Positions 1 to 64,000 of a DNA stretch of 64,000 bases are shown piece by piece. This stretch comes from Pseudomonadota bacterium (GTDB lineage: Bacteria; Pseudomonadota; Gammaproteobacteria; Pseudomonadales; Oceanobacteraceae). The stretch's first letter is position 1. Each line of letters begins with the position of its first letter. The stretch spans positions 124,001 to 188,000 of the forward strand of contig JAIXHJ010000004.1 of NCBI GenBank assembly GCA_030145845.1. The letters are read 5' to 3'. The translations under genes were made by a program, and so were the position numbers. The notes beneath the pieces are model-generated. The model ran no database searches. It had not been told where the DNA came from and worked only from the letters and a program-made list of their open reading frames with translations.

Positions 1-840
1 ACGCTGCTGTTTTCTGCCACCTACCCGGACAATATTGAAAAACTCAGTGCCGATCTGCAGCAGCAACCAGTGCGCGTTACCGTCGAGTCAGTTCACAGTG
101 GTAACAGCATTGAGCAGGCGTTTTATCAGACCGGTCGCAGTGACAAAGCGGCGCTGCTGATCCGTCTGCTGTCGCATTATCAGATTCAGCAGGCGGTGAT
201 TTTCTGCAATACACGTCAGGCGACCGAAGACGTCAGCCGTCAGCTGAAAGACGCCGGTTATCTCGCCCGTGCCCTGCACGGTGATATGGACCAGCGTGAA
301 CGTGACCAGGTCTATATCCAGTTCCGTCAGGGCAGCCTGCATTGTCTGGTTGCCACCGACGTTGCCGCCCGCGGTCTGGATGTGGAAGAGCTGCAGGCGG
401 TGATCAATTATGAACTGCCGCGCGATCCGGAAGTGTATGTGCACCGTATCGGCCGTACCGGCCGTGCCGGCCATAAAGGACTGGCGATCAGCCTCACCAC
501 CCCGCAGGAAGAATACAAAGTCAGGGCCATTGAAGATCAGACCGGCCAGAATATTGAGCTGCACAACGATGCTGCCATCGACAGCATTGCCAATACCCCG
601 GAAAGACCGGAACTGGTCACCCTGTGTCTGGCTGCCGGGCGTAAAAACAAACTGCGTCCGGGTGATATTCTCGGCGCGCTGACCTCCGCTGGTGGCATTG
701 ATGGCAAAGCCGTAGGGAAAATTGATGTGCTGGACTTTGTCGCCTATGTGGCGGTAAAACGCCCGCAGGCCAGAGCGGCACTGGAGCACCTGCAGAAAAG
801 CCGCATTAAAGGCCGGGCCGTAAAAGTAAGACGGGTCTGA
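1..840 (+). CDS. dbpA: ATP-dependent RNA helicase DbpA, C-terminal part (5' end outside window)
   Basis: The reading frame is open from base 1, so the gene enters from the left and only its last 279 codons are present. It begins at helicase motif III (SAT, followed by YPDNIEKL) and runs through the whole second RecA domain: QAVIFCNTR, VATDVAARGLD (motif V) and YVHRIGRTGRAG (motif VI). The last 75 or so residues (LCLAAGRKNKLRPGDILGAL to RRV) match the DbpA RNA-binding domain, an RRM-like fold that in E. coli targets the helicase to hairpin 92 of 23S rRNA for 50S assembly. An in-frame GTG at 70 is internal and not a start. The stop at 838-840 abuts the stop of the convergent kinase gene. The family call is firm because both the helicase core and the DbpA-type tail are visible. 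Confidence 0.93.
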   Translation, partial: TLLFSATYPDNIEKLSADLQQQPVRVTVESVHSGNSIEQAFYQTGRSDKAALLIRLLSHYQIQQAVIFCNTRQATEDVSRQLKDAGYLARALHGDMDQRERDQVYIQFRQGSLHCLVATDVAARGLDVEELQAVINYELPRDPEVYVHRIGRTGRAGHKGLAISLTTPQEEYKVRAIEDQTGQNIELHNDAAIDSIANTPERPELVTLCLAAGRKNKLRPGDILGALTSAGGIDGKAVGKIDVLDFVAYVAVKRPQARAALEHLQKSRIKGRAVKVRRV

Positions 841-2760
841 TCAGCTGTTCTGTTCCGGGGTATTGCGGGGAATGGTGATCACAAACGCCAGTCCCCCGCC
901 CTGCGGCGTACTGACTTTAATACTGCCATGCAGAATCCGCGACACCCATTGCTGCACAAGGTGCAGGCCCAGACCGGTCGAGCCTTCGCCACGGGCACTG
1001 GTAATAAAGGGGTCAAACATCCGGCCCAGCATGGTTTCCTCAACACCCCGGCCGTTGTCGGCATAATATATTCTGACCCTGCCCGGCTCTTCACAGCCGG
1101 CCGTCAGCGTAATGCGGTGTTCGCCGGCTGAGCCGAACGCATGACGGACAGAATTCACCATCAGGTTCTGTAAAATCTGGGATATAACACCCGGGTAACC
1201 CGTCATGCTGATATCTTCCGGCAAACGGACATCCAGCCGGATATGTTCCCGTTTCAGCAGCGGACGCATGGAATTCACCAGATCATCCACGACCTGATTC
1301 AGGACAAAATCCGTCTGTTCATCACTGGCGCGGTCAATCGCCAGACGCTTGAAACTGTCGATGGTACTTTTGGCCCGCGAGAGATTATTGCTCAGCAACC
1401 TCAGCGCTTCATCGGCATTGCCGATGTAAGTTTCCAGCGCTTTGCGGCTGAGGCCGGCATGAAACGCTTGCTTAAGAATTCTGTTTTCTTCAGCCAGGTC
1501 CGACGCCATCATAATGGCGCCGCCGACCGGGGTATTTAATTCATGCGCCACCCCGGCGACCATCATCCCCAGTGCCGACAATTTCCGGGTTTCAACCAGC
1601 TCGTCCTGTAACAGCTGCTGTTCACTGATACTCTGATTAAGCTGTTGATTGGTTTCAATCAGTGCCTGTTTATCGTGTTCAAGCTGCTCCGACAATGAAT
1701 TCTGTACAGACATATTACGCATGTCATAAATCAGCAGACGACTGCCGGACAGAAACAGTATCAGAAAAAGAATCGCGGCCGGGCCGGTATTATTGAGCAG
1801 CACCCCGTGCATCACAGCACGGGGAGTATCAGCCAGCAGAAACACCGTGCGCCCCTGCTCCTCACTGCCGGCAACAAAGTTTATTCTGCGGCAACTGATC
1901 AGTTCGCCATGCCAGTCCAGCCCTAATAGCGGCCGCTGACTGCCGATACGTTGCCACAATGCCGGATCTTCTTGCGCCAGATTGAAGTCGCTATGGCCGG
2001 TATCCCTGCCCCATTCTTTTTCCTGCTGCCGGTTAATCAGCCAGAAACCATACTGATCGACCAGACTGAGACTCAGCGCTTCATCCGACATGCTCGCCAG
2101 ACCTCTGAGCAGAGCACTGAGGTCGTAATTGACAATCAGCACCCCGGCCTGCAGCCCGTCATCAATACCGGTACGCACGGCGGCCCTGAGCGTCGGCTCA
2201 TAAGGCGTCACAATTTCATCGTGTTCAATATTGAGGTCGATTTCAGACAGGTATACCTGACCCGGCGGATAACGGATGGCTTCGCGGAAATAATAGCGTG
2301 AGGACTTATTCTGCAGATCTTTCTCTGCGGTCACCACCGGCACCGTCAGGCGGCTGTTAAAATCGACCCGGACTCTTTCATTACCATCCGCATCCAGCCA
2401 GCGGATCTGCAACAGATTGCCCAGTGCGCCGGAAAAATTCACGAAGCGGGCGGCCAGTTGCCCGCTATTGACGTCAGCGTCGCTGCTCAATGCGCGGCGC
2501 ACGCCGGTATCCAGATACATCAGTTTCATGATTCTGCTGATATCGCCCAGTTCACGGCTGATATCAGCAGAAGCGGCGGACAATAAAGCGTCATGTCTGA
2601 TGGTCAGCGCCCGCAGGCGGTCACTGTGCAGTTTCTGCCACAGAATCAGCGAGGCGCTGCAGGACACCGCCAGCACCAGCAGCCCCATAATCAACGCCCG
2701 CCGGCGCAGTGCCGGCTGATCAAGATACAGGCGGCTGCATAACCAGGCAGCCGCTTTCAC
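841..2760 (-). CDS. Membrane sensor histidine kinase with periplasmic Cache-like domain
   Basis: The chosen start is the GTG at 2758-2760, which overlaps the upstream EAL gene's stop as GTGA and implies translational coupling. A longer frame to 2862 exists but would run deep into that gene. The 639-residue protein has an N-terminal membrane helix (about 20-45) and a periplasmic region of about 270 residues with PDC/Cache-like features (RWLDADGNERVRVDF, SRYYFREA). A second helix follows near 325-345, then a coiled coil, a HisKA box (VAHELNTP, His406) and an HATPase domain with N box, DNGRG and GEGSTGLGLHL. It should autophosphorylate in response to a periplasmic ligand. The obvious partner is the receiver-EAL protein encoded just upstream in the same transcript. 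No receiver domain is fused. The ligand is unknown. Confidence 0.85.
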   Translation of the reverse strand: MKAAAWLCSRLYLDQPALRRRALIMGLLVLAVSCSASLILWQKLHSDRLRALTIRHDALLSAASADISRELGDISRIMKLMYLDTGVRRALSSDADVNSGQLAARFVNFSGALGNLLQIRWLDADGNERVRVDFNSRLTVPVVTAEKDLQNKSSRYYFREAIRYPPGQVYLSEIDLNIEHDEIVTPYEPTLRAAVRTGIDDGLQAGVLIVNYDLSALLRGLASMSDEALSLSLVDQYGFWLINRQQEKEWGRDTGHSDFNLAQEDPALWQRIGSQRPLLGLDWHGELISCRRINFVAGSEEQGRTVFLLADTPRAVMHGVLLNNTGPAAILFLILFLSGSRLLIYDMRNMSVQNSLSEQLEHDKQALIETNQQLNQSISEQQLLQDELVETRKLSALGMMVAGVAHELNTPVGGAIMMASDLAEENRILKQAFHAGLSRKALETYIGNADEALRLLSNNLSRAKSTIDSFKRLAIDRASDEQTDFVLNQVVDDLVNSMRPLLKREHIRLDVRLPEDISMTGYPGVISQILQNLMVNSVRHAFGSAGEHRITLTAGCEEPGRVRIYYADNGRGVEETMLGRMFDPFITSARGEGSTGLGLHLVQQWVSRILHGSIKVSTPQGGGLAFVITIPRNTPEQNS

Positions 2761-4964
2761 GCCTGCTTCCTCAGCCACTCCATGGCATCCGGCAGTTTCA
2801 TCGGCCGGGCAAACAGATAGCCCTGACCGACATGACAGCCGGCTCTGCGCAGCAACTGGCACTGCTCTTCCGTTTCGATCCCTTCTGCCACAATCCTGAA
2901 ATTAAAGCGTTTACCGATACGGCAGATCATCTGCACGACATGCAGATCATCCTCTGACTGTCCCAGTCCGTTAACAAATGACTGATCGATTTTCAGTGTT
3001 GTAGCGGCCAGCCGTGCAATATGGGAAAGCGATGAATAACCGGTACCGAAATCATCAATACTGACGCCCATGCCGAGATCAATAAACTGTTTCAGCAGAT
3101 CATAATGGCCGCTGTAATCAGCCATCGCCTCACTTTCAGTAATTTCGATATCCAACAGTGCGGCATCAATACGGCCGGACGTTACCGTATTCATAATCAT
3201 CTGCGTGAAGCTACGGTTACGCAGGTCAGACACCGTGGTATTGAACGATACCGGCAGTTCATAACCGGCCCCACAGAGTTCATTGACAGCATCCACCGTC
3301 ATATGGAAAACCTGCTCATCCAGACTGGAAATCAGCCCGGAGGCTTCGGCCAGCGGAATAAATTTATCCGGTGGAACCATACTGCCGTCTTCCCGGGGCC
3401 AGCGTACCAGTGCTTCAAAACCCAGTGCACGGCCGCTTTCCAGATCCACTTTCGGCTGGAACATCAGGCACAATTCATTATTCAGCAATGCCTGCTGTAA
3501 TTCCTGCAGTAACAGAAAACTGGAGGTAATACGGTGGCGGTACCCGTCGGCATAATCGATCAGTGGCAGGTTCTGCATTTCTGCTGCCGACAGCGCAGAC
3601 TCCGCCAGATGAAGGATTTCCTGCGCCGGTAAATCCTGTAAGGGTCCCAGATCCACCTTACAGAAAGTCAGCAGCAGGTGATGCACCACGCCGGACATTT
3701 CCAGCATCTGCTCCGACTGCTGGCGCAGATAATCATCGGCCGGCATTTTATTCTGATCAAAAATAAGCACAAAATTGCCGTCGCCGATACTGGCACAGTT
3801 CTGCACAGCGGAAAATGCTTCAGCAATGACATCACAGAAACGCAGCAGCAGATAATCGCAATAGCGCTCGCCGAAAGTGATCATCATGTCGGTATATTTA
3901 CGGATTTTAACCAGCAGCAGGCCTGATGATGAACGCTCCGCCGCGTTCATATTACTGATTTCGCGTGACAGACCATTGCGGTTAATAATATTCAGTTTTT
4001 CATCATAATATGCCAGCTGACTGACCCGGTTAAGCAGCGCCACATTGGCAAAGCCGGTGCGGATATTTTCACTGAATACCTGCAGCATACGGATATGCCC
4101 TTCCGTCAGCATGGTATTGCTGTCAATCAATACCAGATAACAGGAGCCGTCGATGGAGGCGGTTTCGAAATACAGTACGGTATGGTCCTGAGCAAACTGG
4201 TGCTCACGCGTTTTCTCTGCCTGCGCCAGAGTATCGGCAAAACGTGCAAATATCTGGTCAGAAAGATCGGTTGTCAGCAGCTGCTGATAACGGCCACTGG
4301 CAGCAATGACATTACGCTGCGGTGATGTGCTGCTGCCTGCCAGTGCACTGCAGACAATACCGCCGCCATCAACGCCGATAAGCAGGCCAATATCATTGAG
4401 CAGTGACTGGGTAAATTCGGTCAGATTCTGTTTGCTGTACAGGCTTCTGGAGGCATCGATAATCATCTGCAGACTCTTACGCGCCCGCTGCAGTTCCATC
4501 ATGTAATGCCAGGTGCGAAGGTGGCTGCGAACCACAGCATGCAGCTTCTCACGCGTCAGATCCGCTTTATTCCAGTACTCATCGATATCGTACTGTTGCA
4601 TCACATCGGTCCGCGGTGCCATGCCCGGCTGCCCGGTCAGCAGTACAATACGTACCACCGGATTACCGAGCACTTCACGCACCGACTGCACCAGGCGCAG
4701 ACCCGCGTCGTCTTCTTCCATCACGACATCCAGCAGAATCAAACCGATATCGTCGTCTGAAGACAAAACAGCGGCCGCTTCCGCCGCCGAGGATGCGGTC
4801 AGCAGACGTACCGGCAGCCCGCGGAAATCCAGCCCGCGCAGACTGTGCATCAGTGACGCCTGATAGGTATCGTCATCTTCGACACTGAGCACCGTCCAGC
4901 GGGCTTCCTTACGGGGTTCGCCGCTCAGTGCATCTTCAGCAAATACAAACGCTTCATCATCCAT
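2757..4964 (-). CDS. Response regulator: REC - DUF3369 - degenerate GGDEF - EAL phosphodiesterase
   Basis: The start ATG at 4964 follows a GAAGGG ribosome site and gives 735 residues; the frame extends upstream but without support. The receiver domain (about 15-145) has acidic residues VEDDD, phospho-acceptor Asp79 in LLDVVM, the LLTG switch residue and the conserved Lys in YWNKADL. A DUF3369 linker follows (MIIDASRSLY onward). The GGDEF domain is broken, with GDGNF at about 394-398, so it should not make c-di-GMP. The EAL domain looks active: Glu517 in FEALVRW, an Asn in SFNTT, EITESE, DDFGTGYSS, LKID and AEGIE. The likely role is a phosphorylation-controlled c-di-GMP phosphodiesterase. Its stop overlaps the kinase start by GTGA, so the two probably form one signalling unit. 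Confidence 0.9.
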   Translation of the reverse strand: MDDEAFVFAEDALSGEPRKEARWTVLSVEDDDTYQASLMHSLRGLDFRGLPVRLLTASSAAEAAAVLSSDDDIGLILLDVVMEEDDAGLRLVQSVREVLGNPVVRIVLLTGQPGMAPRTDVMQQYDIDEYWNKADLTREKLHAVVRSHLRTWHYMMELQRARKSLQMIIDASRSLYSKQNLTEFTQSLLNDIGLLIGVDGGGIVCSALAGSSTSPQRNVIAASGRYQQLLTTDLSDQIFARFADTLAQAEKTREHQFAQDHTVLYFETASIDGSCYLVLIDSNTMLTEGHIRMLQVFSENIRTGFANVALLNRVSQLAYYDEKLNIINRNGLSREISNMNAAERSSSGLLLVKIRKYTDMMITFGERYCDYLLLRFCDVIAEAFSAVQNCASIGDGNFVLIFDQNKMPADDYLRQQSEQMLEMSGVVHHLLLTFCKVDLGPLQDLPAQEILHLAESALSAAEMQNLPLIDYADGYRHRITSSFLLLQELQQALLNNELCLMFQPKVDLESGRALGFEALVRWPREDGSMVPPDKFIPLAEASGLISSLDEQVFHMTVDAVNELCGAGYELPVSFNTTVSDLRNRSFTQMIMNTVTSGRIDAALLDIEITESEAMADYSGHYDLLKQFIDLGMGVSIDDFGTGYSSLSHIARLAATTLKIDQSFVNGLGQSEDDLHVVQMICRIGKRFNFRIVAEGIETEEQCQLLRRAGCHVGQGYLFARPMKLPDAMEWLRKQA

Positions 4965-5082
4965 GCATATCCCTTCACCAGACCCTGCGCCGCAGGACCT
5001 CTCCTTTGTGATGGTTATTGTTATAGTTATAGCTAAGCCTGCGTATAACACCAGAGCAAACGGCTTATCCGTGAAGCACTGG

Positions 5083-5110
5083 TTTATAAATGAGAGTATA
5101 GATCAGACAA
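5083..5110 (-). promoter_or_regulatory. Candidate sigma70 promoter for the REC-EAL/kinase operon
   Basis: On the minus strand TTGTCT (5110-5105) and TATAAA (5088-5083) are separated by 16 bases and lie about 120 bases upstream of the ATG at 4964. The -10 match is good and the -35 is partial. This is a motif match only; other AT-rich stretches in the same gap could serve instead. Confidence 0.35.
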
Positions 5111-5160
5111 ACCCGGAACAATGTCCTGAGACGGTCGGCAGAATAAGAATAAAGAACCAA

Positions 5161-5913
5161 TCAGTTTTTCAGCAGCAGACTGATACTCATGGCGACACAA
5201 ATAACCACGGTCATTATGCGGATAAACCCCGTGCCGTGGCGGATCGCCATTGCCGCCCCCAGCCGTGCCCCCAACGCCTGACCGACCGCCATGCTCAGAC
5301 CGGTAATCCAGAGAATTTTTCCGGCGGCAATAAACACCAGCAGCGACACAATGTTGGTGGTGAAATTCAGCAGCCTGGCATGGGCAATCGCCCTGACCAT
5401 ATCCATACCACGCAGCTGACAGTATCCCAGAGTAAAAAAGGTGCCGGTTCCGGGGCCGAAAAAACCATCGTAAAAGCCGATGCCGGGAACCAGCGAGGCA
5501 TTGAACGCGGTGCGGGAAAGTTTCTCTTTCCCACCCTGCCCGGCATTGCGCGCCAGCAGCAGATACAGTGCAATCAGCATCAGGGCATAAGGCATGATAG
5601 CGATCAGAAAATCGGCACTCAGCCATTGCAGTACCAGCGCACCGGCTGCCGCTCCCAATGCGGTGATGGCAATGCTGCGCCATTCTGCCGCCGGTGACAC
5701 CAGCCCCTGGCGGATAAAAAACCGGGTAGCGGTAAAACTGCCGAAGCAGGCCTGCAGTTTATTGGTGGCCACGGCCTGTACCGGTGGCACGCCGGCAACC
5801 AGTAATGCCGGAATGGTCAGCAGACCGCCACCACCGGCAACGGCATCGATAAAACCGGCCAGCACAGCAACGGCCGCCAGCAGTACAAGAATATCCGCCG
5901 TCAGTTCCGGCAT
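5161..5913 (-). CDS. TauE/SafE (YfcA-like) membrane permease
   Basis: The 250-residue protein starts at the ATG at 5913, six bases after a clear AGGAGA ribosome site. A longer frame to 5955 has no ribosome site. It is almost entirely hydrophobic with about eight membrane segments and carries the two TauE/SafE half-repeats: GFIDAVAGGGGLLTIPAL near the N-terminus and GFYDGFFGPGTGTFFTL in the second half. Family members export sulfite, sulfonates or other small organic anions, or move them by an unclear mechanism; the substrate here cannot be read from sequence. It lies alone on the minus strand, divergent from the gene at 6085. A second, different TauE/SafE protein is encoded at 30346-31110, so they are paralogues of the family and not duplicates. 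Confidence 0.85.
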   Translation of the reverse strand: MPELTADILVLLAAVAVLAGFIDAVAGGGGLLTIPALLVAGVPPVQAVATNKLQACFGSFTATRFFIRQGLVSPAAEWRSIAITALGAAAGALVLQWLSADFLIAIMPYALMLIALYLLLARNAGQGGKEKLSRTAFNASLVPGIGFYDGFFGPGTGTFFTLGYCQLRGMDMVRAIAHARLLNFTTNIVSLLVFIAAGKILWITGLSMAVGQALGARLGAAMAIRHGTGFIRIMTVVICVAMSISLLLKN

Positions 5914-6084
5914 GGTGTTTTCTCCTGTTTGTATGGCCGCTATTCCGCACCTCAATGCACCGGCTGCATTTACCTGCCCATGGCACAGATGATACCGGTA
6001 TACTCAGAACGGGCCTATGGCTGACATTCTGTGCCACGCAGAAACACGGTCCGGCCAGAGCGCTACCCCGGACAGCAGGACACC

Positions 6085-6666
6085 ATGACTTCAGATATTC
6101 ATCACGATAACAGCGGCAAACAACTGAGCCGCTCGGAAACAGAAAAACGGCGGCTGGAACACGAAGCGGCGCGTCTTTTTATGCGTGCCTATGAACGTCA
6201 GTTTCACCAGTCAATCCGCCACATCTGGCACAATGACCCGGCCAAACCGGATATTTCCTGTTATCTGCAGGGTAAACATCTGGATCTGGAGATTGCGCAC
6301 CTGTATGCCAGTGAGCAGGAAGCGAGAATTGCGTCCGGTGATCTCGCCGGCACCCGCCACCATCAGCATTATCATGGCGAAGAACACCTGTGGGCGTATC
6401 TGGCGGACCTCGCCGGCATGGACAGCCGCCACAAGCTGCATACCTCACTGGAAAGAATTCTGGCCAGCAAAGCCAGAAAACATTACAACACCGACCGCTG
6501 CTGGCTGGTTATCCGTAACGCCAGTCCGCTCTGGCAACGGCAGGATTTTATACCGGTGGTTTCACACCTTACCCTGGCCGACCATCCGTTTAAAAAAATC
6601 TGGCTGCTGCCGGACTTTAACGGCAGCGAACCTCTGGTGCTGATTGACGATAAAGAAAAGCCATAA
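6085..6666 (+). CDS. Hypothetical protein, possible PD-(D/E)xK-like fold
   Basis: I do not recognise this protein. The start at 6085 follows AGGACACC, a plausible ribosome site; an in-frame ATG at 6031 has none. It has 193 residues, is hydrophilic and rich in His, Arg and Glu, and has neither a signal peptide nor a membrane segment, so it is probably cytoplasmic. The segment PDISCYLQG...LDLEIAHLY has the spacing of an acidic residue in a turn followed by D-x-E in a hydrophobic strand. This is reminiscent of restriction-endonuclease-like folds, although the usual Lys is replaced. Later it has RCWLVIRN and an aromatic-rich C-terminus. It is followed at once by a strong bidirectional terminator. 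The function is unknown and the nuclease idea is weak inference. Confidence 0.7.
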   Translation: MTSDIHHDNSGKQLSRSETEKRRLEHEAARLFMRAYERQFHQSIRHIWHNDPAKPDISCYLQGKHLDLEIAHLYASEQEARIASGDLAGTRHHQHYHGEEHLWAYLADLAGMDSRHKLHTSLERILASKARKHYNTDRCWLVIRNASPLWQRQDFIPVVSHLTLADHPFKKIWLLPDFNGSEPLVLIDDKEKP

Positions 6667-6692
6667 AAAAGCCCGCCAGAGGCGGGCTTATT
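6665..6692. terminator. Bidirectional rho-independent terminator
   Basis: A perfect 7-bp stem (GCCCGCC at 6671-6677 and GGCGGGC at 6681-6687) closes a 3-base loop. A run of A lies on the left and TTATT on the right. It sits between the convergent genes ending at 6666 and 6705 and can serve both. Confidence 0.88.
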
Positions 6693-6704
6693 CAGACAAG
6701 CAGA

Positions 6705-8111
6705 TTATTTCGTCTGCTCTTCTGCATTTTTTTCTGCCGGATCGGCAAACATAAATTCGTCTTCCGTCCTGTGTTTCCCCATCAGCCGCGGGCGCTCAAT
6801 CAGGAAGTACAGCGCCAGACCAATAATCACCGCATACACTGTGGACTTCGGATCCGGCATCGCCAGCGTCACCGCCACAATACCGGCGACACCACGCTCG
6901 GTCGGATTTTTCAGCTGCTCCATACCCACCATGATGCAGATATAGGCAGTCAGTACCAGCGTCAGTGACAGCGCAATCGGCAGTACCGGCTTGAACATGG
7001 TGACCAGCGGCAGACAGAACAGCGCAATCATACCCGTGATCCAGAAGGTACCACCGCCACTGTAGATGGAGTCCATCGCCTTACGTCCCATGGCATAACG
7101 CTCGGCCACCGTGGCGTGTGCCGCAGTCCACAGTGGACCGGCCAGACCCGGCCAGGGGGCAAAAAACGCGTGAATACCATTACGGATCGCCGTCACCGTA
7201 TGCACACGGTTCACGTTAACTTCAATTTTTTCATCCGCACGGACGCTGTCGATACGCTCCACCAGAGTACGGCCGACAATGATGTCACCGAAGGCAATCA
7301 CATAAGCAATCAGCGCCGTCGGGATGGCCATCAGGAACACATCCCAACCCGGGAAGCCAACCGAAAATACCAGGTATTCCGCCATCAGACTGAAATCCGG
7401 ATTGGTAATGCCCCACTCAATATCCGGCAGCGGGTATTCACCGACAATCCAGCCAACCACCATCGCCACAATCATGCCCGGCACCATACCGAAATTGGCA
7501 ATACGGCGGGCAATCGCAGACTGCTCAACCACGTTTTTAAACGACAGAGAAAACAGTACATAGGCGGAAACCACCGAACCGATAATCAGTGAAATCGGTG
7601 TCACGTCAATCCGCCCGCCTGTCTTCAGCTCACCCATCATGGCGGCGATACCGGCACCGATAATAATGCCCGACTTCAGCGAGTTAGGAATCACCTGAAC
7701 CAGTTTTGACCCCCAGCCTGTGACCCCCAGAATCAGGAAGATCAGGGTGACCTCAATCTGCAGCGCGAACAGTGCTTTAATGGCATCCGGGCCGGGCTCA
7801 TAGCCATTCAGGAAAAGAATCACCACCGGAATCGCCGGGGTAATCCAGCCGGGAACCAGCGGTACCCCCAGCAGTGCCGGCAGGATATAGCCCAGACCGG
7901 CGATAAAGGTAAATGCCAGTGCAGCCTCGTACGGCATACCCAGGTATTTTTCCAGCAGCGGAATCATCGCCAGACCGACGACAAACATCACCAGAGCCTG
8001 AATGGTCTCCGGCATTTCCCAACGGTAATGCACAAATGGCAGACGGATCTTGAACGGGCCTGCAGGCCAGTACGGCTGTTCTTCACCTTCGCGGCGTTGC
8101 TGAATTTGCAT
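6705..8111 (-). CDS. NCS2/SLC23-like (xanthine/uracil permease family) transporter
   Basis: The protein has 468 residues from the ATG at 8111, which follows AAAGGAACCC at good spacing; the frame continues upstream without a start context. It shows about twelve hydrophobic segments separated by short loops, with the motif-bearing core LGVPLVPGWITPAIPVVILF, PNSLKSGIIIGAGIAAMMGE and FGDIIVGRTLVERIDSVRADEKIEVN. The last of these resembles the conserved central loop of nucleobase-cation symporter-2 proteins. The C-terminal tail is charged (EEQTK). Substrates in the broad family include xanthine, uracil and ascorbate. Nothing here decides the substrate, and there are no purine or pyrimidine genes beside it. 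A SulP-like carrier is the main alternative. It shares a terminator with the convergent gene at 6085. Confidence 0.6.
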   Translation of the reverse strand: MQIQQRREGEEQPYWPAGPFKIRLPFVHYRWEMPETIQALVMFVVGLAMIPLLEKYLGMPYEAALAFTFIAGLGYILPALLGVPLVPGWITPAIPVVILFLNGYEPGPDAIKALFALQIEVTLIFLILGVTGWGSKLVQVIPNSLKSGIIIGAGIAAMMGELKTGGRIDVTPISLIIGSVVSAYVLFSLSFKNVVEQSAIARRIANFGMVPGMIVAMVVGWIVGEYPLPDIEWGITNPDFSLMAEYLVFSVGFPGWDVFLMAIPTALIAYVIAFGDIIVGRTLVERIDSVRADEKIEVNVNRVHTVTAIRNGIHAFFAPWPGLAGPLWTAAHATVAERYAMGRKAMDSIYSGGGTFWITGMIALFCLPLVTMFKPVLPIALSLTLVLTAYICIMVGMEQLKNPTERGVAGIVAVTLAMPDPKSTVYAVIIGLALYFLIERPRLMGKHRTEDEFMFADPAEKNAEEQTK

Positions 8112-8280
8112 GAGGGTTCCTTTTTTGTATTTATCAATTCGGGCCAAAGCGCGACGATAAAGTAAGGTTCCGCCATTAGCGAGACAGTGACTCTCAACCT
8201 TAGTCTTATTATTCCACCAAAGTATTACGCATTTTTCACAATGCACGAACTACTGATAAAAAAACAAATAAAAATCAGGA

Positions 8281-8310
8281 GAAAAAACGCTTTTCAGCCA
8301 TAAAAAGCGT
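8281..8310 (-). terminator. Rho-independent terminator downstream of sbcB
   Basis: Read on the minus strand, ACGCTTTT (8310-8303) pairs with AAAAGCGT (8294-8287) across an 8-base loop and is followed by a run of six T. It lies 38 bases past the sbcB stop. The remaining interval to 8112 is AT-rich and presumably carries the permease promoter. Confidence 0.8.
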
Positions 8311-8347
8311 GGGGAAAAGCCGGACAGACACTGCCCGGCCGGATGCT

Positions 8348-9790
8348 TTACCAGTCAACGACCGGATAAATGGATTCGGCATACAACTGCAGATCCTGAA
8401 TCCACTGCAATTTAACCGGATCATCCATCACCTGTTGTGCCGCCAGTTGCAGCTCATGAGCAAAGCGCTCGAAATTCAGCAGTGGCAGACCTGATGGGTT
8501 ACTCATCAGCCGAGCCACCCGGTGCTGTTCCCAGCGTTCCCGTTCGGCTTCGTTCAGAGTATCCGGGAAATTACGGGCACGGTAACGGAACAGCATTTCC
8601 TCCCCGCGCGGATCCTTGAACGGCGCCGGCCAATCAGCCAGATCCCAGGGGGATAATTCGTGTACGGTCTGCATAGCCTGTTTATCAGCCGCCGGGAAGA
8701 AGGCGTCATACAGCTGGCCATCCACATCATTCACGGCGGCAAATTCGCGGCCGGAAAAAACCTGCTGCAGTTTGGCGGTCAGGTCCGGGCCATTTTTAAT
8801 CATGCCCAGATGCTTACGCAGCGTGTCGCCACTCAGTTGCCAGCGTTCCGCCTGATCCGGCGTCAGGGTTTTTGCCGGTGCCAGCACGGGGGCTTTATTA
8901 ATATGCACTTCTTTCAGCGGCAGACGCTGCATGCCTTCCGGCATGTCATCTTTCCGCGTGAAGACCCGTTGCTGAATATCTTCAGCGCTTAAATCGAACA
9001 ACGGCGTCGGGTCCTGATGCAGGTCGAAGGCGATAAAGGAGTTTTTGTTGGTCGGGTGCCAACACAGCGGCACGATCACCGCCATACAGCCCTGTTCCAC
9101 CGGAAACATACCGGAAATGTGCACCAGCGGCTTGTGATTGCTGACATCCACCAGGGCGCCGACCTGGGATTTACTGCGCAAACCATAAAGATAACGGTAT
9201 AACTTTGGTTGTTTATCACGCAGCAGCCGCGCCAGCGCAATGGTTGCCCGCACATCAGAGACGGCGTCGTGGGCTTTACCATGATCCAGCCCGTTGGCGG
9301 CGGTCAGATGTTCCAGTTTAAAGCTGATACGGCCGTCGTCATGTGTTGGCCACTCAATACCTTCCGGACGCAGCGCGTAGGCACAGCGGGCAATATCGAG
9401 CAGATCCCAGCGCGAATTACCACCCTGCCACTCACGGGCATAAGGATCGTAAAAATTGCGGTACAGACCGTAGCGGGTAAATTCATCGTCGAAACGGATG
9501 CTGTTGTAACCGGCCGAACAGGTACCGGGCACGCTGAACATATCGTTGATACGCCCCATGAATTCATTTTCCGCCAGCCCTTTCTGCTGGCAGTCCTGCG
9601 GCGTGATACCGGTAATCAGCACCGCCTGCGGATGCGGCAGGTAGTCATCCGACTGGCGGCAGAATAACTCCACCGGTTCCTCGATTTCGTTCAGATCTTC
9701 ATCGGTGCGGATGGCGGCAAACTGTGCCGGCCGGTCCCAGGCCGGAACGGCACCAAAGGTTTCGTAGTCGTACCAGACAATACTGTTCAA
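8348..9790 (-). CDS. sbcB: Exodeoxyribonuclease I
   Basis: The 480-residue protein is a single-strand-specific 3'-5' DNA exonuclease of the DEDDh class, used in recombination and mismatch repair. Visible catalytic motifs are WYDYETFG at the N-terminus (the D-x-E pair), the second Asp in SIRFDDEFTRYG, and HDAVSDVRAT with His and Asp. The C-terminal SH3-like and helical domains follow (QRVFTRKDDMPEGM, FRYRARNFPDTLNEAER). The length is normal for the family. The start is TTG at 9790, supported by a strong GGAGGA about ten bases upstream and by the alignment of the protein start (NSIVWYDYETFG). The first ATG downstream would remove catalytic residues. A terminator lies just downstream. Confidence 0.94.
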   Translation of the reverse strand: MNSIVWYDYETFGAVPAWDRPAQFAAIRTDEDLNEIEEPVELFCRQSDDYLPHPQAVLITGITPQDCQQKGLAENEFMGRINDMFSVPGTCSAGYNSIRFDDEFTRYGLYRNFYDPYAREWQGGNSRWDLLDIARCAYALRPEGIEWPTHDDGRISFKLEHLTAANGLDHGKAHDAVSDVRATIALARLLRDKQPKLYRYLYGLRSKSQVGALVDVSNHKPLVHISGMFPVEQGCMAVIVPLCWHPTNKNSFIAFDLHQDPTPLFDLSAEDIQQRVFTRKDDMPEGMQRLPLKEVHINKAPVLAPAKTLTPDQAERWQLSGDTLRKHLGMIKNGPDLTAKLQQVFSGREFAAVNDVDGQLYDAFFPAADKQAMQTVHELSPWDLADWPAPFKDPRGEEMLFRYRARNFPDTLNEAERERWEQHRVARLMSNPSGLPLLNFERFAHELQLAAQQVMDDPVKLQWIQDLQLYAESIYPVVDW

Positions 9791-9825
9791 AAGAAAACTT
9801 TCCTCCGGCGTCTGCGGGTATCCCG

Positions 9826-10794
9826 TCAGTCGCCTGCTGTCACTGCCGGCAGGGCAAAGACTTGGCCGGTCTGCAGAAAGCTGCGCGCATCCCGCGCAGT
9901 CTGTACCGGCAGCTCCTCCATCGGCATATGGCCAACGCCTTCATAGGTAATCACGCGGACATCCGGCAGATCGCGGCGGAACTGCTCCATAATATCCAGC
10001 GGTACCCAGTCGTCTTCTTCCCCCCACATCAGCAGCGTGGGTGTTATTACCTGAGTAACCCCGGCGCCAAGCTCAGGATTACTGCTCTGTTCTTTCATGG
10101 TGCGCAACACATCCACCAGTCCACTGCGGTTACCTTTGCGCAGGGTCAGGTCATGATAGCGTTTCACCAGCCGGTCCGTGACCTTATCCTCATCACCATA
10201 CGCCGCCTGCAGATTCCAGCCGATAATAAAGCGCGGCATCATCAGGGTGCTCAGTTCACCGACCAGCGGCCATGATGCCATATTCATAATAAATGGCATG
10301 TCCTGCGGATAACCGGCGGCGTCGAGCAGAATCAGTTTCTGAACTTTCTGCGGATACGCCAGCGCATAGTTCCAGCTGATATACCCGCCGAGCGAATTAC
10401 CGGCCAGACTGAATTCAGTGATGCCCAGCCGCGTCATAAAACGATCCAGCACCGACACCATATACCCGGCCGAGTAACGTTCCTGCGCCGGATCAGGTCC
10501 GGTCAGACCATGGGCCGGCAGATCAAGGCGGATAATACGGAAGCTGTCCTGCAGCTGCTCTGCCCAGCCATCCCAGGTCTGCAACGAAGACGCCACTCCG
10601 TGCAGTAATACCAGCACCGGCCCCTGACCTTCATCGCGGTAATGAATCACCAGATTATCCACGGCAATAAAGCGGGAATCCTGGTCGGTATAATTCTGTG
10701 TCAGTTCCGATAACGGTCTGGAACTGATCCCCAGCGACGCACAGCCGCTCAGTGACACCAGACTGATAAGCAGCAGCAGGCGGATTATATTCAT
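9826..10794 (-). CDS. Alpha/beta-hydrolase fold lipoprotein
   Basis: The protein has 322 residues, starting at the ATG at 10794 after a GGGGA ribosome site. A signal sequence ends in a lipobox (SLSGC, with the Cys near residue 19), so it should be lipid-anchored to a membrane. The mature part is a classic alpha/beta hydrolase: oxyanion HGVASS, nucleophile elbow GNSLGG (Ser134), Asp261/262 in GEEDDW and His at about 290 in GVGHMP. The cap between strands 6 and 7 is helical. Such enzymes hydrolyse esters, lactones or related bonds. The substrate is not deducible, though the family resembles haloperoxidase/epoxide-hydrolase-like esterases. Both neighbours have different functions, so context adds nothing. 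The gene is monocistronic or co-transcribed ahead of sbcB (35-base gap). Confidence 0.85.
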   Translation of the reverse strand: MNIIRLLLLISLVSLSGCASLGISSRPLSELTQNYTDQDSRFIAVDNLVIHYRDEGQGPVLVLLHGVASSLQTWDGWAEQLQDSFRIIRLDLPAHGLTGPDPAQERYSAGYMVSVLDRFMTRLGITEFSLAGNSLGGYISWNYALAYPQKVQKLILLDAAGYPQDMPFIMNMASWPLVGELSTLMMPRFIIGWNLQAAYGDEDKVTDRLVKRYHDLTLRKGNRSGLVDVLRTMKEQSSNPELGAGVTQVITPTLLMWGEEDDWVPLDIMEQFRRDLPDVRVITYEGVGHMPMEELPVQTARDARSFLQTGQVFALPAVTAGD

Positions 10795-11062
10795 GTTATT
10801 CCCCGGGTGAGATTTGTTATTTTTATAAGTCCGGGGCACTTTACCATAGCCTCAGGTTATCGTCTTTATTCACTCCGGCCCGCCCTGTGCCCCTTCCCTA
10901 TTCAACGCCGACGGGTACAATGACGTCGCATTTTTTACCCGGCTGCAGCGCTATACAGCCCTTTCCCGCCCGCCAGCGGGAACTTTTCCGTACACAGCGG
11001 ATAAATTTTAACCGATAACCGGCCCGTCAGATCAGCATTACCGGGCCCAGGACGGACAGCGG

Positions 11063-13777
11063 ATGGTGTTATTCGAGAAGTTTTTCAGATCCAGATCCCG
11101 TAACGAAAAAAAATGGCAGGATGCAGAACCTGAAATCCGCCGTCAGGCGCTGCAGGCCTTCAGCAGCGACGCCGAACGGCTGGAATTTATCCGTCACGAA
11201 ACCACCGCCGCCCTGCGGGCAGAAGCCGTTGCCCTGCTGGACAGCGAAGCCAGTCTCGATGAACTGCTGCACAGCAGTCACGACGAAATCCGTCATCAGG
11301 CACGTGATATTCTGCTTGCCCGCCTGCTGCCGGCCGGCACCGGCATTGACCAGATCAGCGATGCCGATGCCCTGATCCGTATCGCCGCCCTGACCACAGA
11401 CAACGAACTGCGCCTGCAGGCAATCGGGCGCATCAGCGACGAACAGAAACGCCTGCAGCTGGCACTGGAACATCCGGTGGCGCGCGTGCGTCTGGCTGCC
11501 GCCGAAGGCATCCATGACGCAGACAAGCTGCACACCTTACAGGAACACGCTCAGGGCAAAGACAAAACCCTGTACCGCCTGGCCAAAGAACGGCTGGCAG
11601 AAAACAAAGCCCGGCAGCAACAACAGCAGGCCCGTACCGATGCGGTGGAACAACTGCTGCAACAGGCCCGCTATCTGAACAAGGTCGGCTACCAGCCGGA
11701 CTTCAACGGCAAACTGCAGCTGCTCGGTCAGCAGTGGCCGGAACTGCGTCCGTTTGCCAGTGCGGAACAGCAGCACAGCATTGATGAGGAACTGAACAAA
11801 GCGCGCGCCATTCTTGACCAGCACGCGGAAGAAGAAGCCCGCCTCGCACGCGAACAGGAAGACGCCCGTCAGGCAGCAGAACATCAGCAGCAACTGCTGG
11901 AACGTCTGCAGCAACTGGCCGGTGAAGCGGCCGCCGCCTCTGCCGCCGATCTGCAGCAGGCGCTGAAACTGCTGGAACAATCCTGGGATCAGACCTTTCA
12001 GCAGCACCGTCCGGCGGCCGGACTGAGCAAAGCCTTCGAAAATCAGCTGCAGCAGCTGCTCCGCCTGCAGTCAGCCCTGTCACACTACGAGCAGCATAAA
12101 GAGCAGCTGCACGCGTGGCTGAACAGCAGCCTGGCAGACGGTCCTGCTGCCCTGAAAGCCGCTGAACGGGAAGCCGGCAAGTGGCACAAGGCCTTAAGCT
12201 GGCCGGATGACTTCGCTACACCGGACTGGTTCAGTCGCCTGCAGCAGCGCAGCAGTGATATCCGCAGCCGCCTGCAACAGATTCAGGACGAGCAGAAAAG
12301 CCGCAGTCATGACCTGCGCCGCCAGCTGGATGATTTCAGCACCCACCTCAATGAAGGTCAGCTGAAAGAAGCCGGCCGTCTGAGCAATAAAATTCAGCAG
12401 GGACTGCGTCTGCTGGACGAGAAAAGTGCCGCGCCTCTGCAGCGTGAATTCCGCGCCCTGAACAGTCGCCTGCAGGAAATGCGCGACTGGGCCGGCTTTG
12501 CCACCGCACCGAAAAAAGAAGCCCTGGTGGCCGCCATGGAAGCCCTCACCGAAGCGGATATGGCACCGGATCTGCTGGCCAGCAAAATCCATGATCTGCA
12601 GGAAGAATGGAAAACCCTGGGCACAGCGCCCGGCGACAACGAACTGTGGGAACGTTTTCAGGCCGCCGGCGATAAAGCCTTTGAGCCGTGCCGCGCCTAT
12701 TTCGCGCAGGTTGCTGAACAGCGTGAACAGAATATCACGCTGCGTGAGCAGCTGATTGCCGAACTCACCAGCTATGAACAGGCCTTGGACTGGCAACAGG
12801 CCGACTGGAAAGCGGTGCAGAAAACCCTCGACGCGGCGCGCGAAACCTTCCGCCAGTATTCGCCGGTTGAACGCCAGGCACACAAGCGCACCCAGGATGC
12901 CTTCCGCGACGCCTGTGACCGTATTTACGCCCACCTGAAACAGGAATATGACCGCAACCTGCAGGCCAGACAGGCCCTGATCGACGAAGCTGAAGCCGTC
13001 GCCAGTGCCGACGATCTGAGCGGTGCCGCCGACCACATCAAAAACCTGCAGGCACGCTGGAAAGACGTCGGCGTCACGCCACGGAAAGCCGACCAGAAAC
13101 TGTGGCAGAACTTCCGCAAACACTGTGATCAGGTATTCAGCCGGCTGAATGAAAACCGTGCCGCGCGTAAAGCTGAACTGGATGAAACCGTCGCTCAGGC
13201 CGAAGCCGTGGTCAGCCGCGCCACCGAACTGGTGACCGCCGCCGACGACACTGATGGCATGACCGCACAGTTTGCCGCCCTGCGGGCAGAATTTGCCGCC
13301 ATCGAACTGCCCCGCTCTGCCCACCAGCGACTGAGTAAAACGCTGAAGCAGGCTGAACAACAGCTGCAGCAACGTCAGCAGCAACAACAGCAACAGGCTG
13401 AACTGGCCCGCTGGGATGGACTGATCAGCCGCCTGCAGAATCTCCGGGCTGACGCTGACAGCTGGCAGACCGCCTGTCAGCAGGCGCTGCCCGACGGCTA
13501 CCCGGCTGAGCGTTTTGAACAGGCCCGTCAGGGGACACTGAGCAGCGACGACAGCCCACGTGATCTGTGTATTCTGATGGAAGCGCTGGCAGACATCAGC
13601 AGTGAAGAAGCCGATAAACCACGGCGGATGGCCCTGCAGGTGCAGCGTCTGGCGCAGGGTATGGGTCAGTCACTGAACCGTGCGGATGAACGCCGCGAGC
13701 TGGTGGAACGCTGGCTGGCGGTCGCAGACGACAGCCTCAGCGCGCGTTTTATCGCCGCCCTGAAAGCCGGGCTCTAA
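11063..13777 (+). CDS. DUF349 repeat protein with N-terminal HEAT-like region
   Basis: The protein has 904 residues, is highly charged and Gln/Ala/Leu-rich, and has neither signal peptide nor membrane segment. The first 170 residues form short helical repeats that look HEAT-like (LRAEAVALL, EIRHQARDILL, LRLQAIGRI, VRLAAAEGI). Long predicted coiled coils with Gln runs follow at 190-300. DUF349-type modules lie in the second half, recognisable from their Trp-centred pattern: EEWKTLG at about 512, DWKAVQ at about 582 and ARWKDVGVTP at about 664. A final Gln-rich coiled coil and a helical tail end the protein. No catalytic motif is seen, and the function of the family is not established. A scaffold or RNA/protein-binding role is only inference. 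The start at 11063 is preceded by CAGGACGG. The stop lies inside a hairpin shared with the convergent gene. Confidence 0.85.
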   Translation: MVLFEKFFRSRSRNEKKWQDAEPEIRRQALQAFSSDAERLEFIRHETTAALRAEAVALLDSEASLDELLHSSHDEIRHQARDILLARLLPAGTGIDQISDADALIRIAALTTDNELRLQAIGRISDEQKRLQLALEHPVARVRLAAAEGIHDADKLHTLQEHAQGKDKTLYRLAKERLAENKARQQQQQARTDAVEQLLQQARYLNKVGYQPDFNGKLQLLGQQWPELRPFASAEQQHSIDEELNKARAILDQHAEEEARLAREQEDARQAAEHQQQLLERLQQLAGEAAAASAADLQQALKLLEQSWDQTFQQHRPAAGLSKAFENQLQQLLRLQSALSHYEQHKEQLHAWLNSSLADGPAALKAAEREAGKWHKALSWPDDFATPDWFSRLQQRSSDIRSRLQQIQDEQKSRSHDLRRQLDDFSTHLNEGQLKEAGRLSNKIQQGLRLLDEKSAAPLQREFRALNSRLQEMRDWAGFATAPKKEALVAAMEALTEADMAPDLLASKIHDLQEEWKTLGTAPGDNELWERFQAAGDKAFEPCRAYFAQVAEQREQNITLREQLIAELTSYEQALDWQQADWKAVQKTLDAARETFRQYSPVERQAHKRTQDAFRDACDRIYAHLKQEYDRNLQARQALIDEAEAVASADDLSGAADHIKNLQARWKDVGVTPRKADQKLWQNFRKHCDQVFSRLNENRAARKAELDETVAQAEAVVSRATELVTAADDTDGMTAQFAALRAEFAAIELPRSAHQRLSKTLKQAEQQLQQRQQQQQQQAELARWDGLISRLQNLRADADSWQTACQQALPDGYPAERFEQARQGTLSSDDSPRDLCILMEALADISSEEADKPRRMALQVQRLAQGMGQSLNRADERRELVERWLAVADDSLSARFIAALKAGL

Positions 13778-13787
13778 TCAGCCCGGC
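13766..13787. terminator. Perfect hairpin carrying both convergent stop codons in its loop
   Basis: GCCGGGCT (13766-13773) and AGCCCGGC (13780-13787) pair perfectly. The 6-base loop CTAATC contains the TAA of the plus-strand gene and the TAG of the minus-strand gene. Neither side has a T tract, so intrinsic termination would be weak; the structure may still block exonucleases or limit read-through. Confidence 0.5.
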
Positions 13788-13968
13788 GGTTATCTTCTGC
13801 CCCGGCAGTAACAGACGCTCCGTCCTCAGTGCCGGCGTTCTGTTGCTGCTCCGCGGCCTGCAGCATGCCTTCCATTTCCGCCTTCTGCCGCAAAGCACAG
13901 GCTTTCAGCTTTTTCAGCCGCATCTGGCGCACTTCTTCGAGCGGATCGGTTCCGGGTTTATTCGTCAT
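13774..13968 (-). CDS. Small hypothetical protein downstream of tusA
   Basis: The protein has 64 residues. The ATG at 13968 lies 11 bases inside the end of tusA and has a good AGGAAGG ribosome site within tusA, which argues that it is translated. It is hydrophilic, with a basic helical first half (EEVRQMRLKKLKACALRQKAEMEGML) and an acidic, Ala/Gly-rich tail. No domain is recognised. The overlap suggests translational coupling with tusA. Its stop overlaps the end of the convergent DUF349 gene by four bases. Confidence 0.65.
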   Translation of the reverse strand: MTNKPGTDPLEEVRQMRLKKLKACALRQKAEMEGMLQAAEQQQNAGTEDGASVTAGAEDNRRAD

Positions 13969-14206
13969 CGGCTGCCTTCCTGATCAGAAAGCGGAACTCA
14001 CCGTCCAGTTCTTCGCTGGCCAGCATTTCGTGGCCGAGAAACTGACAGAATTTCAGGAAATCCCGTTTGGTTGACGGATCGGTGGCAAGAATTTCAACCA
14101 CCTCACCCAGCTGCATATCACCGATGGTGTTGTGCAGCATCATCACGGGTTCAGGGCAGAACAGCCCCCGGGTATCAAGTTGTACGTCACTGGTTGCGGA
14201 TGTCAT
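13958..14206 (-). CDS. tusA: TusA-family sulfurtransferase
   Basis: The 82-residue protein has the family signature LDTRGLFCPEPVM with the persulfide Cys17 in CPxP, and the typical beta-alpha-beta-alpha-beta-beta pattern. The C-terminal half reads GHEMLASEELDGEFRFLIRK. In E. coli TusA takes sulfur from IscS and passes it to TusBCD for 2-thiouridine in tRNA and to molybdenum cofactor synthesis. Other members of this small family have different partners. The start at 14206 follows AAAGAGAGGCC. The gene overlaps the next small gene by 11 bases. No tusBCD is present in the window, so the tRNA role rests on family resemblance. Confidence 0.87.
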   Translation of the reverse strand: MTSATSDVQLDTRGLFCPEPVMMLHNTIGDMQLGEVVEILATDPSTKRDFLKFCQFLGHEMLASEELDGEFRFLIRKAADDE

Positions 14207-14258
14207 AACGGCCTCTCTTTATGCCGGTATTGTCGCCGCCCGGAAAAAAATGTCCACC

Positions 14259-15470
14259 TCAGCGCCGTACCAGCAGATCACCGCGGCGTATCAGCACCAC
14301 CACGGCCGCCATGGCGGCCACACATAATGCCGCCGACAGCATAAAATGACCGTTATAACCCAGCTGACTGGCACTGATACCCGACAGGCCACCGGCAATC
14401 ATGCCGGAAATAATGACCACGCAGCTCTGCAGCGCATAATCCGCCGCGGCACAGTGCTCACGGCAGCGGTCCATCATCACGGTAAACAGCGCCGCGGTGC
14501 CCATACCTCCGGCGACATGCTCAATCACCACCGCTGCGGTGAGGTGCAGCCAGTCTTTGTGCGGATTGCTGCCCATGCCATCAATGCCGACGTAACTCAG
14601 CAGCGCCAGTGCCTCGAGCAGCAGGAAGCCCGCCAGCGCAGTCTGGCGCCCCATTCTGCCGGTCAGCCAGCCGCCGGCCAGTGCCCCGGCCAGACCGGCA
14701 AAGAAGCCCACGCTGCCGAGTAATATCCCTAATTGCTCCAGTTTCAGTCCGGCATCCGACAACAGTGGCCGGATCATGGGCGTGCCCAGTGCATCGCCGA
14801 ATTTGTACACCGCCAGCAACAGCAGCCACACGCCGGCATCCTGCATGCGGAAAAAACCCAGCCACAGCGGCCATAAGGGCTGCCGGTCCACCACATGCGG
14901 CCGCGGGCGGAAAAACCACAGCGGCAGCGTACCCGCCACCATCAATGCCGCAATCAGCCACAGCGACCAGGACCAGCCCAGGACCCCGTACAGGGAAATC
15001 AGCAGCCCGCCGGCAATAATCATCCCTACGCGGTAACCGGCGACCTGAATGCCGTTGCCCATGCCGCGCTGACTGACGGCCAGATTTTCGGTCGCCATGG
15101 CATCGGTGGCGATATCCTGGGTGGCAATAAAGGTATTGAGCAGCACCATCAGCAACAATGGCAGCCACAGACCGGATTCCGTCCAGTAGCTCAGTGGCTG
15201 ACTGGCCAGTACCAGCAGAACCAGCACGGCGCTGTAATTCATGGTCAGAATCCAGCTGCGGCGGAATTCACCATGATGCAGCGAATAACGGTCCAGCAGT
15301 GGCGCCCAGATGAACTTCAGCGCCCAGGGAAAGGACATCACCGACAGCAGGCCGATCAGGGTCAGATCGAGACCCTGCTCGCGCAGCAGCACCGGCATCG
15401 CCTGACCGAAAAAACCGTGCGGTAAGCCCTGAACCACATAAAGCCCCGTCAGAGCCAGCCATTTATTCAT
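14259..15470 (-). CDS. MFS transporter, AmpG-like family
   Basis: The 403-residue protein has about twelve membrane segments from the ATG at 15470, which follows a GGGGAT ribosome site. AmpG/acetyl-CoA-transporter-like features are the start LALTGLYVVQGLPHGFFGQAMPVLLREQG, the loop KFIWAPLLDRY and the conserved TM4 motif IATQDIATDAMATENL. AmpG carries anhydro-muropeptides into the cytoplasm for peptidoglycan recycling, but it is usually longer (close to 490 residues or more), so the substrate here is uncertain. The gene is monocistronic, divergent from the small gene at 15571 and 53 bases upstream of tusA in the same direction. The family call is good; the substrate is open. Confidence 0.75.
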   Translation of the reverse strand: MNKWLALTGLYVVQGLPHGFFGQAMPVLLREQGLDLTLIGLLSVMSFPWALKFIWAPLLDRYSLHHGEFRRSWILTMNYSAVLVLLVLASQPLSYWTESGLWLPLLLMVLLNTFIATQDIATDAMATENLAVSQRGMGNGIQVAGYRVGMIIAGGLLISLYGVLGWSWSLWLIAALMVAGTLPLWFFRPRPHVVDRQPLWPLWLGFFRMQDAGVWLLLLAVYKFGDALGTPMIRPLLSDAGLKLEQLGILLGSVGFFAGLAGALAGGWLTGRMGRQTALAGFLLLEALALLSYVGIDGMGSNPHKDWLHLTAAVVIEHVAGGMGTAALFTVMMDRCREHCAAADYALQSCVVIISGMIAGGLSGISASQLGYNGHFMLSAALCVAAMAAVVVLIRRGDLLVRR

Positions 15471-15570
15471 TTCATATCCCCGGTCTATCAGCCTGATTAC
15501 GCCAGCCTGCTGGCACTGTCGTGATTATGAACTAATCTGTTTATCATCAGACAATGACCGGATCATAACC

Positions 15571-15828
15571 ATGCAACACCTGCAGTTAAAGCGCGGTACC
15601 GTCAGCCTGACTGAGCGCCTGCTGCGGCAGGAGCAACAACAGCTCGCTCATTACCTGCGCAACGCCATGCTCGCCTCAACCACCGACAATATTGATCTGC
15701 TGATTTCAGAAGAACAGATCGGTCTGATCCACCAGGCACTGGCGCATCAGGAATCCGCCGCCACGGCCGGGCAACAGGCACTGATTCATAATCTGATCAA
15801 CCGCTGGCAGACTTCACAGCGGGCATAA
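15571..15828 (+). CDS. Small hypothetical protein
   Basis: The protein has 85 residues and is soluble, Gln- and Leu-rich and predicted to be helical, with no signal peptide and no recognised domain. Its codon usage resembles neighbouring genes and it has its own intergenic space on both sides (100 bases from the divergent MFS gene). The ribosome site before the ATG is poor (GGATCATAACC), which lowers confidence. The hairpin downstream has its T run on the other strand and so serves mainly the convergent thiolase gene. Confidence 0.55.
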   Translation: MQHLQLKRGTVSLTERLLRQEQQQLAHYLRNAMLASTTDNIDLLISEEQIGLIHQALAHQESAATAGQQALIHNLINRWQTSQRA

Positions 15829-15849
15829 AAAACCCGCCACAGGGCGGGT
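15826..15849 (-). terminator. Rho-independent terminator after the thiolase gene
   Basis: On the minus strand ACCCGCC (15849-15843 read in reverse) pairs with GGCGGGT across a 4-base loop, followed by six T. The palindrome spans 15832-15849. It is 27 bases past the thiolase stop and immediately past the stop of the convergent small gene. Confidence 0.82.
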
Positions 15850-15876
15850 ATGAGCGTGGTGAGTGCGCCTGCCGTA

Positions 15877-17184
15877 TCAGCGTTCGAGGATGGCCACCAC
15901 CCCCTGACCACCGGCAGCACAGATGGAAATCAGCCCCCGGCCGGAGCCTTTCTCTTCCAGCATTTTCGCCAGCGTTGCCACAATACGTCCGCCGGTAGCG
16001 GCAAACGGATGACCGGTGGCCACGGATGAACCGTTCACGTTCAGCCGGCTGCGGTCAATACTGCCCAACGCCTGATCCAGCCCCAGTTTTTCGCGGCAGA
16101 AAGTGTCGTCTTCCCAGGCCTTCAGGGTCGATGCCACCACCCCGGCGAAGGCTTCGTGAATTTCGTAAAAATCAAAATCCTGCAGACTGAGACCCGCGCG
16201 CTGCAGCATACGCGGCACCGCATACGCCGGCGCCAGCAGCAGCCCTTCTTTTTCGTTGCGCCCTTCCTTGCCGAAAAAATCAACCGCCGCGGTTTCATGG
16301 AAACTCAGGTAGGCCTTCACCGGCAGATTGCGTTGCTGCGCCCATTCCTCAGATGCCAGTAACACCACGGAGGCGCCATCGGTCAGCGCCGAAGAGTTAC
16401 CGGCGGTCAGACTGCCGTGACCGGATTGACGGTCGAAAGCCGGTTTCAGCGCCGCCAGCTTAGCCATATCCGGCTGACGCGCCAGATTGTCTTTGTCCAG
16501 CCCCAGAAACGGCGTTACCAGATCATCGAAAAAGCCACGCTCATAAGCCGCCAGCAGATTCTGATGACTGTTGAACGCAATCTGATCCTGCTCCTCACGA
16601 CTGATACCCCAGGCTTTGACGGTTTCTTCGGTATGTTCCCCCATCGACATCCCGGTACGCGGTTCACCATTGCGCGGAATCAGCGGCGCCAGATGCCGGG
16701 GGCGGATTTTCGCCAGCAGCCGGAGCTTGTCACGGGTGGACTTCGCCCGGTTGATGTCCAGCAGAATCCGGCGCAGCCCTTCATTGACGCCGATGGGCGC
16801 ATCCGAGGTGGTATCTGAGCCGCCGGCAATGGCGCTGTCGATCTGTCCCAGCGCAATCTTGTTGGCGGCCATAATCACCGACTGCAGACCGGTTCCGCAG
16901 GCCTGCTGGATATCCACGGCCGGGGTATGCGGATCGAGGGCGGTACTGAGCACCGTCTCCCGGGCCAGATTGAAATCACGGCTGTGCTTGATCACAGCGC
17001 CGGCAATCACTTCACCGATCCGCTCACCCTGCAGGCCATAACGGTTAACCAGACCATTCATGGCCGCCGTCAGCATGTCCTGATTCGAGGCATAGGAATA
17101 CGCACTGTTGGAGCGCGCAAACGGAATACGGTTACCACCAATAATGGCGACCCGGCGCACAGCCACGGTTTTGCTCTTCGTCAT
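15877..17184 (-). CDS. Acetyl-CoA C-acyltransferase (thiolase)
   Basis: The 435-residue thiolase has all catalytic residues in view: nucleophile Cys in QQACGTGLQS, His in YEIHEAFAG, NVNGSSVATGHPFAATGGR, and the acid/base Cys near the C-terminus in ISICAAGGQG. The enzyme either cleaves 3-ketoacyl-CoA or condenses acetyl-CoA units. Its length is above that of compact biosynthetic thiolases (about 390) and close to FadI-type enzymes, which suggests fatty-acid or related acyl-CoA turnover. The start at 17184 follows AGGAAGG. The gene is divergent from a high-molecular-weight FabG, an arrangement that fits beta-oxidation or 3-hydroxyacyl metabolism. No fadJ-like partner is present in the window. 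Confidence 0.9.
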   Translation of the reverse strand: MTKSKTVAVRRVAIIGGNRIPFARSNSAYSYASNQDMLTAAMNGLVNRYGLQGERIGEVIAGAVIKHSRDFNLARETVLSTALDPHTPAVDIQQACGTGLQSVIMAANKIALGQIDSAIAGGSDTTSDAPIGVNEGLRRILLDINRAKSTRDKLRLLAKIRPRHLAPLIPRNGEPRTGMSMGEHTEETVKAWGISREEQDQIAFNSHQNLLAAYERGFFDDLVTPFLGLDKDNLARQPDMAKLAALKPAFDRQSGHGSLTAGNSSALTDGASVVLLASEEWAQQRNLPVKAYLSFHETAAVDFFGKEGRNEKEGLLLAPAYAVPRMLQRAGLSLQDFDFYEIHEAFAGVVASTLKAWEDDTFCREKLGLDQALGSIDRSRLNVNGSSVATGHPFAATGGRIVATLAKMLEEKGSGRGLISICAAGGQGVVAILER

Positions 17185-17449
17185 AAATCCTTCCTGAGTA
17201 CAGATAACGGCAGATCATCGCATCACTCTGCCCGACCATCCGCATGAGTGTAACGGTCCCGCGACAACGGACATTGGCTGAAGTGACACCTATTACTGTG
17301 GGAAAGGTCAATTTCACTCCTTATGATTGTTGCTCTAATCTGCTACTGTCCGGCGCGTTCAGCCGTATTCTTCATTTTTTGCTGATCCCGGAAGCCCCGG
17401 CTGACAGATTCCCAGAACAACGACAACAAGATACAGACAGGATTCTCCC

Positions 17450-18865
17450 ATGAGCAATTTCTTAGAATCAGTGCTCGACAGCAGTGTCGGCCGTTCACTG
17501 ATGAAGCAGGTTCTGCCCAAATCCATTCCGCTGCGACGCTACACCCCGTCTGAACCGACATTTTTCTCCGGCCGGGTGTTACTCGGCGCCGGTGATAATG
17601 CCGCACTGACGCGGCGTATTCTGCACAACCTGCAGGCCTCCGCTGCCGAGCTGTTTTACCCCGCGGCTGCGCGCGGTGCCGCCACCATCGTGGCAGCCGC
17701 CGAAGAACTGGGTATCCGGGTGACCGGTATAGACTGCAGCCCGGAAATGAATGAGAAATTCGACGCGCTGATTTTTGATGCCAGCGGTTTTGCCGATACG
17801 ACCGAGCTCAATCAGCTGTATTACTTCTTTCACCCGGTGATGCGCAAACTGAACAGCAACGGCCGGGTCATCGTGCTTGGCCGCCCGCATATGCAGGCCG
17901 GCAGCGGTGAACAGGCAGCGGCCATGCGCGCACTGGAAGGCTTCAGCCGTTCGGTCGCAAAAGAAATCGGTAAAAAAAGCGCCACCTGTCAGGCGCTGTA
18001 TGTGGAAAACGGTGCGGAAGCCAATCTGGATGCGCCACTGCGCTTTATCCTGTCGGCCAGATCCGCCTACGTTGATGGTCAGGTCTTTCAGGTACGCAAG
18101 GCTGCCGACATTGACTGCCCTGACTGGCACCAGCCACTGGCCGGTAAGGTCGCGCTGGTGACCGGCGCCTCCCGTGGCATCGGTGAAGCCATTGCCCGTA
18201 CCCTGGCGCGCGACGGTGCCAGAGTGCTGGGCCTTGATATTCCGCCAGCGGCGGCTGAACTGGAGCAAGTGATGGCGGCTATTGATGGCGAAGTGCTGCT
18301 GGCCGATATTTCTTCCGCTGAAGCACCGCAGTTAATTTCCGACAAACTGCAAGCCATGGGGGGTGGCGACATCATCGTCCATAACGCCGGTATTACGCGC
18401 GATAAAACGCTGGCCAATATGCCGGAACACTGGTGGAACATGACCATTGATATCAACCTGTCAGCCGAAGAGCGCATCAATCATGTGCTGCTTGAACAGG
18501 ACACTCTGAACCACAACGGGCGGATTATCTGCGTGTCATCAATGAACGGCATCGCCGGTCAGGCCGGGCAGACCAACTATGCCGCTTCCAAAGCCGGCGT
18601 GATCGGCTATGTGCAGTACATGGCAGATCCGCTGATGGAACGCGGCATTACCATCAATGCCGTTGCTCCCGGCTTTATCGAAACCGCCATGACCGACGCC
18701 ATTCCGGTGATTACCCGTGAGATCGGCCGTCGCCTCAATTCCCTGTCTCAGGGCGGCCAGCCAGTGGACGTAGCGGAAACCATTGCCTTCTTCGCCAACC
18801 CTGCGTCCGGTGGCGTGTCCGGCAACATTGTCCGCGTCTGTGGCCAGTCACTGGTCGGTGCGTAA
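17450..18865 (+). CDS. fabG: High-molecular-weight 3-oxoacyl-ACP/CoA reductase (HMw FabG)
   Basis: The protein has 471 residues, about twice the size of housekeeping FabG. The N-terminal 200 residues are a degenerate Rossmann/flavodoxin-like region lacking the glycine motif, while the C-terminal half is a complete short-chain dehydrogenase. It has TGASRGIGEA for cofactor binding, HNAGITRDKTL, VSSMNGIAGQAGQTNYAASK with the Ser/Tyr/Lys catalytic set, and VAPGFIETAMT. This matches the HMw FabG (FabG4) group, NAD(H)-preferring reductases of 3-oxoacyl-CoA/ACP. It is divergent from a thiolase across 265 bases, suggesting shared control. One oddity is MADPLMERGITINA, where most relatives have a longer A-x-x-L stretch. 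The start ATG at 17450 has only a weak ribosome site. Confidence 0.88.
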   Translation: MSNFLESVLDSSVGRSLMKQVLPKSIPLRRYTPSEPTFFSGRVLLGAGDNAALTRRILHNLQASAAELFYPAAARGAATIVAAAEELGIRVTGIDCSPEMNEKFDALIFDASGFADTTELNQLYYFFHPVMRKLNSNGRVIVLGRPHMQAGSGEQAAAMRALEGFSRSVAKEIGKKSATCQALYVENGAEANLDAPLRFILSARSAYVDGQVFQVRKAADIDCPDWHQPLAGKVALVTGASRGIGEAIARTLARDGARVLGLDIPPAAAELEQVMAAIDGEVLLADISSAEAPQLISDKLQAMGGGDIIVHNAGITRDKTLANMPEHWWNMTIDINLSAEERINHVLLEQDTLNHNGRIICVSSMNGIAGQAGQTNYAASKAGVIGYVQYMADPLMERGITINAVAPGFIETAMTDAIPVITREIGRRLNSLSQGGQPVDVAETIAFFANPASGGVSGNIVRVCGQSLVGA

Positions 18866-18881
18866 CCAGCCGAGACCTGTA

Positions 18882-18901
18882 CGGGGGTGTAAACACCCCC
18901 G
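18882..18901. terminator. GC-rich hairpin after HMw fabG
   Basis: CGGGGGTGT (18882-18890) and ACACCCCCG (18893-18901) form a strong stem 16 bases after the stop codon. No T run follows, so it may be a weak intrinsic terminator or an mRNA 3' end stabiliser. The following 125 bases to 19026 are AT-rich and presumably hold the promoter of the next gene. Confidence 0.5.
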
Positions 18902-19026
18902 CTCTACTGAATTTATCGCATATAAATCAATAGATTAGCCACTTTTACCACTTTCTTACCTGTTCGCATTCCAAATTCATACGATATCGCTACACTTACA
19001 TGCGTATCAGTTAAGAAATCTTTGGT

Positions 19027-21246
19027 ATGCCCAACGAATCCAACAGCCAGTACCGCGCGCCACAACCCGCGCTGACGATTGGCCGCTACAACCTGTTTCT
19101 GGAGAAGCTGCTCAGCGGGCGGCCTCTGGAAAAGCTGTTGGAAGAACTGGTGTACCTGATTCAGGAACGCCAGCCGGAATGCATTGCTTCCGTCATGCTG
19201 GTATCCGATGACGGCCGCAGCCTGAAACACGGGGCCGCGCCCGATCTGCCTGAGTTTTACGCCACTGCTGTGGAAGGCACTGAAATCGCCGTTGGCGTTG
19301 GCTGTTGTGGCACCGCTGCCGCCACCGGACATCTGGTCATTGCCGAAGATGTCGACCGTCACCCTTACTGGTCAGCCCACCGGGAACTGGCCCAACAGGC
19401 CGGCTTTGCCGCCTGCTGGTCGCAGCCGATTGTCTCCGGCAGCGGCAAAGTACTGGGCACTCTGGCACTCTACTACCGTAAGCCGCGCCACCCCACCGGC
19501 CAGGATCTGTTACTGATCCACGAGTCCGCCCGGCTGGCACAGGCCAGTATCGAATTCCGCCAGGCGGAAAATCACCGCGTTCTGTCAGAAGCCATTACCC
19601 TGCACCTGCCGGTTGGTCTGATCATCACCGATCAGGACTTCAGGATTCTCGAGGTGAACCCCGCCTTCAGTCAGATCACCGGCTACCCGGCCGACGATGT
19701 GTTACAGAAAGGCCTGTCAGCCATCATCAGCAAGGATGATCAGGGGCTGAGCCGCTACCAGAACATCATCAGCCGTCTGCCCGGCGGCAAAAGCTGGAGT
19801 GGCGAAGTGCTGGTCAGCCGCCGTAACGGTGAACGTTTTACCGCCGAGCTGAGCTTTACCGCGCTGCGTAACGGTAACGACCAGATTGAACGCTGCGTGG
19901 CGCTGATCAGTGATATCAGCGAGCGCAAACAGTCGGAAGAAATGATCCAGTACCAGGCCAGCTATGACCTGCTGACCAGCCTGCCCAACCGCAACCTGTT
20001 CTACGAACGCCTGAACTGGACACTGGAACAGTGCCGCCACCGTGACCGTTCTTTTGCGGTGATGGTGATGGACCTGGATTACTTCAAGGAAATCAACGAT
20101 ACCCTGGGCCACGACGCCGGTGATGAACTGCTGGTCAAGGTCGGCACGCGGCTCAATCAGTCCCTGCCACGGCGCCATACCATTGCCCGGCTGGGCGGTG
20201 ATGAATTCGGTTTTATTGTTACCACCGACGCCGACCGCGATGCGCTGGGCACACTGGCCAACCAGCTGCTGGAAACCGTCAGCCAGACCATTTCCATCCG
20301 TCAGATCCGCGACCTGAAGATTTCAGCCAGTATCGGTATCAGCCGCTTCCCGGACGACGGCGGTACGGTTGAACAGCTGCTCAAAGCGGCGGAACAGGCG
20401 GCCTACGCCGCCAAAAATGAAGGCCGTAACCTGTACACCTTCTTTACCCCGGAAATGCATGAAGAAGCCCGCAATCAGGCGCTGCTGCATCAGGACATGC
20501 GCCACGCGGTAAAGGATAATCAGCTGGAACTGCACTATCAGCCGATCAAGGATCTGAGCAGCGGCCGCATCACTCAGCTGGAAGCCCTGGTGCGCTGGAA
20601 TCACCCGCAGCGCGGCATGATCCCGCCGGATCTGTTTATTCCGCTGGCAGAAAAGACCGGTATGATCCGGGAAATCGGCGAATGGGTCCGCAGCGAAGCA
20701 CTGGCAATGGCCGGCCGTCTGCATCAGCAGAACCTGCTGGTGCCGATCGCGGTCAACGTCTCCACCGCCGAGTTCTACAACCACAATCTGGCGCAGCATA
20801 TTGTTGATCAGGAACGGCAAGCCAACCTGCCACCCGGGCACCTGATGGTGGAAATCACCGAAAGTCTGCTGATCCGTAACCAGCAGGAAACACGTAATTT
20901 TCTCACCACCCTGCAGCAGGCCGATATCCGTATTTCACTGGATGATTTCGGTACCGGATACTCGTCCCTGTCCTACCTGACGTCCTTCCCTGCCGACAAA
21001 CTGAAAATCGACCGCACCTTCATTCAGGACATGCACTCCGACCCCCGGCGTCAGGCACTGGTCAAAACCATTATTGATCTCGGCCACAGCCTGAATATGA
21101 AGGTGATTGCGGAGGGGGTGGAAACCGATGCGGACGAAACCCTGCTGTGCGGCTGTGGCTGCGACCTGATTCAGGGTTACCTGCTGGCCAGACCATTGCC
21201 GGAATATGACATTACCCGCTTCCTTGCCGGGCACAATGGCGCATAA
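19027..21246 (+). CDS. GAF-PAS-GGDEF-EAL c-di-GMP signalling protein
   Basis: The 739-residue protein has no membrane segment, so it should be cytoplasmic. Domains in order: GAF (about 30-175, PIVSGSGKVLGTLALYY); PAS (about 185-300, ILEVNPAFSQITGYPADDVL); GGDEF (about 305-470) with an intact LGGDEFGF at about 390; and EAL (about 480-735) with LEALVRW at about 518, VNVSTAEF, EITESLL, DDFGTGYSSLSYL, LKID and AEGVET. Both catalytic domains keep their key residues, so it could make or break c-di-GMP depending on the GAF/PAS signal. No RxxD-type inhibitory site is obvious just before GGDEF. The ribosome site before the ATG is weak. It stands alone in its own transcription unit. Confidence 0.92.
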   Translation: MPNESNSQYRAPQPALTIGRYNLFLEKLLSGRPLEKLLEELVYLIQERQPECIASVMLVSDDGRSLKHGAAPDLPEFYATAVEGTEIAVGVGCCGTAAATGHLVIAEDVDRHPYWSAHRELAQQAGFAACWSQPIVSGSGKVLGTLALYYRKPRHPTGQDLLLIHESARLAQASIEFRQAENHRVLSEAITLHLPVGLIITDQDFRILEVNPAFSQITGYPADDVLQKGLSAIISKDDQGLSRYQNIISRLPGGKSWSGEVLVSRRNGERFTAELSFTALRNGNDQIERCVALISDISERKQSEEMIQYQASYDLLTSLPNRNLFYERLNWTLEQCRHRDRSFAVMVMDLDYFKEINDTLGHDAGDELLVKVGTRLNQSLPRRHTIARLGGDEFGFIVTTDADRDALGTLANQLLETVSQTISIRQIRDLKISASIGISRFPDDGGTVEQLLKAAEQAAYAAKNEGRNLYTFFTPEMHEEARNQALLHQDMRHAVKDNQLELHYQPIKDLSSGRITQLEALVRWNHPQRGMIPPDLFIPLAEKTGMIREIGEWVRSEALAMAGRLHQQNLLVPIAVNVSTAEFYNHNLAQHIVDQERQANLPPGHLMVEITESLLIRNQQETRNFLTTLQQADIRISLDDFGTGYSSLSYLTSFPADKLKIDRTFIQDMHSDPRRQALVKTIIDLGHSLNMKVIAEGVETDADETLLCGCGCDLIQGYLLARPLPEYDITRFLAGHNGA

Positions 21247-21267
21247 GTGAGAGCGCCTGACTGACGC

Positions 21268-21450
21268 TCAGCGTTTCTTCTTCTGCCGTTTTTTCTTCAG
21301 ATAATCTTTTACCGGTGTCGGTTTATCCGGCAGCGCGTTGGCAAAACGCCCGCGCATATCCTCCACCTTCGCTTCCTTACGCTCGTGCTCCCGCGCATGA
21401 CGGTGCTTTTTTCCGGCACTGGAAAAATCCACTACTTTACTGTCGCTCAC
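21268..21450 (-). CDS. Small lysine-rich basic protein
   Basis: The protein has 60 residues if it starts at the GTG at 21450, which has a well-placed GGAG just upstream; an ATG at 21480 has no ribosome site. It begins SDSKVVDFSSAGKK and ends in a very basic tail (DYLKKKRQKKKR) with many Arg and His residues, so it is probably nucleic-acid associated or ribosome associated. No domain is recognised. It lies between the GGDEF/EAL gene and hrpB, convergent with the first and divergent from the second. Confidence 0.65.
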   Translation of the reverse strand: MSDSKVVDFSSAGKKHRHAREHERKEAKVEDMRGRFANALPDKPTPVKDYLKKKRQKKKR

Positions 21451-21524
21451 AGGCACTCCGATCAGATTAACCGCTGTCATGTTAACATAAGGGCTGTTTT
21501 CCGTGATGCCAAGACAGCCGTTGC

Positions 21525-24000
21525 ATGCCTGACCATTCCTTACCCATCGATGACCTGCTGCCCGCCATCCGCGACCACCTCAGCCAGCAACCGAACCTGC
21601 TGCTCAGTGCCGCCCCCGGTGCCGGTAAAACCACCCGCGTGCCACTGGCCCTGCTGCAGGAGCCCTGGCTGGCGGGGAAGAAAATTCTGCTGCTTGAGCC
21701 ACGCCGTCTGGCCGCACGTAACGCCGCCCGCTTTATGGCAGAACAGCTGGGAGAAGCCGTCGGCGAACAGGTTGGTTACCGCATCCGTCTGGAGCAGAAG
21801 ATCAGTGCCGCGACCCGCATTGAAGTGCTCACCGAAGGCATCCTCACCCGTCTGCTGCAGGACGATCCGGAACTGACCGGGGTCGGTCTGGTCATCTTCG
21901 ACGAATTCCACGAACGCCATCTGCACTCCGATCTGGCGCTGGCGCTGGTGCACCAGTGCCAGCAACTGCTGCGCCCGGATCTGCGTCTGCTGGTGATGTC
22001 TGCCACACTGGATGAACATGCCCTGCAACAGCCGCTGCAGGCGCCACTGCTGCACAGTGAAGGCCGCAGTCATGCGGTCGTTACCCATTACCGTCCCCGT
22101 GCCGATGCCAATACCCGCCTGCCACAGCATATTGCCGCCGTGGTCAGCGAAGCCCTGCAGCAGGCCGGCGATATGCTGGTATTTCTGCCCGGCACTGCCG
22201 ATATCCGCCATACCCGGGAACTGCTGCAGCAGCGCTTACCGGAATCCATACAGCTGCTGCCGCTGCACGGCCAGCTCAGCGACAAAGAACAGAAAACCGC
22301 CCTGCAGCCGGCGGCAGATGGCTCACGCCGCATCATTCTCGCCACCAACATTGCCGAAAGTTCACTTACCATCGACGGCGTGCGCATCGTGATCGACAGC
22401 GGTCTTGAGCGGCGGCTGAGCTTTTCCCCACAGACCGGGGTCAGCGAACTGAAAACCCGCCCGGTGTCGCGCGCCTCGGCCACCCAGCGGGCCGGCCGGG
22501 CCGGGCGTCAGGCCAGCGGTGTCTGCTACCGCCTGTGGCCGGAAAGCGAACACGAACGGCGTGACGCTCATATCCGCGCAGAAATACTGGATGCCGATCT
22601 CGCTCCGCTGCAACTGGAACTGCTGCAATGGGGCGCCGCATCCGGCGAGCTGCTGTGGCTTGATCCGCCGCCGGCCGCCAGCCTCAGTCAGGCCAGCCAG
22701 ACCCTGCACGCACTCGGTATTCAGCAGGACAACCGTCTGACAGAGCACGGGCGGCTGTGTGCCACGCTGGGCACAGAACCGCGGCTGGCGCACCTGCTGG
22801 TCTGTGCTGCCCGGCTGGGCATGGCCCGCAGCGCCTGTGAACTGATTGCCCTGCTGCAGGAATGGCCGCACAGACTGCGCCACAGCGATGACCTGCCGCG
22901 TCTGCTCCAGCAGGCCCGCCGGCAACAATCGCTGTGGCAGCAGCGCGTCCGGCCACTGGCCGATCAGCTATACCGCCGCCTGACCCAGCAGCTGTCAGTG
23001 GCCAGTGAAACTGACGCCGATCCGGCGCTGCTGGTCGCCCTCGCCTGGCCAGAACGCATCGCCCGCCGCCGTCATGCCGGCCAGAACCGCTTTCTGCTCG
23101 CCAATGGCAGCGGTGCAGAACTGACGGAAACATCCGACCTGTTCAACTGCGAATGGCTGGCGCTGGCCGATATCAGCGGTGGCCAGCCCAACCGTATCCG
23201 TCTGGCTGCGGAGCTCAGCCCGGCAGCACTTGACTGCCTGCAGGACACCGCCCCCCCAGCTGTTCAGCCGTCATACCGCCAGTGGCTGGCTGCCATCCGG
23301 TCAGTTGCAGGCAGAACAACAGACCCGCCTCGGCCGCCTTGTGCTGTCGTCCACGCCACTGCCGGCACCCTCGGCAGATGACTGGCAGGCCATCTGGGAT
23401 GATTATTTTGCTGCTCAGGGACTGGCTGTGCTGAACTGGGACGAACACGCCACCAGCCTGCGCCAGCGCCTGCAGCTGCTGCACCAACACCGGCCGCAGG
23501 AATGGCCGGATGTCAGTGATGAGGCCCTGATTCAGACCCGGACAGACTGGCTGCTGCCGTTCTGCAGCCAGGCCCGCCACCAGCGCGATCTGAAGAATAT
23601 CGCCGTCAGTCAGGCGCTGTTATCCCTGCTCAGCTGGGAACAGCAGCAACAGCTTGAGCAGCTGTTGCCAACTCACTGGCAGGTGGCCAGCGGCTCACGT
23701 ATCCGCCTTGATTACAGCACTGAGCCGCCGGTACTGGCGGTTAAGCTGCAGGAAATGTTCGGCTACGAAGGTCAGCCGGCACTGCTCAACGGCCGGGTTC
23801 CGCTGTTGATTCACCTGCTGTCACCAGCCGGACGGCCGTTGCAGGTCACCGCCGATCTGCCGCATTTCTGGCGCCACACCTATGCCGATGTGCGCAAGGA
23901 TATGCGCGGCCGCTACCCCCGCCACCCGTGGCCGGAAGATCCGCTCAGTGCCGAAGCCACGCGACTGACCAAACGGGCCCTGCAGCGCCAGGGCAAATAA
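21525..24000 (+). pseudogene. hrpB: ATP-dependent helicase HrpB, split by a frameshift at a C7 tract
   Basis: The first frame runs from 21525 to 23381 and has the DEAH helicase core: AAPGAGKTTRVP (Walker A), FDEFHERH, VMSATLD, NIAESSLTIDGV and ATQRAGRAGRQASGVCYRLW. It then loses homology after AAELSPAALDCLQDTAPP. The correct continuation, QLFSRHTASGW onward through the HrpB C-terminal domain to RALQRQGK (stop at 24000), is in another frame. The switch falls in a run of seven C at 23251-23257. Six C would restore one frame of about 825 codons, the normal HrpB length. Both halves are otherwise intact, with no stop codons or decay. This may be a fresh mutation, phase variation, or a base-calling error in a homopolymer. 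The truncated product would keep all helicase motifs. Confidence 0.88.
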
Positions 24001-24123
24001 GCCGCCCCGGGAATACACAGCGTAACCATACGTTACAGCATTAAGGGCTTCTGCAGTGGCGATCCGCGTGCGAGGCACTAGCCTTAAAGTCAGTTCCTGA
24101 ATCAGTCATCGACGTGCGCATCC

Positions 24124-24570
24124 ATGCCGGCAAAATATCTGCTTCCCCTGTTTATCCTCGCCGTGATCAGCGCCGGTATCATGCTGTACCAGGTCTGGCA
24201 GGCACCTGAGGTCATTATCAGCGCCGATAATGAGCCACCCTCTGCCGCCACCACACCGTCCCCGGTTCCACACCCTGAACTGAGCACCCGGCATCCGCCG
24301 GCTGAGAGCGCACATCCGCACACGGATGATGACACCCCCCTGCCGGACAATATCGAAATTTATCTGCAGCAACAGCGCCTGCCACGCGACCAGCTGACCG
24401 CTGAGCCGCATCCACACGGCGGCCGCATTACCGATCTCAGAGGTCAGTACCGCACCGTGACCATCGCCATTACCGGTGAAGACGGCAAAGTCCGGCTGGT
24501 TGAACGGCGTATTGACCCGTTACCGGCCCCGGCTGAACCTCCTGCCCCTCCGGCTGCGCCGGCTAACTGA
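24124..24570 (+). CDS. Small membrane-anchored, Pro/His-rich periplasmic protein
   Basis: The protein has 148 residues. One N-terminal membrane helix (about 5-25, LLPLFILAVISAGIMLYQVW) lacks a clear cleavage site and so probably serves as an anchor. A low-complexity Pro/Ser/His region follows, then a short folded segment (GGRITDLRGQYRTVTIAITGEDGKVRLVERRID) and a Pro/Ala tail. I do not recognise the family. It lies 8 bases upstream of the GlyGly-CTERM protein gene, close enough for co-transcription, so it may assist that protein's secretion or activity; this is inference. The ribosome site before the ATG is weak. Confidence 0.65.
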   Translation: MPAKYLLPLFILAVISAGIMLYQVWQAPEVIISADNEPPSAATTPSPVPHPELSTRHPPAESAHPHTDDDTPLPDNIEIYLQQQRLPRDQLTAEPHPHGGRITDLRGQYRTVTIAITGEDGKVRLVERRIDPLPAPAEPPAPPAAPAN

Positions 24571-24578
24571 GACTGCCT

Positions 24579-27500
24579 ATGAACTATTTCCCCGCCCTTG
24601 CCGCCGCCGTTTTCCTGCTGGTCACTGCCGCCGTGCACGCCGATATTGTGATCGTCAACGGCGACAGTGCCGGGGAAGGCCTGAACGACCCCACGCCGGC
24701 AACCGCCGCCGGAGGTAACAGCGGCACGACCGTGGGCGAGCAGCGGCTGAATGTATTCAGCGAGGCAGCCGGTATTCTCAACGCCACCTTCAGTATCAGC
24801 CAGACCATTGCCGTCAACGCGCAGTTCAACAGCCTGACCTGTAATGCCTCTTCCGGCGTACTGGGCAGTGCCGGACCGACCTACAGCTACTCCGCCGTCG
24901 AGGACGGCGTCGGCACGGTTTACCCCATTGGTCTGGCCAATGAGCATTTTGCCACCGACCTGATTCCGGCAGCGGAAGAAATCCAGGCCACCTTCAATGC
25001 CGATCTGGGCACTACGGGCTGTCTGGAAAATACGCCCTGGTATTACGGCTACGACGCCCCACCCGGCACGGAATCCTCACTGCTGTCGGTGGTTCTGCAC
25101 GAACTGATGCATGGCATGGGTTTTCTGTCGATGCTGGGTGAAGACGGTTCGGCACCGGATGTTCACCCGGATGACGGTATTACTGAGATTTACGACCCCT
25201 ATTCACAGCTGCTGTATGACGCCAGTCAGGCACAACGCCTGACCGGTCTCAGCCAGACTGAGCGCGCTGCGGCGCTGCTGAATGATGGCAACCTGCTGTG
25301 GGACGGTGCTCAAACCAACGCCAACCTCAGTGGTCTGAGCGCTGGCGTCAACGGCTCACGGGTGCAGATGTACGCGCCCACCGTGTATGAATCCGGCTCA
25401 TCGGTCAGCCATTTTGACAGCGCGGCCACCCCCAATGAAATCATGGAGCCGGTATACACCGAATTCCTGCAGCAGGCCGGACTCGCGCGCTATGTGCTGG
25501 GCGATATCGGCTGGACACTGGCGGCGGTCACCAACAGCGCTCCGGTGCTGACCGCCATCGCTGATCAGGTTATGGATGAAGACAGCACCCTGACCATCAA
25601 TCTGTCCGCCACGGATGCCGATGCTGACAGCCTGACTTACGCCATCGACTCAGCGGCGGCCGAATTCGGCGCGTCGTTGTCCGCTACGCTGCTGAGCCTG
25701 AACCCACAGGCTGACTACCATGGCAGTGGCAGTATCACCGTCAGTGTCAGTGACGGCAGCGCCACAGATTCCGTCACCTTCGGCCTGACCATCAATGCCG
25801 TCAATGACGCCCCACTGATCAGCGCTGTCGCCGACCAGTCCATCGACGAAGATGACAGCCTCAGTCTGACGCTGGAGGCAACGGATGTGGATGGTGACAG
25901 CCTTGTTTTCTCGCTGTTATCCGCGCCGGCAGAGTCCGGCGCTGAGCTGAACGGCAGCACGCTGACCTTTACGCCCGTTGCCGATTACTACGGCAGCGGC
26001 AGCGTCGGGATACAGGTATCAGACGGCAGCCTGAGCAGCAGCACCAGCTTTACCCTGACCATCAATGCCGTCAACGATATCCCGCAGTTCACCTCCGCCA
26101 GCAACTTTACGCTGGCAGCGGAGGAACTTCTGTCATTGACGCTGACCGCCGACGATAAAGAAACCGCCAGCGATGCACTGGTGTTCAGCCTCGACAGTTA
26201 CGACAGTGCTGCGCTGACAGCGTCACTGTCCGGCAGCCTGCTGAGCGTCACACCAGTCAGCGGAGTCAGTGGTACCAGCACGCTGACCGTATCGGTGTCG
26301 GATGGTACCGTCAGCAGCAGTCAGGACATCATCCTGACCATCCTCAGCGCAGATAACCAGGCCCCCCAATGGGACAGTCTGCCCGCTGTGAGTCTGCTGG
26401 CCGGCAGCTCTGCGGCCGTCACCCTGAGTGCCAGCGACCCCGACGACGATAGTCTGACATTCACCGTTCTCAGCAGCAGCAGCGGCCTGAGCGCCAGCCT
26501 GTCGGGGGATCAGCTGACCATCAGCGCCGCAGAATCAGCCACAGACAGCGGCAGTGTGGCGGTCCGGGTTTCAGATGGCGTACTGACTGCCGACAGCAGC
26601 GTCAGTGTCACTGTGTATCCGGCTTTCAGCCTGACGCAGGACAGTACCGCCAACAGTGACGGCGCAGTGCTCAGTGCCGGCCTGAACGATGTCCTGTTTT
26701 CCCTCAGCGGTGGCGACAGCGCCCTGTCAGTCAGCGTGTTCTACAACGGCAGCAACCGTGACGACCTGCTCAGTTACGACAGCAGCAGCGGCGATTACAC
26801 CCTCGCATTGCCGGACAGCGGTGCCTTCGCCGGCACCTATACCCTGACCGTGACCGACAGTCAGGGATTCAGCGCCAGCTGGTACCTGGAACGGCCACTG
26901 GCGCTGACAGCCGGTGTCACCCCCTTACTGCTGGTCAGTGGCTCACAGCAGCCGCTGACCATCACCGGCGCACCCGCGGCCACCAGTATCGCTCTGAGCA
27001 GTTCTGACACCAGCCTTAGCTTTGCCACAACCGACGGTTCCGCTACCACGCTGGTCACTGCCACAGACGATGCCACAGCCTTTAACCCGGCCAGCGTGCT
27101 GCTGGTTACCGATACAGCGCTGACCACAGCCCTGTCCGCCACCGTCACGGCCAGTGCCAGTAATATTCCGGATTCCTCTGCCGCACTGATATTTGCCCTG
27201 CCCCGCAGCGTACTGTTCACCGTCAATGACAGCGATGGCAACCCCATTACGGCGGCTGACATCAGCAGCGACGATGGCCGTTTCAGCCTCTGGAACCTGC
27301 CGGCCAGTGCCACCAGCAGCAGCGACGGCAGTGTCAGTATGCAGCTGCCGGATGAAGAAATAACACTGAGCGTCAGTGCCGACGGTTACCGCACCGGCAG
27401 CGTTACCGTCAGTGCCGGCGACAGCGACGCCAGTGTCACCCTGATCAGTGCGGATTCGGCTTACACCCTGTACGGCATTGTTTCTGCCAGCGGCTTTACC

Positions 27501-27875
27501 TTTATCGATGAGAATCCGCAGCTGACACTCTGGTTCAGTGACGACAGCAGTGAAACACTGAGCGTCACCAGCATCACCGCCAGCACGGTACGTTACCGCT
27601 GGCAGGGCGATCTGACGGTTGCGACTCCGGTTTATCTGGCGCTCAGTCACAGCCAGGCAGAAACTGCGGAAATCAGCCTCGATACCTCACTCTCCGAACA
27701 GCGCCTGAACGTCACGCTGGAACTGATCACTGACAGCACGGCAACAGAGTCTTCCGGCACCGTAACGTCGTCGTCCTCCACCGGAGGTGGGGCCGGAGCC
27801 TTATTGTGGTTTATACTCGGATTATTATTGCTGTGGCCGCGGCCGGCCAGAGGTCAGTTAAACAGCAGCCAATAA
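24579..27875 (+). CDS. Secreted GlyGly-CTERM protein with metzincin-like zinc site and Ig/cadherin-like repeats
   Basis: The protein has 1098 residues. A signal peptide (FPALAAAVFLLVTAAVHA) is followed by a domain of about 300 residues with HELMHGMGF: His174, Glu175 and His178 form an HExxH zinc site. Further on is SHFD (His278), then NEIMEP with Met289. That order resembles the third zinc ligand and Met-turn of leishmanolysin-type metzincins. At least four Asp/Ser-rich Ig/cadherin-like repeats follow (APVLTAIADQVMDEDSTL, APLISAVADQSIDEDDSL and similar, each ending in VSDGS...LTINAVND or a variant), which may bind calcium. The C-terminus is GGGAGALLWFILGLLLLWPRPAR, a GlyGly-CTERM sorting signal processed by rhombosortase after type II secretion. 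Its amino-acid composition is strikingly rich in Ser, Asp and Thr. Substrate unknown. Confidence 0.85.
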   Translation: MNYFPALAAAVFLLVTAAVHADIVIVNGDSAGEGLNDPTPATAAGGNSGTTVGEQRLNVFSEAAGILNATFSISQTIAVNAQFNSLTCNASSGVLGSAGPTYSYSAVEDGVGTVYPIGLANEHFATDLIPAAEEIQATFNADLGTTGCLENTPWYYGYDAPPGTESSLLSVVLHELMHGMGFLSMLGEDGSAPDVHPDDGITEIYDPYSQLLYDASQAQRLTGLSQTERAAALLNDGNLLWDGAQTNANLSGLSAGVNGSRVQMYAPTVYESGSSVSHFDSAATPNEIMEPVYTEFLQQAGLARYVLGDIGWTLAAVTNSAPVLTAIADQVMDEDSTLTINLSATDADADSLTYAIDSAAAEFGASLSATLLSLNPQADYHGSGSITVSVSDGSATDSVTFGLTINAVNDAPLISAVADQSIDEDDSLSLTLEATDVDGDSLVFSLLSAPAESGAELNGSTLTFTPVADYYGSGSVGIQVSDGSLSSSTSFTLTINAVNDIPQFTSASNFTLAAEELLSLTLTADDKETASDALVFSLDSYDSAALTASLSGSLLSVTPVSGVSGTSTLTVSVSDGTVSSSQDIILTILSADNQAPQWDSLPAVSLLAGSSAAVTLSASDPDDDSLTFTVLSSSSGLSASLSGDQLTISAAESATDSGSVAVRVSDGVLTADSSVSVTVYPAFSLTQDSTANSDGAVLSAGLNDVLFSLSGGDSALSVSVFYNGSNRDDLLSYDSSSGDYTLALPDSGAFAGTYTLTVTDSQGFSASWYLERPLALTAGVTPLLLVSGSQQPLTITGAPAATSIALSSSDTSLSFATTDGSATTLVTATDDATAFNPASVLLVTDTALTTALSATVTASASNIPDSSAALIFALPRSVLFTVNDSDGNPITAADISSDDGRFSLWNLPASATSSSDGSVSMQLPDEEITLSVSADGYRTGSVTVSAGDSDASVTLISADSAYTLYGIVSASGFTFIDENPQLTLWFSDDSSETLSVTSITASTVRYRWQGDLTVATPVYLALSHSQAETAEISLDTSLSEQRLNVTLELITDSTATESSGTVTSSSSTGGGAGALLWFILGLLLLWPRPARGQLNSSQ

Positions 27876-27917
27876 AAACCGGTTACCGCCGGAACGGACT
27901 CAGGCAGAAGAGCGCCC

Positions 27918-30413
27918 ATGCAGAACAGGATGTTAATCACCGCCAGGCAGCTCAGCAGAATGATCATTGCCACCATTCTGCTGTTGTTTGTGCAGCCATT
28001 ACTGGCCGCGTCCGCCGCGTCTGCGCACATCACCCTGTCGCCGCAGACACCTCACTACACCAGCGCCGGCGCGCTTTATTATATTGAAGACCCGCTGGGG
28101 CAATGGTCTCTGCCCTATCTGCTGGAGCAGAATATTCCCCTGCAGCCTTATCCGAAAGCCGTCTTTAACGAAGGTTTTACCGCTTCAGCCTACTGGCTGC
28201 GGCTGGATGTTGATGGCAGTCAGAGTCCGGACGAAGAGTGGTTACTGGAAATTAATTACCCTCTTCTCGATGTGGTTAATATTTATCTGCTGGATAAAAA
28301 CAACCAGCTGATCCGTGAATATCCGCTCGGCGATCTGCACCCGTTTGCCGATCGTCCCTTCACCCACCGTAATTTTATTGTGCCGCTGAATTTCCGCGAA
28401 CATCCCTGGCAGCGCCTGTTGATTAACGTCGAAACCAGCAGCTCCATGCAGGTGCCGCTGAATTTCTGGGAAGTGAATCATTTCGTCGATCAGCGCAGCA
28501 ACGAACAGTATGGTCTGGGGCTGTATTACGGCATGATGCTGGTCATTTTCCTGTATAACTTCTTCCTCTGGACCAGCATCCGCGACACCAATTACCTGCA
28601 TTACATCGGTTATATTGCTGCCTTTGCCACCCTGCAGCTGGCCACCAGCGGACTGGGGTATCAGTTTATCTGGCCCGATTCCGCCTGGTTCCAGCAACTG
28701 GCGGTGCCGCTGACCATTGGACTGGTCGGGGTATTCGGCAGCACCTTTACCCGCGGTTTCCTGCAGACGCGGATCAATCACCGTTATGCCGATCTGGCGC
28801 TGCGTTTCTGTCTGCTGCTGTCGGCAGCCATCTGTGTCAGTGCTTTCCTGTTTGATACCGCCACGGTCATGAGTACCGGTAAATTTGTGGTGGTGATTTT
28901 CCTTGCCACCGTTTTTTACGCTTCAATTTCCATGCTGATCAAAGGCCAGAGTCAGGCGCGCTATTTTCTCGCCGCCTGGGTCATGCTGATTATCGGCGGC
29001 ATGATCACCATCGGCATGATGCTGGGTTATCTGCCCAATAATATGTGGACTATCCATGCCAGCAAATTCGGCAGCAGTATCGAAATTGTGTTGTTGTCTT
29101 TCGCCCTCGCCGACCGGATTAAAATTCTGCAGCGCGCCAAGCTGCAGGCCGAAGAACGGATGAAAAAAGAGCTGGAGGAACGCGCCCAGCGGCTGGCCGA
29201 GTCCAACCGGCTGAAAAATGATTTTCTCGCCACCATCGGTCACGAATTCCGCACGCCACTGAACGGCATTATCGGCTCACTGGAACTGGCCGGAGACGAA
29301 CAGGGAGAGGCACTGCGGGCCACACTGCAGGACGCCCGCGAAAGTGCCGGCGATATGCTGGATTTAGTGGATAACGTGCTGACCTACACGGAACTGCAGG
29401 CCGGCAACCGGATTCTGGCGCCGGAAACGGTCGAACTGCAGCCGGTGATCCGCAGCACATCAGAAGCCATCCAGCACAAATGCCGGGAAAAACAGATCGG
29501 CTTTGAGCTGACATTCGCCCCTGGCCTGCCGCTGATGATCCGCGCCGATATCAAATGCATCCGCCACGCCATCAAGGCGCTGCTGGAAAACTCGGTGAAA
29601 TTCACCGAGCACGGTAACGTGGTGATGGAAACCGGCTTCGGCCAGCTGCAGGGCATGCCCTGTCTGGATATTCTGATCCGTGATACCGGCATCGGCATGA
29701 CCGCCGCCGAGCTGAGCAGAATTCAGGATTACCTGTGTCAGGGTGATACCTCCATGCAGCGCCAGTATCAGGGCCTGGGCATCGGCCTGTCACTGGTCAA
29801 AGCCGTCTGTCACTGCATGCAGGGCGAAGTGACCATCCACAGCGAAAAACATCAGGGAACCCGGGTGCGGCTGAAACTGCCGGTGCAGCCACTGGGCACC
29901 CCGGATCACAGCACCCTGCGCCAGCCTGAACCCAGTGCCGGCTTTGTGGCCATCGAACATATCCGCGGCCGGGCACTGGTGGTGGAAGACAATACCGTCA
30001 ACCAGCGGGTGCTGAATTCCATGCTCAACCGGATGCATATTGAAACCGACGTGGCCGACAACGGCGAACGTGCGCTGGAACTCCTGCAGAGTCAGCGCAA
30101 ATATCATTACGACCTGATTTTTATGGACTGCCAGATGCCGGTGATGGATGGCTTTGAAGCCACACGCCGTATCCGTGCCGCGAACCTGCCCGAGAATGAC
30201 CGGCCAGTGATCGCCGTCACCGCCAATGCCATGTCCGGTGACGAACAACGCTGTCTGGATGCCGGGATGAGCGACTACCTGAGCAAACCGGTGTCGATGG
30301 AGTCGGTACGCAGCATGGTGCACAAATGGCTGCCGGCAGCGGCCCTTACAGCCACGGACCAGCCAGAAGCTTCACCGCCACCGCCACCGTCACCACCTCA
30401 TAAACCCGCTTAA
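27918..30413 (+). CDS. 7TMR-DISM hybrid sensor histidine kinase with receiver domain
   Basis: The 831-residue protein has a signal peptide and an extracytoplasmic 7TMR-DISM extracellular domain (about 40-190, FNEGFTASAYWLRLDV). Seven membrane helices follow (about 200-390, YYGMMLVIFLYNFFLW onward), then a coiled coil, HisKA with His442 in GHEFRTPLNG, and HATPase with DTGIGM and GLGIGLSLV. A C-terminal receiver has VVEDN, Asp737 in FMDCQMP and the Lys in LSKPVS. This is the RetS/LadS type layout; in Pseudomonas such proteins feed the Gac/Rsm pathway and biofilm choices. The proline-rich tail (SPPPPPSPPHKPA) lies opposite the end of the convergent TauE gene, a 68-base overlap. The start at 27918 is likely, with a second ATG at 27930 having a similar context. 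Confidence 0.9.
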   Translation: MQNRMLITARQLSRMIIATILLLFVQPLLAASAASAHITLSPQTPHYTSAGALYYIEDPLGQWSLPYLLEQNIPLQPYPKAVFNEGFTASAYWLRLDVDGSQSPDEEWLLEINYPLLDVVNIYLLDKNNQLIREYPLGDLHPFADRPFTHRNFIVPLNFREHPWQRLLINVETSSSMQVPLNFWEVNHFVDQRSNEQYGLGLYYGMMLVIFLYNFFLWTSIRDTNYLHYIGYIAAFATLQLATSGLGYQFIWPDSAWFQQLAVPLTIGLVGVFGSTFTRGFLQTRINHRYADLALRFCLLLSAAICVSAFLFDTATVMSTGKFVVVIFLATVFYASISMLIKGQSQARYFLAAWVMLIIGGMITIGMMLGYLPNNMWTIHASKFGSSIEIVLLSFALADRIKILQRAKLQAEERMKKELEERAQRLAESNRLKNDFLATIGHEFRTPLNGIIGSLELAGDEQGEALRATLQDARESAGDMLDLVDNVLTYTELQAGNRILAPETVELQPVIRSTSEAIQHKCREKQIGFELTFAPGLPLMIRADIKCIRHAIKALLENSVKFTEHGNVVMETGFGQLQGMPCLDILIRDTGIGMTAAELSRIQDYLCQGDTSMQRQYQGLGIGLSLVKAVCHCMQGEVTIHSEKHQGTRVRLKLPVQPLGTPDHSTLRQPEPSAGFVAIEHIRGRALVVEDNTVNQRVLNSMLNRMHIETDVADNGERALELLQSQRKYHYDLIFMDCQMPVMDGFEATRRIRAANLPENDRPVIAVTANAMSGDEQRCLDAGMSDYLSKPVSMESVRSMVHKWLPAAALTATDQPEASPPPPPSPPHKPA

Positions 30414-31110
30414 TGGTGCGGTTGCCGGCCGCCAGTGAGCTGTTGGCGCCCAGATAACCACCGATCAGCGACCCGGCGATCAGCACCGGAATCCAGCTCC
30501 ACTGAATGTCCGCCGCCACCCCCATGGTCAGGGCTCCGGCGCCATTCCAGCCCAGCCCCACCGCCACCAGTGTCTGCGCCACCGCAGTGCGGTAATCCAG
30601 CCCGAACCAGTACACCAGCCACAGCGTCACAAACAGCCCGCTGCCGGCAGAAAGTGCCCCGTTGGCGATCCCGATCAGCAGCAATACCAGCCCACCGGCG
30701 ACTATTCCGCCAGAGGAACGGTGTTTCTTTTCTGCCTGCAGCCCCAGTTCCGGACTGAGCCAGGAATACACCGCCAGTGACAGGGTCAGCAGACCCAGAG
30801 CGATCTCCCCGCTGCGCGCATCAAAGCCAAGAATCAGCAGTGCTCCGGCAACCACACCCGGTACGCCAGCCACCACTATCAGCACCAGCAGCCAGCGCTG
30901 CAGGTGTTTTTCACGCAGATGGCGCACCGTCGCCCCCAACCCGAGCGCCACGGTGGCCACTTTATGCGTCGCCAGCGCGAGCGGAAACGGCAGCCCCAGA
31001 AAGATCAGCAACGGCAGCTGGATCAGCCCGGCACCACCGCCGGCCAGCGCTGAAAACCAATTGGCTACAATTGCAATCAGGAAAAGTATAACTAGTTGGG
31101 TATAATCCAT
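30346..31110 (-). CDS. TauE/SafE family membrane permease (second copy type)
   Basis: The 254-residue, strongly hydrophobic protein has the family half-repeats: SALAGGGAGLIQLPLLIFLGLP near the N-terminus and GIANGALSAGSGLFVTLWL in the second half, with about eight membrane segments. The substrate is probably a small anion such as sulfite or an organic sulfonate, but is not deducible. It differs clearly from the protein at 5161-5913. The start ATG at 31110 lies 23 bases from the divergent glutaredoxin start and has no strong ribosome site. The last 68 bases overlap the 3' end of the convergent hybrid kinase gene. Confidence 0.82.
   Translation of the reverse strand: MDYTQLVILFLIAIVANWFSALAGGGAGLIQLPLLIFLGLPFPLALATHKVATVALGLGATVRHLREKHLQRWLLVLIVVAGVPGVVAGALLILGFDARSGEIALGLLTLSLAVYSWLSPELGLQAEKKHRSSGGIVAGGLVLLLIGIANGALSAGSGLFVTLWLVYWFGLDYRTAVAQTLVAVGLGWNGAGALTMGVAADIQWSWIPVLIAGSLIGGYLGANSSLAAGNRTIKRVYEVVTVAVAVKLLAGPWL
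31101..31106 (+). promoter_or_regulatory. TATAAT -10 box ahead of the glutaredoxin gene
   Basis: A perfect TATAAT lies 27 bases before the glutaredoxin ATG, within the first codons of the divergent permease gene. No good -35 is found at 16-18 bases upstream, so the promoter may be activator-dependent. Transcription would start inside the 23-base gap or close to it. Confidence 0.4.
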
Positions 31111-31133
31111 TCTGAACTCATCTGGGGATAGTT

Positions 31134-31373
31134 ATGAAATACGCTCTGTACTACTACGATGCCTGCCCTTTCTGTCAGCGTGTTCTGCGCACTCTGCCGG
31201 AGGTTAAGGTTGAGGTTGAAAAACGTAACGTGATGAAGGACCGTTCCTTCAGCGCACAGCAACACAAAGCCACCGGACGGACAACCGTCCCGTGCCTGCT
31301 GATCGATAACGATGGTGAAGAAACCTGGATGTACGAATCCGGCGACATCATCAACTATCTGAAAAGCCTCTGA
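31134..31373 (+). CDS. Glutaredoxin-like thiol-disulfide protein
   Basis: The protein has 79 residues with a thioredoxin/GST-N fold: the active-site motif CPFC (Cys11 and Cys14), the cis-Pro segment TTVPCLLID and the C-terminal ESGDIINYL typical of glutathione binding in GST-like glutaredoxins. It is a cytoplasmic reductant of disulfides or glutathionylated proteins. The ribosome site GGGGAT precedes the ATG by four bases. It has an additional Cys in VPCLL, which some relatives lack. A hairpin follows. Confidence 0.88.
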   Translation: MKYALYYYDACPFCQRVLRTLPEVKVEVEKRNVMKDRSFSAQQHKATGRTTVPCLLIDNDGEETWMYESGDIINYLKSL

Positions 31374-31385
31374 TACCACTGCCGG

Positions 31386-31404
31386 GGGCGGGTGTTACCC
31401 GCCC
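31386..31404. terminator. Hairpin between convergent glutaredoxin and riboflavin synthase genes
   Basis: GGGCGGGT (31386-31393) and ACCCGCCC (31397-31404) form a perfect 8-bp stem with a 3-base loop, directly before the riboflavin synthase stop at 31407. There is no T run on either strand, so efficiency as an intrinsic terminator is doubtful. Confidence 0.5.
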
Positions 31405-31406
31405 TG

Positions 31407-32042
31407 TCAGTGCTTCCCGCTCAGGCGCGCGGCCACATCCGGGTCATGCAGCAGTTGTCTGACGGTTTCGACCACCGCCTGGGTCTGGGCATCCACTTCC
31501 ACATTGATACGGTCACCAACAGCCACGTCACCGAAGGTGGTAACGTCGCGGGTTTCCGGAATCAGATGCACGCTGAAGCGGTCAGCCTCCACCGCCGCAA
31601 TGGTCAGACTGCAGCCATTCAGCGCGACAAAGCCTTTGTCCAGCAGGAATGGCGCCAGATGTGCCGGACGCTCCATCCACACCACCCGGTTATCCGCGCT
31701 GTCGCTCACTGACAGCACACTGACCTGATCCATAATATGGCCGGACAGCAGATGGCCGCCGATTTCGTCACCAAACCGTGCGGCACGTTCGATATTGACC
31801 ACACTGCCGGTTGTCAGCGCGCCCAGATTGGTTACTTTCAGCGTCTGGCCAATGGCATCAAAGCTGACACGCTGGCCATCAATCAGACGCACGGTCAGAC
31901 AGGTACCGTTGATTGCCACAGACGCCCCGTTTTTCAGGCCATCCAGCATGGCGGCACTGAATGCAAACGTCAGGGTGGCGAAGTCGTCTTTCTTCTCCAG
32001 CGCCAACACCGGTAACTTCGTCTGTACAATTCCGGTAAACAT
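31407..32042 (-). CDS. ribE: Riboflavin synthase, alpha subunit
   Basis: The 211-residue protein catalyses dismutation of two 6,7-dimethyl-8-ribityllumazine molecules to riboflavin. The start MFTGIVQ is the invariant N-terminus of the family, preceded by AGGAG. The two lumazine-binding repeats are clear: NGTCLTV with GGHLLSGHI in the middle, and NGCSLTIAAV with the C-terminal repeat. The length is normal. The gene stands alone, away from ribD/ribBA/ribH, and I see no FMN riboswitch in the 130-base upstream region to 32172, where the divergent patatin gene begins. Confidence 0.94.
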   Translation of the reverse strand: MFTGIVQTKLPVLALEKKDDFATLTFAFSAAMLDGLKNGASVAINGTCLTVRLIDGQRVSFDAIGQTLKVTNLGALTTGSVVNIERAARFGDEIGGHLLSGHIMDQVSVLSVSDSADNRVVWMERPAHLAPFLLDKGFVALNGCSLTIAAVEADRFSVHLIPETRDVTTFGDVAVGDRINVEVDAQTQAVVETVRQLLHDPDVAARLSGKH

Positions 32043-32172
32043 CTCATTCTCCTGTAAAACCATTCGCCCGGGACCCGCCCTGCGCTCAGGACGGGGACGT
32101 GCATTATGCACTATACTGGCAACAAAATAAGGCAGATCATAAACCCGCCAGCCAACCACACGGGGTCAGACG

Positions 32173-33333
32173 TTGGAAGTCAGAAAAACAGGACTCATTC
32201 TGTCCGGCGGCGGCGCCCGCGCCGCCTATCAGGTCGGTGTACTGAAAGCCATTCACCGCATTCTGCCCAAAGGCACCTACAACCCCTTCGATATTATTTC
32301 CGGCACCTCAGCCGGGGCCATTAACGGCGTCGCCCTCGCCAGTTATGCCGAGAATTACCGCATCGGCATCCGCCACCTGGAACGCATCTGGATGAATTTC
32401 AGCTGTGACCATATTTACCGCACCGATTTTTCCGGCGTCTCCGGTTCTGTTGCCCGCCTGACCCGCACCCTGCTGGTCGGCCGTGGCTACCGCAATGATC
32501 CGGTATCCCTGCTCAACAACACGCCACTGCGTGGCCTGCTCAGCGATGTGATCAAATTCGCCGATATCCAGCCGGCCATCGATAATGGTGCGCTGCACGC
32601 CATTGCGGTCAACTGTTCCGGTCTGGAAACCGGCGAATCCGTCAGTTTTTATCAGGGCCATTACAGCATCAACAACTGGCAGCGGGAGCGCCGTGTCGGT
32701 GTGCGCAGCCGCATCACCCTCGATCACCTGATGGCTTCGTCCGCCATTCCGATGATTTTCCCGGCGGTGAAAATTCACCGCGAATATTTTGCCGATGGTG
32801 CTGTGCGCCAGCTGGCACCACTCAGTCCGGCGGTGCACCTCGGCGCCGAAAAAATTCTGGTGATCGGCGTCAGTGGTACCGCTCACCGGCGCAAACAGCG
32901 CACCGAAACCACGGAATACCCGTCGCCAGCAAAAATGATGGGGCACATGCTCAACGCCGCCTTCCTCGACAGTATGGAAACCGATGTTGAACGTCTGCGC
33001 CGCATTAACCGCACCCTGGAAAAAATTCCCGCCTCGGTCCGGCGCAAGGAACCGATGGAGCTGAAGCCCATCGAACTGCTGGAGATCAGCCCCAGCTGCT
33101 CCATCGACGACCTGGCCGGTGAACACGCCGACGAGCTGCCACAGGCGTTAAAACTGGCGCTGCGCGGCAGTGGTAACAGCAGTCACAGTGGCTCCGGTAT
33201 TCTCAGTTATCTGCTGTTTTCCCAGGGCTTCTGCCGCACCCTGATTGATCTCGGGTTTAACGATGCCATGCAGCGGGCTGAAGAAATCCGTGCTTTCTTT
33301 GCCGATCATTTCACCGGCCACGAACAGGAATAA
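32173..33333 (+). CDS. Patatin-like phospholipase
   Basis: The 386-residue protein has the catalytic dyad of the patatin fold: oxyanion [12 protein letters not shown], nucleophile Ser46 in GTSAG and Asp208 in ADGAV. It probably hydrolyses phospholipid or other acyl esters and has no signal peptide; the C-terminal third contains an extra helical region ([15 protein letters not shown] onward). The start is TTG at 32173 with GGGG seven bases upstream; no ATG or GTG fits the conserved start ([16 protein letters not shown]). It is followed by cobB with its stop four bases ahead of the sirtuin ATG, so the two are co-transcribed. Confidence 0.9.
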
Positions 33334-33337
33334 TGCC

Positions 33338-34054
33338 ATGAGTCATACAGCCAGGCGCGATTTCCGCCGCATTGTGGTGCTGACCGGTGCCGGTATTTCT
33401 GCCGAATCCGGCCTTAAAACTTTCCGCGACGGCGACGGCCTGTGGGAAAACCACCGGGTCGAAGATGTGGCGACCCCGGAAGCCTTTGTCCGTAACCCGC
33501 AGCTGGTACAGGATTTTTACAACGCCCGCCGGGCGCAGCTGAAAGAGGTACAGCCCAATGCGGCCCATACGGCACTGGCGCTGTTTGAACAGGAATTTCA
33601 GGGGAATTTCCTGCTGGTCACCCAGAATGTCGATGACCTGCATGACCGTGCCGGCAGCCGCCATCTGCTGCACATGCATGGCGAATTGCTGAAAGCCCGC
33701 TGTCTGACCAGCGGCCGCGTACATCATCACGACGGCGACATCAGCAACCGCGTGCTCTGCCCCTGCTGTGGTCAGCCCAGCCTGCGGCCACATATTGTCT
33801 GGTTCGGGGAAATGCCACTGTACATGGACAAAATTTACGCCGCGCTGGAGCAGTGCGACCTGTTTGTCAGTATCGGCACCTCGGGGCATGTGTACCCGGC
33901 GGCGGGCTTTGTCGAAGTCGCACGTCAGTCCGGCGCCCACACCGTTGAGCTGAATCTGGAACCGTCCAACGTGGAAGACGCCTTCGCTGAACATCAGTAC
34001 GGACGTGCCGGCGATATTGTACCGGCCTATTTCTCCCGCCTGCTGCACGGCTGA
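33338..34054 (+). CDS. cobB: NAD-dependent protein deacylase (CobB-type sirtuin)
   Basis: The 238-residue class III sirtuin has [17 protein letters not shown] for NAD binding, [12 protein letters not shown], the catalytic HMHG, and WFGEMPL. The Tyr and Arg in FYNARR match the YxxR pair that marks desuccinylase/demalonylase activity. The zinc region has CPCC with a single upstream Cys, as in E. coli CobB. The start at 33338 is preceded by CAGGAATAA inside the patatin gene end; a longer frame from 33245 overlaps that gene and is unlikely. It should remove acyl groups from cytoplasmic enzymes, linking metabolism to acetyl/succinyl-lysine turnover. Confidence 0.93.
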
Positions 34055-34262
34055 TTACGCCTGATATTCAGACAATCCTGTTTAAACCGGTTAAATCCAG
34101 CCATTCCGTTGCAGACAGCAGACTTTTTGTTGCAGTTTCTGAACCAATTATTTGTCCGACAATGGATGTGATCCCCCGCCCCCTGACATAGAATGACGGG
34201 CTATTCAGCCGCCGCGGGCGTATGTCCCGGCGCCGGACCCGCTCACCGGAGAGAACAACATA

Positions 34263-35360
34263 ATGAAATCCAGCCTCCGCCCGGCCGCCTTGCTGGCCCT
34301 GTCCTGTGTCATGCTGCTGCCCGGCTGCAGCAGCCAGGAGCCCGAAGCCGCCGTTACCCGCATTCATCCGGCCAAGGTGTATCAGGTACACCAGCCTGAG
34401 CAGCAACTGATGCGCCGTTTCCCGGCGCAGGTACAGGCTGCTGAACGGGCACCGCTGGCCTTCCGCGTCAGCGGCGAACTGATGAAACTGCCGGTGAAAG
34501 CCGGTCAGGAAGTCAGCCGCGGTGACGTACTGGCACAGCTCGACCCGTCGGATTATCAGCTGCGGGTCGATGACCGCAAAGCCCGCTATGAACTGGCACG
34601 CTCCCAGTTCCTGCGCATCGAAGACCTGTATCAGCGCGGCCAGATCTCCAAATCCCAGTACGATCAGAGCAAAGCGGAGCTGGATATCAGCAAAGCTGCA
34701 CTGGCGGCCGCGCGCACCGATCTGTCTTACGCCACGCTGAAAGCCCCTTATTCCGGTGTGGTGGCAGAAGTCTATGCCGATAACCACCAGCCGGTAGCAG
34801 CCGGCAAAACCATCGTCATGATGCAGGCTAAAGATCAGCTGGAAATCCGCCTGCAGGTGCCGGAAAACCTGATGGCCCAGCTCACCCGCAAAGGCAACAC
34901 CGATTACCGCCCGATGGTGGAATTTGAAGCCCTGCCCGGCCAGCAGTTTGTCACCGCCTACCAGGAACATACCGCCCAGGCCGATGCCGCCACCGGCAGC
35001 TTCACCATTACCCTGACCATGGAACGTCCGCCATCGCTGAATGTGCTGCCCGGCATGAGCGCCAGCGTGCATGTCGACCTGTCCCGGGTCGTCAGCGGCA
35101 ACAGCGACATCGTGACCGTACCGTCAGCCGCGGTATTCCAGTCAGAGCAGCAGCCGGCCGGCACCGCCGAAGCTCAGGTGTGGGTCGTGCAGCCGGATAT
35201 GACCCTGACGCGCCGCAACGTGGTGGCCGGTGAGCTGACTGCCACCGGCATTCAGGTGCTGTCCGGTCTGCAACCGGGAGAAACCATTCTTGCGGCCGGG
35301 GTGCATCAGGCCCACGAAGGCATGCGCATCCGCCCCTGGATCAAAGAACGGGGGCTCTGA
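34263..35360 (+). CDS. RND efflux pump periplasmic adaptor (membrane fusion) lipoprotein
   Basis: The protein has 365 residues. The signal peptide ends in a lipobox (LLPGCSSQ, Cys near 21), so it is anchored to the inner membrane by lipid. The adaptor fold is visible as a barrel-sandwich hybrid (ERAPLAFRVSGELMKLPVKAGQEVSRGDVLAQLD), an alpha-helical hairpin (RKARYELARSQFLRIEDLYQRGQISKSQYDQSKAEL), return strands with YATLKAPYSGVVAE, and beta-barrel/MP domains. The start follows GGAGAG. The gene lies two bases before the transporter gene. No TolC-like channel gene is present in the window, so the pump must borrow one. Confidence 0.92.
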   Translation: MKSSLRPAALLALSCVMLLPGCSSQEPEAAVTRIHPAKVYQVHQPEQQLMRRFPAQVQAAERAPLAFRVSGELMKLPVKAGQEVSRGDVLAQLDPSDYQLRVDDRKARYELARSQFLRIEDLYQRGQISKSQYDQSKAELDISKAALAAARTDLSYATLKAPYSGVVAEVYADNHQPVAAGKTIVMMQAKDQLEIRLQVPENLMAQLTRKGNTDYRPMVEFEALPGQQFVTAYQEHTAQADAATGSFTITLTMERPPSLNVLPGMSASVHVDLSRVVSGNSDIVTVPSAAVFQSEQQPAGTAEAQVWVVQPDMTLTRRNVVAGELTATGIQVLSGLQPGETILAAGVHQAHEGMRIRPWIKERGL

Positions 35361-35361
35361 C

Positions 35362-38300
35362 ATGAGCGGTCAGAACAGCGCAACGTATTTTATCCGTCAC
35401 AGCACCACCAGCTGGATGATGCTGGTGATTCTGCTCGCCGGCGGCCTGCTCAGTTATCTGGGCCTTGGCCGGCTGGAAGATCCGCAGTTCACCATCAAGG
35501 AAGCCATGGTCATCACCTATTACTCCGGTGCCAGCCCGCTGCAGGTGGAAGAAGAAGTCACGGCACCGCTGGAAAATGCGGTGCAGTCGCTGCCTTACAT
35601 TGATTATGTTGATTCGGTATCCAAAGCCGGGTTTTCGCAGATTCACCTGAAGATCAAACCCACCTATAAATCGCACCAGTTACCCCAGATCTGGGACGAA
35701 CTGCGGCGCAGGATAAATGACAAAACCTCATCCCTGCCGCCGGGGGCCGGCACGCCCATCGTGATGGACGATTTCGGTGATGTGTACGGGGTACTGCTGG
35801 CCATTACCGGGCCGGATTACAGCTACGAAGAACTGAGCGATTATGCTGACTACCTGAAACGCGAACTGTCGGTGCTGGACGGCATCGCCAAGATTAATAT
35901 TACCGGCAGCCAGCAGGAGCAGGTGTTCATTGATATTTCGCGCGAGCGTATGACCAACCTCGGTATTCCGCTGTCGCGTCTGTATCAGCTGCTGCAGACA
36001 CAGAATACCGTGCAGAGCGCCGGCAATATCCGGGTCGGCGATGAATACATCCGCATTCATCCCACCGGCGAATTTCACAGCGTGCAGGAACTGGGCGACC
36101 TGCTGGTCAGTCAGGCGGGCTCCGATAAACTGATTTTTCTGCGCGATATCGCCACCATTTCTGCCGGCATCGCCGAAGTACCCGGCCATCTGACCAATTA
36201 CCGTGGTCAGGCCTCACTGCGTCTCGGTATCGCCTTCAATACCGGCGTCAATGTGGTGGAAGTCGGAGCGCTTCTGCGGGCAAAACTGCAGCAGCTGGAT
36301 GCTGACCGCCCGCTGGGCATTGAACTGCATACGCTGTATGACCAGCCCGCCGAAGTGGATGCCTCGTCCACCGGGTTTATTCTCAATCTGCTGGCATCGG
36401 TACTCATCGTGATTGCCGTACTGCTGGTTTTTATGGGCCTGCGGGCCGGTTTTATTATCGGCGTGATCCTGCTGCTGACCATTCTCGGCACCTTTATCGC
36501 CATGAAAACCCTGGATATCCAGCTGCACCGCATTTCCCTCGGCGCGCTGATTATTGCCCTCGGTATGCTGGTGGATAACGCGCTGGTGGTCACCGAAGGC
36601 ATTATGGTCGGCCTGCAACGCGGTCTGTCGCGTACCCGGGCGGCGTACGATATTGTGCGTCAGACCCAGTGGCCGCTGCTCGGTGCCACGGTCATCGCCG
36701 TCACCGCCTTTGCGCCGATCGGTCTGTCACCCGACTCCACCGGCGAATTTGTCGGTTCGCTGTTTTACGTGCTGCTGATTTCGCTGCTGTTCAGCTGGAT
36801 TACCGCCATCACGCTGACGCCTTTCCTCTGTCATCTGCTGTTTAAGGAACAGCCGCAAAGTGCGCAGGACAGCGATCCGTACCACGGCTTTATGTACGAT
36901 CTGTACCGCACCCTGCTGCAGCGGATGCTGCATCACCGTGGCCTGACCATGGCACTGATGCTGGCTCTGCTGGTGGTTGCGGTGGTGGGCTTCAAATTTG
37001 TTAAACAGAGCTTCTTTCCGCCATCCAACACACCCATGTTCCTGGTCGATATCTGGCTGCCGGAAGGCTCGGATATCCGCGCCACACAGGAACGGGCACT
37101 GACCATGGAAAATTATTTCCGTGATCAGGCGCATGTGGAGTTTACCGCCTCCACCGTCGGTCAGGGTGAACAGCGCTTTATGCTCACCTACGCCCCGGAA
37201 AAGCAGTATCAGGCCTATGCCCAGGTGATGGTACGGATGCAGGAACGTGAACAGATTCCCGCCCTGATTGAACAGGCACGCGACTGGGCTGCCACGGCGA
37301 TGCCGGAAGCCTTCGTGAAATTCAAGCGGCTGCAGATCGGTCCGGGATCGGCGGCCAAAATTGAAGCGCGCTTCTCCGGCCCGGACGAAGAGCAGCTGCG
37401 CCTGCTGGCCGAGCAGACCAAGGCCATTCTCTACGCCGATCCGGATACCGATAACATCCGTCACGACTGGCGGGAAAAGAAAAAGGTCATCCGCCCGGTA
37501 TTCAATGAAGACAACGCCCGCCGTGCCGGTATCAGCAAGCAGGATCTCGACGACCTGCTGCAGCTGAGTTTCTCCGGTAAAACCATCGGTCTGTACCGCG
37601 AAGGCACCACCCTGAAACCCATTGTCGCGCGGCCACCGGCGTACGAGCGGCTGGATATCAGCGGCTTATCGGAACTGCAGATCTGGAGCCCGGTGTTCAG
37701 CCGCTATATTCCCATCGGCCAGGTGGTTGAACGCTTTGATGTGGTGTTTGAAGATCCCATCATCGGCCGCCGTGACCGCAAGCGCACCATCCGCGTTTTT
37801 GCTGACCCGGCGCTGGATTCAGAGCAGACCGCCGACTCCCTGTTCCGTCGCCTGCGGCCACAGATCGAAGCCATTGATCTGCCACCGGGCTACGAACTCA
37901 GCTGGGGCGGCGAATATGAATCGTCCACCGACGCCAAGAAAAGTCTGTTTGCTTCCCTGCCAATGGGCTACCTGCTGATGTTTATTATCACCGTGCTGCT
38001 GTTCAACGAACTGCGCAGCTCGCTGGTGATCTGGGCCTGCGTGCCGCTGGCCATTATCGGCGTGACAGCCGGCATGCTGCTGCTCGGAGCCGAATTCGGC
38101 TTTATGGCGCTGCTCGGCTTCCTCAGCCTGTCGGGCATGATCATCAAAAACGGCATTGTGCTGGTGGATCAGATCCGGCTGGAACTGGATGAAGGACGGC
38201 CGCCGTATGACGCCGTGTTCCATGCCTCGGTCAGCCGTCTGCGGCCGGTTACCATGGCTGCGCTAACCACCATTCTGGGCATGCTGCCGCTGGTGTTCGA

Positions 38301-38427
38301 TCCCTTCTTCAGCGCCATGGCGGTGGTGATTGCCTTCGGCCTGGGCTTCGCCACCATCCTGACACTGGGCGTGGTGCCGGTGCTGTACGCCATGAGTCAC
38401 CGCATCGCCAGTCCGGCGCGCCACTGA
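35362..38427 (+). CDS. RND family efflux transporter, inner-membrane pump
   Basis: The 1021-residue protein has the RND layout: N-terminal helix, a large periplasmic porter region (LQVEEEVTAPLENAVQSLP), TM2-6 (LNLLASVLIVIAVLLVFMGLRAG and LIIALGMLVDNALVVTEGI, with the acidic residue of the proton relay), a second porter region, and TM8-12 (GFLSLSGMIIKNGIVLVDQI). The start ATG at 35362 is two bases after the adaptor stop, with GGGGG upstream. The sequence resembles AcrB/MexF-like drug pumps. It exports small molecules by proton antiport through a TolC channel. The substrate is not predictable. No local TetR-type regulator is found; the 208-base gap before the adaptor gene is the likely control point. 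Confidence 0.92.
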   Translation: MSGQNSATYFIRHSTTSWMMLVILLAGGLLSYLGLGRLEDPQFTIKEAMVITYYSGASPLQVEEEVTAPLENAVQSLPYIDYVDSVSKAGFSQIHLKIKPTYKSHQLPQIWDELRRRINDKTSSLPPGAGTPIVMDDFGDVYGVLLAITGPDYSYEELSDYADYLKRELSVLDGIAKINITGSQQEQVFIDISRERMTNLGIPLSRLYQLLQTQNTVQSAGNIRVGDEYIRIHPTGEFHSVQELGDLLVSQAGSDKLIFLRDIATISAGIAEVPGHLTNYRGQASLRLGIAFNTGVNVVEVGALLRAKLQQLDADRPLGIELHTLYDQPAEVDASSTGFILNLLASVLIVIAVLLVFMGLRAGFIIGVILLLTILGTFIAMKTLDIQLHRISLGALIIALGMLVDNALVVTEGIMVGLQRGLSRTRAAYDIVRQTQWPLLGATVIAVTAFAPIGLSPDSTGEFVGSLFYVLLISLLFSWITAITLTPFLCHLLFKEQPQSAQDSDPYHGFMYDLYRTLLQRMLHHRGLTMALMLALLVVAVVGFKFVKQSFFPPSNTPMFLVDIWLPEGSDIRATQERALTMENYFRDQAHVEFTASTVGQGEQRFMLTYAPEKQYQAYAQVMVRMQEREQIPALIEQARDWAATAMPEAFVKFKRLQIGPGSAAKIEARFSGPDEEQLRLLAEQTKAILYADPDTDNIRHDWREKKKVIRPVFNEDNARRAGISKQDLDDLLQLSFSGKTIGLYREGTTLKPIVARPPAYERLDISGLSELQIWSPVFSRYIPIGQVVERFDVVFEDPIIGRRDRKRTIRVFADPALDSEQTADSLFRRLRPQIEAIDLPPGYELSWGGEYESSTDAKKSLFASLPMGYLLMFIITVLLFNELRSSLVIWACVPLAIIGVTAGMLLLGAEFGFMALLGFLSLSGMIIKNGIVLVDQIRLELDEGRPPYDAVFHASVSRLRPVTMAALTTILGMLPLVFDPFFSAMAVVIAFGLGFATILTLGVVPVLYAMSHRIASPARH

Positions 38428-38472
38428 CCACAACCGCAGTCAGGCGCCGCAACAGACGCCTGACTGCCCTGC

Positions 38473-39060
38473 CTACACGCCTTGCCGGCCGAGCGCTTCC
38501 ATACGCGCAAGCAACCGCTGCAGACGAGCCGGCGGCATGGCTTCCACCATGCCGACCACCTCCGTGCGCGTCGGGCCGATGCCGGTAAACGCCAGAATAT
38601 TACGCACCAGACTGCGTAAGGTATGAGCGCGGTAAAACCAGCGGTACACCAGCCCGGGCATGCCCATGGTCACCACCACCCGTGCCGAACGGCCGTGCAG
38701 ATCCTTATGCCAGCTGCCATTTTTACCGTACTGAAAGGCAAAGCCCGGACGCAGCAGCTGCTCCAGGAATGCCTTCAGCAACGCCGGCATTCCACCCAGC
38801 CAGAGCGGATAAAAAATCACAATATGCGTCGCCCGCCGCAGTGCCTGCTGGGCCGCTCGGATATCCGCCGCCGGGTCACCGTTCTTCCACTCGTCCTCGC
38901 TGCGCAGTACCGGAAAATCCAGCGTTGCCACCTCAATCTGCTCCAGATGATGACCCGCCTGCTGTGCGCCACGGACATACGCCTCCGCCAGCCGATAGCC
39001 AAGGTGCTCCACTGAACTGTCCGGATGTCCCTGAATAATAAGAATCTGTTTTGTTGCCAT
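38473..39060 (-). CDS. NAD(P)H-quinone oxidoreductase, flavodoxin_2 fold
   Basis: The 195-residue, FMN/FAD-type flavodoxin-like fold has ILIIQGHPDSS at the phosphate loop, FYPLWLGGMPALLKAFLEQLL and MGMPGLVYRWFYRAHTLR. Close relatives are annotated as NAD(P)H dehydrogenases (KefF/MdaB/YwrO-like) that reduce quinones or related acceptors in two-electron steps. The start at 39060 has GGGAGCAGC upstream. The gene is divergent from the IsdG-like gene across 182 bases. The idea that it supplies electrons to that protein is speculative. Confidence 0.82.
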   Translation of the reverse strand: MATKQILIIQGHPDSSVEHLGYRLAEAYVRGAQQAGHHLEQIEVATLDFPVLRSEDEWKNGDPAADIRAAQQALRRATHIVIFYPLWLGGMPALLKAFLEQLLRPGFAFQYGKNGSWHKDLHGRSARVVVTMGMPGLVYRWFYRAHTLRSLVRNILAFTGIGPTRTEVVGMVEAMPPARLQRLLARMEALGRQGV

Positions 39061-39141
39061 CGCCGCTGCTCCCCTCCACTTCCCAGCAGACTAATCCTGC
39101 CGCCACAGGCATCCGTTGATACAGCGCAACAGTGTTTCTGT

Positions 39142-39170
39142 TTGACCGCCGGCCACCGCCACCGTTATGT
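39142..39170 (+). promoter_or_regulatory. Candidate sigma70 promoter for the IsdG-like gene
   Basis: TTGACC (39142-39147) and TTATGT (39165-39170) are 17 bases apart, about 73 bases before the ATG. The spacing is ideal, the -35 close to consensus and the -10 moderate. No Fur-box-like 19-mer is seen overlapping it. Confidence 0.4.
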
Positions 39171-39242
39171 TCTGCTGACGTGTTTTCAGTCAACAGCAGG
39201 CGGCTTTGAACCACCGCCAGAGACCCCGCCAGAGGAGTGACC

Positions 39243-39548
39243 ATGTACATTGCAATGAACCGTTTCAGAATCAAACCCGGTTGCGAACAGGACTTTATCG
39301 ACATCTGGAAGAACCGTGACTCCTACCTGCAGGACGTGCCCGGCTTCCGTGAATTCCATCTGCTGCAGGGCCCCGGCAACGACGACCACACCCTGTTTTC
39401 TTCCCACGCCGTATGGGATTCAGAAGCCGACTTCCTTGCCTGGACCAGGTCCGAAGCCTTCCGCAAAGCCCACGCCAATGCCGGTGGCAGCCGCAAGGAC
39501 ATCTATATGGGTCCACCACAGCTGGAGTGTTTTACTGCGGTTATCTGA
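39243..39548 (+). CDS. IsdG/HmoB-like heme-degrading monooxygenase (ABM fold)
   Basis: The 101-residue ferredoxin-like dimer fold is of the antibiotic-biosynthesis-monooxygenase type. Asn6, Trp67 and His77 sit at essentially the numbered positions of the catalytic triad known from staphylococcal IsdG (Asn7, Trp67, His77), within MNRF, FLAWTRS and KAHANAG. That favours heme cleavage over the many uncharacterised ABM proteins. The start is the ATG at 39243 after AGAGGAG; a GTG two codons earlier overlaps the ribosome site. It is monocistronic. No heme uptake genes lie nearby. The activity is inferred from the triad and not proven by context. Confidence 0.78.
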   Translation: MYIAMNRFRIKPGCEQDFIDIWKNRDSYLQDVPGFREFHLLQGPGNDDHTLFSSHAVWDSEADFLAWTRSEAFRKAHANAGGSRKDIYMGPPQLECFTAVI

Positions 39549-39584
39549 CCAGGGGCAGAAACGCCCTGTGTTGAAAGAAAAAAG

Positions 39585-39613
39585 CAAACAGGCACCCGAA
39601 GGTGCCTGTTCTG
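39585..39613. terminator. Bidirectional rho-independent terminator
   Basis: AACAGGCACC (39587-39596) pairs with GGTGCCTGTT (39601-39610) across CGAA. The minus strand has TTTGCTTTTTT after the stem, and the plus strand has CTGTTT. It serves the convergent IsdG-like gene and ammonium transporter gene. Confidence 0.85.
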
Positions 39614-39637
39614 TTTAACGCTTAAGCCACATTGCGC

Positions 39638-40876
39638 TCAGTCTTCACTGGTGGCGACAATCTTATGGATCGTCAGGTCGGCACCGTTGAATTCCTGCTC
39701 TTCATCCAGACGGATGCCACTGATGGCCTTTATCAGGCCGTAAACAATAAAGCCACCGATCAAAGCCACCAGAATACCGGCAAGGGTGCCGAGAATCTGC
39801 GACATCAGGCTGACGCCACCGAGACCGCCCAGCGCTTCAGCGCCGAAGATACCGGCGGCAATCCCACCCCAGGCGCCGCACAGGCCATGCAGCGGCCAGA
39901 CACCAAGCACATCATCAAATCTGGGGAAGCGGTTCTGCGCCAGCGTGAACACGAACACAAACAGTGCGCCGGCCACCCCACCGACAATCAATGAACCGAG
40001 CGGGTGCATAATATCGGAACCGGCACACACCGCCACCAGGCCCGCCAGCGGACCGTTATGAATAAAGCCGGGGTCATTTTTACCCACCAGCATGGCAACG
40101 ATGGTACCGCCCACCATGGCCATCAGGCTGTTCACTGCGACCAGACCGGAAATGCCATCCAGCGTCTGGGCTGACATCACGTTAAAACCGAACCAGCCGA
40201 CCACCAGCACCCAGGCTCCCAGCGCCAGAAACGGTATATTTGACGGGGCAAAGGCCACGACGCGGCCATCACGGTAACGGCCCTTACGCGAGCCCAGCAG
40301 GTAGACGGCAGAAAAGGCAATCCAGCCGCCAACGCCATGCACCACCACAGAACCGGCAAAATCATGAAAGCCGGCACCAAAGCTGTTTTCCAGCCAGCTC
40401 TGGAAAGCAAAACCGAACACGCTGTTGCCGTTCCAGATCAGGCCTTCAAAGAACGGATAAACAAAGGCGACGGTCAGCGCCGACGCCAGCAGAATCGGAT
40501 AGAACTTCGCCCGCTCGGCAATACCGCCGGACACAATTGCCGGAATGGCGGCGGCAAAGGTCAGCAGGAAGAAGAATTTGACCAGATAGTAGCCGTTATT
40601 GGCGATCAGCTGGTCAGCCCCGCTGAAGAAATTGACCCCGTAGGCAATCTGATAGCCGATAAAGAAATAGGCCAGGGTCGAGACGGCGAAATCGGTAATA
40701 ATTTTAACCAGTGCATTGACCTGGTTTTTGTGGCGCACGGTACCTACTTCAAGAAAAGCAAAACCCGCGTGCATGGCCAGCACCATCACGGCACCGATCA
40801 GAATAAACAGGGTGTTGGCGCTCTGCATTAACGTCTCAACGGCGCTGTTAATGCTGCTCACGTCGATTGTTTCCAC
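39638..40876 (-). CDS. amtB: Ammonium transporter
   Basis: The protein has 412 residues with eleven membrane segments typical of Amt/MEP/Rh. It has the pore twin-His regions (DFAGSVVVHGVGG and VWPLHGLCGAWGG), the Phe-gate region GGIAERAKF, and NDPGFIHNGPLAGLVAVCAGSDI. The chosen start is the GTG at 40876, eight bases after an AGGA; a GTG four codons upstream lies on the ribosome site itself. No glnK gene is next to it, although amtB is usually paired with glnK, and no obvious sigma54 (-24/-12) element is seen upstream. It transports ammonium under nitrogen limitation. Confidence 0.92.
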   Translation of the reverse strand: METIDVSSINSAVETLMQSANTLFILIGAVMVLAMHAGFAFLEVGTVRHKNQVNALVKIITDFAVSTLAYFFIGYQIAYGVNFFSGADQLIANNGYYLVKFFFLLTFAAAIPAIVSGGIAERAKFYPILLASALTVAFVYPFFEGLIWNGNSVFGFAFQSWLENSFGAGFHDFAGSVVVHGVGGWIAFSAVYLLGSRKGRYRDGRVVAFAPSNIPFLALGAWVLVVGWFGFNVMSAQTLDGISGLVAVNSLMAMVGGTIVAMLVGKNDPGFIHNGPLAGLVAVCAGSDIMHPLGSLIVGGVAGALFVFVFTLAQNRFPRFDDVLGVWPLHGLCGAWGGIAAGIFGAEALGGLGGVSLMSQILGTLAGILVALIGGFIVYGLIKAISGIRLDEEQEFNGADLTIHKIVATSED

Positions 40877-41111
40877 CTTGATCCTCACTCTTGTTCTGTT
40901 TTGTGATCGTCAGCCTCCGCCCGGCAAACGCCCCGGCAGAGTGCCCGGAATACAGAATCACACCACAAACGGGCACAAAGGCATTCCGGACACCCGATTT
41001 AGCAGGTTCCGTACCAGAATTGTCATCTTTGCGTCATGCGAGTGGGTCAAAGAAGGATGTTTCTGCACACTTCCAGTGCCGTCGGGCGCTGGAGGCGTGC
41101 AGTTTTCAGGG

Positions 41112-43256
41112 TCAACGGTAAGAAATATGGAAGCAGTGGTGAATATTCGGCCGCCGGGCGAAGTCAAATGGCACCGACTTGGAACTTACATTCTTAATAT
41201 CGAACTCTTTTAGTGCATCTCCATCCATGTCAAAGCGGCGCAGGTTGGTGGAAAAGATCAGCTTTCCGCCCGGATTCAGACAACGCATGGCATCACGGAT
41301 CAGCGTGACGTGATCACGCTGGATATCCAGCACCCCTTCCATCCGTTTTGAGTTGGAGAACGTCGGCGGGTCCATAAAGATCAGGTCGAAGCGTTCATTG
41401 CAGTCTTTCAGCCACTGCAGACAGTCGGCCTGTACAAAGTCATGCGCATCCGCTGCCAGTCCGTTCAGGACAAAGTTTTCCCGTCCCCAGTTCAGGTAGG
41501 TACGGGACATATCCACGCTGGTACAGTGCGCACCGGCCACCGCGGCATGCACACTGGCGGTGGCGGTATAACAGAACAGATTGAGAAAACGCTTACCGGC
41601 GGCCTCAGCAGCGATCTGCAGGCGCGTTGGCCGGTGGTCAAGGAACAGCCCGGTATCCAGGTAATCCTTCAGATTCACGCGCAGCTTCACCTGCCCTTCC
41701 TGTACGGTGAAGAAATGCTTCTCAGCGTTCTGCTTTTCGTACTGTTTATGGCCGCTCTGGCGTTCACGGCGCTTGAGCACGATCTGCTCCGCCGGCACGC
41801 CGGTAACTTCCGGCAGCACGGCCAGCACATCCAGCAGGCGGCGCTCGGCCTTCGCTTCATCCACGGACTTCGGCGGTACGTATTCCTGCACGTGCAGCCA
41901 GTCGTCATAGCGGTCAACCGCCACCGCGTATTCCGGGATATCGGCATCGTACAGCCGGTAGCAGTGCACCGCTTCACGCCGTGCCCACTTCTGCAGCGGT
42001 TTCAGGTTCTTTTTCAGACGGTTGGCGAACGCCTCCACCGGACCACGGATCATTGATGGCTGAGGTAATGAGGAACGCTCATCAGCCGCGCCGAACAACA
42101 GCAGCTGGGTATCGATCTTACCGTTCATCAGCCGGTAGCGTTTTTCCAGCGGCCGGCGGATGCTTTTTGCCAGATCGACGTTGGCGGTGAACACCGCCAG
42201 CCGCCACTCCGGCATGCCCATGGCCGCATCGTGCAGCTGCTGATACAGAGGCGCCAGCTGTGGCAGTTCGCTGAGCCGTTCGCCGTACGGCGGGTTACAG
42301 ACCAGCAGACCGCCTTGTTCAATGGTTTCTTTCTGAATACGCAGCTGATCGACCGGCCGGCGTTCAAAATGGATACGTCCGGCCAGCGCGGAACGCGCCA
42401 GGTTACCATTGGCGGCATTGAGCTGCTCGGCATCAATATCGAAGCCATACAGACGGTTGCTCATCGCCTTCAGGCCGGCAGTCCGGCGCTGACGGGCTTC
42501 TTCCACCGCCGCCAGCCAGGTTTCGTGCTGGTGTTGTTTCCAGCTCTCAAAGCCCCACTTACGCCGGTTCAGGCCCGGCGCAATATCGGCCGCCATCATC
42601 CCGGCTTCCATCAGCAGAGTCCCGGAACCACACATAGGATCCACCAGATGCCCGCCCTGCGTGGCCAGTTGCGGCCAGCCGGCACGGATCAGGATGGCAG
42701 CGGCGAGGTTTTCTTTCAGCGGCGCCTTACCCGGCTGCAGGCGGTAACCACGGCGGTGCAGACTCTCGCCACTGACATTCAGATAGAGGAAGAGCTTGCC
42801 CTTGCGCAGCTGGGCTTCGATGCGGATATCGCCGTCTTTGTCCACCGACGGCCGGTTACCGGTATCGTCACGGAAACGGTCGACGATGGCGTCTTTGATC
42901 TTCTGGGCACCAAACTGGGTGTTGTTGATAAAGGGTGTGCGCCCATGGAAATCAATGCGGAAGGTAGCCTTCAGCGGAAACACCGCCGGCCAGTCGACAT
43001 TCCGCGCCGTTTCGTAGAGTTCCTCAACATTGTCTACCTGACTTTCCTGTAACGGCAGCAGCAAGCGGGAAGCCAGCCGGCTCCACAGACAGAAACGGTA
43101 GGCCAGCGCCAGATCGCCGCGCCAGATCACGCCGAGGTGCGTTTCCCGTTCAACTTCGCCGCCTAAGTGCCTGATTTCATCAGCCAGCAACGACTCCAGC
43201 CCCTTGGCACAACTGGCCAGCCAGGTCATCGGCGTATTCTGGGTGTCATTTTGCAT
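41112..43256 (-). CDS. rlmKL: Bifunctional 23S rRNA methyltransferase (m2G2445 / m7G2069)
   Basis: The protein has about 714 residues. The N-terminal half has a THUMP domain and an N2-guanine methyltransferase with VDPMCGSGTLLMEAG and LLVCNPPYGERL. The C-terminal half is the RlmK class methyltransferase with RFLNLFCYTATASVHAA and LIFMDPPTFSNSKRM. E. coli RlmL has the same fused layout and length. It modifies G2445 and G2069 in domain V of 23S rRNA. The start ATG at 43256 is preferred, since a GTG two codons upstream has weaker spacing; the difference is two residues. It is divergent from rmf and upstream of the ammonium transporter on the same strand. Confidence 0.93.
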   Translation of the reverse strand: MQNDTQNTPMTWLASCAKGLESLLADEIRHLGGEVERETHLGVIWRGDLALAYRFCLWSRLASRLLLPLQESQVDNVEELYETARNVDWPAVFPLKATFRIDFHGRTPFINNTQFGAQKIKDAIVDRFRDDTGNRPSVDKDGDIRIEAQLRKGKLFLYLNVSGESLHRRGYRLQPGKAPLKENLAAAILIRAGWPQLATQGGHLVDPMCGSGTLLMEAGMMAADIAPGLNRRKWGFESWKQHQHETWLAAVEEARQRRTAGLKAMSNRLYGFDIDAEQLNAANGNLARSALAGRIHFERRPVDQLRIQKETIEQGGLLVCNPPYGERLSELPQLAPLYQQLHDAAMGMPEWRLAVFTANVDLAKSIRRPLEKRYRLMNGKIDTQLLLFGAADERSSLPQPSMIRGPVEAFANRLKKNLKPLQKWARREAVHCYRLYDADIPEYAVAVDRYDDWLHVQEYVPPKSVDEAKAERRLLDVLAVLPEVTGVPAEQIVLKRRERQSGHKQYEKQNAEKHFFTVQEGQVKLRVNLKDYLDTGLFLDHRPTRLQIAAEAAGKRFLNLFCYTATASVHAAVAGAHCTSVDMSRTYLNWGRENFVLNGLAADAHDFVQADCLQWLKDCNERFDLIFMDPPTFSNSKRMEGVLDIQRDHVTLIRDAMRCLNPGGKLIFSTNLRRFDMDGDALKEFDIKNVSSKSVPFDFARRPNIHHCFHISYR

Positions 43257-43437
43257 GTCCACAAACCCTGTTCCGTCAAATAGCGTATAGCTGTAACAAA
43301 AGCGACGCTTATAAGTAATAAATAATTAACAATCGCCGTCCGGCTTTGTTAGAACTGTTGTTGGTCAGCGCAACTTTGCCGCTGAAGTGACCTCACAGTA
43401 AGTACAAGAAGCCAAAAACCAAGCGAGGATGCTTTCT

Positions 43438-43632
43438 ATGAAAAAACAGAAACGCGACATGCAGGAAAGAGCTTTTGCACGTGGTTATCGCGCGGGGGTA
43501 CAGCGCCGTTCAAAAGATCTGGCTCCACCGGGGCCGAACCGGGATGCCTGGCTCGCAGGCTGGCGTTCCGGCCGGGCTGACAACTGGGATGGTTATACCG
43601 GCGTTTCTGGTATTCATAAAATCGCTGTCTGA
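43438..43632 (+). CDS. rmf: Ribosome modulation factor
   Basis: The 64-residue protein is highly basic, with the RMF signature MKKQKRDMQERAFARGYRAGVQRRSKD and NRDAWLAGWRSGRADN. In stationary phase RMF dimerises 70S ribosomes into inactive 100S particles. The start at 43438 is preferred over the ATG at 43429 because the GAGG ribosome site is too close to the latter. The flanking gene order (rlmKL divergent, pyrD downstream and convergent) is shared with pseudomonads. Two hairpins follow the gene. Confidence 0.95.
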   Translation: MKKQKRDMQERAFARGYRAGVQRRSKDLAPPGPNRDAWLAGWRSGRADNWDGYTGVSGIHKIAV

Positions 43633-43661
43633 TCCAAACGGGCCTGCGCCCGCTCTCCGAA

Positions 43662-43680
43662 GCTTCCCCCTCAGGGAAGC
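43662..43680 (+). other. First of two tandem 3'-UTR hairpins behind rmf
   Basis: GCTTCCC (43662-43668) pairs with GGGAAGC (43674-43680) across a 5-base loop, three bases before the terminator stem. It has no T tract of its own and could protect the mRNA 3' end. Confidence 0.55.
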
Positions 43681-43682
43681 AA

Positions 43683-43706
43683 AGCCCTGCTCTGCAGGGC
43701 TTTTTT
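43683..43706 (+). terminator. Rho-independent terminator of rmf
   Basis: AGCCCTGC (43683-43690) pairs with GCAGGGCT (43694-43701) across a 3-base loop, followed by TTTTTT (the last base of the stem begins the run). This is a strong intrinsic terminator, only eight bases from the convergent pyrD stop. Confidence 0.9.
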
Positions 43707-43713
43707 ATGCCTG

Positions 43714-44745
43714 TCAGCTTTCTGAGCGTAACGCCGCAATGGCATCCACCGCTTCCGCAATCAGCTGCGGGCCACGATAGATAAAGCCGCTGTATATCTG
43801 CACCAGCTGCGCACCGGCACGGATTTTCTCTGCCGCCCCGGCACCATCCAGAATACCGCCAACGCCGATCACCGGCAGTTTGCCCGCCAGAGCCTCGCAC
43901 AGATGGCTGACAGTTTCGGTGGCCAGGTCTTCCAGCGGCGCGCCACTGAGGCCGCCCTGTTCGTCCGCATAACGCAGCCCTTCAACCCCTTCGCGTGACA
44001 GCGTGGTGTTGGTGGCAATCACACCATCAATACCGCTGTTGACCAGGGTATCGGCCACCAGATGGATATCGTCTTCTTCCATATCCGGGGCAATTTTGAC
44101 AAACACCGGCTTGTAACCGAATTCCGCCGCCAGCTGCTGCTGACGCTCTTTGATCGGGTCAAGCAGCTCTCGCAGCGAATCACCGAACTGCAGCGTGCGC
44201 AGTCCCGGCGTGTTGGGCGAGGAAATATTCACCGTCACATAGGTGGCGTGTTCATACACTTTATCAAGGCAGGCCAGGTAATCAGAGGCTGCATCTTCCA
44301 CCGCCGTATCGAAGTTCTTGCCGATATTGATGCCCAGCACACCGTCGTAATGGCAGGCTTTGACCCGTTCCACCAGATGGTCAACGCCTTTGTTGTTGAA
44401 ACCCATACGGTTGATGATGGCCTGACGTTCCGGCAGACGGAACAGACGCGGCTTCGGATTGCCCGGCTGCGGACGCGGGGTGACGGTACCGATTTCGATA
44501 AAGCCGAAGCCCAGACGGGCAAAGGCGTCGATATAGTCACCGTTTTTATCCAGACCTGCGGCCAGACCGACCGGATTAGGGAACTGAATACCGGCCACTT
44601 CCACCGGCAGCCCGGCCACCTGGGGGGCCAGAAACTTCAGCAGTCCGAGACGCTCACTGGCGCCCAGCATATCGAGTCCCAGTTCATGGGATGTTTCGCC
44701 ATTCAGGCGGAACATAACGGCGCGACTCAGACTATACCAATCCAT
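43714..44745 (-). CDS. pyrD: Dihydroorotate dehydrogenase (quinone), class 2
   Basis: The 343-residue protein oxidises dihydroorotate to orotate in pyrimidine synthesis, passing electrons to membrane quinones. The N-terminal amphipathic helix ([22 protein letters not shown]) marks class 2 enzymes. FMN and substrate motifs are [53 protein letters not shown] and [15 protein letters not shown]. The catalytic base is Ser in class 2 enzymes, consistent with NISSPNT. The start at 44745 follows GAGGTTGGTT; eleven extra residues upstream are not supported. Confidence 0.95.
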
Positions 44746-44842
44746 AACCAACCTCTGTATACGTGAAACCGGCGGCATTATATGTCAGAGCAGGGCCGCT
44801 GTAGACGACCGGGGACAAAAAAGATCCACTTGCGGGAAATAT

Positions 44843-45067
44843 TCAGCGCAGGCGTGAGATACCGAGAAATTTACCGTCGGCTGAGAAGTCAATGGCAAAA
44901 CGGCCGTGCACGCCGCTGTGATCCACCACCTGCTGCAGGATATTGGCCGGGAAGCGCACGCGGCGGCCATCGCTGGTATGGGCCAGCACCTGACGCACAC
45001 TGCCGCTGTAATAACGCTGATACTCGGCCGCGGTAATGGCCAGATCAACCACAATGCGCTGTTTCAC
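44843..45067 (-). CDS. DUF2835 protein
   Basis: The small protein of 74 residues has the DUF2835 pattern ITAAEYQRYYSGSVRQVLAHTSDGRRVRFPANILQQVVDHSGVHGRF. It is probably a compact beta-rich cytoplasmic protein of unknown function. The start is the GTG at 45067 with GGGGG upstream; ten further residues of open frame have no ribosome site. It lies 97 bases upstream of pyrD on the same strand, possibly co-transcribed. Confidence 0.8.
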   Translation of the reverse strand: MKQRIVVDLAITAAEYQRYYSGSVRQVLAHTSDGRRVRFPANILQQVVDHSGVHGRFAIDFSADGKFLGISRLR

Positions 45068-45218
45068 TGAGCGGCCCCCACGGGCAGACGCGGCCAATCA
45101 GCAGAGACGCCGCCGCGGTTCAGCGGAGGCAACAGATCACAGGAAAGGAATGGATTCATGGGGTGCATTAACGTCAGACCGGCACAGATGAAGCTGCCTA
45201 TCATAACGCAAGGCAACG

Positions 45219-45237
45219 GCCGGCAGATAATGCCGGC
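45219..45237 (-). terminator. Hairpin downstream of the glutamate dehydrogenase gene
   Basis: GCCGGCA (45219-45225) and TGCCGGC (45231-45237) are perfectly complementary across GATAA, 41 bases past the stop at 45279. There is no T run after the stem on the minus strand, so it may act with other factors. The rest of this 211-base gap shows no gene. Confidence 0.4.
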
Positions 45238-45278
45238 TGAACTCTTGATGGCCGCCGCGGGTTAATTCCGGCGTCTGA

Positions 45279-48200
45279 CTACAGCGACTCAGCACTCTGC
45301 AGATGACGGCTCGACTGCGCCAGATCCAGCAGCTCCCGCAGCGCCACTGACACCATGGGGAATTCAATCGCCTCTGTGGCTTTCAGCTCGCTGAGCATGG
45401 CCTGCCAGCGTTCCACCAGCGGTGCCTGCTCTTCCTCCCAGCAGGCGATGGCATCCGCCAGCGTAGCGCCCGGTTGCTGCGCACTGAGAATGCCGACGGT
45501 CAGTGCCCGCTGCTGCCAGTCGAGATCGTCGCGCATGGTCTCACGCGCCAGCGCTTCCCAGTGCGTGACCGACGGCAGAGCATTCACCTGCTGCATAAAC
45601 CAGTTCAGTGACAGATGTTCGCCCATTTCAAAATAGGCTTCCGCCACCTCTTCCACCGGATGTGCCGTCACATCAGCGGCTTCAATAATGCCCAGCACTG
45701 AATACAGATTGGATGCCCCGGCCGTGATCGCCGCCAGCGCTTCCGGCACCCCGGCGGCCACCCGCTGATCATAGGCCTGCTGCCAGCGTTCCAGCGCCGA
45801 GCCTTTCAGCATCTGGCCGAGGTTGCCGGCAATGTTCTGCACCGCCGGGCGGAAGCGTTCCACTTCCGCACCAATATCCATGGTCGCGCGGCGGTTACGC
45901 AGGAACCAGCGGGACGCGCGCCGCACCAGCCGCATCAGATCGACCATCATGTCTTCCTGAACCGCGGTATCGACCTGATAATCGAGCGCGGTAATGGCCT
46001 GCCAGTGATCTTCCATGGAGAAAATATCGCGCGCGGTAATATAACCACCGGCGATATCACACATGGTGGCCCCGGTGGAATCATGCAGCCGGTTCACGTA
46101 CGTGATGCCCATGTAGTTGACCATGTCATTGGCCAGCTGGGTGGCAATAATTTCACCACGCAGACGGTGGCGGTACAGCGGCTCATGGAACTGACGGCTC
46201 AGCGCCTGCGGAAATGCCGTTTCCAGAATACGGTCGATATACGGGTCTTCGGTAATCTGCGGCCGGTTCAGCTGTTCTTTCAGATCGGCCTTGGTATAAG
46301 ACACCAGCACCGACAGTTCCGGCCGCGTCAGCCCCAGCGACGCCGCTTTCCGCTCCAGCAGCACATCTTCGCCGGGCAGGAATTCCAGCGCCCGGTTCAG
46401 TTTGCCCTGCGCTTCGTACTCACGGATCAGGCGCGCGTATTCGTCCAGCCGCACCTGACAGTCACGGTAAGCCAGGGCAATGGCCTGGGTCTGACAGTAA
46501 TTATTGTTCAGCACCAGCTGGCCGACTTCGTCAGTCAGACTCATAAAGATTTCATTACGCTGTTTACGCGTCAGGTCACCGCTGTCCATCACGTCGTTGA
46601 GCATAATTTTGATGTTAACTTCATGGTCGGAACAGTCCACGCCACCGGCATTATCAATAAAATCGGTGTAGGACGCCCCGCCATTAAGGCCGAATTCAAT
46701 CCGCCCCAGCTGGGTCATGCCGAGGTTACCGCCCTCGCCCACAACCCGGGCACGCAGTTCATTACCGTTCACACGCAGGCCATCGTTGGCTTTATCCCCG
46801 ACCTGCGAATGACGTTCTGACGAAGCCTTCACGTACGTGCCGATGCCACCGTTCCAGATCAGATCCACCGGGGCTTTAAGGATGGCACTGATCAGATCCG
46901 CCGGGGCCAGATAGTCGGCCGTGATGGCAAAACATTTTTTCATCTCCGGCGTGATGCTGATGCGTTTGGCGGCGCGCGAAAAGATGCCACCGCCTTTGGA
47001 AATCAGCTCGCGGTTATAGTCATCCCAGCTGGAACGCGGCAGTTCAAACAAACGCCTGCGCTCACGGAAGCTGCTGGCAGCATCCGGCGTCGGGTCAATA
47101 AAAATATGCATATGGTTAAAGGCTGCCACCAGACAGATATGCTCAGATAACAGCATGCCATTACCGAACACATCGCCGGCCATATCGCCGATTCCGACCA
47201 CGGTAAAATCGGTATTCTGAACATTAATACCGATTTCACGGAAGTGACGCTGCACCGATACCCAGGCACCGCGGGCAGTAATGCCCATTTTCTTGTGGTC
47301 GTAACCGATGGAGCCACCGGAGGCAAAGGCATCGCCCATCCAGAAGCCACGGCTGACAGCAATCTCGTTGGCAATATCAGAAAACGTTGCCGTTCCTTTA
47401 TCGGCCGCCACCACCAGATAAGGGTCATCTTCATCATGGCGGACCATGTTGTCCGGTGGTACCACGCTTCCTTCCACCAGATTATCGGTAACATCCAGCA
47501 AGGCGCTGATAAAGGTCTGATAACTGGCAATGCCTTCCGCCATAAAGGCGTCACGGTTGCCGTCTTTGGGCAGACATTTGGCAATAAAGCCGCCTTTTGC
47601 ACCCACCGGCACAATCACCGCATTTTTCACCTGCTGTGCCTTCACCAGACCGAGAACTTCGGTACGGAAATCTTCGCTGCGGTCAGACCAGCGCAGGCCA
47701 CCACGGGCAACCCGGCCGCCCCGCAGATGCACACCTTCCACCCGCGGTGAATAGACAAAAATTTCAAACATCGGCCGTGGCAGCGGCATATCGGAAATCA
47801 GCGCCGGATTCATCTTGAAGGCCAGATAGGTTTTATCGCGGCCATCCGCATCCAGCTGATAATAGTTGGTGCGCAACGTCGAGCGGATCAGCTCAATATA
47901 ACGGCGGATAGTGCGGTCTTCGTTCAGCTGTTCAACGCCGTCGAGGGCTTCAATCAGTGTCTGCTCACACTGCGCGCTTTCGCTATCACGCTGCTCCAGG
48001 GAAATATCGCGCAGATCAAAACGCTGGTGAAAGAGCCGGATCAGCCCGGCGCTGATCGTGATATATCGCCCCAGGGTTTCGGCGATGTAACTTTCAGAAA
48101 TACCGAAACGGATCTGCTTCATATAGCGCGCATAAGCCCGCAGCACCGCAATATCTTTCCAGCCCAGCTGTGCCCCCAGCACCAGCCGGTTAAAACCATC

Positions 48201-50120
48201 GTTTTCGGCGCGGCCATGCCAGATAGCGCTGAAGGCCTCCTGAAACAGGTTTTTCACCCCGGCGATATTGATACTGTCTGACAGGGTGTAACGCAGCAGG
48301 AAGTTATGAATCCAGATTTTCTGCCCATCGGCGCAGACAATTTCATACGGATGCTCGCCCATAACCCGCAGGCCGAGATTTTCCAGTACCGGAATCACAT
48401 CCGACAGCGGCAGAATGGCGCCACGGTTGAACAATTTGAAACGCAGTTCATTGTCACCTTCTTCCAGCTCCCGGTAAAAACTCATCGCCAGTTCGCCCGG
48501 CGGCTGACTGCAGAGATATTCCATATGCTGAATATCAGCCACCGCCGTGCGGGCGGTGAATTTTTCGCGGTAGCCGGCCGGAAACGCATCGCGGTAACGG
48601 TGGAACTGATGATTGCCCAATTCTTCACCCACCTGCTCAGCCAGCGCTGCGTGCAGGTCATCGGGCCAGGAACGCACCACCTGCTGGATACGGCGGACAA
48701 TTTTATCTTCGTCAAAATTGACCTGGGTATCCGGATTCAGGCGCAGCAGAAAATAGGTACGCGCCAGAATGGATTCCGAGAAATAGGTATTGAATTCAAT
48801 ATCCAGCGTATCGAATTCTTCGCGCAGTACCGACTCGATTTTATAACGCAGTTCGGTGTTATAAATATCCCGTGGCGTATACACCAGACAGGAAACAAAC
48901 TTGCTGTAGGTATCCTTACGCACAAATACGCGGGTCTGACGCCGCTCCTGAATATGCAGGATACTGACGGCGGTGTGATACAGCTGTTCCGCCGATGACT
49001 GAAACAGCTCATCACGCGGGTACACTTCGAGAATGCGGTTCAGTTCTTTGCTGCTGTGGCTGCCGGGGGTGAAATTGGCCAGCGCGCGCACAGCATTCAG
49101 TTTCTCACGCACAAAGGGAATATTATCCGGCGTTTCAATATAAACGATGGAGGTATACAGCCCCATAAAGCGGATGCCCCGGGTGACGCGCCCTTCTTCA
49201 TCAAAGAATTTGACCACCACATAATCCGGGTACGCCGGCCGGTGCACGCGTGAGCGGGTGCCGGATTTCATAAAGCTGACGACGTGGGAATTGGTGATAA
49301 AATCCCGCACCTCATCTTCCAGATCGGTCAGTTTCAGGCGGTTGCGGTTGGCATTATTGTGGCGGAACAGGCCCAGGTCGTGTTCAACATCCCGCACCAC
49401 GTATTCTTCGTCGCCATCGCTTTCCAGATGAAACTCATCACAGGCAAGAAAGGTAAAGTGCTCATTGACCAGCCACATAATAAATTCACAGGCTTCGCGG
49501 TAATCGTCCGCGCGTTCCTGCTGCGGCACCGCTTTCAGCATCTCAGCGCAATCGCGGGCACGCTGTTTAATCGGCTGAAAATCGGTCACACAGGCTTTGA
49601 CTTCCTGCAGCACTGACAACAGTTCCTGTTCCAGCCCGCTGAGCATCTCTGCCGACGAGTGGCGGTCAAATTCGACGTAGATGATGGCTTCCGGCGTGCT
49701 TTTGTCCGATGCTTTGTTCCAGTCACCGGAATGCAGCAGCTGCCGCTTCTTACCGCGGCGGGCGTACATCACGCAATAATGGATCGAATGCAGCGACAAC
49801 TGGCGGCTGGTCAGCAGCATACGCACCGAGTCGACCACGAACGGCATATCCTCACAGACAATTTCCACCACCGTGTGCATGGACTGCCAGCCGTGGTTTT
49901 CATAATCCGGATTAAAGACGCGGACTTTGGCCTCGCCTTCGCGTCGCTGCTGAATAAACTGCCAGCAGGATAAGGTGGCGCCATAGACATCCTCGACCGC
50001 GCGGCTCATCAGCTCTTCTTCCTGCACGCCGGAAAAATAGATGGCGGCGAATTTCTGCAGAAGCCCGGCCTGGGTGGGATCGTTCCTTTCGTCAATCAGA
50101 GTATTCAGTGCTGTGAGCAT
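45279..50120 (-). CDS. gdhB: NAD-dependent glutamate dehydrogenase, 180-kDa class
   Basis: The 1613-residue protein is the large NAD-GDH that deaminates glutamate to 2-oxoglutarate and ammonium and so feeds carbon into the TCA cycle. The N-terminal third has ACT-like regulatory segments (VVEIVCEDMPFVVDSVRMLL). The central catalytic region has GGLRWSDRSEDFRTEVLGLVKAQQVKNAVIVPVGAKGGF with the substrate Lys residues. It is followed by the Rossmann region with VVGIGDMAGDVFGNGML and VGEGGNLGMTQLGRIEF. The C-terminal helical region is present and no frameshift is seen. The start ATG at 50120 has a weak CCGGA ribosome site. It is divergent from the MoxR operon across 222 bases; nested inverted repeats lie in between. 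The gene symbol follows the usual Pseudomonas name. Confidence 0.93.
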   Translation of the reverse strand: MLTALNTLIDERNDPTQAGLLQKFAAIYFSGVQEEELMSRAVEDVYGATLSCWQFIQQRREGEAKVRVFNPDYENHGWQSMHTVVEIVCEDMPFVVDSVRMLLTSRQLSLHSIHYCVMYARRGKKRQLLHSGDWNKASDKSTPEAIIYVEFDRHSSAEMLSGLEQELLSVLQEVKACVTDFQPIKQRARDCAEMLKAVPQQERADDYREACEFIMWLVNEHFTFLACDEFHLESDGDEEYVVRDVEHDLGLFRHNNANRNRLKLTDLEDEVRDFITNSHVVSFMKSGTRSRVHRPAYPDYVVVKFFDEEGRVTRGIRFMGLYTSIVYIETPDNIPFVREKLNAVRALANFTPGSHSSKELNRILEVYPRDELFQSSAEQLYHTAVSILHIQERRQTRVFVRKDTYSKFVSCLVYTPRDIYNTELRYKIESVLREEFDTLDIEFNTYFSESILARTYFLLRLNPDTQVNFDEDKIVRRIQQVVRSWPDDLHAALAEQVGEELGNHQFHRYRDAFPAGYREKFTARTAVADIQHMEYLCSQPPGELAMSFYRELEEGDNELRFKLFNRGAILPLSDVIPVLENLGLRVMGEHPYEIVCADGQKIWIHNFLLRYTLSDSINIAGVKNLFQEAFSAIWHGRAENDGFNRLVLGAQLGWKDIAVLRAYARYMKQIRFGISESYIAETLGRYITISAGLIRLFHQRFDLRDISLEQRDSESAQCEQTLIEALDGVEQLNEDRTIRRYIELIRSTLRTNYYQLDADGRDKTYLAFKMNPALISDMPLPRPMFEIFVYSPRVEGVHLRGGRVARGGLRWSDRSEDFRTEVLGLVKAQQVKNAVIVPVGAKGGFIAKCLPKDGNRDAFMAEGIASYQTFISALLDVTDNLVEGSVVPPDNMVRHDEDDPYLVVAADKGTATFSDIANEIAVSRGFWMGDAFASGGSIGYDHKKMGITARGAWVSVQRHFREIGINVQNTDFTVVGIGDMAGDVFGNGMLLSEHICLVAAFNHMHIFIDPTPDAASSFRERRRLFELPRSSWDDYNRELISKGGGIFSRAAKRISITPEMKKCFAITADYLAPADLISAILKAPVDLIWNGGIGTYVKASSERHSQVGDKANDGLRVNGNELRARVVGEGGNLGMTQLGRIEFGLNGGASYTDFIDNAGGVDCSDHEVNIKIMLNDVMDSGDLTRKQRNEIFMSLTDEVGQLVLNNNYCQTQAIALAYRDCQVRLDEYARLIREYEAQGKLNRALEFLPGEDVLLERKAASLGLTRPELSVLVSYTKADLKEQLNRPQITEDPYIDRILETAFPQALSRQFHEPLYRHRLRGEIIATQLANDMVNYMGITYVNRLHDSTGATMCDIAGGYITARDIFSMEDHWQAITALDYQVDTAVQEDMMVDLMRLVRRASRWFLRNRRATMDIGAEVERFRPAVQNIAGNLGQMLKGSALERWQQAYDQRVAAGVPEALAAITAGASNLYSVLGIIEAADVTAHPVEEVAEAYFEMGEHLSLNWFMQQVNALPSVTHWEALARETMRDDLDWQQRALTVGILSAQQPGATLADAIACWEEEQAPLVERWQAMLSELKATEAIEFPMVSVALRELLDLAQSSRHLQSAESL

Positions 50121-50170
50121 ATTTTCCGGTCCGTCTTTTTTCCTGATGATCTCAGCTTAGAACATTTATG

Positions 50171-50204
50171 ACAAAGTGATTCTGTCAGAATCCCAGCACT
50201 TTGT
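50171..50204 (-). promoter_or_regulatory. Nested inverted repeats upstream of the NAD-GDH gene
   Basis: ATTCTG-T-CAGAAT (50079 offset: 50179-50191) is a perfect palindrome with a single central base. It is flanked by ACAAAGTG (50171-50178) and its complement CACTTTGT (50197-50204). The site lies 50-85 bases before the NAD-GDH ATG, where a transcription factor or leader structure could act. The outer repeat spacing is asymmetric. Confidence 0.45.
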
Positions 50205-50281
50205 GACAGCCAGTGATCGCCGGCAGAGAAAATTCGTTTACAACAGAAGTGAACTTTCTGTCAGCAGCTTCATCAGAGCCA

Positions 50282-50309
50282 TTGACCTGCGCAGGTCAGG
50301 CACTAAAAT
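50282..50309 (+). promoter_or_regulatory. Promoter with palindromic operator for the moxR-bat operon
   Basis: TTGACC (50282-50287) and TAAAAT (50304-50309) are 16 bases apart and form a good sigma70 promoter 34 bases before the MoxR ATG. A perfect 16-bp palindrome, TGACCTGC/GCAGGTCA (50283-50298), covers most of the -35 and spacer, where a bound dimeric repressor would exclude RNA polymerase. I do not match it to a known regulator's consensus. Confidence 0.6.
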
Positions 50310-50342
50310 CCCTGCTGAATCAACGCTCTGGAATCACAGATT

Positions 50343-51302
50343 ATGACTGTACAAGAGGGTTTCGCACGCCTTAACGCTTCACTGCAGGAGCAGATTATTG
50401 GCCAGCCGCATCTGGTTGAACGGCTGTTAATCTGTCTGCTCAGTGATGGCCATCTGCTGGTTGAAGGGGCACCCGGACTGGCAAAAACCAAAGCCATCAA
50501 CGCCCTGGCCAAACGGATTGAAGGCGATTTCAAACGCGTTCAGTTCACCCCCGACCTGTTACCCGGCGATATTACCGGCACCGAAATTTACCGGCCGCAG
50601 CAGCAATCCTTTGATTTCCAGCCCGGTCCGATTTTTCACAATCTGATTCTGGCCGACGAAATAAACCGGGCACCGGCCAAGGTGCAGAGTGCGCTGCTGG
50701 AAGCCATGGCCGAACGGCAGGTGACGGTCGGCGGTGTTACCCGCACCCTGCCGTCGTTATTTATGGTGATGGCCACCCAGAACCCGATTGAACAGGAAGG
50801 CACCTATCCGCTGCCGGAAGCCCAGCTCGACCGTTTTCTGATGCACGTGGTTATTGATTACCCGGATGCGGAAGCAGAACAGAAAATCCTCCGCCTCGCC
50901 CGCGGCGAAGCCCTCAACCTGAGCCAGGATGTGGATATCCGCCTGACCCAGGAACAGGTCGCGGAAGCCCGTCAGCAGGTTCTTAACCTGCACATGAGTG
51001 ACGCCGTCGAGCAGTATCTGGTGCAGCTGGTCATGGCCAGCCGGCGTCCGGAAAATTACGGCAAGGACCTGCACAACTGGATCGAATACGGCGCCAGCCC
51101 ACGCGGCACCATTGCCCTCGACCGCTGTGCACGTGCCCACGCCTGGCTGCAGGGACGTGACTACGTCAGCCCGGAAGATGTACAGGCCATCGCCCACGAT
51201 GTGCTGCGTCACCGTCTGCTGCTGAGCTTTGAAGCCGAAGCCTCCGGTATGACCGTAAACCGCGTTATCAATGAACTGCTGCAGCGGGTACCGGTGCTCT
51301 GA
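50343..51302 (+). CDS. moxR: MoxR family AAA+ ATPase
   Basis: The 319-residue protein has the MoxR AAA+ core: Walker A GAPGLAKTKA, Walker B LILADEINRAPAKVQSALLEAM, sensor 1 MATQNPIEQEGTYPLPEAQLDRF, and the sensor 2 Arg in SPRGT. MoxR ATPases act as chaperones that load metal or otherwise activate partner proteins with VWA domains. It is the first gene of an operon with DUF58, DUF4381, VWA and BatD genes, the classic Bat/aerotolerance-like set. The start ATG follows a regulated-looking promoter closely. The stop is two bases before the next gene. Confidence 0.95.
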   Translation: MTVQEGFARLNASLQEQIIGQPHLVERLLICLLSDGHLLVEGAPGLAKTKAINALAKRIEGDFKRVQFTPDLLPGDITGTEIYRPQQQSFDFQPGPIFHNLILADEINRAPAKVQSALLEAMAERQVTVGGVTRTLPSLFMVMATQNPIEQEGTYPLPEAQLDRFLMHVVIDYPDAEAEQKILRLARGEALNLSQDVDIRLTQEQVAEARQQVLNLHMSDAVEQYLVQLVMASRRPENYGKDLHNWIEYGASPRGTIALDRCARAHAWLQGRDYVSPEDVQAIAHDVLRHRLLLSFEAEASGMTVNRVINELLQRVPVL

Positions 51303-51304
51303 GC

Positions 51305-52249
51305 ATGAACCAGCCGCTGCAGACACCCGTCACCGGTTTTACCGACGGCGCCGAAATCCGGCCTGCCGCCCTGGTCGGCCTGCGCGCGCTGGCGCGTTTT
51401 CTGCCCCTGCACCGGCAACGCAAAATCCTTAACGACCTGTCCGGCAGTCACGCCTCGGCCATCCGTGGCCGTGGCCTGGATTACGCCGAAGTGCGGGCCT
51501 ATCAGCCCGGTGATGACATCCGCAGCATGGACTGGCGCGTCACCGCGCGTACCGGCGATGCGCATATCAAGGTCTTCCGGGAAGAAAAAGAACGGCCGGT
51601 GATGCTGGTCTGTGATCTGCGCGGCAGCATGTATTTCGCCACCCGCCGGGCATTCAAGAGCGTACTCGCTGCCGACCTCACCGCCCTGCTGGGCTGGGCC
51701 GCACTGGAACACGGCGACCGCATCGGTGCCCTGCTGTTCAGTGACGACCATGAAACCGATCTGCGTCCGAAAACCGGCCGCCGCCAGCTGCTGCATCTGC
51801 TCAGCACGCTGGCAGAAAACCGCCCGGCAGAGCCGGTTGCCGGTCGCATGCAGCAGATCTGCCGTCATCTGCGCCGCGTCGTACGTCCGGGCAGCGCGGT
51901 GTACTTTATCAGTGATTTCAGCGGCTACGATGAAGACTGCGAACGGCAGCTGTTCAGCCTGACGCAGCACAGCGATCTGATCGCCATCCAGGTCAGTGAT
52001 CCACTGGAAGCCGAACTGCCACCACCCGGTGTTTACGGTATCAGCCACGGTGATCAGAAACGCCTGCTGGATACCTCCGACCGCAACCTGCGCAGCCGTT
52101 ATCACGACGATTACAGGCAACGTCAGCAGACCCTGCAACGCAGCATGAACCGTCTGCGCGCGCCCCTGATCCCGGTCAGCACCGCTGATCAGGATCCGCT
52201 GGCGCTGCTGCGTGCCGGCCTCGGTTTAACCAGCGGGGGACAGCCATGA
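51305..52249 (+). CDS. DUF58 (VWA-like) domain protein
   Basis: The 314-residue protein has the DUF58 signature RGLDYAEVRAYQPGDDIRSMDWRVTARTG and the VWA-like strand VMLVCDLRGSMYF, in which the usual DxSxS metal site is DLRGS. No membrane segment is present. DUF58 proteins regularly sit after moxR and are thought to be substrates or partners of the ATPase. The stop overlaps the next gene's ATG (ATGA). Confidence 0.9.
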   Translation: MNQPLQTPVTGFTDGAEIRPAALVGLRALARFLPLHRQRKILNDLSGSHASAIRGRGLDYAEVRAYQPGDDIRSMDWRVTARTGDAHIKVFREEKERPVMLVCDLRGSMYFATRRAFKSVLAADLTALLGWAALEHGDRIGALLFSDDHETDLRPKTGRRQLLHLLSTLAENRPAEPVAGRMQQICRHLRRVVRPGSAVYFISDFSGYDEDCERQLFSLTQHSDLIAIQVSDPLEAELPPPGVYGISHGDQKRLLDTSDRNLRSRYHDDYRQRQQTLQRSMNRLRAPLIPVSTADQDPLALLRAGLGLTSGGQP

Positions 52250-52746
52250 ATCCGGCGCAGTCGCTGCAGCTGAACGATATCATTGCGCCACCGGCAATCG
52301 GCTTCTGGCCGCCGGCACCGGGCTGGTGGCTGCTGGCGCTGCTGATCCTGCTGCTGCCAGTGCTGATCTGGCTGCTGCTGCGCTGGCGCCGCCACTGCAG
52401 GCAGCAACGTGAACCGTTCAGCCAGGGCCTGTCCCGTCTGCAGGCACTGCAGGCGCAACAGCCGGCGCTGTCGTCCGCGCTCTGTGCCAGCATTAATGAA
52501 GCCCTGAAAATCTACTGCCGCCAGCGTTATCCGCAGGCGCTGGCGTTGTCCGGTGATGACTGGCGCCGTTTTCTGCGCCAGCACAGCGCAGTCTTCAGCC
52601 AGGAGCAGGAACAGCTGCTGGCCCACGGCCCTTACCGCCCGGATGATCAGCTGCAGGGAAACAGCGCACAGCTGCTGCAGGCGGCCCGGCAATGGCTGCA
52701 GCAATGTGAACGTCAGTACCGTCCGGGAGCTGCTCATGATGCCTGA
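52246..52746 (+). CDS. DUF4381 small membrane protein of the Bat operon
   Basis: The 166-residue protein has one membrane helix (WWLLALLILLLPVLIWLLLRWR, about 25-47) after a short N-terminal segment with PPAIGFWPPAPGWW. A soluble helical domain follows (INEALKIYCRQRYPQALALSGDDWRRFL). DUF4381 members occur between DUF58 and VWA genes in this operon type. The gene overlaps its upstream neighbour by 4 bases and the next gene by 11. Its function is unknown. Confidence 0.85.
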   Translation: MNPAQSLQLNDIIAPPAIGFWPPAPGWWLLALLILLLPVLIWLLLRWRRHCRQQREPFSQGLSRLQALQAQQPALSSALCASINEALKIYCRQRYPQALALSGDDWRRFLRQHSAVFSQEQEQLLAHGPYRPDDQLQGNSAQLLQAARQWLQQCERQYRPGAAHDA

Positions 52747-53770
52747 TTTTCACTGGCCCTGGATATTCCTGCTGCTGCCCCTGCCCTGGGTGGTGCGCGG
52801 CCTGCTGACGGCCATCAACCAGCAGACTGCCGCCCTGCGGGTGCCGTCGCTGAACAGTTTTCCCGGCCAGCAGACGGGTATCCACCGTTCCCACGCCATG
52901 CACTGGCTGAGTTGGGTGCTGCTGTTGTTATGCTGGCTCAGTCTGCTGACCGCCGCCGCCCGCCCCTACCGTATGGGCGAAGTGGTGGAAATGCCGGTAA
53001 CCGGCCGTGATCTGATGCTGGCAGTCGACCTGTCAGACAGTATGAAAATCTCCGATATGAACCTGAATGGCGATCAGGTGACCCGTCTGAGCGCGGTGAA
53101 ACAGGTGCTGAATGATTTTATTCCGCGCCGTCAGGGCGACCGCCTGGGTCTGGTGCTGTTTGGCGATGAAGCCTACCTGCAGGCGCCGCTGACCTTCGAT
53201 ACCCACACCGTGCAGATGCTGATGAACGAAGCCCAGATCGGACTGGCCGGCCAGAAAACCGCCATCGGGGACGCCATTGGCCTGACCATCAAGCGCCTGC
53301 AGAACAACCCGGAAGAAAGCCGGGTGGTGATCCTGCTCACCGACGGTGCCAATACCGCCGGTGAAATCGACCCGCTCAAGGCCGCCGAGCTGGCGGCGTC
53401 ATACCGGGTAAAAATTTACACCATCGGCCTGGGTGCCGAACGTATGGAAGTACCGGGCTTCTTCGGCTCCCGCACCGTCAATCCGAGCCGCGATCTGGAT
53501 GAAAATGCCCTGCGTACCATTGCCAGTGCCACCGGCGGCCAGTTTTTCCGTGCCCGCAATCCACAGCAGCTGCAACAGGTTTACGCCATCATTGATCAGC
53601 TCGAACCGACGGAAAAGGACCCGGAAATCTACCGCCCGCAGCAGAACCTGTTTTACTGGCCGCTGGCGCTGGCACTGCTGAGCGCCCTGCTGCTCGCCCT
53701 GTGGCAGAGCCTGCCGGCCAGCCGCCTGCGTAACCCGCAAGCTGAGGAGGCCGGCGGATGGAATGGCTGA
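52736..53770 (+). CDS. batA: VWA-domain membrane protein BatA
   Basis: The 344-residue protein has an N-terminal membrane helix and a second near residue 60 (WVLLLLCWLSLLTAAARPYR). The VWA domain has the metal-ion-dependent adhesion site DLMLAVDLSDSM (DxSxS) and LLTDGANTAGEI. A C-terminal membrane helix follows (YWPLALALLSALLLALWQSL). The start ATG at 52736 has GGGAG six bases upstream, inside the DUF4381 gene; much longer frames are not supported. It belongs to the Bat set, which in other bacteria is linked to stress tolerance and cell-envelope functions, and is the expected partner of MoxR. Confidence 0.9.
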   Translation: MMPDFHWPWIFLLLPLPWVVRGLLTAINQQTAALRVPSLNSFPGQQTGIHRSHAMHWLSWVLLLLCWLSLLTAAARPYRMGEVVEMPVTGRDLMLAVDLSDSMKISDMNLNGDQVTRLSAVKQVLNDFIPRRQGDRLGLVLFGDEAYLQAPLTFDTHTVQMLMNEAQIGLAGQKTAIGDAIGLTIKRLQNNPEESRVVILLTDGANTAGEIDPLKAAELAASYRVKIYTIGLGAERMEVPGFFGSRTVNPSRDLDENALRTIASATGGQFFRARNPQQLQQVYAIIDQLEPTEKDPEIYRPQQNLFYWPLALALLSALLLALWQSLPASRLRNPQAEEAGGWNG

Positions 53771-55641
53771 GTAATTTCCACTTTATCCGCCCGCTGTGGC
53801 TGCTGGCCCTGATACCGGCCCTGCTGACACTGTTTATCGTGCATCGCCGGCGTGCGGCGGCCGGTCAGTGGCAGCAGGTGGTCGATCCGCAGCTGCTGCC
53901 CTATCTGCTCGAGCAACCGGGTTCCGGCGCCGCGCGCGGGCAGGCCGCGCCCCGGCTGCTGATGATTGCTGCGGCCGTGATCGTCAGTCTGGCGCTGGCG
54001 GGGCCGGCGTGGGAAAGACTGCCGCAACCGGTCCAGAAAAATAAGGATGCGCTGATTATCATGCTTGATATGTCAGCCTCAATGGGCGCCCAGGACGTAA
54101 AACCCAGCCGCGCAGTCCGCGCCATTCAGAAGGTCACGGATATTGTCCGCGCCCGCCGCGACGGTCAGACCGCCCTGCTGGTGTATGCCGGAGATGCGCA
54201 CACCGTCACCCCACTGACCGACGACACCGATACCATTGAGAACCTGTTGCCGGCCATCTCGCCCTTTATTATGCCCAGTGCCGGCAGCCGCCCGGACAAG
54301 GCCATAGCCCTCGCCCAGCAGCTGGCAGCCGATGCCGGTGTCGCCCGCGCCCGTCTGCTGCTGATCACAGATGGGATTCAGGCCAAAGATGTTGACCGCA
54401 TCCGCGATGTGCTGGAGCCGTCGCGCAGTCAGCTGGCGGTGATCGCCCTGGGAACACAGGAAGGCGCCCCGGTGCCGATGCCGGGTTCCGGCTTCCTGCG
54501 CGATGGTCAAGGCAATATTGTTCTGCCCCGCCTCGATACCACACCGCTGCAGGCACTGAGCAGTGAAACCGCTGTGCCCTGGCTGCGCATGAGTCTGGAT
54601 GACAGCGACTGGCAACAGCTGCTGCCCAACGACCCTCAGGCGCGGCAACGGCCACAGGATGATCAGGGACGCACCTTTGATCTGTGGGCCGATCAGGGTT
54701 ACTGGCTGGTACTGCTGTTGCTGCCGCTGGCGTTGCTGCTGTTCCGCCGCGGCGTACTGCTGTCACTGCTGCTGCTTCCGGCCCTGTGGCCTGATCAGAG
54801 TTATGCCCTGAGCTGGGATGAACTGTGGCAGACCCCCGATCAGCGCGCCCAGGCCATGCTCGACAACCAGGATGCTGCCGGCGCCGCCGCGACCTTTGAA
54901 GACCCGCAGTGGCGCGGTACCGCAGCCTACCGTGCCGGCGATTACCAAAGCGCCGCCCAGGCCTTTGCCAGCGCCCCGGATAACGCCCACGCGCAGTACA
55001 ATCTGGGTAATGCCCTCGCCATGCAGGGACAGCTGGAAGCTGCCGCTCAGGCGTATGAGAAAGCCCTGCAGCTGCAGCCGGACTTCCCGGCAGCGGAAGA
55101 AAATCTCGCCAGAATCCGCCAGCAACAGCAGCAACAGAACCCGCAGTCCGGCGACAGCCAGCAACAGGACAATCAGCAACAGGACAATCAGCAACAGGAC
55201 AATCAGCAACAGGACGGCCAGCAGCAATCGTCACAGCAGGATCAGAGCGGGCAGCAGAATGGCCAGCAGGGTCAGAACGGCCAGCCGCAGAATCCGTCCG
55301 AGCCGTCTGATGCCGGTGAACAGAACCAGAACGGAACTGCACAACAGAACGACCAGCAGGCGCAGCAGAACGGTGAAGTGCAGCAACAGCAGGATGGCCA
55401 GTCAGAGCAGCAGACCGGGCAACAGGACAGCGCCGCGGACTCTGAGGACGATAGCGGTCAGGACGGCCAGTCAGCCCAATTGCTGGGCAAAGACGGACAA
55501 CCACTGAGCCGTGAAGAACGCGAAGCCATGCAGCAATGGCTGAACCGGGTGCCGGATCAGCCGGGCAACTTATTACAACGCAAATTCCTGTACCAGTACC
55601 GTCAGCAGGAAGATCATGAATCCGGGGATGTTCTATGGTAA
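53758..55641 (+). CDS. batB: BatB-BatC fusion: VWA domain plus TPR and Gln-rich tail
   Basis: The protein has 627 residues. The N-terminus has membrane helices and a VWA domain (ALIIMLDMSASMGAQDVKPSR with DxSxS, and LLITDGIQ). Further helices lie near 315-340 (WLVLLLLPLALLLFRR). TPR-like repeats follow (WRGTAAYRAGDYQSAAQAF, AHAQYNLGNALAMQGQLEAAAQAYEKALQLQPDF), as in BatC. A low-complexity Gln/Asn/Asp tail of about 140 residues holds a tandem repeat of QQQDN. The C-terminus LSREEREAMQQWLNRVPDQPG is conserved in fused BatB/C proteins. In many bacteria BatB and BatC are separate. It overlaps batA by 13 bases and batD by 7. Confidence 0.9.
   Translation: MEWLSNFHFIRPLWLLALIPALLTLFIVHRRRAAAGQWQQVVDPQLLPYLLEQPGSGAARGQAAPRLLMIAAAVIVSLALAGPAWERLPQPVQKNKDALIIMLDMSASMGAQDVKPSRAVRAIQKVTDIVRARRDGQTALLVYAGDAHTVTPLTDDTDTIENLLPAISPFIMPSAGSRPDKAIALAQQLAADAGVARARLLLITDGIQAKDVDRIRDVLEPSRSQLAVIALGTQEGAPVPMPGSGFLRDGQGNIVLPRLDTTPLQALSSETAVPWLRMSLDDSDWQQLLPNDPQARQRPQDDQGRTFDLWADQGYWLVLLLLPLALLLFRRGVLLSLLLLPALWPDQSYALSWDELWQTPDQRAQAMLDNQDAAGAAATFEDPQWRGTAAYRAGDYQSAAQAFASAPDNAHAQYNLGNALAMQGQLEAAAQAYEKALQLQPDFPAAEENLARIRQQQQQQNPQSGDSQQQDNQQQDNQQQDNQQQDGQQQSSQQDQSGQQNGQQGQNGQPQNPSEPSDAGEQNQNGTAQQNDQQAQQNGEVQQQQDGQSEQQTGQQDSAADSEDDSGQDGQSAQLLGKDGQPLSREEREAMQQWLNRVPDQPGNLLQRKFLYQYRQQEDHESGDVLW
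55159..55218 (+). repeat. Four tandem 15-bp units in the batBC Gln-rich tail
   Basis: CAGCAACAGGACAAT occurs three times in a row (55159-55203), followed by a fourth unit whose last three bases differ (55204-55218). It encodes QQQDN repeats. Being 15 bases long, gain or loss of units keeps the reading frame. Confidence 0.9.
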
Positions 55642-57326
55642 GGCGCCTGACCGTATTTCTGTTATTCAGCCTCATACTGCTGGCCCGGCCGGCACTGGCC
55701 ACCGGGTTTTCCGCCAGTGTCGACCGCAAACAGATCAGTGAACAGGATACGTTTACCCTGATTCTGCGTTACGAAGCCCAGGCCGGCTTCAGCAGCCCGG
55801 ATCTGGATCCGCTGCAGCAGGACTTTCAGGTACTCAATCAGCAGCGTTCCAACCAGTTCCGTTCCATTAATGGCAAAACCGAATCCTTTACCGAATGGAC
55901 GCTGACCCTGACGCCGAAGCGCACCGGCCAGCTGACCATCCCGGCGCTGGCATACGATGGCGAACACAGTGACCCGATCAGTATTCAGGTCAGTCAGGTT
56001 ACCGATGATGTCAAAGCACAGCAGGAGAAGGAGTTCTTCTTCGATATCAGCATCAGCCAGCAGCCGCACTACTATGTGCAGGGCCAGATTCTGTACACCG
56101 AAAAGCTGTATTTCAGTGTGAATCACGACAACGCCAGCCTGTCTGAATTTCAGGTTACCGATGCGAGGGTACAGCCTCTGGGCGACGTACGCCAGTACAC
56201 CACGGTGATCAATGGTCAGCGTTTTGGCGTGTATGAGCGCCGCTATGCCATCTTCCCGGAAGTCAGTGGCGAGCTGGTGATTCCCGGCCAGCGCTTTAAT
56301 GCCATCGTTAACAATCCCTATGACCGCTGGGACCGTGGTCGTCAGGCCGCGGTGGTGAGCAAGCCCATCCGGCTGCAGATTCTGCCGATCCCGGATAATT
56401 ATCCGCAGGCCCCCTGGTTGCCGGCCGCCGGCCTGCAGCTGACGGAATCCTTCAGCGCGGATCTGGATAACTGGCGTGCCGGTGAACCGGTGACCCGCAC
56501 CATTACCGTCACCGCCCGTGGTCTGCCCGGCAGCCAGCTGCCGGCCGTGCCACTGCCGGCCATTGATCAGCTGCGCTATTACCCGGATCAGACTCAGCAG
56601 AATGAAGAGGCAACGGAAGACGGGCTGAACGGCACCTCGGTGCAGACAATGGCGCTGGTGCCGACCAGAGCAGGTCAGCTGGTGCTGCCGGAAATACGCA
56701 TTCCGTGGTGGAACAGCCGCGAAGGAAAAGTCGAATACGCGGTCCTGCCCGCCCACAGCGCCGAGATTCAGCCGGCGCGTAACAGTCGCGCAGCAGCGGA
56801 TAATCCATCGGTGGCAGGCGCTGACCGCTCACAGCAGACGACTCCGCTATCCGCAGCTCTGCCCGGCCCGCGGGAGCCTGGCCACATTGCTCTGTGGTGG
56901 TGGTTACTGTTGGGCCTGTCGCTGCTGCTGAATCTGCTGCTGGCACTGCTGCTGATTCGCCGCCGCCGGCAGCAACCAGCCTCTGAGGCAGAAGACACTG
57001 CTCCTCAGCTGAGCAGTCCGGCCGCCTGGAAAGCCCTGACTCAGGCCTGCCGTGGTCAGGATGCCGCGGCGATTCATCAGGCGCTGCTGCAGTGGGCCAA
57101 TGCCAGTGCGTTATCGGCACAGCCGCTTGTTAACCTGCATCAGCTGGCGGCCTGTTACTCTGAACCGGCGGTCAAAGCCGCGCTGGCAGAACTGGATGCG
57201 GAGCTGTTCTCAGGGCTCCGTAATTCCGCCTGTAACGGCCAGAATCTGCTGGCGCTGCTGAAGCAGCATAAGCCGCTTGCGGCGGCCGCCAGCACGGCGG
57301 AGCCTGCGCTCTACCCTGCCAGCTGA
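55635..57326 (+). CDS. batD: BatD-like protein
   Basis: The protein has 563 residues. A signal peptide (RRLTVFLLFSLILLARPALA) is followed by repeated beta-rich (Ig-like/oxygen-tolerance) domains, e.g. FSASVDRKQISEQDTFTLILRYEA and PVTRTITVTARGLPGSQLP. One membrane helix near 430-450 (WWWLLLGLSLLLNLLLALLLI) precedes a cytoplasmic helical domain. It matches the BatD/oxygen-tolerance family and would anchor the Bat complex at the inner membrane with its bulk in the periplasm. The start overlaps batBC by 7 bases. The stop TGA abuts the TCA that ends the convergent diguanylate cyclase gene. Confidence 0.88.
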   Translation: MVRRLTVFLLFSLILLARPALATGFSASVDRKQISEQDTFTLILRYEAQAGFSSPDLDPLQQDFQVLNQQRSNQFRSINGKTESFTEWTLTLTPKRTGQLTIPALAYDGEHSDPISIQVSQVTDDVKAQQEKEFFFDISISQQPHYYVQGQILYTEKLYFSVNHDNASLSEFQVTDARVQPLGDVRQYTTVINGQRFGVYERRYAIFPEVSGELVIPGQRFNAIVNNPYDRWDRGRQAAVVSKPIRLQILPIPDNYPQAPWLPAAGLQLTESFSADLDNWRAGEPVTRTITVTARGLPGSQLPAVPLPAIDQLRYYPDQTQQNEEATEDGLNGTSVQTMALVPTRAGQLVLPEIRIPWWNSREGKVEYAVLPAHSAEIQPARNSRAAADNPSVAGADRSQQTTPLSAALPGPREPGHIALWWWLLLGLSLLLNLLLALLLIRRRRQQPASEAEDTAPQLSSPAAWKALTQACRGQDAAAIHQALLQWANASALSAQPLVNLHQLAACYSEPAVKAALAELDAELFSGLRNSACNGQNLLALLKQHKPLAAAASTAEPALYPAS

Positions 57327-59099
57327 TCAGTGATCGGATTTCTTTGACGGGCGGTTGCCGGCGGCCTTGTCCAGATACATGGCCTGATCGGCAATCTCAA
57401 TCCAGTTGGCGGCACTGGTGACATCCGGGTAACCGACATAGGCCAGACCAATGCTGAAATGCACGGTGAAGTCGCGTCCCTGAGAATTATGACTGAGAAC
57501 ATTGGCGCGCAGATTACGGGCCGCCACCGCCGCCTCGCGCACATTGGTGTGCGGCAGAACCACAACAAATTCATCCCCGGCATACCGTGCCAGCACATCC
57601 GTGGTACGGATATTGGCGAGGATATGTTCAGACAGGGCCCGCAGCGCTTCATCACCGGCAATATGGCCGTAGGTATCATTAATCTGCTTAAAGTCATTCA
57701 GGTCGATAAACAGAATCGAGCTGGGGGTTTTATAGCGGTTATACAACTGCAGCTGGCTTTCCAGTTCTTCATACAGCGCCTGACGGTTGAGGCAGCCGGT
57801 CAGAGGATCGGTACGCACCAGCTGATGGAGGCGCTCGGTGGCTTCCTGTTCTTTTTTCAGCGCCGCTTCCAGTTCAATGCGGGTTTCCACCTGATCGGTA
57901 ATGTCTTTCGCCAGTCCGATCAGATAATCCAGTCCGCCGCGCGGATTGCTCACCCCTTTGCCCGAATCTGAGATATAGCGGATGCCGTCCTGCGGATGAA
58001 TCACACGGTACTGGATACTCCAGCTGCCATAGCGGTGATCGTGGATTGCCTCCGCCATCAGCTCACGGTCATCCGGGTGAATGGCATCGAAAAAACTCTG
58101 CGGGCGGCCGTACAGGCTGGCGCAGCTGCGCCCCCAGACGGTTTCATAAGCCGGATTCACAAACAGGATTTCACTCAGATCCGGGCGCGCCATCCACACC
58201 ACCGCCTGAATCGTTTCAGCAATGGTGCGGAACTTGGTTTCCGACAGCTGCAGCATCAGTTCCGATTCCTTACGGTCACCGATGTCCTGAATCACGGAAA
58301 TAAAGTAATCCGGCAGCCCCTGCTCATCACGGATCAGCGTCACCGTCAGCGCCGCCCAGAAAATCTCACCACCGGAACGGAAATAACGCTTCTCCATGGT
58401 GTAAGACGTACCCTCACCTTTCAGCAGCTGATTGACTTTGACAACGTCCGAATCCAGATCATCAGGGTGGGTAATATCCTGAAAACAGAGGTCCAGCAGT
58501 TCTTCGCTGGAATAGCCCAGTAATTCACACAGGTGATTATTCACGCGGACAAAACGCCCGCCCAGACTGACGGTACAGATTCCCACAGAGGAAAGTTCGA
58601 ACAGTTCGCCATAGGCTTTGCGCTGTTCACGCAGCTTACGCTCTTCCTTCCATAACTCGGTGGTATCACGGATGGTGGCAAACGCCATCGGCTGTTCGTT
58701 CACACACACCAGCGCCAGGTGAATTTCGCCGTTGATTTTGCGGCCGGTGGCATCCTGAATCCAGATGCGGTTATTCATCCGCCGTTCACCGGTGGTGGAA
58801 AAAAACAGCGACACCAGATGCTGATGCTGAATACGGATACTTTCAGGAATGAGGATGTCGATGGACTGGCCGTTCATACTGCTATTGCTGTAGCCCAGCA
58901 GCTGATGCGCCGCGGCGTTAGCTTTGCTGATCATGCCATCCTGATTCACCAGCAGCATAGGGTCCGGGCACAGATCAAACAGGGTATCCTGACTGACGGG
59001 TGCAGTGCCCGGCCGGCATTTCCCATATCCGTACCATAACCATCCTGCCACCACTGCCAATAACAGCAGTGCCGGCACTAACAAGGTCCAGCCTTCCAT
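57327..59099 (-). CDS. Membrane-anchored multi-PAS diguanylate cyclase
   Basis: The 590-residue protein has one N-terminal membrane helix (LLVPALLLLAVVAGWLWYGYG) and three PAS domains: about 42-150 with ISKANAAAHQLLGYS; 165-280 with VRVNNHLCELLGYSSEELL; and 290-405 with NPAYETVWGRS, each followed by PAC-type segments. A GGDEF domain follows with RYAGDEF (AGDEF at 507-511), the AGDEF variant that is generally active, and DLNDFKQINDTYGH. It should synthesise c-di-GMP in response to a PAS signal. No EAL domain is present. It is monocistronic, and its stop abuts the end of batD with no spacer. Confidence 0.9.
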   Translation of the reverse strand: MEGWTLLVPALLLLAVVAGWLWYGYGKCRPGTAPVSQDTLFDLCPDPMLLVNQDGMISKANAAAHQLLGYSNSSMNGQSIDILIPESIRIQHQHLVSLFFSTTGERRMNNRIWIQDATGRKINGEIHLALVCVNEQPMAFATIRDTTELWKEERKLREQRKAYGELFELSSVGICTVSLGGRFVRVNNHLCELLGYSSEELLDLCFQDITHPDDLDSDVVKVNQLLKGEGTSYTMEKRYFRSGGEIFWAALTVTLIRDEQGLPDYFISVIQDIGDRKESELMLQLSETKFRTIAETIQAVVWMARPDLSEILFVNPAYETVWGRSCASLYGRPQSFFDAIHPDDRELMAEAIHDHRYGSWSIQYRVIHPQDGIRYISDSGKGVSNPRGGLDYLIGLAKDITDQVETRIELEAALKKEQEATERLHQLVRTDPLTGCLNRQALYEELESQLQLYNRYKTPSSILFIDLNDFKQINDTYGHIAGDEALRALSEHILANIRTTDVLARYAGDEFVVVLPHTNVREAAVAARNLRANVLSHNSQGRDFTVHFSIGLAYVGYPDVTSAANWIEIADQAMYLDKAAGNRPSKKSDH

Positions 59100-59125
59100 G
59101 AATTCCCCCGTATGCGACCCGCTGC

Positions 59126-59142
59126 ACAGATGATAAATCTGT
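59126..59142 (-). promoter_or_regulatory. Short inverted repeat upstream of the PAS-GGDEF gene
   Basis: ACAGAT and ATCTGT flank the five bases GATAA, 27-43 bases before the ATG at 59099. It may be an operator or a leader hairpin. Short inverted repeats of this size can arise by chance. Confidence 0.3.
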
Positions 59143-59233
59143 CAGATCCAACGTGTGTACAGCCCTGCCCACACCTGCTTTGATTCTAGCAGTCTCTGCC
59201 AGCCGCGCCTGAGAGAATGATGTTTTGCGGCCC

Positions 59234-59935
59234 TCAGCCAGCCACAGGACAGGATAATTCTGCCCGTGAGAGTTTTTCTGTCGCCTCAGGCCACTGTTGC
59301 TGACCAAACAGACTGCGCCAGAACCAGTGACTGTCCAGATTATCCTGACAGCCAACCAGCTGACGCTGATACACTTTGGCCTGACGTTCCACCTTGCGGG
59401 CCACCTGAATCAGCCATGACTTGTTTTTGTAGGTACCGCGCAGATAACCACCGGCACCTTCGTGGTAGGCCAGGTACAGACGGTAGGCATCGTGCGCTCT
59501 GATGCCGGTGCGTTTAATGGTCTGCTGGTTGTACCAGCCGATAAAGTCCACCGCATCATCAAAATCATCGCGGTCGGCGCCCCAGTTACCGGTGGCGGCC
59601 ATATAGGATTCCCAGGTGGTATCCAGCGCCTGCGCATAGCCATAAGCCGTTGACGGCCGCGGGCCCGGAATAATCCACAGATACCATTTCCGCGGTGGCC
59701 GGTTATCGCCGATAAACTTAGATTCCTGATGAATAAAAGCCATGGTCACGGCTTCCGGAATACCGTACTTCTTCCGCACGTCCTTCGACGCGTTATACCA
59801 GTCGTAATATTCATCATAAATATCACAGACATCCGCGATATTTTTCGGTTGCGGTGTGGAACAGCCCGCCAGCAGCAGTAACAGCAACACGCACACAGGT
59901 TGCAACGACCGGTTGATCAGGCCACGGATCATCAT
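59234..59935 (-). CDS. Transglycosylase-like (SLT domain) lipoprotein
   Basis: The protein has about 233 residues. A signal peptide ends in a lipobox (LLLLLLAGCSTP). The lysozyme-like SLT domain has AFIHQESKFIGD with the catalytic Glu, STAYGYAQALDTTW, and LAYHEGAGGYLRGTY. It is an outer-membrane-anchored or envelope lipoprotein that probably cleaves peptidoglycan glycan strands. The start is uncertain: adjacent ATGs lie at 59935 and 59932, and a GTG at 59956 overlaps the ligA stop as GTGAATAA. I prefer an ATG because the signal peptide then has a usual length. It is last in the smc-zipA-ligA run. Confidence 0.82.
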   Translation of the reverse strand: MMIRGLINRSLQPVCVLLLLLLAGCSTPQPKNIADVCDIYDEYYDWYNASKDVRKKYGIPEAVTMAFIHQESKFIGDNRPPRKWYLWIIPGPRPSTAYGYAQALDTTWESYMAATGNWGADRDDFDDAVDFIGWYNQQTIKRTGIRAHDAYRLYLAYHEGAGGYLRGTYKNKSWLIQVARKVERQAKVYQRQLVGCQDNLDSHWFWRSLFGQQQWPEATEKLSRAELSCPVAG

Positions 59936-59948
59936 GCCACACCCAAGG

Positions 59949-63310
<3,362 letters not shown>

Positions 63311-63449
63311 GTTTGTACAAAACCTCGTCAGTTACCTGTTTGCGATACCGGAAAAACGCTCGATATGACATCAGTATCGCGGGAAAACTCCGTGCGGAAG
63401 TGTTACACAATGCCTGTTGTGAGAACAGCCCCCGCGCCTTAAAAGCAGC

Positions 63450-64000
63450 TTACTGGTCGATCATCTGCGCTGCTTCTTCCACATCCACCGATACCAGACG
63501 TGAAACGCCGGGTTCGTGCATGGTAACCCCCATCAGCTGTGAGGCCATTTCCATCGCAATTTTATTGTGGGTGATATAAATAAACTGCACCTTGTCGGAC
63601 ATGGCTTTCACCAGCCGCGCATAACGGCCGACGTTGGCATCATCCAGCGGTGCATCCACTTCATCCAGCATACAGAAAGGTGCCGGGTTGAGCTGGAAAA
63701 TGGAGAACACCAGCGCGATGGCAGTCAGGGCTTTTTCACCGCCCGACAGCAGATGAATGGTGCTGTTTTTCTTGCCCGGTGGCCGCGCCATAATGGCCAC
63801 ACCGGTGGTCAGCATATCTTCATCGGTGAGTTCCAGAAAGGCGTGACCACCGCCGAAGACTTTCGGGAACAGGTCGGCCAGACCGGCATTGATCTTATCG
63901 AAGGTTTCGCGGAAACGGGTGCGGGTTTCACGGTCGATTTTCTGGATCGCCCCTTCCAGGGTTTCCAGTGCTTTCTGCAGATCATCATTCTGCGCGTCGA
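63450..64000 (-). CDS. smc: Chromosome segregation protein SMC, C-terminal part (5' end outside window)
   Basis: The frame is open to the right edge. The last 183 or so codons show the coiled-coil exit ([42 protein letters not shown]), the ABC signature [13 protein letters not shown] and Walker [17 protein letters not shown], then the D-loop and the His of YITHNK. SMC condenses and organises chromosomes. It is the first gene in a run with zipA, ligA and the SLT lipoprotein; 139 bases separate it from zipA. Confidence 0.96.

Follow-up and report, generated by a model that had tools for sequence, protein, structure and literature searches.

A predicted leishmanolysin-like metzincin with a GlyGly-CTERM-like tail and a small, probably membrane-anchored partner encoded directly upstream

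A long open reading frame in the 64,000-nucleotide stretch of DNA analysed here (the window) joins a metzincin-like head to cadherin-like repeats and a glycine-rich C-terminal tail, which raises the questions of whether it encodes a working surface protease and how such an enzyme would leave the cell. The original prediction read it as a secreted zinc protease or adhesin, from a signal peptide, HELMHGMG, His278, NEIMEP, repeats and a GGG-hydrophobic-Arg tail. All these features are present in the sequence or in Pfam and NCBIfam searches, and are placed as follows.

24579..27875, + strand: metzincin-like protease ORF of 1098 aa with an ATG start (sequence and ORF list)
24579..24641, + strand: predicted signal peptide, residues 1-21, cut after VHA as judged by eye (sequence)
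24642..25526, + strand: catalytic domain, residues 22-316, with no Pfam match and a weak NF038122 match (profile searches and alignment)
25098..25121, + strand: HELMHGMG, residues 174-181, putative zinc-binding and catalytic motif (sequence; conserved HExxH)
25410..25412, + strand: His278, proposed third zinc ligand, kept in 30/30 rows and paired with the SHW/GHW His of NF038122 and M8-like proteins
25434..25451, + strand: NEIMEP, residues 286-291, proposed Met-turn (alignment and His-to-Met spacing)
25800..26063, + strand: top-scoring cadherin-like repeat, residues 408-495 (Cadherin_5, Big_9 and tandem-95)
27780..27872, + strand: GlyGly-CTERM-like tail of TGGGAGA, hydrophobic stretch and RPARG (sequence)

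HELMHGMG fits the HExxHxxG signature of metzincins (clan MA(M)), including the putative catalytic Glu. The third His is residue 278 (within VSHF), and the Met is residue 289 (within NEIMEP), 11 residues after His278. Pfam finds Big_9 (1.7e-25) and Cadherin_5 (7.5e-22) in four stretches each, and the NCBIfam tandem-95 repeat scores 94.7 bits. Residues 1-317 searched alone against Pfam match no family at E 1. The signal peptide is to be taken with caution, having no Lys/Arg ahead of its hydrophobic core. Between the signal peptide and the start of catalytic conservation no pro-domain is apparent; columns conserved at 85% or more in a 30-row alignment of relatives start at G34. A promoter scan, itself uninformative, gave no sigma-70-like site in 23900-28100.

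The catalytic domain is encoded in 47 of 192 related genomes; the host genome, that of a marine bacterium, has its relatives in Thalassolituus. HExxH is found in 30/30 fetched loci (28 by pattern, plus L024 and L029). The rows of the alignment were chosen by the pattern HExxHxxG, so that those positions are conserved by selection, and some rows are near-duplicates; H278, F279, M289 and E290, at positions outside the selection pattern, are kept in all 30 aligned rows. A set of 21 rows (A1) leaves out near-duplicate and truncated ones. The loop from HExxH to the third His spans 100 residues in the window protease and 93-109 in 20 measured of these 21 rows (L027 left out). By eye, the His-to-Met spacing is also 11 in L009, which has NEVMEP, and in L027, whose third His lies in AHF. 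Three pattern-based scans confirmed no relatives in viral contigs, and a search of plasmids gave no match. This conservation bears on whether the protein is instead an adhesin whose repeats do the work, the head being no working protease. Repeats and tail do make up about 780 of the 1098 residues, and proteolysis is only predicted; yet the HExxH, third His and Met persist throughout the loci and rows above although several relatives are far shorter, L110, L098 and L101 having 364-654 aa. A dead head is disfavoured because loss of ligands in some lineages would be expected, and we consider the adhesin reading improbable.

We then compared the catalytic domain with known metzincins by hhalign. 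The 21 relatives align with six NF038122 members at E 3.2e-13 (score 98.4) and with three bacterial M8-like proteins at E 2.4e-7 (score 57.3), and both alignments match up four landmarks: HExxH, third His, Met and the closing DIGW. Controls comprised 60 shuffles each. For NF038122 and the M8-like proteins, respectively, shuffled columns reach at most 25.4 and 21.4, reversed ones 16.8 and 17.2, and profiles with the HExxH block kept and the rest shuffled 62.0 and 43.2; the real alignments score above all of these. The M8-like profile in turn matches leishmanolysin (1lml) at 6.4e-6, in an alignment that includes GSAGSH and DELMAP. The link of the protease to leishmanolysin is indirect because it runs through these bacterial proteins, a set (A5) of three of the four PF01457 matches, L056 being below the cut-off and left out. 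The NF038122 set (A4) holds six of nine matches over the cut-off; L065 and L079 have the HExxH and by eye lack SHW...MDP, L064 showed no HExxH, and the pairing of the third His therefore rests on six of nine. NF038122 matches 21/21 alignment members (best 2.4e-14), and the window protease scores 35.7 bits, below the cut-off of 80. The Pfam M8 family, PF01457, has no match anywhere in the window genome and none at E 1 for the protease, and no PDB chain is matched at E 10 by the protease sequence or its 21-row profile. AlphaFold2 modelling of the catalytic domain from five sequences gave a pLDDT of 32.8, and no metal geometry was drawn from it. Taken together, the profile alignments support the protease as a leishmanolysin-like metzincin homologous to bacterial M8-like proteins, and they score above the controls with the HExxH block kept; the original prediction's reading of a secreted leishmanolysin-like zinc protease with a surface-sorting tail is supported. 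Its suggestion that the gap of about 100 residues marks an undescribed subfamily was rejected. The His-to-Met spacing is constant at 11 in the protease family, the three M8-like proteins and a type of relative that carries a PA domain in the loop, whereas the loop varies from 47 to 261 residues.

The protease ends in TGGGAGALLWFILGLLLLWPRPARGQLNSSQ. Its tail has the GlyGly-CTERM layout of Gly-rich motif, hydrophobic stretch and basic C-terminal residues: TGGGAGALLWFILGLLLLWPRPARG. It is not listed at E 10 for TIGR03501 (GlyGly-CTERM, cut-off 15.5 bits) and reaches 11.9 bits for MYXO-CTERM, with a cut-off of 20. The tail of the orthologue L034 passes TIGR03501 with 20.6 bits, and those of L036 and L037 have no match to it at E 1. 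Across the whole genome TIGR03501 is silent everywhere, controls included, and is thus uninformative. The rhombosortase that the original prediction expected elsewhere in the genome is there (TIGR03902, 146.1 bits, cut-off 84), as is GspD (542.1 bits). Among the relatives, 40 of 47 protease genomes have a rhombosortase over the cut-off, compared with 47 of 145 others; seven protease genomes have none over it.

The new element at this locus is a small protein, membrane-anchored as judged from its sequence, encoded upstream of the protease. Its gene lies outside the region covered by the original prediction, which missed it.

24124..24570, + strand: small partner protein of 148 aa with a hydrophobic N-terminal anchor, an Ala/Pro-rich linker with HPH-TDDD and a conserved C-terminal domain
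24340..24522, + strand: the partner's conserved C-terminal domain, residues 73-133 (LPDNIEIY...ERRIDPL; profile)

The partner stop lies 8 nt ahead of the protease start on the same strand. An iterated search among 365 neighbour ORFs from protease loci, with E 7e-24 for the C-terminal domain of the window partner, gave 36 partner ORFs. Every one adjoins a protease ORF, with an overlap of exactly 4 nt in 10 cases. A hydrophobic stretch at the N-terminus is present in all 36, compared with 107 of 293 other neighbour ORFs. A 17-row partner profile (A7) reaches E 3.6e-27 on the partner in the window genome, the window copy being one of its rows. In a survey that scored up to 30 candidates per genome, the domain occurs in 39 of 47 protease genomes and in 3 of 145 genomes without the protease. 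Within the host's family it is present in 31/31 protease genomes and absent from 12 of 13 protease-free ones, not all of which are complete; the one exception is G029, with a weak match that runs across two stops. This co-occurrence is confounded by shared descent, the genes being linked and the genomes related. Of the partner profile matches, 40/47 lie on the same strand as a protease and no more than 1.1 kb upstream of it. In 8 of the 47 protease genomes the profile finds no partner; some of these carry a small upstream ORF that is more divergent, and in G075 (L112/L176) no small upstream ORF was seen by eye. A search of the PDB with the partner profile gave only three chains, at E 0.48 or worse, and AlphaFold2 modelling of the domain gave no usable structure (pLDDT 54.0).

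Is the partner a helper, a substrate or a passenger? Gene order alone cannot separate a substrate from a helper, and in G038 and G027 the partner gene follows that of the protease, showing that the order is not fixed. An unrelated membrane protein merely hitch-hiking in the operon is unlikely, because the partner stays by the protease while other neighbours change (L098, L101, L105, L114-L118), because in two genomes with tandem pairs the partners and the proteases alike have as best match the copy at the corresponding position in the other genome, and because of its absence from nearly all protease-free genomes of the family. The partner as protease substrate is possible. Taking substrate and hitch-hiker together, we would give them about one chance in four. 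A different helper role would be that of a periplasmic zinc metallochaperone loading the protease through its His/Asp-rich linker. HxH occurs in the body of 25/36 partners, and some carry stretches such as DHDHDH and HHDHPHSHDH; the other 11, however, have no HxH, the body of L116 has no His at all, and conservation lies in the C-terminal domain rather than in the His stretch. Because of the 11 partners without HxH, we rank metal loading below the main reading of the partner and think it improbable.

That main reading, which we hold to be somewhat favoured, is a two-gene module of a surface-displayed leishmanolysin-type zinc endopeptidase and a membrane-anchored partner acting as secretion chaperone or trans-acting latency factor. 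The protease would be exported by Sec, cut by rhombosortase at the GlyGly tail, taken out of the cell by type II secretion and retained at the surface, where the cadherin-like repeats could serve as stalk or binding part. The partner, as a small periplasmic protein anchored in the inner membrane, would meet the protease on entry. It may help the protease fold for type II secretion, by analogy with CpaB and CpaA, or it may keep the protease inactive until exit, as a pro-domain in trans; the latter is conceivable because the protease itself shows no pro-domain. Sequences, ligand conservation, M8-like profile homology, the presence of rhombosortase and GspD, and partner linkage are shown by the analysis; we infer zinc binding, proteolysis, surface display and the partner's role.

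The partner may also be distantly related to the NCBIfam domain post-PEP-CTERM-1 (NF047450, cut-off 28 bits). NF047450 has no match at E 1 to the window partner or in the window genome. Directly before PA-type protease genes it passes the cut-off twice in G466 (97.9 and 76.3 bits) and once in G456 (38.6 bits); on the G133 partner it scores 28.7 bits, or 27.0 when that ORF is scanned alone. In another 11 genomes the partner has weaker matches, and 32 of the 47 matches at E 1 lie elsewhere. Profile-profile alignment of partner and NF047450 shows little similarity (score 19.9 against a shuffled maximum of 15.3, probability 5.7), and the three classical NF047450 proteins differ from the partner in having, by eye, signal peptides instead of an anchor. 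We tentatively propose, at somewhat less than even odds, that the partner family including post-PEP-CTERM-1 serves leishmanolysin-like bacterial metzincins without their own pro-domain, either as pro-domains in trans or as secretion chaperones. On this reading its function would go with the protease rather than with PEP-CTERM sorting, since it follows the protease across GlyGly-like, IPTL-like and other tails. Our estimate was lowered slightly because A7, in a scan that scored up to 14 candidates per genome, did not list the NF047450 genomes G466 and G456. A chaperone or latency role of the partner, if real, would explain how a metzincin without a pro-domain crosses the periplasm, and may give a function to a domain that NCBI names only after a neighbour.

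The protease belongs to a family outside Pfam coverage, which the analysis places beside leishmanolysin and NF038122. It shares with leishmanolysin (M8, PF01457; 1lml) the HExxH, a third His far downstream in SH.., an E-[LI]-M Met-turn 11 residues past that His and a D-[IL]-G-[WFY] end. It differs in having no visible pro-domain, in its cadherin-like repeats and GlyGly-CTERM-like tail, and in a loop longer than the 47, 58 and 59 residues of the three bacterial M8-like proteins. The six aligned NF038122 (metallo_LGF) members have the same order of HExxH, SHW/SHF, M[DN]P/MEP and IGW. Their loop is 78-81 residues, their His-to-Met spacing varies, unlike that of the protease family, and their tails are not GlyGly but VPEP-type in two of six, by eye, and related Pro-rich in the others. 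The PA-domain relatives L039, L041, L042 and L049 share the catalytic domain (hhalign E 5.3e-75) and differ by a PA domain (PF02225) inside the loop, which is thereby 234-261 residues long; the loop ahead of the proposed third zinc ligand accommodates insertions as large as an entire PA domain, with the His-to-Met spacing unchanged at 11. With GlyGly-CTERM/rhombosortase surface proteins such as VesB the protein shares the tripartite tail and a genome holding rhombosortase and GspD; VesB is described as a serine protease (PMC6219818, PMC3237569), whereas the window protein is a predicted metalloprotease, and GlyGly-tailed metalloproteases are described from other families, e.g. PF05547 (PMC3237569). 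Chaperones of type II secretion (T2SS) are described as encoded beside their effector, having an N-terminal transmembrane segment, being co-regulated with the effector and needed for its secretion (PMC4713064). The partner has this adjacency and a hydrophobic N-terminal anchor, next to a protease that would be a T2SS effector. It resembles CpaA/CpaB and LipA/LipB in being a small N-anchored protein whose gene neighbours that of an enzyme presumed to be secreted, and in the presence of GspD in the genome (PMC4713064). It differs in its domain: CpaB is an SRPBCC protein and LipB a lipase chaperone (PMC4713064), and the partner has an unclassified domain of about 60 residues instead.

The analysis concerns three consecutive ORFs of the window:

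24124-24570 (+), small ORF of 148 aa (the partner), ending 8 nt before the protease start
24579-27875 (+), ORF of 1098 aa (the protease), a putative leishmanolysin-like metzincin
27918-30413 (+), large ORF, by eye resembling a hybrid sensor histidine kinase, with HEFRTPL and a receiver-like end

The protease ORF matches its original description. Its repeats match Big_9, Cadherin_5, and Cadherin_4 of Pfam above the cut-offs. For residues 1-317, no Pfam model matched at E 1, and the sole NCBIfam match at E 1 was NF038122 (metallo_LGF; 35.7 bits vs a cut-off of 80), which all 21 members of the protease-family alignment matched (best E 2.4e-14). The host genome spans 4.08 Mb in 24 contigs, window included. 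Protein relatives with 59-62% identity occur in Thalassolituus sp., T. alkanivorans, a 'Thalassobium' MAG, and a Saccharospirillaceae MAG. The putative kinase ORF holds its position after the protease in the genus and several family genomes.

Profile-profile alignment of the 21 relatives gave E 3.2e-13 (score 98.4) with six NF038122 members and E 2.4e-7 (score 57.3) with three bacterial M8-like proteins found with PF01457. The six are what remained of nine matches above cut-off once three fetched loci were omitted: L065 and L079, where SHW...MDP was not visible by eye, and L064, where HExxH was not seen. Both alignments pair HExxH, the third His, Met, and the DIGW end. Full column shuffles scored at most 25.4 (NF038122) and 21.4 (M8-like), and shuffles retaining the HExxH block at most 62.0 and 43.2; as the latter are below the observed scores, the signal also comes from outside this block. 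The M8-like profile found leishmanolysin (1lml) with E 6.4e-6 across HExxH, SH, and ELM, while direct PDB searches with the protease found no match. Because 1lml was reached through that profile, the apparent link from protease to leishmanolysin is indirect, going via the bacterial M8-like proteins.

The long gap before the third His had been proposed to mark an undescribed subfamily. This was not borne out, as the relatives' loops range from 47 to 261 residues and the His-to-Met spacing is mostly 11.

Loop length between the second HExxH histidine and the third His
M8-like proteins (three): 47, 58, 59
NF038122 members (six): 78-81
Protease family (20 of 21 rows, L027 left out): 93-109
PA-domain relatives (four, PF02225 inserted): 234-261

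The PA types match the protease-family profile at E 5.3e-75 in profile alignment. The spacing is 11 across the protease family (a script gave it for 19 of 21 rows, inspection by eye for L009 and L027) and also in the M8-like three, the four PA types, and 1lml (from the alignment); it is 8 in L040, L043, and L044, and variable in NF038122. Since loop length varies with the spacing of 11 held, the gap reads, at the sequence level, as an M8-type arrangement whose loop tolerates changes in length.

The catalytic domain is encoded in 47 of 192 related genomes. Phylum-wide, with the best five candidates per genome, it matched at E 0.001 in at least 11 of 398 genomes, the window's own counted, four of the 11 being weak (E 5e-5 to 6.5e-4). 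All 30 loci fetched from the 192-genome search have HExxH, 28 by pattern and L024 and L029 by a looser pattern. A 30-row alignment was chosen by HExxHxxG, leaving out L034 and L035 (duplicates) and L024 and L029 (missed by the pattern); some near-duplicates are still in, and the L006 and L036 rows are without the N-terminal part. Conservation of H174, E175 (or Asp), H178, and G181 therein follows from this selection, and the unselected positions H278, F279, P285, M289, E290, T294, G301, D309, G311, and W312 are present in 30/30. The protease frame is broken in L006 (genome G002) by one TAG inside the catalytic-domain match, begins at the HExxH region in L036 (G133), and is split into two ORFs in L111 (G133); these are possibly decayed copies or assembly errors.

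The rhombosortase expected with the GlyGly-CTERM-like tail was found on contig 6 (TIGR03902, 146.1 bits, cut-off 84), and GspD scored 542.1 bits vs a cut-off of 351.35. Rhombosortase exceeds its cut-off in 40/47 protease genomes vs 47/145 others. Shared descent confounds this association, as nearly all of the host family has the enzyme. TIGR03501 was not reached by the window protease tail and did not match those of L036 and L037; the L034 tail passes. IPTL-like instead of GlyGly tails were seen in L118 (1832-6031), L114, L115, L098, and L101, among which only L118, from another family, exceeds the IPTL-CTERM cut-off (21.0 vs 20.5). VesB is reported to be cleaved by rhombosortase, conjugated to a glycerophosphoethanolamine-containing moiety, and displayed on the surface T2SS-dependently (PMC6219818), and GlyGly-CTERM plus rhombosortase are reported to be enough for membrane association, not for outer-membrane crossing (PMC13393428).

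The partner comprises a hydrophobic anchor, a low-complexity linker, and a conserved C-terminal domain; read by eye, the consensus of that domain is LPxxIxxxIExxRIPxSxL...GxxxxxxGQxxTVxxAxIxEDGxxxxxERxIxP. No earlier description of the partner, and no paper on NF047450 or NF038122, was found in the open-licence literature searched. The same 192 genomes were screened with A7, a 17-sequence profile of this domain, scoring the best 30 candidates in each. A7 matched at E 0.01 in at least 42, specifically 39 of the 47 with the protease vs 3 of the 145 without: G029 (match crosses two stops), G173 (weak), and G180 (contig end). Within the host family, all 31 protease genomes have the partner; the 13 genomes without a protease, some of them incomplete, show it in G029 alone. 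Forty of the 47 A7 matches lie upstream of a protease (up to 1.1 kb, same strand). Another three, those of G038 and G027 plus a weak match in G024, are downstream, and four have no protease nearby on the same contig and strand. Phylum-wide (398 genomes, best 14 candidates per genome), at least three matches occurred beyond the window's own, all weak (E 0.002-0.009).

An iterated partner profile, run on 365 neighbour ORFs of loci picked for containing a protease, yielded 36 partner ORFs, each of which adjoins a protease ORF, on its strand and no more than 1.2 kb away. Among the 56 protease ORFs of this set, where some genomes are present twice and the broken L111 counts as two ORFs, the partner is upstream of 36, only downstream of 2, and undetected for 18. 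Five of the 18 come directly after a further protease ORF (L090, L092, L094, L119, and L121, one apiece), three have scant or zero upstream sequence (L090, L107, L121), three are PA types with an NF047450 match upstream (L039, L041, L049), and four have a more divergent small upstream ORF by eye (L103, L104, L109, L113). L040 and L102 are the same protease twice, with an upstream ORF sharing only a GGG-type motif by eye; no small upstream ORF was seen by eye in L112. The putative partners of L103 (5716-6117) and L104 (4106-4642) look lipoprotein-like (LMLSGC, FMTTGC), having lost most of the conserved domain and kept only a GGGM-I-D-KGHFRQ motif. Ten partner-protease pairs overlap by exactly 4 nt, and an N-terminal hydrophobic stretch occurs in 36/36 partners vs 107/293 other neighbour ORFs of at least 120 aa.

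Tandem protease copies were observed in L090, L092, L094, L100, L106, L119, L121, and L122; in some pairs, L100 and L122 included, both copies come with a partner apiece, and in others the second copy is without one. Between L100 and L122, partners are 71% (a-a) and 47% (b-b) identical and otherwise 28-36%, and same-position proteases 79% and 62%, otherwise 49-53%. Partner and protease identities correlate over 22 pairs (Spearman 0.73, without control for species relatedness).

In G456 and at two G466 loci, NF047450 (post-PEP-CTERM-1) scores above cut-off immediately 5' of a PA-type protease. On the G133 partner the model scored 28.7 bits in one scan and 27.0 in another (cut-off 28), with weaker partner matches in G160, G019, G014, G149, G018, G101, G064, G061, G023, G060, and G034; the window genome had no match at E 1. 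Among 53 genomes, mostly chosen as protease carriers, 15/47 matches at E 1 fall on the partner or upstream of a PA-type protease and 32/47 elsewhere. G466 and G456 are not among the matches listed for A7 phylum-wide (best 14 candidates per genome). A7 aligned weakly with NF047450 (score 19.9, probability 5.7, E 0.0066; maximum of 60 shuffles 15.3). Both points weigh against kinship between the partner and NF047450 proteins, rated here as possible to likely. In both G466 loci, an ORF with a PEP-type tail (VPEPAAWMM..., VPEPASIALM...) precedes the NF047450 gene, which may be the origin of the model's name. L169 and L170 carry, twice in one genome, a cassette of PEP-tailed secreted protein, NF047450 protein, and PA-type protease.

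Thirteen residues separate the predicted signal-peptide cleavage site from the conserved catalytic region, which leaves no apparent space for a pro-domain. In the T2SS-chaperone pattern described in PMC4713064, a membrane-anchored helper is encoded next to the T2SS enzyme (CpaB, LipB). From these two points we infer that the partner may act as a chaperone or latency factor for the protease; the main rival reading makes it a substrate of the protease.
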